From: Lachnospiraceae bacterium
GTDB taxonomy: Bacteria; Bacillota; Clostridia; Lachnospirales; Lachnospiraceae
Length of the DNA stretch: 47,322 nucleotides
NCBI GenBank assembly: GCA_017440375.1
Contig: JAFSHK010000051.1
Location: forward strand, 1-47,322
Reading direction: 5' to 3'
How positions within the stretch are numbered: position 1 is the first letter of the stretch; the number at the start of each line of letters is the position of its first letter. A model generated the notes under the pieces. That model saw only the letters and a list, made by a program, of their open reading frames with translations. It did not search any database and was not told where the DNA came from. Shown here piece after piece: positions 1 to 47,322 of this stretch. The position numbers were made by a program, and so were the translations under genes.

Positions 1-95
1 CGTTTACAACCGGTCGGAAAATAATTGTAAAAGAAAGTAGACAAGAGGTGAAAAATTTAGTAAAATCGTATAGAAAGGATATTTTTGCAGATTAG
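1..95 (+). CDS. flbD: FlbD family flagellar protein, C-terminal fragment
   Basis: The window opens inside a reading frame that starts at nucleotide 3 and stops with TAG at 93-95. The residues read FTTGRKIIVKES followed by a charged tail. This matches the end of the small FlbD protein (about 60-70 aa), where a TTG-(K/R)-K-hydrophobic-VKES strand precedes a short helix. FlbD normally sits directly before motA in Clostridium/Bacillus fla operons, which agrees with the next gene here. Its role is poorly defined; it is associated with flagellar assembly. The start lies outside the window. The fragment is short, so the call rests on motif plus position. Confidence 0.72.
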   Translation, partial: FTTGRKIIVKESRQEVKNLVKSYRKDIFAD

Positions 96-115
96 TGTAA
101 AAACGGGTGAAATTC

Positions 116-913
116 ATGGATATAGCATCAATTTTAGGTTTGGTTATATGTTTCGTATTGGTTATTTTCGGAATTGTCTTTGGAAATGATTTTTCAGTTA
201 TTTTTCGTTTCTTGAATATGCCATCGGCGTTGATTACGTTTGGTGGTGCTTTTTGTTGTATTTTAGCAAGCTATACTTTAGAGAACTTTGTTGGTGGTCT
301 TAAGAGTATGGCGTTGATTTTTAAGACATCCAATATGAATGTTCCTGAAACAATTCAGAAAATCATTGATTTATCTAATGTTGCACGTAAGGAAGGGCTA
401 CTTTCTTTGGAAGAAGCGGCGGGAGATATAGAAGATCCTTTCTTGCAGAAAGGTATTTTATTGGTAGTTGATGGTACAGACCCTGAACTTGTTCGTGCCA
501 TTATGGAAACAGAATTAGTGAGTATGGAAGACAGGCATAAAACCAAAATTGGTTTCTGGGAAGATTTGGGAGCCATGGGTCCTGCATGGGGTATGATTGG
601 TACCTTGATTGGTCTTATCAATATGCTGCAGGATATGAATGATCCATCATCTATTGGTCCTTCTATGGCGGTTGCGCTTATTACAACATTATACGGTTCC
701 TTACTTGCAAACTGGATTTGTGCACCGGTTGCGACAAAACTTAAGAGTAAGAATGCGGACGAGATGATGATGAAAGAGATTGAAATCGAAGGACTTCTGT
801 CTATTCAGGCGGGGGAGAACCCTCGTGTAATAGAAGAGAAACTGAAATCCTTCTTGGCACCGAAGGATAGAGGCAGCAATGCAGAGGAAGGTATGGGTGA
901 GATGAATGGCTAA
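116..913 (+). CDS. motA: Flagellar motor stator protein MotA
   Basis: MotA forms the ion-conducting stator ring with MotB and pushes on FliG to turn the flagellum. The 265-aa product has a hydrophobic helix near the N terminus, a second at about residues 30-50, a long charged cytoplasmic loop at about 60-145, and a final helix pair at about 150-205 containing GMIGTLIGLI and ALITTLYGSLLANW, the typical MotA pore segments. I prefer ATG at 116, with GGGTGA just upstream, over an in-frame GTG at 107 that lacks a ribosome binding site. It overlaps motB by 8 nt, which suggests coupled translation at fixed stoichiometry. Whether the ion is H+ or Na+ cannot be decided from sequence. Confidence 0.96.
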   Translation: MDIASILGLVICFVLVIFGIVFGNDFSVIFRFLNMPSALITFGGAFCCILASYTLENFVGGLKSMALIFKTSNMNVPETIQKIIDLSNVARKEGLLSLEEAAGDIEDPFLQKGILLVVDGTDPELVRAIMETELVSMEDRHKTKIGFWEDLGAMGPAWGMIGTLIGLINMLQDMNDPSSIGPSMAVALITTLYGSLLANWICAPVATKLKSKNADEMMMKEIEIEGLLSIQAGENPRVIEEKLKSFLAPKDRGSNAEEGMGEMNG

Positions 914-1715
914 GAAGAGCAAACCAGATGAAGTCAAACCAGGGGCGCCTGCGTGGCAGTCAACATTTGCCGATTTGATGAACCTGTTGCTTTGCTTTTT
1001 CGTTTTGTTGTTCTCTATGTCAACAGTTGATGCGAAGAAGTTTGAGGCGATGGCAGCATCGTTTAATCAGACTTTTAGCATTTTTGAAGCTGGTGCTACT
1101 GCGATTGGTGATGGTATTTTAATCAGCAATGGCGTAAGTCAGCTCAATGAGTTGGATGATTACATAAACAGTACCGGTAAGCTTGAAGAAGGAGAGACTG
1201 TTACGGAAGACTTGGCAACGGTGCAGAAGGAAATGGAAGAGGCTCAGATAGAAGAGTCTGAGAAGTTGGCTGAACAGATAGAAGAAGCGGTGGAAGAGAG
1301 AAATCTTGGTAAAGAGATAGATATTGAATTTACAGCACAATATGTACAGTTAACGTTGAAGGGGGCTTTACTTTTCGATTCGGGTAGTACAGAATTGAAA
1401 GAAGAAGCAATTCCTGTTTTGGACCAGGTAGGTGTGATATTGGAAAGTTATGCACAGAGCGGCATTGAAATAGAAGGACATACAGATAATGTGCCGATGT
1501 CTGGTGCGAAGTATTCTAACAACGATGAACTTAGCTCGGGACGTGCATTATCGGTGTTTAACTATTTGATTGAAACAACAAATCTCGATCCGGCAACTAT
1601 AAAGCATACCGGACGTGGTGAATATGTTCCGATTGCAGATAATTCTACTGCAGAGGGCAGAACAAAGAACAGGCGTGTTGAAATTAAGATATATAATTCG
1701 CTGAGTTCTTATTAA
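906..1715 (+). CDS. motB: Flagellar motor stator protein MotB
   Basis: MotB anchors the stator to peptidoglycan and carries the ion-binding aspartate. The 269-aa protein starts with a basic segment, then PAWQSTFADLMNLLLCFFVL, in which Asp23 at the start of the single transmembrane helix is the expected ion-binding residue. A charged, probably helical linker (about 85-145) contains the plug region. The OmpA-like peptidoglycan-binding domain covers about 150-269, with GHTDNVP and a C-terminal NRRVEI motif. The gene begins inside the end of motA. Confidence 0.96.
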   Translation: MAKKSKPDEVKPGAPAWQSTFADLMNLLLCFFVLLFSMSTVDAKKFEAMAASFNQTFSIFEAGATAIGDGILISNGVSQLNELDDYINSTGKLEEGETVTEDLATVQKEMEEAQIEESEKLAEQIEEAVEERNLGKEIDIEFTAQYVQLTLKGALLFDSGSTELKEEAIPVLDQVGVILESYAQSGIEIEGHTDNVPMSGAKYSNNDELSSGRALSVFNYLIETTNLDPATIKHTGRGEYVPIADNSTAEGRTKNRRVEIKIYNSLSSY

Positions 1716-1741
1716 TATGTAAAAGGAGAGTAGGCTAAATA

Positions 1742-2260
1742 ATGAAGAAGAATCTGATTTCCATTATTATACTGGCATTACTGGTAGTAAATGTTGTCTT
1801 GACAGCTATTATGATGTTTAGTGTAACAAGCGCATCCAGAAAGACTGCAACATTGGTAGACAATATTGCAACAGCACTGGAACTGGAATTGACGGCAGCG
1901 AGTGGCGAGGAAGAAGTGGTAGAAGCGATTCCGATGGAGAATATCGTTGTTTACGACATTGCGGAATCCATGACGATTCCGTTACAGACAGGAGAGGACG
2001 GCAAGAGTCACTTTGTTTTGGTTTCTGCAAGCTTCTCAATCAATACGGAAGACGAAGGCTACAAAACATACGGTTCGGATTTAACAGGACAGGAGAGCTT
2101 GATTAAAGATAAAATCAATACCGTATTTAGCAAATACACAATGGAAGAAGCAAAAGTGAATCAGGAACAGATTCGACAGGAAATTTTAGATGAAGTTCAG
2201 GCTTTATTTGATTCTGAATTCATTTTTAATGTTGCATTCAGTGAAATTGTGTACCAATAA
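1742..2260 (+). CDS. fliL: Flagellar basal body-associated protein FliL
   Basis: FliL surrounds the stator units and affects motor torque. The 172-aa product has an N-terminal membrane helix at about residues 5-27 and an extracytoplasmic part that ends with a helix and a hydrophobic strand (FNVAFSEIVYQ), as in FliL. An AAAGGAGAG ribosome binding site lies about 10 nt before ATG 1742. Overall identity to textbook FliL looks low, so the name rests on length, topology and the motB-fliL-fliM order. Confidence 0.88.
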   Translation: MKKNLISIIILALLVVNVVLTAIMMFSVTSASRKTATLVDNIATALELELTAASGEEEVVEAIPMENIVVYDIAESMTIPLQTGEDGKSHFVLVSASFSINTEDEGYKTYGSDLTGQESLIKDKINTVFSKYTMEEAKVNQEQIRQEILDEVQALFDSEFIFNVAFSEIVYQ

Positions 2261-2302
2261 GCCCCCTTTTATATTGTAAAACCACAGGGGAGGTGACGTT
2301 TC

Positions 2303-3283
2303 GTGGGTGAGGTACTATCTCAAAATGAGATTGATAATCTGCTTGCAGCATTAAGTAGTGGTGAATTAGATGCAGACCAAATGCAGGATTCCGGGGATAA
2401 ACAGGTAAAGAATTATGATTTTAAACGACCTACGAAATTCTCGAAAGAACATCTTCGTACTTTGGAAATTATATATGAACATTATGGAAGACTTTTATCA
2501 ACCAATCTTCCGGTATACTTAAGAAAGAACGTACAGGTTTCTGTTGCAAGTTCGGAGACGGTTATTTTCTCCGAGTTTAGTAATGCCTTGTCTAACCCGT
2601 TGATTCTGGGTATTGTCAATTTCCAACCGCTTGGCGGAACTATTTTGGTGGAATTGGCAGCCAATCTAGGTTTTTGTATGATAGACCGAATGCTTGGAGG
2701 GCAGGGAGACCCGCTTGAGAAGAGCAGGGAGTTCTCGGAAATCGAAATGACAATCATCGAGAAAATGATGGTTGTATGTATGCAGCTTATGCGCGAACCA
2801 TGGAAAAATGTAGTTGATATCAATCCGGTTATGGAGCGAATTGAGACGAATTCACAGTTTGCACAGGTTATTGCACCGAATGATATGATAGCTTTAGTTA
2901 CCTTGAATATGAAAATAGGAGAGGTGGAAGGCTTCATGAATGTTTGCCTGCCGTTCTTTACATTAGAGAATGTAATGGATAAGTTGAATACCAAGTATTG
3001 GTATGCAAATATGCAGGAGCAGAATGAAGAAGATTTTGAAGAATATATTGAGGCATTGATTCGCAGGGTAGATGTACCTGTGAAAGCAGTGCTTGGTAGA
3101 AGCCAAGTATCCGTTAGTGATTTCGTTAATCTACAGATTGGCGATATTATACGGTTAGATACCGATATAAACAATGATTTAAATGTCTATGTCGGTAATA
3201 TTAAAAAATTCACCGCATTACCGGGCTCAAACAAGGATAAATATGCTGTCAGAGTAACGTCGGTAATTAGAGAGGGGGAATAG
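2303..3283 (+). CDS. fliM: Flagellar motor switch protein FliM
   Basis: FliM is the middle protein of the C-ring and the docking site for phosphorylated CheY. The 326-aa protein begins with LSQNEIDNLLAAL, the CheY-P binding helix. The CheC-like middle domain spans about 45-235 and contains the GGTILVELAANLGFCMIDRMLGG stretch. A SpoA/FliN-like domain fills about 250-326. Translation uses GTG at 2303 with a strong AGGGGAGGTGA site upstream. It is followed 4 nt later by fliY, whose N terminus carries a similar EIxxLL helix. Confidence 0.97.
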   Translation: MGEVLSQNEIDNLLAALSSGELDADQMQDSGDKQVKNYDFKRPTKFSKEHLRTLEIIYEHYGRLLSTNLPVYLRKNVQVSVASSETVIFSEFSNALSNPLILGIVNFQPLGGTILVELAANLGFCMIDRMLGGQGDPLEKSREFSEIEMTIIEKMMVVCMQLMREPWKNVVDINPVMERIETNSQFAQVIAPNDMIALVTLNMKIGEVEGFMNVCLPFFTLENVMDKLNTKYWYANMQEQNEEDFEEYIEALIRRVDVPVKAVLGRSQVSVSDFVNLQIGDIIRLDTDINNDLNVYVGNIKKFTALPGSNKDKYAVRVTSVIREGE

Positions 3284-3287
3284 AAGC

Positions 3288-4544
3288 ATGGATGGAATGT
3301 TATCACAAGATGAAATAAATGCATTGCTAAGCGGCGTAGATATGTCGGGTGGCGATGCATCGGAAGATACGTCCGCGGCTGGCGGCAGTGCTGTTGTTGA
3401 TGATTCTTTGTTATCAGATATCGAAAAAGATGCGATTGGCGAAGTGGCCAATATCAGCATGGGTTCTTCAGCAACAACGTTATATTCTCTTGTTAATCGG
3501 AAAGTAAATATTACAACCCCAACTGTTAGTTTAGCAACTTGGGAAAATGTACTGGAAGAATATGAGAAACCATGTGTGTTTATTCAGATTAAATATACAG
3601 TTGGTCTGGATGGCTCCAATATAATGATATTAAAGGAGCAGGATGTTAAGGTTATCACCGATTTGGTGATGGGTGGTGACGGAAGCAATATAGATGGAGA
3701 GTTAGGGGAATTACATCTGAGTGCAATTTCCGAAGCGATGAACCAGATGATGGGTTCAGCTGCAACTTCACTTTCCACTATGCTTGGCAAGATGATTGAT
3801 ATCAGCCCGCCGGAAGCGAGTTTAGTAGATTTAACCGCTTATAAATCAGGCGGTGATATAGCAAAATTCTTAGAAGGAACATTTGTTAAAATTGCATTTC
3901 ATATGGAAATTGATGAATTAGTTGATTCTACCATTATGCAATTGTATCCAATTGATTTTGCGAAGGAATTATGTAGTACTTTCTTAGGCTCTCAGATGGG
4001 CGAAGCAGAACCAGCACCTGCACCGGCTCCGGCACCAACGCCGGCTCCTACACCAATGCCGACACCAACACCAGCTCCGGCTCCGATGCCGACGCCACAG
4101 ATGGATATGTCGCAGATGAATATGGGAATGCCGCAGATGGATATGTCGCAGATGAATATGGGCATGATGCCACAGATGCAGATGGGAATGCCACAAATGA
4201 ATATGGGAATGCCACAGATGCAAATGGGCATGCCGCAGATGATGCCGAATATGAATATTCAGCCTGCGCAATTCCAAAGTTTCTCCAATGACTTTAATGC
4301 AATGCAAAGTCAGGAGAATATTGGTTTGATTCGAGATGTACCATTAGAGGTTACGGTAGAACTTGGAAGAACCTCTAAGTCTATTTCAGATATTCTTGAT
4401 TTTGCACCTGGAACGATTATCGAATTGGATAAAATTGCCGGTGAGCCAATTGATGTATTGGTAAACGGCAAGTTTGTAGCCAAAGGTGAAGTAGTAGTAA
4501 TTGAAGAAAGCTTTGGCGTTCGAGTAACCGAAATTATTAAATAA
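3288..4544 (+). CDS. fliY: Flagellar switch phosphatase FliY (FliN-type) with Pro/Met-rich linker
   Basis: FliY is the Gram-positive C-ring protein that combines CheY-P phosphatase activity with the FliN switch domain. In the 418-aa product residues 1-18 form a CheY-binding EINALL helix. Residues about 45-220 form a CheC-like domain with both catalytic signatures of the D/S-x3-E-x2-N type (DAIGEVAN and SAISEAMN). Residues about 345-418 are the SpoA/FliN domain. Between them lies an unusual linker, first Pro-Ala-Thr rich (about 242-270), then Met/Gln/Asn rich (about 271-322), encoded by tandem repeats. The catalytic and C-ring parts look intact. Confidence 0.95.
   Translation: MDGMLSQDEINALLSGVDMSGGDASEDTSAAGGSAVVDDSLLSDIEKDAIGEVANISMGSSATTLYSLVNRKVNITTPTVSLATWENVLEEYEKPCVFIQIKYTVGLDGSNIMILKEQDVKVITDLVMGGDGSNIDGELGELHLSAISEAMNQMMGSAATSLSTMLGKMIDISPPEASLVDLTAYKSGGDIAKFLEGTFVKIAFHMEIDELVDSTIMQLYPIDFAKELCSTFLGSQMGEAEPAPAPAPAPTPAPTPMPTPTPAPAPMPTPQMDMSQMNMGMPQMDMSQMNMGMMPQMQMGMPQMNMGMPQMQMGMPQMMPNMNIQPAQFQSFSNDFNAMQSQENIGLIRDVPLEVTVELGRTSKSISDILDFAPGTIIELDKIAGEPIDVLVNGKFVAKGEVVVIEESFGVRVTEIIK
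4011..4255 (+). repeat. In-frame tandem repeats coding the FliY linker
   Basis: The first half is built of short Pro-Ala/Pro-Thr codon repeats. The second half is degenerate copies of units coding QMDMSQMNMGMP and MPQMQMG/MPQMNMG. One 12-residue unit occurs twice in near-identical DNA at about 4097-4167. The repeats stay in frame, so copy-number change would lengthen or shorten the linker. Confidence 0.85.
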
Positions 4545-4565
4545 TATGTGATAGGAGAAGAGAGA

Positions 4566-4928
4566 ATGGCAAAAAATATTTTAATATGTGACGATGCAGC
4601 GTTCATGCGTATGATGATTAAGGACATCCTTACAAAAAATGGATATAATGTTGCTGGTGAAGCAGAAAACGGCGCAAAAGCTGTTGAGAAGTATAACGAA
4701 TTAAAACCGGATCTTGTGCTTATGGATATTACTATGCCGGAAATGGATGGTATTCAGGCTTTGAAGAAAATTAAAGAAGGCGATCCGGGCGCAATGGTTA
4801 TTATGTGCTCTGCAATGGGTCAGCAGGCAATGGTTATTGAATCTATTCAGTCTGGTGCAAAAGATTTCATTGTTAAGCCTTTCCAGGCGGATCGTGTATT
4901 AGAAGCGGTTAAGAAAGTAGTGGGTTAA
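4566..4928 (+). CDS. cheY: Chemotaxis response regulator CheY
   Basis: This single-domain receiver carries the signal from CheA to FliM/FliY. The 120-aa product has the acidic pair D9-D10, the phosphoacceptor D54 in LVLMDITMPEMDG, a conserved Ser in CSAMG and the Lys in FIVKPF. No output domain follows. I chose ATG 4566, which has AGGAG 8 nt upstream, over an in-frame GTG at 4548 that overlaps that ribosome binding site. Its place between fliY and fliO is the usual one in clostridial and bacillar fla/che operons. Confidence 0.97.
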   Translation: MAKNILICDDAAFMRMMIKDILTKNGYNVAGEAENGAKAVEKYNELKPDLVLMDITMPEMDGIQALKKIKEGDPGAMVIMCSAMGQQAMVIESIQSGAKDFIVKPFQADRVLEAVKKVVG

Positions 4929-5318
4929 ATGATACTGGCCGTATCAGATAATATGAATACGTATGCGCAGTTTATGACTGTGTTGATTATCTTTGTTTTT
5001 GTGTTGGCAATTACTTATTTTACGTCAAAATGGATTGCCGGATATCAGAAAGGCAGAGGGATTAATGCTAATATAGAAATGATAGAATCATTTCGATTAT
5101 CGAATAACAAGTACATTCAAATTATTCGTATTGGGCAGAAATATTTGGCAGTGGCAGTTGGAAAAGATTCTGTTACAATGTTAACAGAGATATCAGAAGA
5201 CCAACTGCTGCTTTCAAGTGATGAGGGTGGACAAGTCCACAGCTTTAAAGAACTATTTGAGAAAGTTCAACAAAAGAGTTTTCTGGAAAAAGAAGATGAC
5301 CGAAAGAAAAGTGAGTAG
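4929..5318 (+). CDS. fliO: Flagellar export apparatus protein FliO
   Basis: FliO helps assemble the FliP pore of the flagellar type III export gate. The 129-aa protein has one transmembrane helix at about residues 12-32 and a small cytoplasmic domain with the FliO-like run IESFRLSNNKYIQIIRIGQKYL. The C terminus is highly charged. The ATG directly follows the cheY stop codon, so translation is probably coupled. FliO is weakly conserved, so the assignment uses topology plus its position before fliP. Confidence 0.88.
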   Translation: MILAVSDNMNTYAQFMTVLIIFVFVLAITYFTSKWIAGYQKGRGINANIEMIESFRLSNNKYIQIIRIGQKYLAVAVGKDSVTMLTEISEDQLLLSSDEGGQVHSFKELFEKVQQKSFLEKEDDRKKSE

Positions 5319-5327
5319 GCGATAGAG

Positions 5328-6203
5328 ATGAAAAAATATTTTTCCGGACATTACATTAAGAAAATTTTATGCCTGCTGTTTTTGGCAGGCATATTGTGTA
5401 TCAGCAGGAAGGAAATTGCATACGCGACGGAAAGTCCTTATGTGGAATCGAACCTGACTGGAACATCAAATGAGAGAACAAATGTAGAGAATCCGGGTAC
5501 TTCTGAATCAGAAGAAGACCTCAAAGAATTGAATATAGCAAATACGGTGACGGTTACATATAACGATGGTAATGGTAATTTGAATGGTGCATTAAGGATT
5601 CTGATTACCCTTACTTTAATTGCTATTGCACCGTCATTGATTATTATGTTAACCTCGTTTACCAGAATTATTATCGTTCTGCATTTTACGAGGGCAGCAC
5701 TGAATACGCAGACAGCCCCACCTAATAACGTTTTGATTGGTTTGGCATTGTTTTTAACATTCTTTATTATGCAGCCAACATTAGCGACCGTTTATACAGA
5801 AGCGGTAGTTCCGTTTGAAGCGGGTGAATTAACACAAGAGGAAGCGTTAGAGGAAGCACTGGTTCCAATCCGAGAGTTTATGTATAGTCAGACACAGAAG
5901 AAAGATGTCAGTCTTTTTATGGAAATTAATCGGACTGAGTGGAATGGTGAATTGGAAGAAATTCCAATGAGTGTTCTTGTTCCAAGTTTTATCATAAGTG
6001 AGCTACGAACGGCATTTATCATAGGATTCCTTATATACATACCGTTTATTGTAATTGATATGGTAGTAGCATCTACCTTAATGAGTATGGGTATGATGAT
6101 GCTGCCGCCGACAACAATATCAATGCCGTTTAAAATCCTGTTATTTGTTTTGGCAGACGGATGGTATCTGGTTATCGGTAATCTTGTTAAGACATTTTAT
6201 TAG
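5328..6203 (+). CDS. fliP: Flagellar export gate protein FliP
   Basis: FliP is the main ring-forming subunit of the export pore together with FliQ and FliR. The 291-aa protein has a cleavable signal peptide (about 1-31, ending near AYA) and an acidic linker. The conserved core starts around 85 and contains LTSFTRIIIVLHFTRAAL and PPNNVLIGLALFLTFF. The C terminus (MMLPPTTISMPFKILLFVLADGW) is also typical. The insert between signal peptide and core is somewhat longer than in enterobacterial FliP but normal for Firmicutes. Confidence 0.97.
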   Translation: MKKYFSGHYIKKILCLLFLAGILCISRKEIAYATESPYVESNLTGTSNERTNVENPGTSESEEDLKELNIANTVTVTYNDGNGNLNGALRILITLTLIAIAPSLIIMLTSFTRIIIVLHFTRAALNTQTAPPNNVLIGLALFLTFFIMQPTLATVYTEAVVPFEAGELTQEEALEEALVPIREFMYSQTQKKDVSLFMEINRTEWNGELEEIPMSVLVPSFIISELRTAFIIGFLIYIPFIVIDMVVASTLMSMGMMMLPPTTISMPFKILLFVLADGWYLVIGNLVKTFY

Positions 6204-6246
6204 CGTATCATTTCAGAGATGAATTGAGTAGAAGGGAGTGGAAAAT

Positions 6247-6516
6247 ATGACAATAGATGACGTGACTGCCATTGCCGGTGAGGCCTTGTTTACTATTATT
6301 AAATGTTCAGCACCTGTATTGCTGGTATCTCTTATTGTCGGACTTATAATCAGTATTTTCCAGACCGTTACCTCTATTCAGGAGCAGACACTTACCTTCG
6401 TTCCTAAGATACTTGCTATTTTTATTGCTTTGATGGTACTGGGGCATTGGATGCTTAATACAATGGTAGAATATATGATGAATTTGTGGGCAAATTTCAG
6501 CATGTATATCAGGTAG
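6247..6516 (+). CDS. fliQ: Flagellar export gate protein FliQ
   Basis: This 89-aa, two-helix membrane protein is the expected length for FliQ and carries the signature VGLIISIFQTVTSIQEQTL. It packs against FliP and FliR in the export gate. ATG 6247 is preferred over an in-frame GTG at 6238, because GAAGGGAG at 6231-6238 is well placed for the ATG and overlaps the GTG. Confidence 0.97.
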   Translation: MTIDDVTAIAGEALFTIIKCSAPVLLVSLIVGLIISIFQTVTSIQEQTLTFVPKILAIFIALMVLGHWMLNTMVEYMMNLWANFSMYIR

Positions 6517-6520
6517 AATC

Positions 6521-7300
6521 ATGATAGATATTTCTTTTACTTATGCAGATTTAGAATATTTTTTACTGATATTGGTGCGCGTGTCCTGTTTTATTTTCAT
6601 TGCACCGTTTTTCAGTATGAATAATACACCGCGCCATGTAAGAGTTGTACTAAGTATTTTCATTTCTTATTTGCTGTTTTTATCAGTTGAACGAAATGAA
6701 ATAGTATATGATACGCTTCTGGAATATGCGATTATCGTTATGAAGGAAGCGGTTGTAGGTTTCTTGATTGGTTGGGGTGCACAGCTTTGTATGACGATTG
6801 CAGCTTTTGCCGGAAGTATTATAGATATGGAAGTTGGTTTGTCTATGGTTTCATTAATGGATCCGGCAACCAAGGAAAGTGCAACATTTAGTGGCGTATT
6901 TTATCAGTATATGTTTTCATTATTTTTAATTATTACCGGAATGTATCAGTATTTATTGCAGGCGCTTATTGATACCTTTACGTTGATACCGATAAATGGT
7001 GCGGTATTTCGGATGGATTCTTTGTTGGAATCAATGATACGTTTTATGAGTGATTACATTATTATTGGATTTCGAATTTGTCTTCCGGTGTTTTGTGTTA
7101 TGTTGCTGTTAAACTGTATACTTGGTGTGCTTGCTAAAGTATCTCCGCAGATGAATATGTTTGCAGTAGGTTTACAGCTTAAGGTACTGGTGGGATTATG
7201 TGTAATATTTCTTATAGTACGAATGTTGCCGGATGCGGCGAATTTTGTTTTTGATGAGATGAAGAAAATGATGGTATCCTTTGTGGAGGGGATGATGTGA
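6521..7300 (+). CDS. fliR: Flagellar export gate protein FliR
   Basis: FliR completes the FliPQR export pore. The 259-aa, highly hydrophobic protein has about six membrane segments and the family features RVSCFIFIAPFF near the N terminus and GFLIGWGAQLCMTIAAFAGSI in the middle. It ends with TGA inside the GTGA shared with flhB, a 4-nt overlap. In some clostridia fliR and flhB are one fused gene; here they are separate but tightly coupled. Confidence 0.96.
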   Translation: MIDISFTYADLEYFLLILVRVSCFIFIAPFFSMNNTPRHVRVVLSIFISYLLFLSVERNEIVYDTLLEYAIIVMKEAVVGFLIGWGAQLCMTIAAFAGSIIDMEVGLSMVSLMDPATKESATFSGVFYQYMFSLFLIITGMYQYLLQALIDTFTLIPINGAVFRMDSLLESMIRFMSDYIIIGFRICLPVFCVMLLLNCILGVLAKVSPQMNMFAVGLQLKVLVGLCVIFLIVRMLPDAANFVFDEMKKMMVSFVEGMM

Positions 7301-8409
7301 TTTTAGAATATAATCTCCAATTTTTTGCCAAAGACGGTCCGGGTGGTGAGAAAACAGAAGAACCTACCGCCAAGAAACTGTCAGACGCCCGAAAGGAAGG
7401 GCAGGTAGCCAAAAGTAAAGAAATAACAAGTGCGTTTGAGTTGTTGGCTGTTTTTGTTATTTTGAAATTTTGGGTAGGGCAACTGGGGAGCTCTTTTGTT
7501 GGAGGGTTTCAACACCTTTATTCGCAAATACCGGAATACATCAAAATGTATGATGGGTTTTTACCACATGCGACATTTGATGCAATTCTGATACAATCAA
7601 TGGTTCAGCTTCTTAAGATGATATTGCCGGTATTGTTAATTGGTTTTTTGATTGCTTTTTTGTGTGATGTTGTTCAGGTGAAATGGAAGCCAACAACGAA
7701 ACCATTACAACCTAAGTTTAGTAAATTAAATCCGGTAAGTGGATTTAAACGAATTTTTTCTGCAAATTCACTGATGGAGCTTGCCAAATCAATTGCCAAA
7801 ATAGTAGTCATTGTATATGCAGTGTATTCCTACTTGAAAAAGAACACGCCAAGTATGTTTTTGTTGTATGATATTTCATTGAATCAAGCGATAGCACTGA
7901 TAGGTGACTTGGTCATTAATTTAGGATTTCGTATTTCTATTTTCTATATGCTGATTGCAATCGTGGATTACGTTTATCAGAAGATGAAATTCAAAAAAGA
8001 TATGAAGATGACCAAACAAGAGGTCAAGGACGAGTATAAAAACCAGGAAGGTGATCCGCAGGTTAAAAGTAAGCAGAGGGCGAGAATGCAGGAAGCTTCC
8101 AGAAGGCGTATGATGCAGAAATTGCCGGAGGCAGACGTGGTTATTACGAACCCAACGCATTATGCGGTTGCAATTAAGTATGATCCCGAACTGTATGATG
8201 CTCCTTTTGTAATTGCGAAAGGTGCGGACTATCTGGCACAGAAAATCAAAGAAACAGCAAAGGAAAATCATATTGAGATTGTAGAAAATAAACCACTTGC
8301 CAGAATGTTATATGCAAACGTAGATGTCGGTGGAATTGTACCGCCGGAGTTATATCAGGCAGTAGCGGAAGTGCTTGCCTTTGTATATCATTTGAAGGGT
8401 AAGGTTTAA
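7297..8409 (+). CDS. flhB: Flagellar export substrate-switch protein FlhB
   Basis: FlhB controls the switch from rod/hook to filament export. The 370-aa product starts at a GTG overlapping the fliR stop. The N-terminal GEKTEEPTAKKLSDARKEGQ is the usual FlhB lead-in to four membrane helices (about 30-215). The cytoplasmic domain holds the self-cleavage motif N285-P286-T287-H288, followed by YAVAIKYD. All key features are intact. Confidence 0.97.
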   Translation: MILEYNLQFFAKDGPGGEKTEEPTAKKLSDARKEGQVAKSKEITSAFELLAVFVILKFWVGQLGSSFVGGFQHLYSQIPEYIKMYDGFLPHATFDAILIQSMVQLLKMILPVLLIGFLIAFLCDVVQVKWKPTTKPLQPKFSKLNPVSGFKRIFSANSLMELAKSIAKIVVIVYAVYSYLKKNTPSMFLLYDISLNQAIALIGDLVINLGFRISIFYMLIAIVDYVYQKMKFKKDMKMTKQEVKDEYKNQEGDPQVKSKQRARMQEASRRRMMQKLPEADVVITNPTHYAVAIKYDPELYDAPFVIAKGADYLAQKIKETAKENHIEIVENKPLARMLYANVDVGGIVPPELYQAVAEVLAFVYHLKGKV

Positions 8410-8482
8410 TTTATAAAAGATATTTCCATAGATAGTTGAGATAGAGTAATAAAAAGAAGATGAAAGGAAAGGAGGAGAGGAT

Positions 8483-10525
8483 ATGACAAATATGAAAAAG
8501 GCGGATGTTGGCGTAGCAGCATATTTACTTGCAGCTTTTATTATGTTGATTGTTCCGATTCCGTCACAGCTACTTGATGTTTTGCTGGCTTGTAATATAG
8601 CGGTATCTTTTACCATTATGTTTGGCTGTATGTTTGCCAATGAAGTATTGCAGATGTCATATTTTCCTACCATTCTCTTATTTACAACTGTTTTCAGAAT
8701 TGCACTAAATGTTTCCTCTACCAGGTTAATTCTGACCACAGGTGATCCGGGTAATGTCGTTGAAACATTCGGACAATATGTAGGTGGTGGAGACTTAATT
8801 GTCGGTTGTATTGTTTTTATCATTTTGATTGTTGTGCAGTTTATGATTATTAACAAAGGTTCTGAACGTGTTGCTGAAGTAACAGCCAGATTTACCTTGG
8901 ATGCTATGCCGGGTAAGCAGATGGCGATAGATGCGGACTTAAATACCGGTGCAATTACGGACGCAGAAGCAAAGAAGAGACGTGAGAAAATTCAGGAAGA
9001 GTCCAGCTTCTTTGGTTCTATGGATGGTGCGGTAAAGTACGTTAAGGGAGATGCAACAGCAGGTCTTATTATTACTGCAGTTAACTTAGTCGGTGGTATT
9101 GCCATGGGAATGGTTCGTCAAGGGATGGAGTTAAACGATGCGTTGAATCAGTTTACGATTCTGACCATCGGTGATGGTTTGGTAAGCCAGATTCCTTCGC
9201 TTCTTATTTCCTTATCAACAGGTATTCTCGTTACCAAGGGATCCAAAGATGCAGATTTTGGTACCGTTTTAATCAGACAGCTTTTTGGTGTGCCGAAGGT
9301 TCTCTATCTGGTAGGTGCTGTACTCATAATGCTTGGTATCGTAACACCACTTAATCCGATTATCTTTGTTGGTCTTGGTGCCGCATTTATTGTAGTCGGA
9401 AGAGTCATTGCAGGTACGATTGAAACCGCTCAAATTGAGCAGGAAGTGGATGTGGAGGAAGCAGCGGCAGAGGAAATCAGACAGCCGGAAAATGTTACCT
9501 CTTTATTGCAGGTTGACCCGATTGAATTGGAATTTGGTTATGGTATTATTCCGCTTGCCGATGTGAATCAAGGTGGTGACTTGTTAGACCGAGTTGTTAT
9601 GATTCGTAGGCAGATTGCACTTGAGCTTGGTACCGTTGTTCCAATCATTCGTTTGCGAGATAACATTCAGTTAAATCCAAATCAGTATATTATCAAGATA
9701 AAAGGTGTACAGGTTAGTGAAGGCGAGATTCTTTTCGATCATTACATGGCAATGAATCCGGGATATGTCGAAGAAGAAATTACAGGTATTCCTACTTTTG
9801 AACCATCTTTCCATTTGCCGGCTATCTGGATTACAGAAGGCCAGAGGGAACGTGCAGAAAGTATGGGATATACAGTCGTTGACCCACCTTCGATTATTGC
9901 AACACATTTAACAGAGATTATCAGACAGTATATTGCAGAATTACTCACAAGACAGGATGTACAGAATCTTGTCAACAATCTCAGAGAATCCAATCCATCT
10001 TTGGTGGACGAGTTGGTGCCAAAGTTACTTGGACTTGGTGAGATACAGAAAGTATTGCAGAATCTTTTGCAGGAAGGTATCTCTATCAGAGATTTGCTTA
10101 CCATATTTGAAACGTTGGCAGATTATGCTTCAACGACAAGAGATACCGATATTTTGACGGAATATGTCAGACAGAGCCTGAAACGTGCGATTTCCAATAA
10201 GTTCTTCCCTGCAAACGAGACAACCAGTGTTGTGACATTGGATCCGAAGTTAGAGCAGGAGATTATGGGAAGCGTAAAGCAGACGGAGCAGGGGGCATAT
10301 TTGACGTTAGATCCGGCCAAAACAAAAGCGATTATGGATGCGGTTGGTGTTGAGGTTAAGAAACTGGAAGACATGGGAAGAATACCGATTGTCATTACTT
10401 CGCCAATTGTGCGTGCTTACTTTAAGAAGTTAACAGAAGATTATTATAAGGATTTAGTCGTTGTATCCTATAACGAAGTGGAATCCAATATTGAATTACA
10501 GTCTGTTGGGATGGTGACAGCATAA
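8483..10525 (+). CDS. flhA: Flagellar export protein FlhA
   Basis: FlhA is the large export-gate protein that docks chaperone-substrate complexes. The 680-aa protein has about eight membrane helices in residues 15-320. The FHIPEP-family loop includes PGKQMAIDADLNTGAI and GSMDGAVKYVKGDATAGL. A cytoplasmic domain runs to the end. A strong AAAGGAGGAGAGG site precedes ATG 8483. The 73 nt before it hold no gene or clear regulatory site. The gene overlaps flhF by one base (TAATG). Confidence 0.97.
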   Translation: MTNMKKADVGVAAYLLAAFIMLIVPIPSQLLDVLLACNIAVSFTIMFGCMFANEVLQMSYFPTILLFTTVFRIALNVSSTRLILTTGDPGNVVETFGQYVGGGDLIVGCIVFIILIVVQFMIINKGSERVAEVTARFTLDAMPGKQMAIDADLNTGAITDAEAKKRREKIQEESSFFGSMDGAVKYVKGDATAGLIITAVNLVGGIAMGMVRQGMELNDALNQFTILTIGDGLVSQIPSLLISLSTGILVTKGSKDADFGTVLIRQLFGVPKVLYLVGAVLIMLGIVTPLNPIIFVGLGAAFIVVGRVIAGTIETAQIEQEVDVEEAAAEEIRQPENVTSLLQVDPIELEFGYGIIPLADVNQGGDLLDRVVMIRRQIALELGTVVPIIRLRDNIQLNPNQYIIKIKGVQVSEGEILFDHYMAMNPGYVEEEITGIPTFEPSFHLPAIWITEGQRERAESMGYTVVDPPSIIATHLTEIIRQYIAELLTRQDVQNLVNNLRESNPSLVDELVPKLLGLGEIQKVLQNLLQEGISIRDLLTIFETLADYASTTRDTDILTEYVRQSLKRAISNKFFPANETTSVVTLDPKLEQEIMGSVKQTEQGAYLTLDPAKTKAIMDAVGVEVKKLEDMGRIPIVITSPIVRAYFKKLTEDYYKDLVVVSYNEVESNIELQSVGMVTA

Positions 10526-11799
10526 TGATTATCAAGAAATTTTTAGGAAAAACAGAGCAGGAAGCAATAGAGAATGCCAAAAAGGAACTGGGCGCAAATG
10601 TAGTTGTTATGAATGTAAAGAGCGTGAAGCGCAAAGGTCTGTTTGGCTTCTTAAAACCACAAATGATGGAAGTAACTGTTGCATTAGAAGAAGAGAATGC
10701 AAATAATGATGCTGTTAGTGCAGAGGTAAAAGCAGCAGTTTCTGCAATCAATAATGTTGTTGTATCCAGTATGAATCATACACAGAATGCGGTAACAGAA
10801 CCACAGAATGCCGCAAATACACAGGGGACAACAAGGGCGCAAAATACGACAAGAACACAGGTTATTCCGGAAGAGATAGCAGAAAAGAAAGAAAATAATG
10901 CGTTGGAAGAGAAGCTTGACAGCTTACAGTCTCTTTTAGAGCAGCAACTGCAGAAGCCGGAAAATGAGAAAGAAAAACAGGAAGAAAAAGAAGAAGTAAG
11001 TGAAACGGATATGTTCATGCAGCTTTTGCATACTACTATGCTGGATAATGAGGTAGATGAAAAATATGCAGAGCAGGTTATTGATGAAATTGAGAAAATC
11101 AACAATCCGAACACACCGTTTGATTATGCTCTTGCAAATACCTACCAGAAAATGATTTTGAAATTTGGAAAGCCGGTAGGAATTTCTCCGTCTGAAAAAG
11201 GAGTCAAAGTTGTATTCTTTATCGGACCGACCGGTGTGGGCAAAACAACGACAATTGCTAAGATTGCGTCTAAGTTTCGCGTAGATGAGAAGAAAAAGGT
11301 AGCTTTGTTGACGGCAGATACCTATCGAATTGCAGCAGCAGAGCAGCTTAGAACCTATGCGAATATTCTGGAGGTGCCATTCCGCGTGATTTATAGCGTA
11401 GAAGAGATAGAACAGGCACTCGTTGATTTTAAAGAGTATGATTATATTCTGGTGGATACCGCAGGACATTCTCATCAGAATGAAGCGCAGAAGGAAACAA
11501 TGGCTAAATTCATCCATTCCGTAGATGATATGGTGGAGAAAGAAGTGTTTCTTGTGCTTAGTGCGACAACCAAGTATAGAGATTTAGTGAGTATTGCAGA
11601 TGCTTATAAAGAAATTGCTGATTATAAGCTGATTTTTACAAAATTAGATGAAACGACGACATTAGGAAATCTGTTGAATTTGAAGTTATATACAGGAGCA
11701 TCACTTTCTTATGTAACTTGCGGACAAAACGTGCCGGATGATATTGAGGATTTCAATCCACAGAAAACGGTAAAAAGATTACTTGGCGGAAAGAACTAA
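10525..11799 (+). CDS. flhF: Flagellar placement GTPase FlhF
   Basis: FlhF is an SRP-type GTPase that sets the number and place of flagella. The 424-aa product has the conserved N-terminal start (MIIKKFLGKTEQEAIENAKK), a variable Glu/Gln-rich linker (about 60-170), and an NG domain. P-loop GPTGVGKTTTIAKIA lies at about 234-248, then DTYRIAAAEQLRTYA, DTAGHS and FTKLDE. In DTAGHS a His replaces the Arg of the usual DTAGRS motif. The downstream flhG encodes its expected regulator. Confidence 0.96.
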   Translation: MIIKKFLGKTEQEAIENAKKELGANVVVMNVKSVKRKGLFGFLKPQMMEVTVALEEENANNDAVSAEVKAAVSAINNVVVSSMNHTQNAVTEPQNAANTQGTTRAQNTTRTQVIPEEIAEKKENNALEEKLDSLQSLLEQQLQKPENEKEKQEEKEEVSETDMFMQLLHTTMLDNEVDEKYAEQVIDEIEKINNPNTPFDYALANTYQKMILKFGKPVGISPSEKGVKVVFFIGPTGVGKTTTIAKIASKFRVDEKKKVALLTADTYRIAAAEQLRTYANILEVPFRVIYSVEEIEQALVDFKEYDYILVDTAGHSHQNEAQKETMAKFIHSVDDMVEKEVFLVLSATTKYRDLVSIADAYKEIADYKLIFTKLDETTTLGNLLNLKLYTGASLSYVTCGQNVPDDIEDFNPQKTVKRLLGGKN

Positions 11800-11811
11800 G
11801 GAGGAACATGA

Positions 11812-12687
11812 ATGGATCAGGCTGAACAACTGAGAACTATAATTAAAGCGAGCAGCCAGCCCCATCGCCCTTTGGCTAGAGTCATTACCGTTACAAGCGG
11901 AAAAGGCGGTGTTGGAAAATCAAACACAGCAATCAATCTGGCAGTCCAGTTTAAGAAAATGGGCAAACGTGTTATCATTTTGGATGCAGATTTCGGACTT
12001 GCTAATATTGAGATAATGTTTGGAGCAGTACCAAAACATAATTTGTGTGATTTAATTTATCAGGGTAAAAAAATAAGTGAAATTATAACATGGGGTCCAA
12101 TGGATGTAGGTTTTATATCCGGTGGCTCCGGAATTGCCGGAATGTCTAATCTAAGTAAAGATTATCTGACTTATATTATTCAGAATTTGGCTGAACTTGA
12201 CGAAATGGCAGATGTTATTATTGTAGATACAGGTGCAGGTATATCAGATGCGGTATTGGAGTTTTTGGTAGCAAGCGGAGAGATTTTGCTTGTTACAACG
12301 CCGGAACCAACATCGATTACAGATTCCTATTCTTTGATTAAAGCATTGAATCGTCATCCGCGATATTCCAAAGAACAATCACAGATAAAAGTAATAGCGA
12401 ACAAAGTAGCAAACGGAGAAGAGGGGAAAATTCTTTTTGAAAAACTGGATTCCGTTGTTACAAGATATTTAAAGATTCCGATTACTTATCTTGGTATGGT
12501 GCCGCAGGATACACAATTGACCAAGGCGGTTATGCAGCAGATGCCGGTTTCTATTCAGAATCCTGATAGCAAATCTGCATGTGCATATGAATTATTGGCA
12601 GCGAAGCTGATGAATAAAGAATTGAATAAAAATTTGACAAAACGTGGTATGGCAGCATTTTTCTCGCATATCATATCAAAAAGATAA
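11812..12687 (+). CDS. flhG: Flagellar number regulator FlhG (MinD-like ATPase, YlxH)
   Basis: FlhG is a ParA/MinD-type ATPase that stimulates FlhF and limits flagellar number. The 291-aa protein begins with DQAEQLR, the short N-terminal helix through which FlhG activates FlhF. It then shows a deviant Walker A (SGKGGVGKSNTAINLA, about 28-43) and LDADFGLANIE. A basic C-terminal helix (FFSHIISKR) could be a membrane-targeting sequence. AAGGAGG lies 8 nt before ATG 11812. Confidence 0.95.
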   Translation: MDQAEQLRTIIKASSQPHRPLARVITVTSGKGGVGKSNTAINLAVQFKKMGKRVIILDADFGLANIEIMFGAVPKHNLCDLIYQGKKISEIITWGPMDVGFISGGSGIAGMSNLSKDYLTYIIQNLAELDEMADVIIVDTGAGISDAVLEFLVASGEILLVTTPEPTSITDSYSLIKALNRHPRYSKEQSQIKVIANKVANGEEGKILFEKLDSVVTRYLKIPITYLGMVPQDTQLTKAVMQQMPVSIQNPDSKSACAYELLAAKLMNKELNKNLTKRGMAAFFSHIISKR

Positions 12688-12723
12688 GAAAAGAGAAGAG
12701 AAGAGAAGGACAGGACAGCAAGT

Positions 12724-13452
12724 ATGGGAATTATTCTTTCAAAATATGTAATGCCGGGAAACCGGGTTGATTTGCAGGAAATTCAAAGGGTAAAAGAGGA
12801 TGGAACGAAAAGAAAAGCCTATCAGAGTCAGGTGATAGAGATTATATCTGACGATAGGATGGAAATTGCTATGCCGATTGATAAATCAAAATTGATTTTG
12901 TTGCCGGTGGATGCAGAATATGATTTATATTTCTACACGCCAAATGGCTTGTATCAGTGTTATGCAAGAGTAATTGACCGATACAAAAATAATAATATTT
13001 ATATTTTACTATTAGACTTGACCAGTAATTTGCGCAAATATCAAAGAAGAGAATATTATCGATTCAGTTGTGCTTTGGAAATGAATTCCAGACCATTGCA
13101 GGAAGAAGAGGTAAATGCGATAGAGCAGAATGCAAATCTTTTAGTACCGGGCTTACCTTTGCAAAGGAGTATAATTGTTGATATTAGTGGCGGCGGATTA
13201 CGGTTTGTTGCGAATTATGCATATGAAATTGAAAGTTTGATTTTGTGTAAGTATCAACTATGGATAGAAAATGAAAGCAAGGATTATAGTCTGGTGGGCA
13301 AAGTTTTAAGTGCAAAAGAACTGGAAAACCGCCCGGGGGTTTATGAACATCGTGTTCAATATGTCAACATGGCAGAAGATAATCGGGAAGAGATTATCAA
13401 GTACATATTTGATGAAGAACGTAAGACGATTAAGAATCAAAAAGGTGTATAA
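12724..13452 (+). CDS. PilZ domain protein, YcgR-like cyclic-di-GMP flagellar brake
   Basis: The 242-aa protein has an N-terminal YcgR-like beta domain (about 1-100) and a C-terminal PilZ domain. Both c-di-GMP contacts are visible: R109-x3-R113 in QRREYYRF and D153-I-S155-G-G-G158. Proteins of this type (YcgR in enterics, DgrA/YpfA in Bacillus) bind c-di-GMP and slow the motor. Its place between flhG and cheB supports a motility role. The sequence before the start is purine-rich (repeated AGAGAAG) rather than a single clear site. The target in the motor is not shown. Confidence 0.9.
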   Translation: MGIILSKYVMPGNRVDLQEIQRVKEDGTKRKAYQSQVIEIISDDRMEIAMPIDKSKLILLPVDAEYDLYFYTPNGLYQCYARVIDRYKNNNIYILLLDLTSNLRKYQRREYYRFSCALEMNSRPLQEEEVNAIEQNANLLVPGLPLQRSIIVDISGGGLRFVANYAYEIESLILCKYQLWIENESKDYSLVGKVLSAKELENRPGVYEHRVQYVNMAEDNREEIIKYIFDEERKTIKNQKGV

Positions 13453-13492
13453 TTTCTGGTTGTAGAGATAAAAAGTTGTGGAGGAAAAAAGA

Positions 13493-14563
13493 ATGAAAAA
13501 TATATTAGTGGTTGACGACTCTGCACTTATGAGAAGGGTATTGTGTGATATAATCAATGGAGATGAAAGATTCCGTGTACAGGATCGTGCGAACAATGGA
13601 GTGGAAGCATTAGAATTACTCAGCAAAAAATCCTATGATGCTGTTGTATTAGATGTTAATATGCCGCAGATGAACGGATTGGAATTGTTGAAGGAATTGC
13701 AGAAACGCAAAATATCCACCCGAGTTATGATGGCAAGTACTGATACAAAGGAAGGCGCCAAAACAACTTTAGATGCCTTGGAATTAGGAGCATTGGATTT
13801 CATTCACAAGCCGGACAATGCGATGGATTGTCGTAGTGGTGAATTTAAAGAAAAATTACTCCAAATTCTCGCGGTTGTAGTTGAATCCAAACCACCGGTG
13901 TTTGGAAAGACCTTCGTGATGGAAGAAGTAAAAACTGCGAAGAAGATGATAGAACTTGTTGGAAAGCATACAGGTTCTGTTCCTGGCAATAAAATTGTGG
14001 CGATTGCAAGCTCTACAGGCGGACCAAGAGCGTTACAGGCTGTTATTCCCAGATTACCGAAAAATTTAAAAGCTCCGGTAGTCGTTGTGCAACATATGCC
14101 GGCAGGATTTACGGCATCCTTGGCAGAGCGTTTAGATTCATTGAGTGAGGTTCATGTAAAGGAAGCAGCAGAAGGCGATGTGTTGGAACCGGGGACTGTC
14201 TATATTGCGATGGGTGGTAAACATTTAAACGTCCTTACGATGGCGAGTAAGTATAGTATTCATTATTCGGACGAGCCGTCCAGAGAAGGTGTAAAACCGT
14301 GTGCAAATTATATGTATGAGTCTTTAGCCGGTAGCAAGTTTGATCAGGTTGTATGTGTTGTTATGACCGGTATGGGAGCCGATGGTACAAAAGGAATCCA
14401 GAATTTGAGAGAAAAAAAGAAGTTGCATGTTATTGCGCAGGAGTCTAGTACATGTGCAGTATATGGAATGCCAAGAAGTATTGTTAATGCCGGATTGGCA
14501 GACCAAATTGTACCACTTGACCATATAGCGCAGGAAATTATAATGAACGTGGGGGTAAGATGA
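13493..14563 (+). CDS. cheB: Chemotaxis methylesterase/deamidase CheB
   Basis: CheB removes methyl groups from chemoreceptors. The 356-aa product has an N-terminal receiver (D8, D9, phosphoacceptor D54 in AVVLDVNMPQMNG) and a C-terminal esterase. The catalytic triad is S174 (SSTGGP), H201 (QHMPAGF) and D297 (GMGADGT). I use ATG 13493, with GGAGG 8 nt upstream, instead of an in-frame GTG at 13478 that overlaps the site. No cheR is present in the window, so the partner methyltransferase must lie elsewhere. Confidence 0.97.
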   Translation: MKNILVVDDSALMRRVLCDIINGDERFRVQDRANNGVEALELLSKKSYDAVVLDVNMPQMNGLELLKELQKRKISTRVMMASTDTKEGAKTTLDALELGALDFIHKPDNAMDCRSGEFKEKLLQILAVVVESKPPVFGKTFVMEEVKTAKKMIELVGKHTGSVPGNKIVAIASSTGGPRALQAVIPRLPKNLKAPVVVVQHMPAGFTASLAERLDSLSEVHVKEAAEGDVLEPGTVYIAMGGKHLNVLTMASKYSIHYSDEPSREGVKPCANYMYESLAGSKFDQVVCVVMTGMGADGTKGIQNLREKKKLHVIAQESSTCAVYGMPRSIVNAGLADQIVPLDHIAQEIIMNVGVR

Positions 14564-14564
14564 T

Positions 14565-16691
14565 ATGGACGTAAGCCAATATTTGGAGATTTTCCTGGAT
14601 GAAACAAATGAACATTTACAGAATCTGAACACACAGATTCTCTCATTGGAACAGGAGCCGGACAACATGGATACCATCAATGAGATTTTCCGTGCTGCAC
14701 ATTCCCTAAAAGGTATGGCAGGTACAATGGGGTACAAAAGAATGCAGGCTCTTACCCATGACATGGAAAATGTATTTTCAGAAGTGCGTAACGGAAATAT
14801 TACCGTTAAGGCTAATATGATTGATATTATTTTCCAGTGTTTGGATGCGTTGGAAGAGTATAATACCAACATTCGTGAAAGTGCTGATGAAGGTACCAAT
14901 GATAACGAACATTTAATCAAACAGTTAAATGACATATTGAACGGCGGTAACGGTGAAAATGGTGAAGCAGAAAAAGCAACCGAAGCAGCAGAAGCAGCAA
15001 AAGAGAATGTGGTTGAAACAGCAGAAGATAACAGCAATAAGAAATGGCTGGATATTAAATTAGGCGATTCCGAGAGAAACGTGTTAAATGAAGCAAAAAG
15101 ACAGGGCAAGAATATTTATGGTATTACGGTGAAAGTTCATGAGTCCTGTATTTTAAAAGCTGCAAGAGCGTTTCTTGTGTTTAAGGCAGTAGAGGAAACC
15201 AGTGAAATTATTGTTTCCAGTCCGTCAGCTCAGGATATTGAAGATGAGAAATTTGATTTGGATTTCAGCTTGATTATTATTTCGGATAGTCCGATTGATA
15301 CGATTATTCAGGCAGCCAAAAATGTATCTGAGATTGAAGATGTATTAGGCGATGTATATGTGGTTGAGCAGGTCAAAGCAGCAAAAGAAGTGAAAACAAC
15401 AGAGGTAAAAGAAGAAACAGTGAAAACAGAGGTTGCAACAGCACAGGCAACTTCGCCGGCTGCCTCTGCGACAGCAGGAGCGCAGGCGACAACAGCAGCA
15501 GGTAAGAGTGATAAGAAGCCGGTAGCAGGAAAGCCGGGTGTTAACAGAACGGTCAGAGTAGATATTGAGAAGTTAGATACTTTGATGAATCTGGTTAGTG
15601 AGCTTATCATTGCAAAGAACTCCTTAGTATCTGCATCTGCAACAGAAAACAATACAAATTCAGAAGTATTTGAACAGATTGAATATTTGGAGAGTGTAAC
15701 CACATCATTACATGAATCTGTAATGAAAGTGCGAATGGTGCCAATTGAAAGCGTTGTTACAAAATTCCCGCGTATGATTCGTGACTTATCCAAGAAATTG
15801 AATAAGAAAATGGAATTATATATGTCCGGTGAAGAAACAGAACTTGATCGTACCGTGGTGGATGAAATTGGTGATCCTTTGATGCATTTGTTGCGTAATT
15901 CAGCAGATCATGGATTGGAGTCAGCAGCAGTACGTAAAGAAAGAGGTAAGCCGGAAGTAGGCTCTATCTTCTTAGATGCATATCAGGACGGTAATAACGT
16001 AGTTATCGAAGTAAGAGATGATGGTAACGGTATTGATACACAGGCGGTTAAGAAGAAAGCAATTGATCGTGGCGTAATCACACCGGAACAGGCTGAAAAT
16101 ATGAATGAGAAGGAAATCATCGATTTACTGTTTAGTGCAGGTTTCTCTACAGCCAAGGAGGTATCCGATGTATCCGGAAGAGGAGTAGGTCTTGATGTTG
16201 TTAAATCTAAGATTGAAGCTTTAAGTGGTGAAGTAGAAGTTAAGAGTAAACTCGGCGAGGGTAGTACATGGATTATCAGACTGCCGCTTACTCTTGCTAT
16301 TATTCAGGCTCTTATGGTTGACATCGGAGAAGAGAAATATGCGATTTCGCTTGGTTCTATCCAGACAATCGAAGATATTTCTGTTAGTGATGTGAAGTTA
16401 GTTCAGAACAAAGAGGTTATCAATTTAAGAGGTACGGTTATTCCGTTAATTAGATTAAATGAGATTCTGGATATCCCAAGCAAAAAAGATTCACAGGATA
16501 ATCTGATTGTTGTTATTGTCAAGAAGGGTGATAAGCTTGCAGGTCTGGTAGTTGATGAACTGATTGGACAGCAGGAAATCGTTATCAAGTCCATGGGCAA
16601 ATACATCAACAAGTGCAAGATTATTAGTGGTGCAACAATTCTTGGTGACGGTGAAGTTGCATTGATTCTTGATGCAAACGCGCTGATTTAA
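14565..16691 (+). CDS. cheA: Chemotaxis histidine kinase CheA
   Basis: CheA phosphorylates CheY and CheB in response to receptors. The domains of the 708-aa protein are in standard order. The Hpt/P1 domain (about 1-105) has phosphoacceptor H46 in RAAHSLKGMAGTMG. The P2 CheY-binding domain lies at about 163-270 between Ala/Glu-rich linkers. P3 dimerization (about 325-390) is followed by the GHKL kinase P4 (about 390-565) with NSADHGLE, RDDGNGID and GRGVGLDVV. The CheW-like P5 covers about 570-708. It starts one base after the cheB stop. Confidence 0.97.
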   Translation: MDVSQYLEIFLDETNEHLQNLNTQILSLEQEPDNMDTINEIFRAAHSLKGMAGTMGYKRMQALTHDMENVFSEVRNGNITVKANMIDIIFQCLDALEEYNTNIRESADEGTNDNEHLIKQLNDILNGGNGENGEAEKATEAAEAAKENVVETAEDNSNKKWLDIKLGDSERNVLNEAKRQGKNIYGITVKVHESCILKAARAFLVFKAVEETSEIIVSSPSAQDIEDEKFDLDFSLIIISDSPIDTIIQAAKNVSEIEDVLGDVYVVEQVKAAKEVKTTEVKEETVKTEVATAQATSPAASATAGAQATTAAGKSDKKPVAGKPGVNRTVRVDIEKLDTLMNLVSELIIAKNSLVSASATENNTNSEVFEQIEYLESVTTSLHESVMKVRMVPIESVVTKFPRMIRDLSKKLNKKMELYMSGEETELDRTVVDEIGDPLMHLLRNSADHGLESAAVRKERGKPEVGSIFLDAYQDGNNVVIEVRDDGNGIDTQAVKKKAIDRGVITPEQAENMNEKEIIDLLFSAGFSTAKEVSDVSGRGVGLDVVKSKIEALSGEVEVKSKLGEGSTWIIRLPLTLAIIQALMVDIGEEKYAISLGSIQTIEDISVSDVKLVQNKEVINLRGTVIPLIRLNEILDIPSKKDSQDNLIVVIVKKGDKLAGLVVDELIGQQEIVIKSMGKYINKCKIISGATILGDGEVALILDANALI

Positions 16692-16711
16692 GCAGAGGGA
16701 GGAACAGTAGA

Positions 16712-17164
16712 ATGGAAGAATTAAGAGTAGCCAGTGAAACAACCCAGTTCATCGTAATCAAGTTGGGCGACGAACAGTACGGCATTGATATTAAGTATAT
16801 AGACAATATTGTAAGAATGCAGCACATTACCAGAGTGCCGAAAGTAGCTTCCTATCTGAAAGGAGTTATCAATCTGCGTGGTGAAGTTATTCCGGTTATG
16901 AGTATTCGTATCAAAATGGGGCTGAAGGTTGATGAAATTACCAAATCCAGCAGAATTATTATTCTTAAGATGGAGCAGCAGGGAACAATCGGCGTGATTG
17001 TAGATGAAGTGAAAGAGGTAGTAACTTTGGAAGCTGCACAGATTGAGAAAGTAGCGTACGATTCTAAAGATGAAAAGGATAATTTCATTTCAGGAATCGG
17101 TAAATATGAAGGTGGTTTGATTTCCTTATTAGACCTGAATTTGGTTGTACCGGAAAATGTTTAG
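16712..17164 (+). CDS. cheW: Chemotaxis coupling protein CheW
   Basis: CheW links receptors to CheA. The 150-aa protein is a single CheW domain of normal length, containing KYIDNIVRMQHITRVPKVAS and GVINLRGEVIPVM, the typical receptor/CheA contact strands. A GGGAGGAACAG stretch lies before ATG 16712. The gene sits between cheA and cheC in the order found in Bacillus and Clostridium. Confidence 0.96.
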   Translation: MEELRVASETTQFIVIKLGDEQYGIDIKYIDNIVRMQHITRVPKVASYLKGVINLRGEVIPVMSIRIKMGLKVDEITKSSRIIILKMEQQGTIGVIVDEVKEVVTLEAAQIEKVAYDSKDEKDNFISGIGKYEGGLISLLDLNLVVPENV

Positions 17165-17175
17165 GAGGTTATCAC

Positions 17176-17793
17176 GTGGGTGATTTAAGTTTAGAACAAA
17201 TGTCCCAGGAGTATTTTGATATTTTGAAAGAACTGGGAAATATTGGAGCAGGTAATGCAACAACCGCATTAGCGCAGATGCTTCAATGTAAAGTAGATAT
17301 GTCAGTTCCGCAGGTTAATTTGCTTGAATTTAAGGAACTGGGTGCTGCTATGGGTGGTGAAGAACAGATTATGGCGGGTATTTATCTTGGTGTAGAAGGA
17401 GATATTACCGGCAGTATTATGTTTCTTTTGGAGAAAACATCTGCGAAGCATTTGGTTGGCAAATTAATGGGGATGGCATCTGAAGGAGAAGAGTTTTCAG
17501 AAATGGAATTTTCTGCTTTGAAGGAAGTCGGCAATATTATTACAGGTGCCTATTTAAACTCTTTGTCTACGTTAACTAATTTGGTAATTTACCCATCTAT
17601 ACCGGATTTAACAGTCGATATGGCAGGCGCGATTTTAAGCGTGCCTGCAATCGAATTTGGTGCATTGGGTGATAGAATATTGCTGATTCAAACCCAATTT
17701 TTTGATGAGATATCAATTGATGGATATTTTATCCTGATTCCGGATTTAGATTCTTATGGGCGGATATTATCAGCATTGGGAATGGCAGGTTAA
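17176..17793 (+). CDS. cheC: CheY-P phosphatase CheC
   Basis: CheC dephosphorylates CheY and binds CheD. The 205-aa protein carries both phosphatase signatures, DILKELGN near residue 15 and SALKEVGN near residue 115, each with adjacent Gly-rich turns (IGAGNATTAL, IITGAYLNSL). It starts with GTG at 17176 behind AGGAGG, 11 nt after the cheW stop. With FliY in the same operon the cell has two CheC-type phosphatases. Confidence 0.96.
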   Translation: MGDLSLEQMSQEYFDILKELGNIGAGNATTALAQMLQCKVDMSVPQVNLLEFKELGAAMGGEEQIMAGIYLGVEGDITGSIMFLLEKTSAKHLVGKLMGMASEGEEFSEMEFSALKEVGNIITGAYLNSLSTLTNLVIYPSIPDLTVDMAGAILSVPAIEFGALGDRILLIQTQFFDEISIDGYFILIPDLDSYGRILSALGMAG

Positions 17794-17828
17794 CAATACT
17801 GGTAGTATAAATAGGAGATGTCAGGAAT

Positions 17829-18314
17829 ATGGGAGAGATGATAAAGGTCGGCATGGCCGATTTAAATGTGTGTGTCAGCCCTGATGGTATTACTACTTTA
17901 GGGCTTGGCTCATGTGTCGGAATTGCGCTGAGAGATCCTGTAACAAAAATTGGAGGTTTGGCGCATGTAATGCTTCCGGACAGTACAGCGATTAGAAATA
18001 ACAGCAATATCCCGAAATTTGCAGATACGGGTATTGAAGAATTAGTAAAAAAAGTGGTTGCTAAAGGTGCGAATAGAACAAGACTCGTAGCGAAAATAGC
18101 CGGTGGAGCACAGATGTTTGCATTTCAGAGTAAATCTGATATGGTGCGCGTAGGTGAGAGAAATGTGGAAGCTACTAAGAAGAAGCTTGCAGAGATGAAG
18201 ATACCGATTCTGGCAGAAGATACCGGTGACAGCTATGGAAGAACTGTTATTTTTTATCCGGAAAATGGAGATTTCATTATTCGTGCAGTAGGAAAACCGG
18301 AGAAAGTTATTTAA
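17829..18314 (+). CDS. cheD: Chemoreceptor glutamine deamidase CheD
   Basis: CheD deamidates receptor glutamines and stimulates CheC. The 161-aa protein contains C29 in LGLGSCVGIALRD and H46 in GGLAHVMLPDS, the catalytic pair of this papain-like fold. Length and motifs are normal for the family. It follows cheC, its interaction partner, in the usual order. Confidence 0.96.
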   Translation: MGEMIKVGMADLNVCVSPDGITTLGLGSCVGIALRDPVTKIGGLAHVMLPDSTAIRNNSNIPKFADTGIEELVKKVVAKGANRTRLVAKIAGGAQMFAFQSKSDMVRVGERNVEATKKKLAEMKIPILAEDTGDSYGRTVIFYPENGDFIIRAVGKPEKVI

Positions 18315-18347
18315 TCACTAGTATATGTGATTGGAAGGTATAGATAA

Positions 18348-18743
18348 TTGGACAAAGAAAAGCAAAAGTATATCACGGATGTTGCCGTGGATGCAGAGAA
18401 AGAAAGAGAAAAAGAACGTGAACGAGAGCTGGAGCAGAAGAAGGCTGTGGAACGGGCGAAGAAAAGGAGACTGATTCCACCGTTTGTTATGCTCTTTGCA
18501 GGTGCCGTTACCAGTATTACAATGTACGTACTGCATTATAGTGTTAAGGATATGTTAGTCACCCTGTTATGGGTATTGATTGCCTTCTATTTGGCAGGTG
18601 GACTGATAAGATGGATGTTGGATCGCTTTGAAGCACAAATTGAGCAGAAACGTATGGAAGAAGGAGAAGTAATTGAGAAGGAACTCACAGAAGAAGATGG
18701 CACAGAGCAAACTGTAAATAATAATGCCGAAGGTGAAGAATAA
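18348..18743 (+). CDS. Small membrane protein of unknown function between cheD and fliA
   Basis: I do not recognise this 131-aa protein. It appears to start with TTG at 18348, preceded by GGAAGG about 9 nt upstream; no later ATG gives a full product. Residues about 1-42 form a highly charged Lys/Glu/Arg helix. Two membrane segments follow at about 43-62 and 68-90, then an acidic tail (EEDGTEQT...GEE). It is read in the same direction as its neighbours with short gaps, so it is very probably expressed with the operon. A motility accessory role is only an inference from position. Confidence 0.75.
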   Translation: MDKEKQKYITDVAVDAEKEREKERERELEQKKAVERAKKRRLIPPFVMLFAGAVTSITMYVLHYSVKDMLVTLLWVLIAFYLAGGLIRWMLDRFEAQIEQKRMEEGEVIEKELTEEDGTEQTVNNNAEGEE

Positions 18744-18785
18744 TAAGCCTTTTGCGAATGAGTTCAAGGTAATGGGGATACGTGC

Positions 18786-19559
18786 ATGGATGAATCAGGC
18801 AAAAAAAAGCTTTGGGAAGAATACGGCAAATCGAAATCGCCCGAAGTAAGAGAAAAAATTATATTGGAATATGCGCCACTTGTGAAACTGGTTGCAGGAA
18901 GACTCAGTATGTATCTTGGTTATAATGTAGAGTATGAAGATTTAGTCAGTTATGGTATTTTTGGTTTAATTGATGCGATTGATAAATTCGATGCGTTAAA
19001 GGATGTCAAGTTTGAAACATATGCCAGTCTGCGCATTCGTGGTGCAATTTTAGATCAGATCCGAAAGATGGACTGGATTCCAAGGACAATCAGACAGAAG
19101 CAAAAGAAAATAGATGCTGCGATTAAAGAAATCGAATTGAAATATGGAAGAAGTGCCACGGATGAAGAAATTGCGATAAGTCTTGGTATTTCTAATGAGG
19201 AATATCTCGATTGGCAATCACAGATGAAAATTACAAATGTTGTTTCCTTGAATGAATTTATGGAGCAAGGAAGCGAAATTCCGACAGATAACAGCTATAA
19301 CCGTAAAGCACAGTTTGATGGACCGGAAGAGGTAATTGAGAAGGACGAGTTGAAGCAGATTCTGACACAGGCACTTGAATTATTGACGGAGAAGGAACGT
19401 AAAGTTATTGTGCTGTATTATTACGAAGATCTTACTTTGAAGGAAATAAGCAGTATTTTGGAAGTATCAGAATCAAGAATTTCACAGCTTCATACCAGAG
19501 CATTACAAAAAATGAAAAGTAAACTGGGAAATTATATGGGTATATTAACGGAAGCATAG
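18786..19559 (+). CDS. fliA: RNA polymerase sigma factor for motility genes, FliA/SigD
   Basis: This sigma-28 family factor directs late flagellar and chemotaxis genes. In the 257-aa product region 2 contains YEDLVSYGIFGLIDAIDKFD and FETYASLRIRGAILDQIR. Region 3 has MDWIPRTIRQKQKK. Region 4 has the helix-turn-helix LTLKEISSILEVSESRISQL. All are diagnostic of FliA/SigD. A candidate target promoter is in this window at 33474-33499. Confidence 0.96.
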   Translation: MDESGKKKLWEEYGKSKSPEVREKIILEYAPLVKLVAGRLSMYLGYNVEYEDLVSYGIFGLIDAIDKFDALKDVKFETYASLRIRGAILDQIRKMDWIPRTIRQKQKKIDAAIKEIELKYGRSATDEEIAISLGISNEEYLDWQSQMKITNVVSLNEFMEQGSEIPTDNSYNRKAQFDGPEEVIEKDELKQILTQALELLTEKERKVIVLYYYEDLTLKEISSILEVSESRISQLHTRALQKMKSKLGNYMGILTEA

Positions 19560-19575
19560 AAAAAATGGGGTAAAT

Positions 19576-21165
19576 ATGAACGGATATTTCAGATTAGTGA
19601 ATGAAGCGACAAAAACCAGTATAAAATTGTTTCCACCTACGGATGGTGGAGAGGCGCTTGCGTTTAATGAAGTGGTAGAGTATTTATCGCTGAAGAATAT
19701 TATGTTTGATCGTATTTCTTTGAATAAAGCGGTAGAAGCTGCTGCAAAAGAGGAAACGGTCATTGTATTGGAGAATCGGGCAAGACTTGCAGAACGAGAA
19801 TGTTATAAATTTACGGTAACACCAGATAATATGCAGGCTTTTGTCAGATTTTATGCGCCGTCTGTTGGTGGGGAAGAAATGACGGCAGAAGAATTATTGA
19901 AGGATTTAGAAATCAAAGGTATTACTCATGGTATTAAAAAGGACGTGATTGATGCCTATTTCTCGAAGCGAGAATATTGTACTAATATTTTAATTGCAGA
20001 GGGAACAGCACCGGTACAAGGACAAGATGCTTATATTGAGTATTATTTTAATACAGATAAAAAAGCAAAACCAACCTTAAAGGAAGACGGAAGTGTTGAC
20101 TTTTTCCAATTAAATGTTGTACAGCATTGTAATAAAGGTGATGTGTTGGCGAAGCTTTTTCCGGAAGAAACAGGACAAGCAGGTACTGACTTAAGTGGTG
20201 AGCCGATTCGACCAAGAGAGGTCAAGAAAGCGGTTCTCAAGTACGGTAAAAATATAGAAATTTCAGAGGATAATATGATGCTGACTTCGTTAGTTGACGG
20301 TCATGTTGAGTTAGTGGAAGACAGAGTGTTTGTTTCCGATGTTCTGATTGTAGAAAATGTAGATACAGCTACCGGAAATATAGATTATGAAGGCAGTGTA
20401 CAGGTGAATGGTAATGTTTGCACAAACTTTCAGGTAAAAGCGAAAGGAAACATTGAGGTAAAAGGTGTTGTAGAAGGCGCATACTTAGAGGCTGGTGAAA
20501 ATATAATTATTGCCCGTGGTATGAATGGTATGAGCCGTGGCGAAGTGAAAGCCGGTGGAAATATCATTGCTAAGTTTTTGGAAAATGCAAAAGCAGAAGC
20601 AGCAGGGTATGTAGCATCCGAATCTATTCTGCATAGTATCGTTATTGCAGGAACAGAAGTAAATGTAGATGGTAAAAGAGGATTTATTACCGGTGGTAAA
20701 GTAAGTGCTGTGCATAGTGTAAATGTAAAAACATTAGGTTCTTCTATGGGTGCAGATACTACGGTAGAAGTCGGTGCAGATCCTAATCTGAAAATCAGAT
20801 TACAGGAATTACAGAAGGAGATTGGTGAGGACAGCAAAGCACTGAAATCAATTCAACAGGTTCTTGTTGCAACGAAGCAAAAGATTGCGCAAGGCGCTAA
20901 GTTGAATCCGGAGCAGTTGAAATATATTCAGTCCTTGGCAGCGGCAAATCAGCAAAAGACAGAAGCCATCAATAGAAATACGGCGGAGTTGGATAAATTA
21001 CAAGATCAGGTAACCGGTGACGAACATGCACATATTATTGTTAGAGGGACTGTTTATCCGGGAACAAAGATTTGTATAGGGGATGTTTCCATGGTGGTAC
21101 AAAAGGAAGCACAGTACAGTCGATTTGTTAAGTCAAGAGGCGATGTGAAATTGACTGGAATTTAG
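19576..21165 (+). CDS. FapA/DUF342 family protein
   Basis: The 529-aa product fits the DUF342 (flagellar assembly protein A, FapA) family. It has an N-terminal alpha/beta region and a Gly-rich repeating beta-strand region at about 240-390 with many V-x-G/N-G turns (GNVCTNFQVKAKGNIEVKG and similar), as in a right-handed beta-helix. A coiled coil of about 80 residues precedes the C-terminal strands. FapA-type proteins occur next to motility or polar-localization genes, but a biochemical role is not settled. It follows fliA by 16 nt in the same operon. Confidence 0.82.
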   Translation: MNGYFRLVNEATKTSIKLFPPTDGGEALAFNEVVEYLSLKNIMFDRISLNKAVEAAAKEETVIVLENRARLAERECYKFTVTPDNMQAFVRFYAPSVGGEEMTAEELLKDLEIKGITHGIKKDVIDAYFSKREYCTNILIAEGTAPVQGQDAYIEYYFNTDKKAKPTLKEDGSVDFFQLNVVQHCNKGDVLAKLFPEETGQAGTDLSGEPIRPREVKKAVLKYGKNIEISEDNMMLTSLVDGHVELVEDRVFVSDVLIVENVDTATGNIDYEGSVQVNGNVCTNFQVKAKGNIEVKGVVEGAYLEAGENIIIARGMNGMSRGEVKAGGNIIAKFLENAKAEAAGYVASESILHSIVIAGTEVNVDGKRGFITGGKVSAVHSVNVKTLGSSMGADTTVEVGADPNLKIRLQELQKEIGEDSKALKSIQQVLVATKQKIAQGAKLNPEQLKYIQSLAAANQQKTEAINRNTAELDKLQDQVTGDEHAHIIVRGTVYPGTKICIGDVSMVVQKEAQYSRFVKSRGDVKLTGI

Positions 21166-21181
21166 AAGGAAGGTATAAAAG

Positions 21182-21499
21182 ATGGCAATCGGACAAATTG
21201 AGTTACAGGGACAGATTACCAGAGCACAGGATTTTACTACGGTCAAGCATAATGAAGATACCAGAGGATTGGTGGAACAGGCAAATGTTGGAAACCAATT
21301 TGCCAAAAACGTAGAAAATCATGTAAAAAAAGTGAGTAAAGGGGAACAACCGGAGTATCATAATAAGAAGTTTGATGCGAAGGAAAAAGGCAGTAACGAG
21401 TATAGCGGTGACGGTGGTCAGAAAGGCAAAAAAGAAAAAAAGGAGCCGGACGGCAAAGTGCTTTTAAAAGGGGTAGGTAATTTCGATATATCTCTATAA
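21182..21499 (+). CDS. Unknown 105-aa basic protein of the fla operon
   Basis: I do not recognise this protein. It starts MAIGQIELQGQITRAQDF, with no signal peptide or membrane helix. It has a Lys/Gly/Glu-rich, probably disordered middle (about 45-90) and ends with the hydrophobic tag VLLKGVGNFDISL. ATG 21182 has GAAGGTATAAAAG upstream. It sits 16 nt after the FapA-like gene and 15 nt before the SwrB-like gene, which argues for real translation. Function is unknown; the two conserved-looking ends flanking a flexible middle could suggest an adaptor. Confidence 0.7.
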   Translation: MAIGQIELQGQITRAQDFTTVKHNEDTRGLVEQANVGNQFAKNVENHVKKVSKGEQPEYHNKKFDAKEKGSNEYSGDGGQKGKKEKKEPDGKVLLKGVGNFDISL

Positions 21500-21514
21500 A
21501 GGACGGAGGAAGAA

Positions 21515-22612
21515 ATGAGTATTACAGAAATTGTATTGATTATAGCAGGTGTTATCATTTTTGCATTAGGATATCTTTTACCATCCAAAAAGAAAGAGTT
21601 GGATGATGAGGCGCAGTTAATTACAGAGGATGAAGTAAGAAAGCTGGTTGCTCAGGAAGTAGAAGGTGCCAAAGAGCATATCGCAGATATTGTAGATGAA
21701 ACAATTACTTATGCTATGGAAAAAACAGAGCGTTCTATGGAACGTGTTACAAATGAGAAAATCATGGCGGTAAATGAATATTCAGACACAGTATTAGAAG
21801 AAATAAACAAAAATCATAAAGAAGTTTTATTTCTGTATGATATGTTAAATGATAAGCATGAGAATTTGAAAAATACAGTCAGTGAAGCCGCGAAGACCGC
21901 AGAAGAAGTGAAGCAGACAGTTAAGGATGCAGAGATTACGGCAAGGGAAGCAGAAGAAACTGTAAAAAATGCGATGGATACTGTTTTGGATGCAGTAGAA
22001 AATGTACCGGAAGAGATTGTTGAAATTCATGATGCGTCAGAGTTTGATGAAACGGTTATCAATGAAGTACAACAGGCGGTAGAAGAGAATAATGCTGTAA
22101 AAGAGAATCATTTTATAGAACAAAAATTGGAAGAAAAAAATGAGGTGCAGGAAGATATAATAGAAGAAAAGGATGAGTTTATCCCGATTGCACCACCAAG
22201 AGTAGAAATTATTCACAATCCGGATGGAGAATATGATTATGTGGCAGATGCAGTAAATGAGTCACAGGAAATTATGGAATTACTTCAGCAAGAAGAGCCG
22301 AAGGAACCGAAACCGGAGAAAAAGAAAACAAGGACTAAGAAAGCAACAAAAACTGAGAATAATGAAAATGCTCAGAAAACAACTAAGACCACAAGAACAA
22401 AGAAATCAACTGGTGCGGTAAATAATACGGCAGCTGTTGAAGTTCCGACCGTTGATATTCAGTTTGCGAATGGCAAAGAGAGTGGCAGAAACAGTAATGA
22501 AAGAATTTTAGAATTACACAAAGCCGGTAAATCTAACATGGCGATTGCCAAAGAGTTAGGGCTTGGTATTGGAGAAGTAAAATTAGTCATTGATTTGTTT
22601 GAAGGACTATAA
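21515..22612 (+). CDS. SwrB/YlxL-like membrane protein (DUF6115-type)
   Basis: The 365-aa protein has one N-terminal membrane helix (about 4-22), then a long Glu/Lys-rich coiled coil (about 30-160), a disordered Lys/Thr-rich stretch (about 265-310) and a C-terminal helix-turn-helix-like motif. That motif reads ILELHKAGKSNMAIAKELGL, then GEVKLVIDL. This architecture and the position just after the sigma-D gene match SwrB (YlxL) of Bacillus, which promotes activation of the flagellar export apparatus. It is much longer than Bacillus SwrB (about 165 aa), mainly in the coiled coil and linker. The SwrB-like call is an inference from topology, C-terminal motif and synteny. Confidence 0.7.
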   Translation: MSITEIVLIIAGVIIFALGYLLPSKKKELDDEAQLITEDEVRKLVAQEVEGAKEHIADIVDETITYAMEKTERSMERVTNEKIMAVNEYSDTVLEEINKNHKEVLFLYDMLNDKHENLKNTVSEAAKTAEEVKQTVKDAEITAREAEETVKNAMDTVLDAVENVPEEIVEIHDASEFDETVINEVQQAVEENNAVKENHFIEQKLEEKNEVQEDIIEEKDEFIPIAPPRVEIIHNPDGEYDYVADAVNESQEIMELLQQEEPKEPKPEKKKTRTKKATKTENNENAQKTTKTTRTKKSTGAVNNTAAVEVPTVDIQFANGKESGRNSNERILELHKAGKSNMAIAKELGLGIGEVKLVIDLFEGL

Positions 22613-22625
22613 ACACAGGTGAGCT

Positions 22626-23312
22626 ATGGAATTAAAATATTATTTACGAGGTCTTGGGCTTGGTATTGTAGTGACAGCACTGATTATGGGTGTTGCATTA
22701 CCAGGGAAAAAGACGATGACAGATGAAGAAGTGATTGCAAGAGCGAAACAATTGGGAATGATTGAAGATACCGTTCTTACAGCGGATACGTCTGAAGAAG
22801 AAACCGAAGTAACTGATGAAGTAGAAAAAACAGAAGAATCAGACGACGCAACAGTTGAAGAGATTGCGAACGAACAGCCTTTGACAGAGGAAGAACCGGA
22901 AGAAGCTCCATTTGCAGATGAGAAGTTTGTGGATGAGTTGCCGATAGAGGAGTTGGAAGCACTCGGTCAACCGGAAGAAGAACAGAATGTAGAGGAGACT
23001 ACAGAGAAAGTTGTTGAAGCGGATGAAGTCGTTGAAGCGGACGTATCAGCAGAAGCGACAGAAGCGACAGAAGCAGCAGAAGAAGAGATGATAACATCTG
23101 GAGCCAACATGACTATAACAATTAGCAGTGGGGATGGTTCTTATACTGTTAGTAAGAAGCTTGCTGATGTAGGTGCAGTTTCTTCCGCAGAAGTTTATGA
23201 TAAGTTTTTATGCCAGAATGGTTATGATAAGAAAATCAGAACAGGAACTTATATCATTCCGGCAGATGCCAGCGACGAACAGATGGCACGAATTATTACA
23301 GGTGTAGAATAG
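22626..23312 (+). CDS. Membrane-anchored MltG/YceG-like LysM-type domain protein, no catalytic domain
   Basis: The 228-aa product has an N-terminal membrane helix (about 8-25). A strongly acidic, Glu/Ala/Thr-rich linker follows (about 50-155), including repeated EAT/EAA units. The small C-terminal domain (about 160-228) has the pattern of the LysM-like module of MltG: ITISSGDGSYTVSKKL, VYDKFLCQNGYDKKIRTGTY, then a helix. The transglycosylase domain of MltG is absent. It is the last gene of the operon, 13 nt after the SwrB-like gene and directly before a terminator. A wall-facing anchoring role is an inference. Confidence 0.72.
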   Translation: MELKYYLRGLGLGIVVTALIMGVALPGKKTMTDEEVIARAKQLGMIEDTVLTADTSEEETEVTDEVEKTEESDDATVEEIANEQPLTEEEPEEAPFADEKFVDELPIEELEALGQPEEEQNVEETTEKVVEADEVVEADVSAEATEATEAAEEEMITSGANMTITISSGDGSYTVSKKLADVGAVSSAEVYDKFLCQNGYDKKIRTGTYIIPADASDEQMARIITGVE

Positions 23313-23334
23313 GGTAATTCTGGTAATTCTTCAA

Positions 23335-23360
23335 AAAAACCTTGCATATGCAAGGTTTTT
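23335..23360. terminator. Palindromic bidirectional terminator ending the fla/che operon
   Basis: A perfect 26-bp palindrome made of AAAAACCTTGCAT and its complement lies 22 nt after the last flagellar-operon gene. The A-run on the left and T-run on the right make it a rho-independent terminator in either direction. It also contains the -35 of the rpsB promoter. Confidence 0.88.
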
Positions 23361-23370
23361 GTGATATAGT
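23342..23370 (+). promoter_or_regulatory. Sigma-A promoter for rpsB-tsf
   Basis: TTGCAT (23342-23347), a 17-nt spacer and TATAGT (23365-23370) form a good housekeeping promoter. The -35 lies inside the terminator palindrome. Predicted transcription starts near 23377, leaving a leader of roughly 145 nt before the rpsB start. Confidence 0.6.
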
Positions 23371-23522
23371 ATCAAAGTGTGCGTGGATAGACTACGCCAC
23401 GAGCGAGAAAACACATATGTTGATTGTCTGTCGGTGCTTCATGACGCGGAGGTAGGCAGATGAGCAGGGTTTATTCGGAAAGACATATGGAAGAAAATAT
23501 GAACCAAACGGAGGTAAGAAAA
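23371..23522 (+). promoter_or_regulatory. rpsB leader region with an upstream in-frame start
   Basis: The leader contains a short CGTGG/CCACG stem near 23382-23401. It also holds an extra well-spaced site GGAGG (23448-23452) before ATG 23460, which is in frame with rpsB. S2 operons are often autoregulated through their leader; I cannot name a known S2-binding motif here. Confidence 0.4.
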
Positions 23523-24275
23523 ATGAGCGTTATTTCAATGAAACAGTTATTAGAAGCAGGTGTTCACTTTGGACATCAGACAAGAAGATGGAATCCTAAA
23601 ATGGCTCCATACATCTTCACAGAGAGAAATGGTATCCACATTATCGACTTACAGAAATCTGTTGGAAAAGTAGATGAGGCATATAGAGCAATTTTTGATG
23701 TGGCTTCTCAGGGTGGTACAATTCTTTTTGTTGGTACAAAGAAACAGGCTCAGGATGCTGTCAAAACAGAAGCAGAGCGTTGCGGTATGTACTATGTAAA
23801 TGAAAGATGGTTAGGTGGTATGTTAACAAACTTCAAAACCATCCAGTCCAGAATCGAAAGATTAAAAGCAATCGAAACAATGTCTGAAGACGGTACTTTC
23901 GAAGTACTTCCTAAGAAAGAAGTTATTCAGTTAAAGAAAGAATGGGAAAAATTAGAGAAGAACCTTGGCGGAATCAAGAACATGACAAGAATTCCTGACT
24001 GTATCTTCGTAGTTGACCCTAAGAAAGAGAAAATCTGTGTTCAGGAAGCTCACTCTCTTGGTATTACATTAATCGGTATTGGTGATACAAACTGTGATCC
24101 TGAAGAACTTGATTATATTATTCCTGGTAATGATGATGCTATCAGAGCTGTAAAACTTATCGTTGCTAAAATGGCAGATGCTGTTATCGAAGCAAATCAG
24201 GGTGAAGAAGCATATGTTCCTGAAGTAGAAGAAACAGTAGCAGAAGATATTGAAGAAGTAGCAGAAGAAGCATAA
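23523..24275 (+). CDS. rpsB: 30S ribosomal protein S2
   Basis: S2 is a small-subunit ribosomal protein. From ATG 23523 the 250-aa product begins [19 protein letters not shown], the canonical S2 start. It contains [22 protein letters not shown] and the [15 protein letters not shown] region. The tail is Glu/Val rich. GGAGG lies 8 nt before this start. A second in-frame ATG at 23460, also with a good site, would add 21 residues. Family length favours 23523. It is followed by tsf, its usual partner. Confidence 0.97.
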
Positions 24276-24310
24276 TCAGTAAGAAAATATAAAACAGGAG
24301 GAAAATGAAA

Positions 24311-25246
24311 ATGGCTATCACAGCAGCAATGGTAAAAGAATTAAGAGAGATGACCGGTGCAGGTATGATGGATTGTAAGAAAGCTCTTGGTGAAACCAAT
24401 GGCGATATGGATGCAGCGGTAGAGTATTTAAGAAAAAATGGACAGGCAAAAGCAGAGAAAAAGGCTAGCAGAATTGCAGCAGAGGGTCTTTGCCGTGTTG
24501 CCGTTAAAGATGATAAGACAGTAGCAGTTGTTGAAGTTAACTCTGAGACAGACTTCGTTGCTAAAAATGCTGATTTTCAGGCATATGTTGAAGCAGTTGC
24601 AAATCAGGCAGTAAATTCTGATGCAGCAGATATGGATGCATTCCTTGCAGAAGCTTGGCATTTGGATACAGCTAAGACTGTAAAAGATGCTTTGGTAGAC
24701 AAAGTAGCAGTAATTGGTGAGAACTTGACAATCAGAAGATTTGAAAAAGTTGTTGCAACAGAAGGTTGTGCAGTTTCTTATGTTCATGGCGGCGGCAGAA
24801 TCGGTGTTATCGTAGAAGCAGCTACAGATGTTGTAAACGATGCAGTGAAAGAAGCTATGACAAACATTGCAATGCAGGTTGCAGCTTTAAATCCGAAATA
24901 TGTTTCTACAGAAGATGTATCTGAAGAATACAAAGAGCATGAAAAAGCAATCATTGCAGAACAGATTAAAAATGATCCTAAGATGGCAGGCAAACCGGAC
25001 AAAGTTATTGAAGGTGCTGTTGTAGGACGTCTTAACAAAGAATTAAAAGAAGTATGTCTGTTAGAGCAGGTATATGTTAAAGCAGAAGATGGAAAACAGT
25101 CTGTTGCAAAATATATCGAGCAGGTTGCCAAAGAAAATGGTGCAAATCTTTCTATCAAATCCTTCGTTCGTTTCGAAACAGGTGAAGGTCTTGAGAAGAA
25201 AGAAGAAAACTTTGCTGAAGAAGTTGCAAAGCAGATGGGAATGTAA
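24311..25246 (+). CDS. tsf: Translation elongation factor Ts
   Basis: EF-Ts recycles EF-Tu by nucleotide exchange. The 311-aa product begins MAITAAMVKELREMTGAGMM, with DCKKALGE just after and the SETDFVAKN core motif near residue 80. ATG 24311 is 8 nt after AGGAGG. An in-frame ATG at 24305 is only about 2 nt from the site and is less likely. Confidence 0.97.
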   Translation: MAITAAMVKELREMTGAGMMDCKKALGETNGDMDAAVEYLRKNGQAKAEKKASRIAAEGLCRVAVKDDKTVAVVEVNSETDFVAKNADFQAYVEAVANQAVNSDAADMDAFLAEAWHLDTAKTVKDALVDKVAVIGENLTIRRFEKVVATEGCAVSYVHGGGRIGVIVEAATDVVNDAVKEAMTNIAMQVAALNPKYVSTEDVSEEYKEHEKAIIAEQIKNDPKMAGKPDKVIEGAVVGRLNKELKEVCLLEQVYVKAEDGKQSVAKYIEQVAKENGANLSIKSFVRFETGEGLEKKEENFAEEVAKQMGM

Positions 25247-25301
25247 ATATAATTTATATTGGAAACTGTTTTTGACATAGGATAATTACCATAGGATAAA
25301 A

Positions 25302-25345
25302 CCCTTGAAGTTATTGAATTATCAATGATTTCAAGGGCTTTTTTT
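25302..25345 (+). terminator. Terminator of rpsB-tsf
   Basis: CCCTTGAA (25302-25309) pairs with TTCAAGGG (25330-25337), with additional inner pairing of TTATTGA with TCAATGA, and is followed by a run of seven or more T. It separates tsf from the lux-like cassette. Confidence 0.9.
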
Positions 25346-25366
25346 ATTTGGGTGTAGTGCATGTGC

Positions 25367-25396
25367 TTGACATGAAAAATGCGTGTATCATATACT
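25367..25396 (+). promoter_or_regulatory. Strong sigma-A promoter of the lux-like cassette
   Basis: A consensus -35 TTGACA (25367-25372), an 18-nt spacer and -10 TATACT (25391-25396) stand 37 nt before the first gene. No operator-like repeat is obvious around it, so constitutive transcription is possible. Confidence 0.75.
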
Positions 25397-25432
25397 AAAA
25401 ATATGAAACAAAAAGTGTGAAGGGAGATTATC

Positions 25433-26551
25433 ATGACTGCAAGGGAAAAACTAATAAATTTAGAGGATGTATACGATCAGGAAAATTCTTCCGAGATTTT
25501 TCTGGAAGCAATGAGAGATTGTGTGAAACATCACATGGATAATAATGAATTTTTTAAGAAGTATATGGATGAAGCGGGGGTAAAACCGGAGGATATCAAA
25601 TCAGAGGATGATTTGGTGAAAATTCCGCCTATTCATGCTAATTTCTTTAAAAAGTACGAGATATTAAGTGTTCCTCGTGAGCAGATTGTAGAACATGCAA
25701 CGAGTTCAGGAACTACCGGTCAGAAAAGTCAGATGTTCTTTGACCAGGATAGTTTTGATTTTGGAAATGCGATGGTGAGAAATGAATTTCGTCATTTTGG
25801 TTTTTTGTCTGATGATCCGACGAACTATCTCCTTTTTACATATGAACCGGCTCAGATAAGCAAAGATTTAGGTACGGCGAAAACAGACGTCGGTTTGTTG
25901 AGTTACGCACCGGTGAATCAGACTTTTTTTGCTCTTCGCTATAATGGTGAGGGACATGATTTTGATGTATATGGAACCATTAAAGCATTGGAAGAATATG
26001 AGGAACAAGGATTGCCGGTGCGAATCTTCGGGTTTCCGTCTTTTCTTTATTTTACGGTCAGACAAATGAAAGAAACGGGGCATCGTCCGTTAAAATTAAA
26101 TAAGAAGTCCATGACGATGCTTGGCGGTGGATGGAAAGGATATGCGGATAAGCAGATTCGAAAAAGTGAATTGTATGCAATGGTGGAAGAGATGTTAGGT
26201 ATTCCGGCAGAAAATTGCAGGGATGGATATGGTTCAACGGAACATTCCGTGCCTTATTTTGAATGTCCGAATCATCATTTCCATATTCCGGTTTTCAGCA
26301 GAATGTTTATTCGTGATGTGAAAACACTGGAACCGTTACCTTATGGGCAACCGGGATTTGCAAATTTCATTACGCCACATTTGATGAGTGTGCCGGCAGT
26401 ATCTGTCTTAATGGGTGATATGGCTGTGTTGCATGATCCGAAGGAGTGCGGATGCGGTATTAAGACACCGTTTATGGAGATTATTGGTCGTGCCGGTACA
26501 AGTAAGGGAAAAAGCTGTGCAATTACTGCAAGCGAGTTGCTAAAACGCTAA
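25433..26551 (+). CDS. LuxE-like acyl-protein synthetase
   Basis: The 372-aa protein matches the LuxE family (acyl-protein synthetase, related to PaaK adenylate-forming enzymes). LuxE activates a fatty acid with ATP and holds it on a cysteine for LuxC. The phosphate-binding loop is TSSGTTGQKSQ near residues 89-99. GFPSFLYF, GYGSTEHS and the metal-site-like ECGCG follow in family order. C362 in GKSCAITASELLKR lies 11 residues from the end, the place where LuxE carries its acylated cysteine. The length equals LuxE and lacks the PaaK C-terminal lobe. AGGGAG precedes ATG 25433; luxC-like follows after 13 nt. The true acyl substrate is unknown. Confidence 0.85.
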   Translation: MTAREKLINLEDVYDQENSSEIFLEAMRDCVKHHMDNNEFFKKYMDEAGVKPEDIKSEDDLVKIPPIHANFFKKYEILSVPREQIVEHATSSGTTGQKSQMFFDQDSFDFGNAMVRNEFRHFGFLSDDPTNYLLFTYEPAQISKDLGTAKTDVGLLSYAPVNQTFFALRYNGEGHDFDVYGTIKALEEYEEQGLPVRIFGFPSFLYFTVRQMKETGHRPLKLNKKSMTMLGGGWKGYADKQIRKSELYAMVEEMLGIPAENCRDGYGSTEHSVPYFECPNHHFHIPVFSRMFIRDVKTLEPLPYGQPGFANFITPHLMSVPAVSVLMGDMAVLHDPKECGCGIKTPFMEIIGRAGTSKGKSCAITASELLKR

Positions 26552-26564
26552 TAGGGGGATTGTT

Positions 26565-29030
26565 ATGGAATTTATTATAAGAGGTATTAGAACAGAATTG
26601 GATAAAGAAAGCTGTTTCCATGGTGTAAGTGAGAGTATCGCAACTGACTTGGCAAATGGAGCACCTGATATTCGAAGAGTAATAGATAGTCTGGATAAGT
26701 TAGGAAAGTTTTTGATTCAGGAAGAAGAGTTTCTGGTTCCGGAGCTTATGGAACTTGGATTCTCAAGAGAAGAAGCAATGCAGATAAAAAGAGAATCTAT
26801 TTCGGTTTTGTCTGCAGAAGAATTATTTAAGAAGGTGAAAAGAGAACTTGGTGAGCTTCCATTTGAAATTAACAGATTAAGCACACGTGAAGAAGAGTTC
26901 GAAGGATGGATGCCGATAGGGGTTCTTGGGCATGTCACCAGTTCCAATGATGCGATGCTTCCATTTTTCAGTTCCGTAGAGGGTATTCTTGCAGGAAATA
27001 TCAATGTGATAAAGACAGCAACAGGTGCCCACAAGGTGGCAATGACAATGGTGGAAAAACTTTGTGAAATCGATGAGACACTTTGTCCGTATTTCTATGT
27101 ATTTCCGTTATCATCCAAGGATGAGGAATTGTTACAAACGATGTTTTCACTATGTAATGCAATTGCTGTATGGGGCTCTGATAGTGCAACCGCAGGAGTA
27201 CGGAAACTGGCTCCGGCAGGAGTGAAAATTGTAGAATGGGGAAATCGTATCAGTTTTGCTTATTTTACCCAAAAAGGATGCAACACAGAAAGACTGAAGG
27301 GATTAGCGGAGGACGTATGTGTCAATGACCAACAGGCATGTAGCGCACCGCAGCTTGTTTTCTACGAAACAGATAGTAGAGAAGAACTGGAATTATTTGC
27401 AGAGGAAATGATGAAGGTATTGCAGGAGGTTTCTGATACGTATCCGATTCATCCTGTTTCACAGGCGGAACAGGCGGAACTTACCACACAAATCCAGTTA
27501 TGCCACTTGGATGAGATGATGGGAGAAGCAAAGCTGCTTGAAGGGGATGGATGCCGTATTTTTGTAAAATATGACAATGAACTTTGCGCATCACCTTTGT
27601 ACCGTACCTTGCTTGTGAAAGCGATAAAACGAGAGGATGTTATTTCTGTTTTAAGACCGTTTCGTTCTTATCTGCAAAGTGTAGGACTTGCTTGTGATAG
27701 AGAAGAAATTGCAGCACTTACGAGTCTTTTGTTATCGGGTGGTGTGAACAGGATTACGGAACCGGGGCTTATGATGGGTGGCTATACAGGAGAGCCTCAT
27801 GACGGTGTATATGCTTTGACTCATTATCTCAAAAGAGTAAGTTTGATTTCCAAAGACTTGCCAAAGGGTAGTATGTCATTGAGCGAGATGACAGATATGA
27901 GAAAAGCACCATTTGAGACGGGAACACCTTTGCTTCGAAAGGATGATTTTCCATCCAAAAGAGAGATTGAAAGGAAAGGTTATTTGCTATTGAAAAGCGG
28001 AGGCAGCTCCGGAAAGGCTAAGTATGCACCACATTCTTATGATGATGCACAGGTTACATATGATGAGGCGGCACGCTTCATTATTGCGGCAGGAGTTGAT
28101 CCGAAGAAAGATGTATGTATGAATCTTTTTTATGCCGGTGATTTGTATGGTGGTTTTATCAGTATTTACGAAGCTTTGAAAACGGCAGATATTATTCAGC
28201 TACCGATGACAGCGGAGATGGATATGAAGCATGTGGCAGAGGAAATTATATCCAATCATGTCAATGTACTGTTGGGAATGCCTACTTATTTGCTACGACT
28301 TTTCAGGGAACAAAAGGAAGCACTTCAGGAATATGGTAAAATTGAAATTGTCCTTTATGGTGGGGAACATTTTGACCCGGTTCAGATGGAATATCTGAAG
28401 AAAACATTTCATATTAAGAGAATCTCTTCTCTTGGATATGGTTGTAATGAAATTGGTTCCATGGGGTATGCCTGTGAGTGTTGTGAGGGAAGTATTCATC
28501 ACGTTGTGGCAAGCAAATATCTTGAAATATTAAAGATGGATAAAGATGAACCGGTGGAAGAGGGCGAAATAGGAAGACTTGTCTGGACTCCGGTTGATCA
28601 GGAAAATATCGGTATCAAACGATATGAAATCGGGGACTTAGGGCGTTTTATAAAGGAACCTTGTAAATGCGGAAGAGTTGCACCGAGATTTGAGTTACTA
28701 GGCAGATTTGGTGATATTTTCAAATTTGCAACCAATTATATCAATTATAAAAATATTAAGTCCGTATTTTCTGAGAAAATGGGATATACAGGATGGTTAC
28801 AGATTCTTCTGGATTACGATACCATCAGTTGTATGACTATTTGTGTGGAGAGCGATTTTGCATACTCCGGAGCAGATGCATTGAAAATTCTTATGGAAAA
28901 TTATGCTGAAATTGCGGAATGCATACATGATGAGACAGGATCGGTACGAGTGGTTTGTCAGGAGCGCGATGTATTTGTATTAAGCAGTGGTGGCGGAAAA
29001 GTCAGAAGTGTAGTGGATAGAAGAGTGTAA
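26565..29030 (+). CDS. LuxC-like acyl reductase fused to a PaaK-like adenylating domain
   Basis: Residues about 1-440 match LuxC, an NADPH-dependent reductase with an aldehyde-dehydrogenase fold. GWMPIGVLGHVTSSNDAMLPFF lies at about 114-135 and KTATGAHKVA near 150. The probable catalytic cysteine is C259 in NDQQACSAPQ. Residues about 470-821 are a complete adenylate-forming domain. Its loop SGGSSGKAKYAP is near 478, FYAGDLYGG and GYGCNEIGSMGY follow, then CKCGRVAPRFELLGRFGD near 698, and a C-terminal GGGKVRSVVDRR carries the expected catalytic Lys. LuxC alone is about 480 aa, so this is a true fusion. It could activate and reduce an acid in one chain, or receive acyl groups from the LuxE-like protein. 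I see no carrier domain. Confidence 0.85.
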   Translation: MEFIIRGIRTELDKESCFHGVSESIATDLANGAPDIRRVIDSLDKLGKFLIQEEEFLVPELMELGFSREEAMQIKRESISVLSAEELFKKVKRELGELPFEINRLSTREEEFEGWMPIGVLGHVTSSNDAMLPFFSSVEGILAGNINVIKTATGAHKVAMTMVEKLCEIDETLCPYFYVFPLSSKDEELLQTMFSLCNAIAVWGSDSATAGVRKLAPAGVKIVEWGNRISFAYFTQKGCNTERLKGLAEDVCVNDQQACSAPQLVFYETDSREELELFAEEMMKVLQEVSDTYPIHPVSQAEQAELTTQIQLCHLDEMMGEAKLLEGDGCRIFVKYDNELCASPLYRTLLVKAIKREDVISVLRPFRSYLQSVGLACDREEIAALTSLLLSGGVNRITEPGLMMGGYTGEPHDGVYALTHYLKRVSLISKDLPKGSMSLSEMTDMRKAPFETGTPLLRKDDFPSKREIERKGYLLLKSGGSSGKAKYAPHSYDDAQVTYDEAARFIIAAGVDPKKDVCMNLFYAGDLYGGFISIYEALKTADIIQLPMTAEMDMKHVAEEIISNHVNVLLGMPTYLLRLFREQKEALQEYGKIEIVLYGGEHFDPVQMEYLKKTFHIKRISSLGYGCNEIGSMGYACECCEGSIHHVVASKYLEILKMDKDEPVEEGEIGRLVWTPVDQENIGIKRYEIGDLGRFIKEPCKCGRVAPRFELLGRFGDIFKFATNYINYKNIKSVFSEKMGYTGWLQILLDYDTISCMTICVESDFAYSGADALKILMENYAEIAECIHDETGSVRVVCQERDVFVLSSGGGKVRSVVDRRV

Positions 29031-29045
29031 GGACGGGGAGTTATC

Positions 29046-30746
29046 ATGGAAAAAATGTATTATTATAAGCACAATCCCATTGTGAAAAATATTTTCTTTA
29101 CCATGCTTGTTCCTACGATTCTTATGAATCTGACAACAGCACTGGCAAGTTTTGCGGATACGGTAATTATTGGTTATTTTTTGGATGATTTATCGCTGTC
29201 GGTGGTTACGTTTGCGACGCCTATTTATATGATTATTAATACGTTTGCATCTTTGTATGCAGTGGGAGGTTCCATTGCAATGAGCATTGACTCCGGAAAA
29301 GGTGATAAGGAAACAGCCAATGAGGCGTTTAGCATTTCCCTGGAATTAATTGCTTTGACAGGATGTCTGTTGCTTTTATCAGGTATTTTCTTTGGCAGAC
29401 AGATAACGGTATGGTTAGGAGCAGGGGAAGAAGTGTTTGAGATGGTTTATGCTTATGCTATGATCATATTGGTGAGCGCACCTGTATTTATGTTAAATAT
29501 TGGCCTTGCCTTTTTTGTACGAAATGATGGACGTCCAACACTTTCTATGGTAGGGATGTTTCTCTCCATCGTTGTAAATATCGTGTTTGATATCGTATTT
29601 ATCGGAGTGATGAATCTTGGCGTAGCCGGTGCTGCTTATGCAACAGTACTTGGGCAGCTTGTGAGTGTAATTGTAATAGCAAGTCACTTTTTTACTTCCA
29701 GAAATACGTTGAAGTTTCATTTTGTAGTGAATGGAATTGTATTTCGAATTATAAAAAACGGCGCCAGTACCGCATTGCATTTTGTATATCAGTTTCTGAC
29801 CATTCTCATTATGAATCATTATGTGGTGAGTCTGGCAGGAACTAGCGGAGTTGTTGTTTATACGGTTGTGTTCAATCTTTATACGGTTTCGCTTGCTTTG
29901 TTCGAAGGATTAAGCCAGACAATACAGCCTATGGTAAGTCTTTATTATGGCGAAAAAAGCCATAGGAAAATAAAAGATACTTTGCGACTGGTTTTTCTTA
30001 CCACGATTGTTATTTGTGGTACAGTAACGATTGGACTGGAAATTGCACCACAAATTGTTCCTACCGTTTTCGGTGTCAGTGAGGTAGCACTTTTGGAGCA
30101 ATCGGTACTTGCAGTTCGCATTTATGGAACAAGCATGATAATTATGACAATCAATGTTGTGATTGGTTATTATCTGCAGTCAACAGAAAACAGTTTTATG
30201 TCTGCTGTACTGGTTAGTTTCAGATGTTTTGCGTTATTCCTCGGCAGTGCCTTTGTACTGGGTAAGATATTTGGTATGAATGGTGTGTGGGGCGCTTATA
30301 CGTCGGCGGAAGTCATTACCTTTATGATTTTCCTTTTAATGAATCAGATAAAAAGGATGAGGCTAAGGAAGGATGGGATAGAAGCAGATGTATTTTTATT
30401 GAATAAGGAAATTGAAAAGAATACAAGCTGTTTTACTTTATGCTGTCAAAATGACGATTTTCAGGAGTATAGAAAGGTTATTTTAAAGCAGGAAGAAAAC
30501 TATCCGGATATTTCAGAAGCTGTTTTTTTAGATGTGGAGCAGTATCTTTTACAGCTTGAAAAATGTAAAACAAAGGAAAAGGATAAGTATATTGAAGTTG
30601 AAATAAACGGAAAAGAGCAGAAAGTGATTGTAAGAGATAATTTAAATCACAGTGTATTGCAGGAAAATATACAGAATTCCATTCAACATGGAAGCAAAGT
30701 GGAATATGGACCGGTGTTAGGGTGGAATAGAATTTGTGTGGAGTGA
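29046..30746 (+). CDS. MATE family transporter with a cytosolic C-terminal extension
   Basis: Residues about 1-445 form a MATE-type antiporter with some 12 membrane helices. Typical elements are VPTILMNLTTALASFADTVI at the start, ASFADT on helix 1 and FFVRNDGRPTLSM in the middle. Such transporters export small molecules using Na+ or H+. Residues about 446-566 are an extra soluble domain that ends YGPVLGWNRI. It resembles a shortened GHKL/anti-sigma-type ATPase fold known as a tail on some clostridial MATE proteins, but no clear ATP-binding box is left. It lies between the reductase and the ATPase-GNAT gene, so the cluster product or a precursor is a plausible cargo. Confidence 0.88.
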   Translation: MEKMYYYKHNPIVKNIFFTMLVPTILMNLTTALASFADTVIIGYFLDDLSLSVVTFATPIYMIINTFASLYAVGGSIAMSIDSGKGDKETANEAFSISLELIALTGCLLLLSGIFFGRQITVWLGAGEEVFEMVYAYAMIILVSAPVFMLNIGLAFFVRNDGRPTLSMVGMFLSIVVNIVFDIVFIGVMNLGVAGAAYATVLGQLVSVIVIASHFFTSRNTLKFHFVVNGIVFRIIKNGASTALHFVYQFLTILIMNHYVVSLAGTSGVVVYTVVFNLYTVSLALFEGLSQTIQPMVSLYYGEKSHRKIKDTLRLVFLTTIVICGTVTIGLEIAPQIVPTVFGVSEVALLEQSVLAVRIYGTSMIIMTINVVIGYYLQSTENSFMSAVLVSFRCFALFLGSAFVLGKIFGMNGVWGAYTSAEVITFMIFLLMNQIKRMRLRKDGIEADVFLLNKEIEKNTSCFTLCCQNDDFQEYRKVILKQEENYPDISEAVFLDVEQYLLQLEKCKTKEKDKYIEVEINGKEQKVIVRDNLNHSVLQENIQNSIQHGSKVEYGPVLGWNRICVE

Positions 30747-30753
30747 GGTAAAA

Positions 30754-32202
30754 ATGGAAACAAAGAAAATTGCAGCACTTGAAATATGGAATAACAAACG
30801 TTATGTAGATGCTACATTGAGTTTTATGGATGCTATTATTGGCAGGCTCGATATTCCAAGATATCATTCATTTCGATTTGTTGTTGGGGAAATTTTAAAA
30901 CAAAGGATGGAGAATGCTTATCCTGACAACAGAGGAAAAATAAATATAGAAATATATTTGAAAGATACTTTTTTTGAAGTTTCTATCAGGGATAAGGGCA
31001 TACCGGGATGGTCTGATTTTTCTTATGATAAAGAGCGAATTGCAAGTGATAAACAAGATTTGCGTAATTACATATTGGGTGCCTGCGTGGATGGAGTCGG
31101 TATGGAGAAGTTGGGAAGAGAGGGACAAAGAATTTATGTCCGTCTAAGAACTAAGAATCCGATTCAGTTCAAAAGACCGCAGCCCTATAAACCGATGGAA
31201 GTACTTGATACGAATATAAGTATTCGTCCGGTTGTGACACAAGAGGATATTATCGAAGCAATTCGTTGTATTTATAGTGAATACGGCTATTCCTATTCCT
31301 ATGAGAGATTATATTATGTGGACTCTTTCAAGCAGTTAATAGAAGAGAAAGAGATTATGTCTTTTCTTGCCGTGAATGAACACGGACAGATTGCCGGACA
31401 TTTTGCACTGACCTTTTCTGAGCAGTATAAAAATATGCCGGAAATTTCGAATGCAGTGATTCGAAAAGAATTTCGTGGACTTGGATTATTGGCGAGATTC
31501 ATAGATTATTGTATTAAGATTGCTAAAGAGCAGAATTTCAGAGCATTGATGGGACAGCCGGTTGCCTTTCATCCAATGTCACAGAAAGCTTTGTTGAAAG
31601 CCGGATTTACAGCAACTTCTCTCCTAATGTCTTATATTGGTTCTGATTTAGAGAGTGAGTATAATAAAAATGATGAGCGACTGGATTTGTGTGCTTGTGT
31701 GCGAATTATAGATTCTAATGCATATAGTAAGGTTTATGCGCCAAGAGAGTTAGAATGCTGGCTTCATAAGATATATGACAGACTGGGATGGCAGTATGAT
31801 TTTTGTGATGATTTTAAACTAGCCGATAGTACGGAAATTAATATTGAGAATCAGGATGCTTTGAAAATTACGAAAATAATGCTTAGTGAGGCGGCTGATG
31901 ATTTGGAATCTATATTGCAGGAGGCTATTCATAATACCGTTCGAAAGAAAAATGAAATGATAGAATTGGTTATTTCTATGAATTCTCCTAGTTGTGATTA
32001 TGGATATCAGATAGCCAAGAAGTGTGACTTTGTAGTGGCAGGAGTTATTCCGGGAGGAGAAAACGGTGATTATCTTATTATGCAGATGTTGAATGGCGAG
32101 GAATTTGAGTATGACAAGCTAGTAACGGTTGGCGAGTTTGAAGAATTGAAAGAAGATATTATAGACCTGATTAGCAAGCAGAGCGGAGAGGAGTCGTTAT
32201 GA
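30754..32202 (+). CDS. GHKL-type ATPase / GNAT acetyltransferase fusion protein
   Basis: The 482-aa protein has three parts. Residues about 1-145 look like an anti-sigma/SpoIIAB-type ATPase: VVGEILKQRMENAY as N-box, D80-K-G82-I-P84 as G1 box, and a VGMEKLG turn. Residues about 150-325 look like a GNAT acyltransferase, with the acyl-CoA loop in AVIRKEFRGLGLLARFID and FHPMSQKALLKAGF. Residues about 325-482 repeat an alpha/beta pattern (AYSKVYAPRELECW) that I cannot name. ATG 30754 is used because GAGG lies just before it; an in-frame GTG at 30736 would overlap the MATE gene. It ends in a 4-nt ATGA overlap with the next ligase gene. Sensing, partner switching and acyl transfer are all possible. 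Confidence 0.7.
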   Translation: METKKIAALEIWNNKRYVDATLSFMDAIIGRLDIPRYHSFRFVVGEILKQRMENAYPDNRGKINIEIYLKDTFFEVSIRDKGIPGWSDFSYDKERIASDKQDLRNYILGACVDGVGMEKLGREGQRIYVRLRTKNPIQFKRPQPYKPMEVLDTNISIRPVVTQEDIIEAIRCIYSEYGYSYSYERLYYVDSFKQLIEEKEIMSFLAVNEHGQIAGHFALTFSEQYKNMPEISNAVIRKEFRGLGLLARFIDYCIKIAKEQNFRALMGQPVAFHPMSQKALLKAGFTATSLLMSYIGSDLESEYNKNDERLDLCACVRIIDSNAYSKVYAPRELECWLHKIYDRLGWQYDFCDDFKLADSTEINIENQDALKITKIMLSEAADDLESILQEAIHNTVRKKNEMIELVISMNSPSCDYGYQIAKKCDFVVAGVIPGGENGDYLIMQMLNGEEFEYDKLVTVGEFEELKEDIIDLISKQSGEESL

Positions 32203-33452
32203 GTGTTAAGACTTATTCATTAAATGAGATTATCAGTTATGCCAGAAGTCATTCAAAGTATTATGCTGATTTATACAAGGATATTCCGGAGAATGCTTCC
32301 CTTGAGGAGCTTCCGTTTATTGATCAGGATGATTTCTGGGAACATTGTGACCAAGATGGAGGAAGTGTTGCAACAAGACCGCAAACAGACGGACAAATAT
32401 TTAAAAGTGGCGGAACAACAGGAGATCCCAAATATTCTTTGTATACGGCTGAAGAATGGCAGACCTTGTGTGAATGTAGCGGTGCTGTTCTTACGAAGGG
32501 TGGATTGACAAACGGAACCAAAATTGCAAATCTGTTTTATGCAGGTGGTTTGTATGCCAGTTTTTTATATACATATAGTATGTTATATTTTTCTCCGGCG
32601 AAGACCATTATGTATAACCTTGCCGGAAATGTATCTATTGAAGAGATGGTAACGACTATATTAAAGCATCAGATTAACTGTCTGGCAGGTTTGCCATCTA
32701 TACTGACGAAAATGGTTTCCTATATCAATGATAATAAGCTGACAGGATTTGCAGTGGATACTGTTTATTTTGCAGGGGAAACCTTGTATCAGGATCAGCG
32801 AGACAGAATAAGTGAGGCGTTTGGAAGAGATATCGAATTCCGCTCCATTTTTTATGCATCCAATGATGGTGGGCCAATCGGATATTTTACGAAGGATTGT
32901 GGATTTAATGAGCATCGTGCTATGTCTGATTTATGCAAAATGGAATTGGTAGACCCTGATACAGGAGAGGTCATTAGAGAGATGAACAGACCGGGAGTTA
33001 TCTATATCACATCCCTTTTCAAGACGTTAATTCCGTTGATTCGATATCCGGCAGGTGATATGGGCGAATATGTAGAACCGGAAGGTGCTGCAGACCGGAA
33101 GTTTAGGATTCTTGGCAGAAGTGGTGTTGCTGCAAGAGCCGGCTATGTGACTTTATACCCTCAGGATGTGGGAGATATTTTAAATATGTGTGATATTGAA
33201 TACTATGCTTATCAAATTATTGTGACGCATAATATAAGAGATCAGTTTGTATTTAAGATTGCGGTACCAAAGGCAGATGAGAAAAATACAGAAAAGTTTT
33301 TAGAGATGTTATATAAAGAACGCAGTTTAGTAAAAGATGCCATTGATGATAATGTGCTGGATATTCCCAAAGTAGAATGGTGTCAGGCGTCAGAACTTGA
33401 ATACAACGAAAGAACCGGTAAATTAAAGGTTATTATTGATAAGAGAAAATAG
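32199..33452 (+). CDS. PaaK-like adenylate-forming ligase
   Basis: This 417-aa protein belongs to the phenylacetate-CoA ligase-like group of adenylate-forming enzymes. It shows the loop KSGGTTGDPKYS near residue 69, NLFYAGGLYASF, YFAGETLYQDQ, IRYPAGDMGEY and a C-terminal TGKLKVIIDKR with the expected catalytic Lys. It resembles the C-terminal half of the LuxC-like fusion in order and motif spacing, so the two are probably paralogues. Its ATG lies inside the stop of the preceding gene, so translation is coupled. Such enzymes activate a carboxylic acid as an adenylate for transfer to CoA, a carrier or a protein; the acid is unknown. No terminator follows closely. Confidence 0.85.
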   Translation: MSVKTYSLNEIISYARSHSKYYADLYKDIPENASLEELPFIDQDDFWEHCDQDGGSVATRPQTDGQIFKSGGTTGDPKYSLYTAEEWQTLCECSGAVLTKGGLTNGTKIANLFYAGGLYASFLYTYSMLYFSPAKTIMYNLAGNVSIEEMVTTILKHQINCLAGLPSILTKMVSYINDNKLTGFAVDTVYFAGETLYQDQRDRISEAFGRDIEFRSIFYASNDGGPIGYFTKDCGFNEHRAMSDLCKMELVDPDTGEVIREMNRPGVIYITSLFKTLIPLIRYPAGDMGEYVEPEGAADRKFRILGRSGVAARAGYVTLYPQDVGDILNMCDIEYYAYQIIVTHNIRDQFVFKIAVPKADEKNTEKFLEMLYKERSLVKDAIDDNVLDIPKVEWCQASELEYNERTGKLKVIIDKRK

Positions 33453-33473
33453 TCAAATGTAATAGAAAGGCTG

Positions 33474-33499
33474 TAGAAAATCCCCATTTTATCCGATAT
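33474..33499 (+). promoter_or_regulatory. Sigma-D (FliA)-like promoter
   Basis: TAGA (33474-33477), a 14-nt spacer and TCCGATAT (33492-33499) fit the motility sigma-factor consensus (TAAA, about 14-15 nt, GCCGATAT) with one mismatch in each box. It lies 62 nt before the following gene. This is a motif match only. Confidence 0.45.
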
Positions 33500-33561
33500 A
33501 TCTTATAAGGCAATAGTGCAATCAGAAATGGATTTCGAACATGGTCAAAGGAGGGCGAAGC

Positions 33562-34335
33562 ATGAGTAAGATAGGTGGATATGGTGTATACCAGAGTTTG
33601 TACGAAAATAGTGTAAATGCCAAAAAAACAAAAGAGACGAAACAGACGGATAAGCAGAATGTTACAGAGACGCAAGTTGCAAAAGCAGAAAAGGCTGACA
33701 AGGAAAATAAAGTTCAGCTAAGTAAGAAAGCGCAAGAACTTCTGGAAGAACTGAAAAAGACATATGGCAATATGGACTTCATGGTAGCGGATTATGAAAG
33801 TGATGAAGAAGCAGCAGCTTATCTGGCAAGAGGAACGAAAGAATACAGTGTTCTGATTGAGCCGGAAACATTGGAGGCAATGGCGGCTGATGAAGAAACA
33901 AAGAATAAATATATTGGTATTTTGGATGATGCAGTTGGTAAACTTTCTGATATGAAAGAACAATTGGGTGATAAAGAGGAAGAGGTAACTCATATTGGTA
34001 TGTCGATAGACGGAGACGGCAATGTAACTTTTTTTGCTGAGTTAGAGAAAGTTAGTGAACGTCAGAAAGAATTTGTCGAGAAAATGCAAGAGAGCAAAAA
34101 GGCCGAGAAAGAGGAACAAGAAGAAAACGGCGAAAAAGCGGTCAACACAAAAACGGACGATAAGAGCGTAGAGGCAAGTACATCGGCATATAAAGCTTTC
34201 GATAAAACGAAAAAAACAAGAGTTGAGGCCGGTTCCATAGAAGAACTGTTGGAGAAAATCAAAGCAGTGGACTGGGAGCAGGTGAAGGGCGAGGAAATAC
34301 CGGAAAGCGGTAGTCGTTTTGATTTTACTGTTTAA
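33562..34335 (+). CDS. DUF6033-like protein of unknown function
   Basis: The 257-aa soluble protein starts MSKIGGYGVYQSLYENS at ATG 33562, 6 nt after AAAGGAGGG. An in-frame ATG at 33541 lies before that site and is unlikely. A Lys/Thr-rich disordered segment (about 18-50) is followed by a conserved-looking core (about 52-180) with KTYGNMDFMVADYESDEEA, ARGTKEYSVLIEPETLE and GMSIDGDGNVTFFAELEK. I recall this pattern as DUF6033, common in Lachnospiraceae, without a known role. The rest is charged and Lys/Glu rich. A FliA-like promoter upstream would make it a late motility gene; this is inference. Confidence 0.72.
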   Translation: MSKIGGYGVYQSLYENSVNAKKTKETKQTDKQNVTETQVAKAEKADKENKVQLSKKAQELLEELKKTYGNMDFMVADYESDEEAAAYLARGTKEYSVLIEPETLEAMAADEETKNKYIGILDDAVGKLSDMKEQLGDKEEEVTHIGMSIDGDGNVTFFAELEKVSERQKEFVEKMQESKKAEKEEQEENGEKAVNTKTDDKSVEASTSAYKAFDKTKKTRVEAGSIEELLEKIKAVDWEQVKGEEIPESGSRFDFTV

Positions 34336-34390
34336 TCCGGACTATGCCTCCAGATTTTATCTGATGGAGCGCGTTTAAAAGAACGAATAG

Positions 34391-34448
34391 CGGGTATACT
34401 AACCAGAAAAAGAACAACAAGATGGATTGACAGGAAGGAGTATACCCG
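34391..34448. repeat. Inverted repeat flanking the rubrerythrin promoter/ribosome binding site
   Basis: CGGGTATACT (34391-34400) and its exact complement AGTATACCCG (34439-34448) are separated by 38 bp. The left arm contains a -10-like TATACT. The right arm sits between the GGAAGGAG site and ATG 34450. It may be a regulator operator pair or, if transcribed, a hairpin occluding the start. Confidence 0.6.
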
Positions 34449-34449
34449 A

Positions 34450-35055
34450 ATGGAGTTTAGAGACAGCGAAACCAAAACAAATTTGATGCGTGCTTTTGCA
34501 GGAGAAAGTCAGGCGAGAAACCGCTATACAATAGCGGCAGGATTGGCCAGAAAAGAAAACTTATATGTGGTGGAAGCAGTATTTCGTTTCACAGCAGACC
34601 AGGAAAAGGAACATGCGGAGATTTTCTACAAGCATTTGTGGGAACTTGCCGGAGAGAACGTAGCGATTGAAGGAGAATATCCGATTGACTTAGCACATGA
34701 TGTTTCGAAATTGCTTCGTATGGCGCAGCACAATGAATACGAAGAACATGACGATGTGTATAAGAATTTTGCCAAGAAAGCAGAGGAAGAAGGATTTTCT
34801 GAGGTGGCAAATTCTTTTCGCATGATTGCAGAAATTGAAAAAACACATGGTGATCGTTTCGGTAAATTTGCGGATTGGCTGGAACAGGGGAAATTGTTTG
34901 TTTCCGATGTGAAAACAGCATGGATGTGTATGGAATGCGGTAATATTTATTACGGAACACAGGTTCCGGAGGTTTGTCCGGTTTGTCATAATGACAAAGG
35001 TTATTTCATCCGCCTTGAATTGGCACCTTATACGGCTTCTTGTGAGAAAGAATAA
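34450..35055 (+). CDS. rbr: Rubrerythrin
   Basis: Rubrerythrin reduces hydrogen peroxide in anaerobes using a di-iron centre. The 201-aa protein has the four-helix domain (about 1-155). Iron ligands sit in AGESQARNRY (E19 region), ADQEKEHAEIF, HNEYEEHDD and AEIEKTHGDRF. A C-terminal rubredoxin-like domain has CMEC and CPVC. Order and length are standard. Nearby inverted repeats suggest stress-dependent control. Confidence 0.96.
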   Translation: MEFRDSETKTNLMRAFAGESQARNRYTIAAGLARKENLYVVEAVFRFTADQEKEHAEIFYKHLWELAGENVAIEGEYPIDLAHDVSKLLRMAQHNEYEEHDDVYKNFAKKAEEEGFSEVANSFRMIAEIEKTHGDRFGKFADWLEQGKLFVSDVKTAWMCMECGNIYYGTQVPEVCPVCHNDKGYFIRLELAPYTASCEKE

Positions 35056-35090
35056 CTGGAAAGAATCAAAAAACGATATAAAAGTGAGAA

Positions 35091-35125
35091 AAATACATTG
35101 GAATAAATTTCAGTGTATTTTTTTT
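35091..35125 (+). terminator. Terminator after rubrerythrin
   Basis: AAATACATTG (35091-35100) pairs with CAGTGTATTT (35111-35120) over 10 bp with one wobble pair, followed by a T-run that extends to 35125. Confidence 0.8.
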
Positions 35126-35135
35126 GTAAAATTTC

Positions 35136-35164
35136 TTTTCGTAATTCCACAGATGTGTTATGAT
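35136..35164 (+). promoter_or_regulatory. Possible promoter for the deacetylase-bactofilin pair
   Basis: A -10-like TATGAT (35159-35164) lies 30 nt before ATG 35195, after the rubrerythrin terminator. The -35 (TTTTCG, 17-nt spacer) is poor, so this is tentative. Confidence 0.35.
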
Positions 35165-35194
35165 AAGAAAGAAAATATTAAGGAGTCGGTGAAG

Positions 35195-36187
35195 ATGGCT
35201 ACAGTGGGCGATGATGCAGCAAACAGACTGGCACGTCGGAAGCGTGTGCAGTTTCTTAAAAAATTAATCATCTTCATCCTCGTTATGGCGATATTGATTC
35301 CGACAATACTTTGCATTATTTTGGGAGTACGGCTTCATAGTGTACGCAAAGAATTGAAGGAATTACAGGCACAAGTAAAAGAAACGGCTGTTATTTATAG
35401 TGCGGACGACATACAAGAGACACCGCAAGAAGCAGGTGCCGAAGAAAACACAGATGATACGACATCCGAAACAGATATATCGGATAACAATGAGATAAAT
35501 ACATCAAACAACGATACGGAAGAATTGCTACAGGATGATAATATTCGTAAGGTTTATCTGACTTTTGATGATGGACCAAGCAGTAACACGGAACGGATTC
35601 TTGAGATTCTTGAAGAGTATGATGTGAAGGCAACTTTCTTTGTAGTTGGCAAGGAAGAAGAACAATATCAGGTGTTATATAAACGGATTGTAGAGGAGGG
35701 GCATACATTAGGTATGCACTCGTACAGTCATAAGTATAATGAGATATATCAATCTGTGGACAGCTATGCGCAGGATATGAACAAATTACAGGATTTTCTG
35801 TATGAATTAACGGGAGTAGAATGCAAGTTTGCAAGATTTCCCGGTGGAAGCAGTAATGCAGTCAGCAAGGTTGACATGCATGATTTGATTGATTATTTGA
35901 ATGAACAGGAGATTGTTTATTTCGATTGGAATATATCTTCAGGTGATGCTTCCAGCAGTTATATCAGTACAGATGAAATTCTGAATAATTGTTTGGCACA
36001 ATTACAGCAATACCAGGAGTGCATGATTTTGTTGCATGATGCGTCAAATAAAAATACAACGGTAGAGGCTTTGCCGATGTTGATTGAACAGATTCAGGCA
36101 ATGGAAGACACAATAATCGTTCCGATAACGGAAGATACGGAACCGATACAACATATTAGAAACGACGAAAGAATGGAGGATAATTAG
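35195..36187 (+). CDS. Membrane-anchored polysaccharide deacetylase (NodB domain)
   Basis: The 330-aa protein has a basic N terminus, a membrane helix at about 26-50, an acidic Thr/Asp-rich linker (about 70-110) and a NodB domain. Motif 1 is TFDDG (residues 123-127) with the catalytic Asp and metal Asp. The metal histidines are H175 and H179 in HSYSH. Later motifs are ARFPGGSSN, FDWNISSGDAS and LLHDAS. It should act outside the membrane on N-acetylated cell-wall or capsular glycans. ATG 35195 has AAGGAG 9 nt upstream; a longer frame running back into rubrerythrin is not credible. The bactofilin gene follows after one base. Confidence 0.93.
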   Translation: MATVGDDAANRLARRKRVQFLKKLIIFILVMAILIPTILCIILGVRLHSVRKELKELQAQVKETAVIYSADDIQETPQEAGAEENTDDTTSETDISDNNEINTSNNDTEELLQDDNIRKVYLTFDDGPSSNTERILEILEEYDVKATFFVVGKEEEQYQVLYKRIVEEGHTLGMHSYSHKYNEIYQSVDSYAQDMNKLQDFLYELTGVECKFARFPGGSSNAVSKVDMHDLIDYLNEQEIVYFDWNISSGDASSSYISTDEILNNCLAQLQQYQECMILLHDASNKNTTVEALPMLIEQIQAMEDTIIVPITEDTEPIQHIRNDERMEDN

Positions 36188-36188
36188 G

Positions 36189-37007
36189 ATGGGCTTTTTT
36201 TCAGATTTGAAGGAAGATTTATCCCAAGCTGTGAATGAACTGATGCCGGAGGAAGAACTGGAGGCGGCGCTTGCTGCGGAAGGTGCACAGGAGAAGCCGG
36301 TAAATAATGTATCAGAGAAGACAGCAGAAAATATTTTTTCTGCGAAGGAATTAAGTGATATGTTGGACAAGGTGGAAACGATTGGTAACGTAAATGAACC
36401 GGTCGGTGTAGAGCCTAAAGTGACAACGGTACAGTCGCAGGCAGTGCAGCAGCATAAAGAGGAATCCGGTATGGAAGCAAAGAAATCCTTCCGGGAAAAA
36501 AGAGGGGAAGAGAAGAAAATGGAATTTCAAGCTACAAAAATGATGACAGATGAAACAGCAATTGTAACAGCAGGAATGGCTATTACCGGTGATATCAGTT
36601 CCGGTGGCTCTTTGGAACTGATTGGTACAGTAAGAGGTAATATTGATATTCTTGGGAAATTAAACATAACAGGTGTAATTGAAGGAAATTCTAAGGCGGC
36701 TGAGATTTATGCAGAGGGTGCGAAGGTTACCGGTGAGATTAACAGCCAGGGAAGCGTGAAAATCGGACAGAGTTCTGTTGTTATAGGTAATATTTTTGCA
36801 ACAAGTGCAGTCATTGCCGGTGCAGTAAAAGGTGATATTGATGTAAAAGGACCTGTTATTCTGGACACTTCCGCAATTGTTATGGGTAATATTAAATCTA
36901 AATCAGTACAGATTAACAATGGTGCGGTTATTGAAGGTATGTGTTCACAGTGCTATGCTGATGTTAATCCAACATCCTTCTTTGATGAAATTAAGAAAAA
37001 GAAATAA
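36189..37007 (+). CDS. Bactofilin family cytoskeletal protein
   Basis: The 272-aa product has an amphipathic, acidic N-terminal region (about 1-110) and a bactofilin domain at about 115-240. The domain is a series of short beta strands with Gly/Val periodicity (GMAITGDISSGGSLELIGTV, GKLNITGVIEGN, SVVIGNIFATSAVIAGAVKG) typical of the polymer-forming beta-helix. GGAGG of its ribosome binding site lies within the last codons of the deacetylase gene, so the two are coupled. Bactofilins often position cell-wall enzymes, which makes the pairing functionally sensible. The N-terminal extension is longer than in many bactofilins. Confidence 0.9.
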   Translation: MGFFSDLKEDLSQAVNELMPEEELEAALAAEGAQEKPVNNVSEKTAENIFSAKELSDMLDKVETIGNVNEPVGVEPKVTTVQSQAVQQHKEESGMEAKKSFREKRGEEKKMEFQATKMMTDETAIVTAGMAITGDISSGGSLELIGTVRGNIDILGKLNITGVIEGNSKAAEIYAEGAKVTGEINSQGSVKIGQSSVVIGNIFATSAVIAGAVKGDIDVKGPVILDTSAIVMGNIKSKSVQINNGAVIEGMCSQCYADVNPTSFFDEIKKKK

Positions 37008-37041
37008 AGTTCAAATAGCATATTAATGGGAGATTAGAAAA

Positions 37042-37737
37042 ATGCAACGTATTCTTTTGAAACTAAGTGGAGAAGCATTAGCGGGAGAGAAAAAGACAGG
37101 ATTTGATGAAGAAACAGTGCGTGGAGTTGCTATGCAGGTGAAACAGCTTGTAGATGATGGCATTCAGGTTGGTATTGTAATTGGAGGAGGAAATTTCTGG
37201 AGAGGTCGTTCCAGTGAGAACATTGACAGAACAAAAGCCGATCAGATAGGTATGTTAGCAACCATTATGAACTGCATTTATGTATCTGAGATTTTTCGTT
37301 CGGTTGGAATGATGACAAGTATTTTGACACCGTTTGAATGTGGCTCTTTTACAAAGTTATTCTCAAAGGACAGAGCAAATAAATATTTCGCCAAAAACAT
37401 GGTAGTATTTTTTGCAGGGGGTACAGGTCATCCTTATTTTTCAACCGATACAGGAGTTGTTCTTCGTGCAGTAGAGGTAGATGCAGATGTTATCCTGCTT
37501 GCCAAAGCAGTTGATGGTGTTTATGACGATGATCCAAGAACCAATCCGGCAGCTAAGAAATATGATGAAGTATCTATTGATGAAGTAATTGAGAAAAATT
37601 TACAAGTTGTAGATATGACAGCATCTATTCTGGCAAGAGATAATAAAATGCCAATGTGGGTATTTGGATTGAATGAAGAAAACAGTATCGTAAATACGAT
37701 GAAGGGTAATTTTAACGGAACGAAAGTTACTGTTTAA
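37042..37737 (+). CDS. pyrH: UMP kinase
   Basis: PyrH phosphorylates UMP to UDP. The 231-aa protein begins MQRILLKLSGEALAG and contains VIGGGNFWRGR, the GGTGHPYFSTDT motif and DGVYDDDPRTNP, all diagnostic of bacterial UMP kinase. It is followed by frr, its usual neighbour. It is normally close behind tsf; here about 11.8 kb intervene. Confidence 0.97.
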   Translation: MQRILLKLSGEALAGEKKTGFDEETVRGVAMQVKQLVDDGIQVGIVIGGGNFWRGRSSENIDRTKADQIGMLATIMNCIYVSEIFRSVGMMTSILTPFECGSFTKLFSKDRANKYFAKNMVVFFAGGTGHPYFSTDTGVVLRAVEVDADVILLAKAVDGVYDDDPRTNPAAKKYDEVSIDEVIEKNLQVVDMTASILARDNKMPMWVFGLNEENSIVNTMKGNFNGTKVTV

Positions 37738-37775
37738 AAAATGTAAATATAAGAGAGGAAGGTATAATAGAAGAT

Positions 37776-38327
37776 ATGGACGAGAGATTAAAACCATATG
37801 ACGAAAAAATGAAGAAAGCATATGATTTTTTGGCAACGGATTTTAGTACAATCCGCGCAGGTCGTGCAAATCCTCACGTACTTGACAAAATTAAAGTGGA
37901 TTATTACGGAACACCGACACCGATTCAACAGGTAGGTAATATTACAGTTCCGGAAGCAAGAATGATTCAGATTGCTCCGTGGGAGAAGAGTCTTATTAAA
38001 GATATTGAGAAAGCAATTATGATGTCAGATGTTGGTATTACACCAAGTAACGATGGTGCAGTAATTCGTCTGGTATTCCCTGAATTAACAGAAGAGCGCA
38101 GAAAAGAACTCGTGAAAGAGGTTAAGAAAAAAGGGGAAGACAACAAAGTTGTTATCCGTAATGCAAGACGTGACGGTAATGATGCTTTCAAGAAGTTAGC
38201 GAAAGCAGAAGTTTCTGAGGATGAAATCAAAGAATTAGAAGAGCAATTGCAGAAACTGACTGACAAATACATTAAGGATATTGATAAGCTCGTAGAAGAG
38301 AAATCCAAAGAAATCCTTACTGTATAG
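37776..38327 (+). CDS. frr: Ribosome recycling factor
   Basis: RRF splits post-termination ribosomes together with EF-G. The 183-aa product has the signature STIRAGRANPHVLDKIKVDYYG and PTPIQQVGNITVPEARMI, then the long helix with RNARRDGNDAFKK. The ribosome binding region AAGAGAGGAAGG is about 13 nt before ATG 37776, a rather long spacing, but the protein length fits this start. Confidence 0.97.
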   Translation: MDERLKPYDEKMKKAYDFLATDFSTIRAGRANPHVLDKIKVDYYGTPTPIQQVGNITVPEARMIQIAPWEKSLIKDIEKAIMMSDVGITPSNDGAVIRLVFPELTEERRKELVKEVKKKGEDNKVVIRNARRDGNDAFKKLAKAEVSEDEIKELEEQLQKLTDKYIKDIDKLVEEKSKEILTV

Positions 38328-38364
38328 TTGCATAGGCAACAGAGTTAAAAAGAATAAAGAAATA

Positions 38365-38405
38365 AAGAGGGGATTGCAGGATAGTCGCATATTCTGCTGT
38401 CCCTT
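38365..38405 (+). terminator. Weak hairpin between frr and uppS
   Basis: GGGGATTGCAG can pair imperfectly with CTGCTGTCCC, followed by TTTT. It could act as a partial terminator. A TATAAT at 38412-38417 without a good -35 follows. Confidence 0.35.
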
Positions 38406-38462
38406 TTCGAGTATAATGGGTTTCTGTATTTTAAGGGAGAAACATAATGTGGAGGCAGTAAT

Positions 38463-39182
38463 ATGGAAGAAGGTATGAAGATACCAAATCATGTGGCAAT
38501 TATTTTGGATGGTAACGGAAGATGGGCAAAAAGTAAAGGAATGCCAAGAAACTATGGGCATGTGCAAGGTGCAAAAACCGTAGAAGTTATTTGTGAAGAA
38601 GCGTATAGAATGGGAATCCAATATTTGACGGTATATGCTTTTTCAACGGAGAATTGGAATAGACCGCAGGATGAAGTGGATGCGTTAATGAAGCTTCTGC
38701 GTAATTATATGAAGACTTGTTTGAAAACGGCTGCGAAAAACAATATGTGTGTACGTGTAATTGGCGATAAAACCGGTCTGGATGATGATATCAGAAACAG
38801 GATTGCAGAATTGGAAGAAGCGACTAAGAATAATACCGGTCTGCATTTTCAGATTGCGTTGAATTATGGCGGAAGGGATGAACTTGTACGCGCTGTGAAA
38901 CAATTAGCAGATAGAGTAGAAGCAGGTGAATTGAAAAAAGAAGAGATTACGGAGCAGTTAATTAGTGATACATTGGATACACAAGGTTTACCGGAGCCGG
39001 ATTTGCTGATTCGTACTTGTAATGAATTACGCATTTCCAATTTCCTATTATGGCAGCTTGCGTATACGGAATTTTATTTCACAGAAGTTGCATGGCCTGA
39101 TTTTTCCAAAGAAGAATTAGAAAAAGCAGTTGTAGCATATAATAAAAGAGACAGAAGATACGGCCTTGTGAAGGAGGAATAA
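38463..39182 (+). CDS. uppS: Undecaprenyl diphosphate synthase (isoprenyl transferase)
   Basis: UppS makes the C55 lipid carrier for cell-wall synthesis. The 239-aa protein has VAIILDGNGRWAKSKG near the N terminus (catalytic Asp and diphosphate-binding loop), YAFSTENWNRP, and the RTCNELRISNFLLWQLAYTE block near the C terminus. GGAGG lies 7 nt before ATG 38463. The following cdsA starts one base after its stop. Confidence 0.97.
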   Translation: MEEGMKIPNHVAIILDGNGRWAKSKGMPRNYGHVQGAKTVEVICEEAYRMGIQYLTVYAFSTENWNRPQDEVDALMKLLRNYMKTCLKTAAKNNMCVRVIGDKTGLDDDIRNRIAELEEATKNNTGLHFQIALNYGGRDELVRAVKQLADRVEAGELKKEEITEQLISDTLDTQGLPEPDLLIRTCNELRISNFLLWQLAYTEFYFTEVAWPDFSKEELEKAVVAYNKRDRRYGLVKEE

Positions 39183-39183
39183 A

Positions 39184-40044
39184 ATGTTTCGAACAAGATT
39201 AATCAGTGGAATTGTTCTGGTTATCCTTGCGCTTATGTCGATTTTGACAGGGGGATGGGTATTAGCTGCTGTGCTTGGTGCTATATCAGTCATTGCCTAT
39301 CGGGAACTGACCAAAGCCACTGGAGTACATACGGAAGAAAAGAAGTTTAACAGTTTAGAGATAACCGGAAGCGTGATAATAGTACTTTATTATTTTGTGC
39401 TGGCATTTTGTATGTTGCAGAGAGAAAATTTTGCTTTATCAGTTGTTTATCCGGTTGTTACGATTAGCATAGTGATGGCATTCATCGCTTTTATGTTTGT
39501 TTATGTATTCAGCTTTCCGAAATATAAGGCTGGACAGGTGATGGCAGCTTTTTTTGAACTGCTTTATGCACCGGTGTTACTTTCCTTCATTTTTATGATA
39601 AGAGAAGGATGGAGCTATGGTGTATATCTGGTTTGGTTGATTTTTCTGTGTTCATGGGGCAGTGACACCTGTGCCTATTGTGTAGGTGTTTTGTTTGGAA
39701 AACACAAGATGGCACCGAAGCTTAGTCCGAAGAAATCAGTGGAAGGAGCAATTGGTGGTGTTGTCGGAGCAGCCGTTTTATTTGGGTTATATACTTATTT
39801 TGTAATCAATCCGTTTACGGAAGATGTTTTTTGGATAAACTGGGGCAGTGCTATGTGTCTTGGAGCGGTAGGCGCTTTGGTTTCTATGGTTGGGGATTTG
39901 GCAGCTTCAGCTATTAAGAGAGATTATGAAATTAAGGATTATGGAAAATTGATACCGGGACATGGCGGCATTATGGATCGGTTTGATAGCGTAATTATCG
40001 CTGCGCCGCTTATATTTATCGGCTTGGCATTGATTACACCGTAA
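39184..40044 (+). CDS. cdsA: Phosphatidate cytidylyltransferase
   Basis: CdsA makes CDP-diacylglycerol for phospholipids. The 286-aa membrane protein has about seven to eight helices and the C-terminal signature region. This includes WGSDTCAYCVGVLFGKHKMA, LSPKKSVEGAIGG, and GHGGIMDRFDS with the catalytic acidic residues. GGAGG is 7 nt upstream. Confidence 0.96.
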   Translation: MFRTRLISGIVLVILALMSILTGGWVLAAVLGAISVIAYRELTKATGVHTEEKKFNSLEITGSVIIVLYYFVLAFCMLQRENFALSVVYPVVTISIVMAFIAFMFVYVFSFPKYKAGQVMAAFFELLYAPVLLSFIFMIREGWSYGVYLVWLIFLCSWGSDTCAYCVGVLFGKHKMAPKLSPKKSVEGAIGGVVGAAVLFGLYTYFVINPFTEDVFWINWGSAMCLGAVGALVSMVGDLAASAIKRDYEIKDYGKLIPGHGGIMDRFDSVIIAAPLIFIGLALITP

Positions 40045-40090
40045 TTTCTTTTGGAAGGTTAAATAAAAGATACAGTAGATGGAGGAGCGC

Positions 40091-41236
40091 ATGAAAAAAA
40101 TAGCAATACTGGGTTCTACCGGTTCTATCGGAACCCAGACACTTGAAATAGTAAGAAATAATCCTGATTTAAAGGTAGTTGCTATGGCAGCAGGTACAAA
40201 TGTTGCTTTGATGGAAGAACAGATTAGAGAATTTAAACCGAAGAAGGTTGCGATGTGGAGTGAGCAGGCAGCAAATGATTTGCGTACGCGAATTACTGAT
40301 TTGAATGTGGAAGTTGCATATGGAATGGATGGTCTTTTAGAAGTTTCCACCATGGAAGAAATGGAAGTATTAGTGACAGCAATTGTGGGAATGATTGGTA
40401 TTAGACCGACGATTGCAGCCATTGAACATGGAAAAACCATTGCACTGGCAAATAAAGAGACACTGGTAACTGCGGGACATATTATTATGCCATTAGCGGC
40501 AAAGCATAAAGTACCGATTTTGCCGGTAGACAGTGAACATAGTGCAATTTTCCAGTCTATGAATGGTGAAAATAAAGAGCGTGTTAGTAAGATTATTCTG
40601 ACTGCATCCGGCGGACCTTTCCGAGGCAGAAGCAGAGAAGAACTGGAAACAATGACTGTGGAAGATGCGTTAAAGCATCCGAACTGGTCTATGGGTAAAA
40701 AGGTTACCATAGATTCCGCTTCGCTTGTGAATAAAGGTTTGGAGGTAATGGAAGCGAAATGGTTGTTTGATGTTCCTTTGGAGAAGATTCAGGTAGTGAT
40801 TCATCCACAGAGCATTATTCATTCCGCAGTAGAATATGTGGATGGCGGTATTATGGCACAGCTTGGTACTCCGGATATGAAGTTGCCGATTCAATATGCA
40901 TTGTTTTATCCGGACAGAAGACCGATGGATGGAAAAAGAGTAGATTTTTTTGCATTGAAGCAGCTTACCTTTGAAGAACCGGACACGAAAACTTTCCGTG
41001 GCTTGCAGCTTGCTTATGAGGCAGCGAAAACAGGCGGCAGTCTTCCGACTGTTTTTAATGCGGCAAATGAGAAGGCGGTAGCATTGTTATTGCAGAAAAA
41101 GATACGTTTCTTGCAGATACCGGAATTGATTGAACAGTCTATGGAACACCATAAAGTAATTACGAATCCTTCTGTGGATGAAATTTTGCAGGCAGAAGCA
41201 GAAACCTATGAATATATTGAGCAGGTGATGAATTAA
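40091..41236 (+). CDS. dxr: 1-deoxy-D-xylulose 5-phosphate reductoisomerase
   Basis: Dxr catalyses the second step of the MEP isoprenoid pathway, feeding UppS nearby. The 381-aa protein opens MKKIAILGSTGSIGTQTLEI (NADPH-binding loop). It contains ALANKETLVTAG, PVDSEHSAIFQ, TASGGPFRG and HPNWSMGKKVTIDSASLVNK. ATG 40091 follows GGAGG by 5 nt; an in-frame ATG at 40079 overlaps that site and is less likely. It overlaps rseP by one base. Confidence 0.97.
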   Translation: MKKIAILGSTGSIGTQTLEIVRNNPDLKVVAMAAGTNVALMEEQIREFKPKKVAMWSEQAANDLRTRITDLNVEVAYGMDGLLEVSTMEEMEVLVTAIVGMIGIRPTIAAIEHGKTIALANKETLVTAGHIIMPLAAKHKVPILPVDSEHSAIFQSMNGENKERVSKIILTASGGPFRGRSREELETMTVEDALKHPNWSMGKKVTIDSASLVNKGLEVMEAKWLFDVPLEKIQVVIHPQSIIHSAVEYVDGGIMAQLGTPDMKLPIQYALFYPDRRPMDGKRVDFFALKQLTFEEPDTKTFRGLQLAYEAAKTGGSLPTVFNAANEKAVALLLQKKIRFLQIPELIEQSMEHHKVITNPSVDEILQAEAETYEYIEQVMN

Positions 41237-42288
41237 TGGCAACAGTTATATTGTTTTTAGTTATTTTTGGATTGGTTGTAATATCCCATGAGTTTGGGCA
41301 CTTTATTATTGGAAAAAAGAATGGTATCCGTGTTGTAGAATTTGCAGTCGGTATGGGTCCCACTTTGTTTTCCTTTACTAAGGGGGAAACAAAGTATTCG
41401 TTGAAGCTATTGCCGCTTGGTGGGGCATGTATGTTTGACGGCGAAGATGGTGTGGCAGCAGAAGACGGTGTGCAGGATGAGCATTCTTTCTTGGCTGCGA
41501 ATGTATGGGCAAGAATCGCCACTGTATTTGCTGGTCCGTTGTTTAATTTCTTGCTTGCTTTTGTTTTTTCTTTGATTATTGTAGCCTTTACCGGAACAGA
41601 TAGACCGATTGTGCAGGAACTTATGGAAAATTCAGCGGCAGAAGAAGCAGGGCTTCAGGTGGGGGATGAAATTGTCAGTATCAATGGCGAGAGAACCCAT
41701 CTTTATCGGGAAGTCAGTCTGATTTCCATATTGAATAAAGGGCAGACATTGGATATTGTTGTGAAGCGTAACGGAGAAAAACAGGAAATTACGTTAGTAC
41801 CCAAATACAGTGAAGAAGACGGCAGATATTATATTGGTTTGGTTGGTGCCGGAGAGTATATGAAATGTAATCCGGTGCAAGTATTCCAATATGGTTTTTA
41901 TGAAGTACGTTATTGGGTCAAAGCAACCTATAAGAGTCTGGTTATGCTCGTGCAGGGGCAGGCGACAAAAGATGATGTTTCCGGTCCTATCGGTATTGCA
42001 CAGTTTGTAGGCGATACTTATGAAGAAGTGAAACCATACGGTATATCTTCGGTTATCTTTACGATGATGAATATAGTTATTTTATTGTCTGTCAATCTGG
42101 GTATTATGAATCTTTTGCCGCTTCCGGCACTTGATGGTGGCAGACTGGTATTTATGTTTATCGAAGTCATTCGCGGCAAACCGGTATCACCTGAAAAAGA
42201 AGGTATGGTACACTTTGCGGGGCTTGTTGTATTCATGATACTGATGGTATTTATTATGTATAATGATATTGCCAGGATTTTTCAATAA
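41236..42288 (+). CDS. rseP: Intramembrane site-2 protease RseP/RasP
   Basis: This zinc protease cleaves membrane proteins such as anti-sigma factors. The 350-aa protein has H-E-F-G-H in the first membrane helix (VVISHEFGHF) and a single PDZ domain at about 130-200. NLLPLPALDGG in a late helix supplies the third zinc ligand. Its membership of the uppS-cdsA-dxr-rseP run is typical. Confidence 0.96.
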   Translation: MATVILFLVIFGLVVISHEFGHFIIGKKNGIRVVEFAVGMGPTLFSFTKGETKYSLKLLPLGGACMFDGEDGVAAEDGVQDEHSFLAANVWARIATVFAGPLFNFLLAFVFSLIIVAFTGTDRPIVQELMENSAAEEAGLQVGDEIVSINGERTHLYREVSLISILNKGQTLDIVVKRNGEKQEITLVPKYSEEDGRYYIGLVGAGEYMKCNPVQVFQYGFYEVRYWVKATYKSLVMLVQGQATKDDVSGPIGIAQFVGDTYEEVKPYGISSVIFTMMNIVILLSVNLGIMNLLPLPALDGGRLVFMFIEVIRGKPVSPEKEGMVHFAGLVVFMILMVFIMYNDIARIFQ

Positions 42289-42315
42289 ATATTTTATTCA
42301 TAATATAAAAGAAAG

Positions 42316-42349
42316 CAGCTACATTTGGGAAGGTGTAGCTGTTTTTTTT
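42316..42349 (+). terminator. Terminator after rseP
   Basis: CAGCTACA (42316-42323) and TGTAGCTG (42334-42341) form a perfect 8-bp stem with a 10-nt loop, followed by eight T. It closes the pyrH-rseP operon. Confidence 0.93.
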
Positions 42350-42393
42350 ATAGGAAATAAGACCTATTTTTGCCCAATATAACACAAGGATAA

Positions 42394-43857
42394 ATGTGTG
42401 CAACGATTATGTTTACAGTAGAAAAAGTGATTGGATTATATCCAACTGTTCCGTGGCTTGCTACGCTTTTGTTCGGACTTATGGATATTATATTTTTTAT
42501 AATTGCAATAGTGATTGTGAAAACATCCTTTGATGCAAACGGAGATTTGAAAGATGGAAGATTGAAATTAGGTAAAATCTTTTCGACCTGCGTTTTGGTT
42601 ATACAATGGAATTATCTCTTATATATGATTCCATCCAGAACCTTTTGGGGATTTTTGTTTTTCTTTTTGATTTTGATAGCATTTTTCCTGGATATCAAAT
42701 TGTTATTGGGTAATGGAGTGGCTTGTATGATTTCACTTTTCATTGCATGGGGAATACGTGGAACCAATCTTATGCCGGTGAAAGATGAGTTGTTCGTTAC
42801 GGATATTGCGTTGTGTCTGGTTGCACTTGTATTGTCTTTGGCAGGATTACTTATTTTTGTATTCTTTGTAGCACACTTCTTGGTAAATGCCAAAAAAGAT
42901 GAGTTAGAAAAGAACAATGAACAGGTTATGAATGTTTTAGCTTCTGTGCAGAGATTATCAGAGGGATTGTATACAGCGGGAAATGCTCTTTCACAGGTTT
43001 CGGAAAATGAAAGTGCTTCAGCAGAAGAATTAGCAGCAACGAGTGAGCAACTAGTAGAGAGTAGCAATATACTTAGTGTAAGAACCGATGAAAGCATGTC
43101 AAATCTCGCTGAGTTGAATGAGTGGGCAGAAGTAGTTGCAGATAATGTGGAGAAGGTAGAAACAACTTCCAAAGATTTGCTTGACAAATCCTTAGAGAAT
43201 GAAAAATTGTTAAATGATTTACATATCATTAATGGCGAAGTATCTGAATCCATGAAAGCAACAACGGATATCGCACAGAAATTGTCTGATGCAGTACAAA
43301 AAATTGGTGTTACCTTAAAATTGATAAGTGATATTTCTTCTTCTACCAATTTATTAGCTTTAAATGCTTCGATTGAAGCAGCAAGAGCTGGGGAAGCTGG
43401 TAAAGGTTTTGCGGTTGTTGCAACGGAAGTTGGCAATCTGGCAAATAGTACACAGGAATCATTAAAGGAAGTAGAGTCTGTTATTGAATTAGTACAGAAT
43501 AATGTTAGAGAGATTACCTTACAGATTGAAGAAAACTCTACGAAATTAGGAACACAGAATGAATATTTTGCAAACGTATTTGCAAGTATGAAGGACATGA
43601 CAGAACTGCTGAATACTTCTGTTAGTGCAATTAGTACAATGGGTGATGCACATAGTAAACAAGCGGAAGTTATTAAGAAGACAGTTTCTATCAACCAAGA
43701 TATTGCAGAAAGCATTCGAAATGAGAATGAGCAGTTCAATTCCATTAATGCAATGGTTGAGAATAATGCTAACGATACGGCAGAAGTAGCTACTCAGGCA
43801 AGTGCCATCAATGAGATGGTTGATGAAATGAGCAGAATTTTGAAAAGCAATGAATAA
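42394..43857 (+). CDS. Methyl-accepting chemotaxis protein with a membrane-embedded sensor region
   Basis: The 487-aa protein has about five membrane helices in residues 14-165, with no sizable extracytoplasmic ligand domain and no clear HAMP. A long coiled-coil signalling domain (about 170-487) follows, with the universal receptor tip [20 protein letters not shown] near 313-332 and [14 protein letters not shown] just after. It should connect to CheA/CheW and so to the flagellar operon in this window. The stimulus may be something sensed in the membrane, such as a hydrophobic compound or redox state; this is inference. ATG 42394 has AAGGA only 3 nt upstream; ATG 42409 is an alternative. Confidence 0.9.
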
Positions 43858-43874
43858 ATGAGAAGAAATTGTTT

Positions 43875-43908
43875 AAGGGCTATTCGAAAGAGTAGCCTTT
43901 ATGTTTTT
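43875..43908 (+). terminator. Terminator after the chemoreceptor gene
   Basis: AAGGGCTATTC (43875-43885) pairs with GAGTAGCCTTT (43890-43900) across a GAAA tetraloop, with two wobble pairs, followed by ATGTTTTT. Confidence 0.88.
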
Positions 43909-43924
43909 ATCTGATTTTACTAAA

Positions 43925-43948
43925 TAGACCCCCGAAATTTTGGACAGG
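43925..43948. mobile_element. Possible relic of an IS3-family insertion-sequence end
   Basis: The stretch around GACCCCCGAAATTTTGGACAGG closely resembles the terminal inverted repeats of IS3/IS150-group elements (CCCCCgaaatttggACAgg type). No matching opposite end or transposase is present in the window, so at most a solo end remains. Confidence 0.35.
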
Positions 43949-43956
43949 TTGTATTC

Positions 43957-43985
43957 TTGTCAAGAAGACAGGAGAGGGGTATAAT
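43957..43985 (+). promoter_or_regulatory. Sigma-A promoter within the putative IS end
   Basis: TTGTCA (43957-43962), a 17-nt spacer and TATAAT (43980-43985) make a strong promoter. Downstream, 43986-44093 holds a GCAGTG/CGCTGC hairpin (44017-44032) but no convincing gene. It may feed the microprotein-phosphatase-kinase genes. Confidence 0.6.
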
Positions 43986-44093
43986 TTGTTATATTCTATA
44001 AATCTTAAATTCTTTTGCAGTGTAATCGCTGCATATTCCTAAAAATGAAGGAAACAAGAAGAGATATAAATGTACTTTGACAACTTAATAGGC

Positions 44094-44122
44094 TTTACAG
44101 TAAAACGTATTTTCGATATAAT
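44094..44122 (+). promoter_or_regulatory. Sigma-A promoter of the first microprotein gene
   Basis: TTTACA (44094-44099), a 17-nt spacer and TATAAT (44117-44122) give a near-consensus promoter with start near 44129, about 25 nt before GTG 44154. Confidence 0.72.
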
Positions 44123-44153
44123 TTATATATTATATTGGAAAGGAAGTGAGAGG

Positions 44154-44318
44154 GTGAGTGCAGAAAGTATGGGGATGACAGATTTGCAATTTAAATCGTG
44201 GTTGTTACAATTGATTGCGCGTTTAAAAAATGTGCAGGAAGAGGAATCTATGAATGAAAAAGACAAAAGAATTGAGGAAATCATAGAAGAATTTGAAATG
44301 ACGTTAAAAAATTCATAA
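44154..44318 (+). CDS. Microprotein (54 aa), possible paralogue of the one at 46528
   Basis: I do not recognise this small acidic protein. It is read from GTG 44154, which has AAGGAAG about 7 nt upstream and a strong promoter just before. The same frame is open back to ATG 44070, but that start lies upstream of the promoter. The product reads MTDLQFKSWLLQLIARLKN, then a Glu-rich helix ending EMTLKNS; no membrane segment or cysteine is present. It shares the MTD-x-Q-(F/Y) start, hydrophobic spacing and charged tail with the 44-aa product at 46528. It is followed by a terminator and the PP2C gene. Confidence 0.62.
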   Translation: MSAESMGMTDLQFKSWLLQLIARLKNVQEEESMNEKDKRIEEIIEEFEMTLKNS

Positions 44319-44325
44319 ACAGTGT

Positions 44326-44370
44326 AAAAAGATGTAAAGTCTATTAAGTGCAAAGACTTTACATCTTTTT
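44326..44370. terminator. Long perfect hairpin between microprotein and PP2C genes
   Basis: A 17-bp perfect stem (left arm 44326-44342, AAAAAGATGTAAAGTCT; right arm 44354-44370) encloses an 11-nt loop. The T-run on the right and A-run on the left fit a bidirectional terminator. It ends only 13 nt before the PP2C start. Confidence 0.88.
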
Positions 44371-44383
44371 AGTTGGGGAAAAT

Positions 44384-45133
44384 ATGTACTACGAAACAAA
44401 TGTATATTGGAATACGGGAACAGTGAAAAAGATAAATCAGGATTCAGTGCTTGTCTTGCAGGCGTTGTCGAGTCGGGGACGAGTGTTGTTATCGGCAGTG
44501 TGTGATGGGATGGGTGGCATGGAACAAGGAGAGTATGCCAGTGGGTATGTAACGGAGGAACTGATAGTCTGGTTTTATGATGGATTACTTGATGCGATTG
44601 GGAAGAAGAAACCACTTTGGATAATCAGACGTTCCTTGGAGCGGAAAATATATCAGATACAAAGGCGAATGCAAGATTATGCCGGAAAGCGAAAGCTGTC
44701 TATGGGAACAACCATGTCAGTGCTTATATTGTGGGAGAAAAGATATTTGCTCTGGCATTTGGGGGACAGTAGGATTTATCGGTTTTTTTTGCACAATATG
44801 CTCTGGAGGAGCAAAAGCGTACAAAGGAAATATGCTTTAAAACAAATCACCAAAGACCATGTACAAGGCAAAAACAAATTAACGAAATGCGTAGGAAGTT
44901 TTGGCTTTTTTGTACCGGATTTCAAAATGGGAATTGTGAGAAAGGAAGAGGCATTTTTGCTTTGTAGTGATGGTTTCTGGTATAGATTGAAAAAAGTGGA
45001 AATAGGTGAAGTTTTGCGACCGGAAGCGATGACGGAAGAAACAAGTGAAAGGAGATTAAAGGAACTTGCAGAAGCAGCTATGCGGCGAGGGGAAAAAGAT
45101 AATATATCTGCGGTTTACATAAAATGTAGATAG
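44384..45133 (+). CDS. PP2C-family Ser/Thr protein phosphatase
   Basis: This metal-dependent phosphatase is the likely opponent of the kinase downstream. The 249-aa protein has N18-Q-D20, the metal-site D41-G-M-G-G, GTTMSVLILWEKRYLLWHLG followed by DSR, LLCSDGFW, and a C-terminal GEKDNISAVYIK, all PP2C motifs in order. ATG 44384 has GGGGA just upstream. A longer in-frame start at 44348 would fall inside the hairpin. The sequence diverges from the usual PrpC/Stp, so it may be a second pair in the genome. Confidence 0.92.
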   Translation: MYYETNVYWNTGTVKKINQDSVLVLQALSSRGRVLLSAVCDGMGGMEQGEYASGYVTEELIVWFYDGLLDAIGKKKPLWIIRRSLERKIYQIQRRMQDYAGKRKLSMGTTMSVLILWEKRYLLWHLGDSRIYRFFLHNMLWRSKSVQRKYALKQITKDHVQGKNKLTKCVGSFGFFVPDFKMGIVRKEEAFLLCSDGFWYRLKKVEIGEVLRPEAMTEETSERRLKELAEAAMRRGEKDNISAVYIKCR

Positions 45134-45211
45134 ATGTTTGCACAACTTCGTTTCCTTTTTGTGAGTTTTGCAAATGCCTAATAAGCGTATGAAATGAAGA
45201 GGAGAAGGTAA

Positions 45212-46459
45212 ATGAAAAGAACAGGGGAAATGGAAAAGGAAATAATAGGAGCGGAAGAAAGAGAAGAAGAGACAACTCCGCTTGTATTGGCGGGAAAGTA
45301 TGAATTAAGGAAGGTAATCGGGGAGGGAGGTTGTGGTATTGTATATCTTGCATGGGATAGGAATACAGAAAGATTGGTTGCTATTAAAGTGGCAAAGATG
45401 CAAGAAGAACAGTTGAAAACAGAAATGGAAATGTTAAAGTGTCTGAAACATCCGATGTTGCCGGAGTTATATGACTATTTTTACGAAGAGAACGGTTATC
45501 TTGTTATAGAATATATTGAGGGAATAAGTTTACATAATATAATAGAAACGGAAGGAAAAATTGAAGAAAAGCAATCTCTTATTTGGATAGAGCAGATATT
45601 GTCGTTGCTTGCTTATTTACATACCCAAAAGCCGACAATTATATATCGGGATCTGAAACCGGAGAACATTATAGTTTGTCCGGATGGAACAGTGCGGCTG
45701 GTAGACTTTGGTGCAGCTTTTTCATTAAATTATGCCGGAAATCAATGTGAAAATCTGGCAGGAACAGTTGGCTATGCAGCGCCGGAGCAGCTTGAGCAGA
45801 AACAACTTGAGCCAAGTTGTGATATTTACACATTAGGCGCCCTTTTGTATCATATGCTGACAGGGTATCATCCGGCGCAACCACCCTATGGGATTCGCCC
45901 GGTGCGTAGTATGAATCCGGAATTATCACGAGGCATAGAATGGATTGTAGAGAAATGTACACAATCAGAGGCAGCAAATAGATATCAGACCGTAGAAGAA
46001 TTACAGAAGGATTTGCAGAGAATAGACAGATTGAGTAAGAAAAAGTTAAGACGAGGTGTGTCAGGATGCATACAGAGGAATGATGTTGGAGCAAGGAATA
46101 AGTACAGTAGTTATATTTTAAAAAAGCTGGAAAAAAGAATCTGGCTGACAGAGAAAAAGTCAGTGGGTTTACTGGGAGTGGGACTGGGAACAATAGTATT
46201 TTGTGCATTAGCAATAGGGCTACCTTTATTGGCAAAAGAAAAGGAATCTATTCTTCCGGTGATTGTTTATAACAAACAAGGGCAGAAGGTGGTGATTCGT
46301 TATGACAGTATTTATGAAACGCAAGGAAATCTGGTTTTTGAACTTGAGAAGGAACTTTTTGACGGAGAAGGAACACAGGAATTGTCGGTTGCACTCACAG
46401 ATTGTATGACCGGAGAGCGTAAAGAACGGACTTTTTATTTGCAGGGAAAAATACATTAA
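45212..46459 (+). CDS. Membrane Ser/Thr protein kinase, Hanks type, without PASTA repeats
   Basis: The 415-aa protein has an acidic N-terminal extension (about 1-27) and a eukaryotic-type kinase domain (about 30-275). It shows the glycine loop IGEGGCGIVY, K59 in VAIKVAK, catalytic loop Y145-R-D147-LKPEN (Tyr replaces the usual His), D165-F-G and YAAPEQ. A basic linker and a membrane helix (about 317-341) follow, then an extracytoplasmic tail of about 70 residues without PASTA domains. The tail might sense an external signal. The gene follows the PP2C gene by 78 nt with GAGGAGAAGG before ATG 45212. Substrates are unknown. Confidence 0.92.
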   Translation: MKRTGEMEKEIIGAEEREEETTPLVLAGKYELRKVIGEGGCGIVYLAWDRNTERLVAIKVAKMQEEQLKTEMEMLKCLKHPMLPELYDYFYEENGYLVIEYIEGISLHNIIETEGKIEEKQSLIWIEQILSLLAYLHTQKPTIIYRDLKPENIIVCPDGTVRLVDFGAAFSLNYAGNQCENLAGTVGYAAPEQLEQKQLEPSCDIYTLGALLYHMLTGYHPAQPPYGIRPVRSMNPELSRGIEWIVEKCTQSEAANRYQTVEELQKDLQRIDRLSKKKLRRGVSGCIQRNDVGARNKYSSYILKKLEKRIWLTEKKSVGLLGVGLGTIVFCALAIGLPLLAKEKESILPVIVYNKQGQKVVIRYDSIYETQGNLVFELEKELFDGEGTQELSVALTDCMTGERKERTFYLQGKIH

Positions 46460-46475
46460 AAAGAAGTATCAATAA

Positions 46476-46505
46476 TTGACGAACGGAAAGGAAAAAGCCT
46501 ATAAT
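46476..46505 (+). promoter_or_regulatory. Sigma-A promoter of the second microprotein gene
   Basis: TTGACG (46476-46481), an 18-nt spacer and TATAAT (46500-46505) are near consensus, placing the RNA start about 16 nt before ATG 46528. Confidence 0.72.
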
Positions 46506-46527
46506 ATCCCTTGAGGGGGTTGAGCTT

Positions 46528-46662
46528 ATGGAAGAAATAATGACAGATAAACAGTATGATGGAATTTTGCAGATGATAGGGATGATTCTGGATGGATGCA
46601 AAGATTTAGAAGAGGCTAAAATAAAAATTGAGGCACTTCGAGAAGGAAAAAAGGATAACTAA
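46528..46662 (+). CDS. Microprotein (44 aa), possible paralogue of the one at 44154
   Basis: The short frame starts at ATG 46528 with GAGGGGGT about 8 nt upstream and its own promoter. The product reads MEEIMTDKQYDGILQMIGMI, followed by LDGCKDLEEAKIKIEAL and a basic end. It is predicted helical, with one cysteine. It lacks a terminator of its own; the long inverted repeat starts right after it. Function is unknown; shared features with the 54-aa protein suggest a small family. Confidence 0.65.
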   Translation: MEEIMTDKQYDGILQMIGMILDGCKDLEEAKIKIEALREGKKDN

Positions 46663-46665
46663 ATA

Positions 46666-46872
46666 GGTAATTGCGAAACTCCTATTTACTTTGTAGAAAT
46701 TGTACATAATTAACAAACCAACGCAGGCACGCTCTCGCTGCGGTTTTGTCCGTAGCGGTACATAAGATGCTAAAATACAGCATCTAAGTACCGACGGACA
46801 CACAGCACCTGCTTATGGTAATTGTTAATCATGCACAATATAATCAGAGTAATTTGTGGTTTCGCAATTGTC
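46666..46872. repeat. About 205-bp imperfect inverted repeat, MITE-like
   Basis: Nested complementary blocks fold the whole stretch. AATTGCGAAAC (46669-46679) pairs with 46859-46869. ATTGTACATAATTAACAA (46699-46716) pairs with 46822-46839 with two mismatches that can be G-U pairs. GCAGG (46723-46727) pairs with 46808-46812. TGTCCGT (46747-46753) pairs with 46794-46800. CGGTAC (46756-46761) pairs with 46788-46793. AGATGCT (46765-46771) pairs with 46779-46785 across a 7-nt loop. Such long, gene-free hairpins with conserved ends are typical of miniature transposable elements; a structured RNA is the alternative. Confidence 0.72.
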
Positions 46873-46910
46873 TATATCTATAATTTCCTATATTAGAAAG
46901 GGGTTTTTCT

Positions 46911-47322
46911 ATGAAGTTTACCAAAATGCATGGTTGCGGAAATGATTATATTTATATCAATGGTTTTACCGAAAAAATTGCACAGGAAGAGAAACCTGAG
47001 CTGGTTCAGAGAATCAGTGACAGAAATTTTGGAATCGGTGGAGACGGTGCTATTTTCATCAATCCTTCAAACGAAGCAGATTTTGAAATGGAAATGTACA
47101 ATGCGGATGGTAGCAGAGCTGAGATGTGCGGTAACGGAATTCGTTGTGTTGCCAAATATGTCTATGATAAAGGGCTGACAGACAAAACCAATATCAGCAT
47201 TATCAGTTGTGGTAAGATAAAATATCTGGAGCTTTTCTTAAAGGATGGCAAAGTAGATACGGTGAAAGTGAATATGGGTGCACCGATACTTTATGCAGAG
47301 GAAATTCCGGTAATCATAGAAG
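46911..47322 (+). CDS. dapF: Diaminopimelate epimerase, 5' part
   Basis: DapF converts LL- to meso-diaminopimelate for lysine and peptidoglycan synthesis. The open frame runs to the window end without a stop (137 codons seen of about 275). It starts [19 protein letters not shown] and includes [13 protein letters not shown] and [17 protein letters not shown], which holds the first catalytic cysteine. AGAAAGGGG lies about 7 nt before ATG 46911. A TATAAT at 46879-46884 without a good -35 lies just outside the inverted repeat and may be its promoter. Confidence 0.96.

What the first reader, a model, noticed from the sequence alone, without database searches (positions are those of the whole stretch)
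25433..33452. Lux-like acid-reduction cassette without luciferase in a motile gut-type Clostridium
Five tightly packed + strand genes (gaps 13, 15 and 7 nt, then a 4-nt overlap) behind one strong promoter encode a LuxE-like synthetase, a LuxC-ligase fusion, a MATE exporter, an ATPase-GNAT fusion and a PaaK-like ligase. Seen: intact active-site motifs in all activation and reduction domains, and no luxA, luxB or luxD. Known: LuxE plus LuxC turn fatty acids into aldehydes through cysteine-bound acyl groups. Inferred: the cassette makes and exports an aldehyde or alcohol derivative, or modifies a lipid or protein. Three adenylating domains for one reductase point to more than one acid substrate.
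Basis: partly seen in the sequence, partly recalled or inferred. Interest (0 to 1): 0.8.

Follow-up and report, generated by a model that had tools for sequence, protein, structure and literature searches.

The report
Lux-like operon probably making peptide aldehydes
A five-gene operon in a gut-type bacterium reuses relatives of the enzymes that feed bacterial light production, without a luciferase, and most likely builds and exports a small peptide aldehyde of the protease-inhibitor kind (like leupeptin); much the same gene set turns up in unrelated bacteria.

Summary
In detail: 25433-33452 carries five packed + strand genes (LuxE-like, LuxC-ligase fusion, MATE exporter, ATPase-like/GNAT, PaaK-like ligase) behind a promoter-like site after the tsf terminator. 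It is a real, mobile unit. All five families sit together in the 8 clostridial loci not cut by contig ends, window included (6 in the same order), mostly among different neighbours. A same-genus genome has tsf followed directly by the next window gene. Full-length fusions also occur in 6 of 72,556 plasmid records (Streptomyces-type, Salmonella) with LuxE; the PaaK-like protein hits exactly those six, and the five inspected also hold a GNAT (split in one). The 12 fused LuxC domains compared form one group (99/98). Active-site cysteines are invariant; dN is far below (saturated) dS. Best explanation (0.6): an NRPS-independent assembly line for an exported N-acyl peptide aldehyde of the leupeptin kind. 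Two PaaK-type ligases form two amide bonds, LuxE plus LuxC turn the C-terminal acid into an aldehyde, the GNAT caps the N-terminus, MATE or MFS exports. Substrates and product are inferred.

The parts
25302..25337 (+). terminator-like hairpin after tsf, separating the cassette from the rpsB-tsf unit
   Evidence: 16 pairs, T-rich tail
25367..25396 (+). sigma-70-like promoter TTGACA-18-TATACT
   Evidence: consensus match only
25433..26551 (+). LuxE-like acyl-protein synthetase; Cys362 at 26516-26518 is the expected acyl-carrying cysteine
   Evidence: Pfam 1.3e-33; Cys362 invariant in 16 of 16 and aligned with the C-terminal Cys of solved LuxE 7xc6_E
26565..29030 (+). LuxC-like acyl-thioester reductase (about residues 35-421; Cys259 at 27339-27341) fused to a PaaK-type AMP-forming ligase (about residues 437-820)
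   Evidence: Pfam LuxC 2.2e-78 and AMP-binding 5.2e-8; NCBIfam ligase matches to residue 820; the 12 fused LuxC domains group together
29046..30746 (+). MATE-family exporter with a C-terminal tail of unknown fold
   Evidence: Pfam 1.3e-25; the tail is not supported as a HATPase (hhalign probability 1%)
30754..32202 (+). degenerate HATPase-like domain, GNAT acyltransferase domain and an unassigned C-terminal region
   Evidence: alignment of 8
32199..33452 (+). second, free-standing PaaK-type AMP-forming ligase
   Evidence: motifs in 12 of 12; profile matches solved phenylacetate-CoA ligases

Best explanation
A horizontally moving, NRPS-independent biosynthetic operon for an exported N-acyl peptide aldehyde, most likely a protease inhibitor of the leupeptin kind (leupeptin is acetyl-Leu-Leu-argininal; structure recalled). 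Inferred steps: the two PaaK-type ligases (the free one and the one fused to LuxC) adenylate amino acids or a dipeptide and form two amide bonds; the GNAT caps the N-terminal amine with an acyl group; LuxE adenylates the C-terminal carboxylate, loads it on Cys362 and passes it to Cys259 of LuxC, which reduces it with NAD(P)H to the aldehyde; the MATE pump (MFS in Streptomyces) exports it. Shown here: domains, active-site residues, co-conservation, presence in distant lineages with an empty site in a close one, purifying selection. Not shown: substrates, order of steps, product.
For: All five families in the 8 clostridial loci not cut by contig ends, window included; three further loci are cut, and the genes they hold are in cassette order. 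In Streptomyces-type plasmids PaaK-MFS-GNAT-LuxE-fusion (L125, L126, L127) and in Salmonella plasmids LuxE-fusion-PaaK-GNAT. Of 72,556 plasmid records the fusion (at least 80% covered) and the second ligase (E up to 1e-25) hit the same 6. The 12 fused LuxC domains compared group together, 99/98. Pairwise identities of the five proteins correlate at 0.86-0.99, and dN is well below saturated dS for all five. Empty site in a same-genus genome (L114). The parts list (2 amide ligases, 1 activation-reduction pair, 1 N-acyltransferase, 1 exporter) equals the needs of an N-acyl tripeptide aldehyde (inference). PMC11212599 (passage) says leupeptin in Xenorhabdus bovienii comes from separate AMP-dependent ligases for the amide bonds and a reductase for the aldehyde. 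Klebsiella leupABCD lies beside a transporter and its cluster spans 5,831 bp (PMC8283571 passages); the Salmonella LuxE-to-GNAT block spans 5,759 bp. No condensation domain in 4 of 6 relatives' genomes.
Against: The published leupA forward primer begins ATG and would encode MKIAIHN (my translation), which resembles no N-terminus of the cassette proteins, so that operon may be built differently. PaaK and LuxE families are best known for acyl-CoA and fatty acid chemistry; nothing here shows amino-acid binding. GNATs may do unrelated acylations, and the window GNAT was not found directly similar to the Streptomyces one. 2 of 6 relatives' genomes do have a condensation domain somewhere. Equal block length is weak evidence.
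Confidence: 0.6

Rival explanations
1. A fatty or aromatic acid reduction pathway: LuxE and LuxC make a long-chain or aromatic aldehyde (or alcohol), the two ligases make other acyl-CoAs, and the GNAT joins one of them to an amine, giving an exported fatty or aryl amide or ester.
For: LuxE and LuxC are classically fatty acid reductase subunits (recalled); the ligase profiles match phenylacetate-CoA ligases best among solved proteins.
Against: NCBIfam equivalog scores for fatty-acid LuxE and LuxC are far below cut-off (96.3 against 550; 63.1 against 750). Pfam finds no ACP or thioesterase among the five genes or the added genes of L054; other flanks were judged by eye or by single Pfam checks. 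Stand-alone luxE-luxC pairs, to my mind the likelier fatty acid version, branch outside the fused group.
Confidence: 0.22
2. A surface-modification module, such as the LuxE/LuxC genes of flagellin glycosylation islands, adding an acyl-derived group to flagellin or a glycan.
For: LuxE and LuxC occur in flagellin glycosylation islands of Aeromonas and Enterobacteriaceae (PMC7874193, PMC4875605, passages); the window holds chemotaxis and sigma factor genes (CheD, sigma-70).
Against: Those islands carry ACP, FabG, AMP synthetase and glycosyltransferases; the cassette genes hold no ACP, FabG or glycosyltransferase. In the other loci no flagellar gene was recognised beside the cassette; the flanks were judged by eye apart from the Pfam checks (class I tRNA synthetase, dapB, uvrB, carboxypeptidase, methyltransferase).
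Confidence: 0.06
3. A signalling system: a small aldehyde, or the pyrazinone it cyclises to, is an exported autoinducer tied to a partner-switch regulator, and protease inhibition is secondary.
For: In L054 STAS and SpoIIE-HATPase genes lie directly upstream, in L059 likewise a STAS gene and a close copy of the SpoIIE gene; a Lux-free cluster STAS-MATE-GNAT-SpoIIE-RsbW exists (L101); leupeptin-derived pyrazinones act as signals in Klebsiella (PMC11480411 passages).
Against: The other six complete cassettes show no such genes directly beside them as far as judged by eye; the HATPase part of gene 4 lacks a consistent N-box (by eye; motif recalled) and is absent in L088; the MATE tail is not a HATPase by profile comparison.
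Confidence: 0.12

Closest known systems
leupeptin (leup) pathway of Xenorhabdus, Photorhabdus and Klebsiella (Li et al. 2020; known here only through citing papers)
   Same: NRPS-independent; separate AMP-dependent ligases plus a reductase giving an aldehyde; an adjacent transporter (Klebsiella); similar size of the biosynthetic block
   Different: gene-by-gene homology untested; the published leupA start does not resemble a cassette protein; our cassette is in Clostridia, has a LuxC-ligase fusion, a MATE and a HATPase-like/GNAT fusion
lux operon fatty acid reductase (LuxC-LuxE; structure 7xc6)
   Same: homologous LuxE and LuxC with the acyl-carrying cysteines
   Different: no LuxA, LuxB or LuxD in the cassette; scores far below the fatty-acid equivalog cut-offs; fused and free PaaK-type ligases, GNAT and exporter added
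livipeptin cluster of Streptomyces lividans (PMC10548850, passages)
   Same: peptide aldehyde type product proposed, N-acyltransferase, located on a plasmid
   Different: NRPS-like enzyme and tRNA-using enzyme instead of PaaK-type ligases and LuxE/LuxC
LuxE/LuxC of flagellin glycosylation islands (PMC7874193, PMC4875605, passages)
   Same: LuxE plus LuxC without luciferase
   Different: those sit with ACP, FabG and glycosyltransferases, which the cassette lacks

Membership tests
lux bioluminescence operon | LuxE and LuxC homologues with catalytic cysteines | tested here: met
lux bioluminescence operon | luciferase (LuxA/LuxB, PF00296) | tested here: not met
   no match in own genome (68% complete); none in the cassette
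lux bioluminescence operon | scores above NCBIfam LuxE and LuxC equivalog cut-offs | tested here: not met
   96.3 against 550 and 63.1 against 750
leupeptin-type non-NRPS pathway | separate AMP-dependent ligase domains (two amide bonds) | tested here: met
   two PaaK-type ligase domains besides LuxE; presence only, their amide activity is not shown
leupeptin-type non-NRPS pathway | a reductase domain that could form the aldehyde | tested here: met
   LuxC domain with invariant Cys259; presence only, activity is not shown
leupeptin-type non-NRPS pathway | transporter next to the biosynthetic genes | tested here: met
   MATE in Clostridia, MFS in Streptomyces, an MdfA-like fragment before the Salmonella cassette
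leupeptin-type non-NRPS pathway | sequence homology to leupA-D | tested here: inconclusive
leupeptin-type non-NRPS pathway | product is an N-acyl peptide aldehyde | not testable with these tools
   needs expression and mass spectrometry
flagellin glycosylation LuxE/LuxC module | ACP, FabG and glycosyltransferase neighbours | tested here: not met
   none among the cassette genes by Pfam
NRPS peptide aldehyde cluster | condensation, carrier and reductase domains of an NRPS | tested here: not met
   none in the cassette; condensation domain in 2 of 6 relatives' genomes; own genome not searched for it

The most novel reading that the evidence does not exclude
A cross-phylum family of mobile, NRPS-free peptide-aldehyde assembly lines exists in which a LuxE/LuxC pair related to the fatty acid reductase has become the reductive release step and LuxC is fused to an amide ligase. 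In ruminant hindgut Clostridia it makes new protease inhibitors or pyrazinone signals, in some strains under partner-switch control.
Probability: 0.45. Interest if true: 0.78.

Novelty: new variant of a known kind. Interest (0 to 1): 0.62.

Why it matters
If right, it extends NRPS-independent peptide aldehyde synthesis to anaerobic gut Clostridia, gives a sequence signature (a LuxC-PaaK fusion beside LuxE, PaaK and GNAT) for finding operons that NRPS-based mining would miss, and offers a compact operon that can be expressed whole to learn whether gut bacteria make leupeptin-like inhibitors of host or microbial proteases.

Tried and rejected
Rejected or not supported: a regulatory HATPase tail on MATE (hhalign probability 1%); a phage or viral origin (no full-length match in phages; no relative in two viral contig scans); a defence system (no PADLOC hit for the five proteins); a structured RNA (no Rfam hit over gathering in the window); E. 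coli carriage of the Salmonella version (no match); terminal repeats at the cassette ends (the repeats found do not pair the two ends). For the 431-aa gene of L054 Pfam gave nothing at 0.01 and only a chance-level ThiJ-like hit at 0.095, and the PDB only weak hits, mostly designed armadillo repeats. No held paper describing this cassette was seen in the listings of searches; the two antiSMASH papers looked up do not contain the word leupeptin.
Full report
What is there. The five genes are as described: LuxE-like 25433-26551, LuxC-ligase fusion 26565-29030, MATE 29046-30746, ATPase-like/GNAT 30754-32202, PaaK-like 32199-33452, with gaps 13, 15, 7 and a 4-nt overlap. Domains come from Pfam and NCBIfam. 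A terminator-like hairpin lies behind tsf at 25302-25337 and a promoter-like site at 25367-25396 (promoter-like sites in the region are not above chance). No terminator-like site separates the last gene from the DUF6033 gene at 33541, so read-through is possible. The own genome (G000; 1.94 Mb, 66 contigs, 68% complete) has one LuxC and no luciferase-family protein. By GC the cassette does not stand out (0.389 against 0.390 in the flanks).

Is it a unit elsewhere? In the genus, 0 of 76 other genomes have the full fusion (77 searched with own, 36 with some match, mostly to the ligase half). In the family it is own plus G125 of 299 (175 with some match, listing capped but sorted by E-value); in the order draw own plus G539 of 344 (14 with a match at 1e-40, the other 12 to LuxC only); in the class draw own plus G943, G749 and G782, and a partial at a contig end in G687, of 391 (15 with a match, the other 10 to LuxC only); in a phylum draw, with a Streptomyces fusion as query at 1e-60, own only of 398. 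The draws overlap. That makes 11 clostridial loci with the window. Eight hold the whole cassette: window, L055, L056, L058, L088 and L089 in the same order; L054 and L059 with all five families in another order and extra genes. Three are cut by contig ends (L057, L078, L091), with the genes present in cassette order. L054 and L059 share much of their surroundings (95% identical over 14.9 kb); otherwise the flanking genes seen differ: tsf and DUF6033 in the window, dapB before L057, a class I tRNA synthetase before L058, uvrB before L089 (Pfam), others by eye. L056 (GC 0.558; GC3 above 0.72 in all five genes) has proteins 54-83% identical to the window's, and L088 (GC 0.31) 31-70%. Several relative operons show promoter-like and hairpin-like stretches at their ends by eye.

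Empty site. In same-genus locus L114, tsf is followed after 209 nt by the DUF6033 gene that in the window lies behind the cassette. Homology on the left ends about at the end of tsf (25238); on the right it resumes at 33524, with a 17-nt match already at 33493. Of the 20 tsf loci kept (own included; 30 of 31 genomes matched), L114 is the only one with DUF6033 within the 1.5 kb held; the 18 others have other ORFs, or none called, behind tsf. No repeat pairs the two cassette ends, and no transposase was recognised by eye.

Beyond Clostridia. tblastn of 72,556 plasmid records matched 78, of which 6 hold the fusion over at least 80% of its length: Streptantibioticus cattleyicolor (two records of one strain), Streptomyces NBC_00158, Streptomyces BHT-5-2 and two Salmonella enterica plasmids. 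The PaaK-like protein at 1e-25 finds exactly these six; LuxE at 1e-30 finds eight, the six plus two without a full fusion. I looked at the surroundings of five of the six (not NC_017585). Streptomyces order: PaaK-MFS-GNAT-LuxE-fusion. Salmonella order: LuxE-fusion-PaaK-GNAT, with a 121-aa MdfA-like fragment in front; the GNAT is whole in CP054717 and split between two frames in CP053580. Similarity of the window GNAT to the Salmonella GNAT is weak (2.9e-8 in a five-protein set) and to the Streptomyces GNAT was not detected directly; these are family-level equivalents. The exporter belongs to another superfamily there, which suggests that export matters and the pump is exchangeable (inference).

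Descent. In a tree of 28 LuxC domains (16 stand-alone, including one on an unverified faecal scaffold) the 12 fused domains are one side of a branch (99/98; in 99% of 200 bootstrap trees), next to stand-alone L092-L095. Left out of the tree although held: fused L059, L078 and the L091 tail, and stand-alone LuxC of L033 and L096-L099. Two rows have long branches (one is the Salmonella fusion) and seven have deviant composition, which the tool flags. dN is 0.07-0.78 while dS is saturated or above 1.6 for all five genes against six loci. Identities of the five proteins over locus pairs correlate at 0.86-0.99 (66, 55 or 21 pairs). The cassette thus appears to move and evolve as a block.

Chemistry. 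LuxE Cys362 aligns with the C-terminal cysteine of solved LuxE 7xc6_E, and a review passage names Cys362 as catalytic in LuxE (PMC12655506). LuxC Cys259 is invariant, and the LuxC half matches the reductase of 7xc6. LuxE/LuxC chemistry turns an acid into an aldehyde (recalled). Two more adenylating domains remain, plus a GNAT and an exporter: two amide bonds, one N-cap, one C-terminal reduction, one exit. That is the parts list of an N-acyl tripeptide aldehyde (inference). PMC11212599 (passage) says that leupeptin in Xenorhabdus bovienii is made by separate AMP-dependent ligases and a reductase; PMC11480411 and PMC8283571 (passages) describe the Klebsiella leup operon, its product, its pyrazinone and its adjacent transporter. 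I did not see Li et al. 2020 itself. Against: the leupA primer start (MKIAIHN in my translation) matches no cassette N-terminus, so I claim likeness of mechanism and not membership.

Regulatory hints. In L054 a STAS gene and a SpoIIE-HATPase gene precede LuxE, and L059 has the same layout (STAS by Pfam); downstream lie a 431-aa protein with FHGVSDG (recalled as condensation-like; no Pfam family), an APH-type kinase and a second MATE carrying a HATPase. L101 shows STAS-MATE-GNAT-SpoIIE-RsbW without Lux genes, and its GNAT is a distant relative of gene 4. I infer that the MATE and gene 4 were recruited from such partner-switch modules. The window genome has two STAS hits and one weak SpoIIE hit, all on other contigs.

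Verdict. The peptide-aldehyde reading is the best supported (0.6), fatty or aryl products less so (0.22).

Noticed in passing
L054:6202-21000 and L059:6250-21001: Extended version of the cassette with STAS and SpoIIE-HATPase upstream and a 431-aa FHGVSDG protein, an APH-type kinase and a second MATE-HATPase downstream.
   Followed up: partly
L101:5958-11849: Lux-free cluster STAS-MATE-GNAT-SpoIIE-RsbW in a related family member; looks like the module from which MATE and gene 4 were taken.
   Followed up: partly
L035:1-8393: A stand-alone luxE-luxC pair directly behind what looks by eye like a thiamine-type gene run; reason unknown.
   Followed up: no
L123 and L124 (Salmonella plasmids CP053580, CP054717): Relative of the cassette on plasmids typed as conjugative; the GNAT ORF is whole in one and split into two frames in the other; an MdfA-like fragment lies in front. 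Described only.
   Followed up: partly
L128:8778-11152: luxE-luxC pair on an unverified faecal 'Bacteriophage sp.' scaffold (MT835565); may be bacterial DNA.
   Followed up: no
window 33541-34335: DUF6033 gene behind the cassette, also right after tsf in L114; no terminator-like site between it and the cassette.
   Followed up: partly
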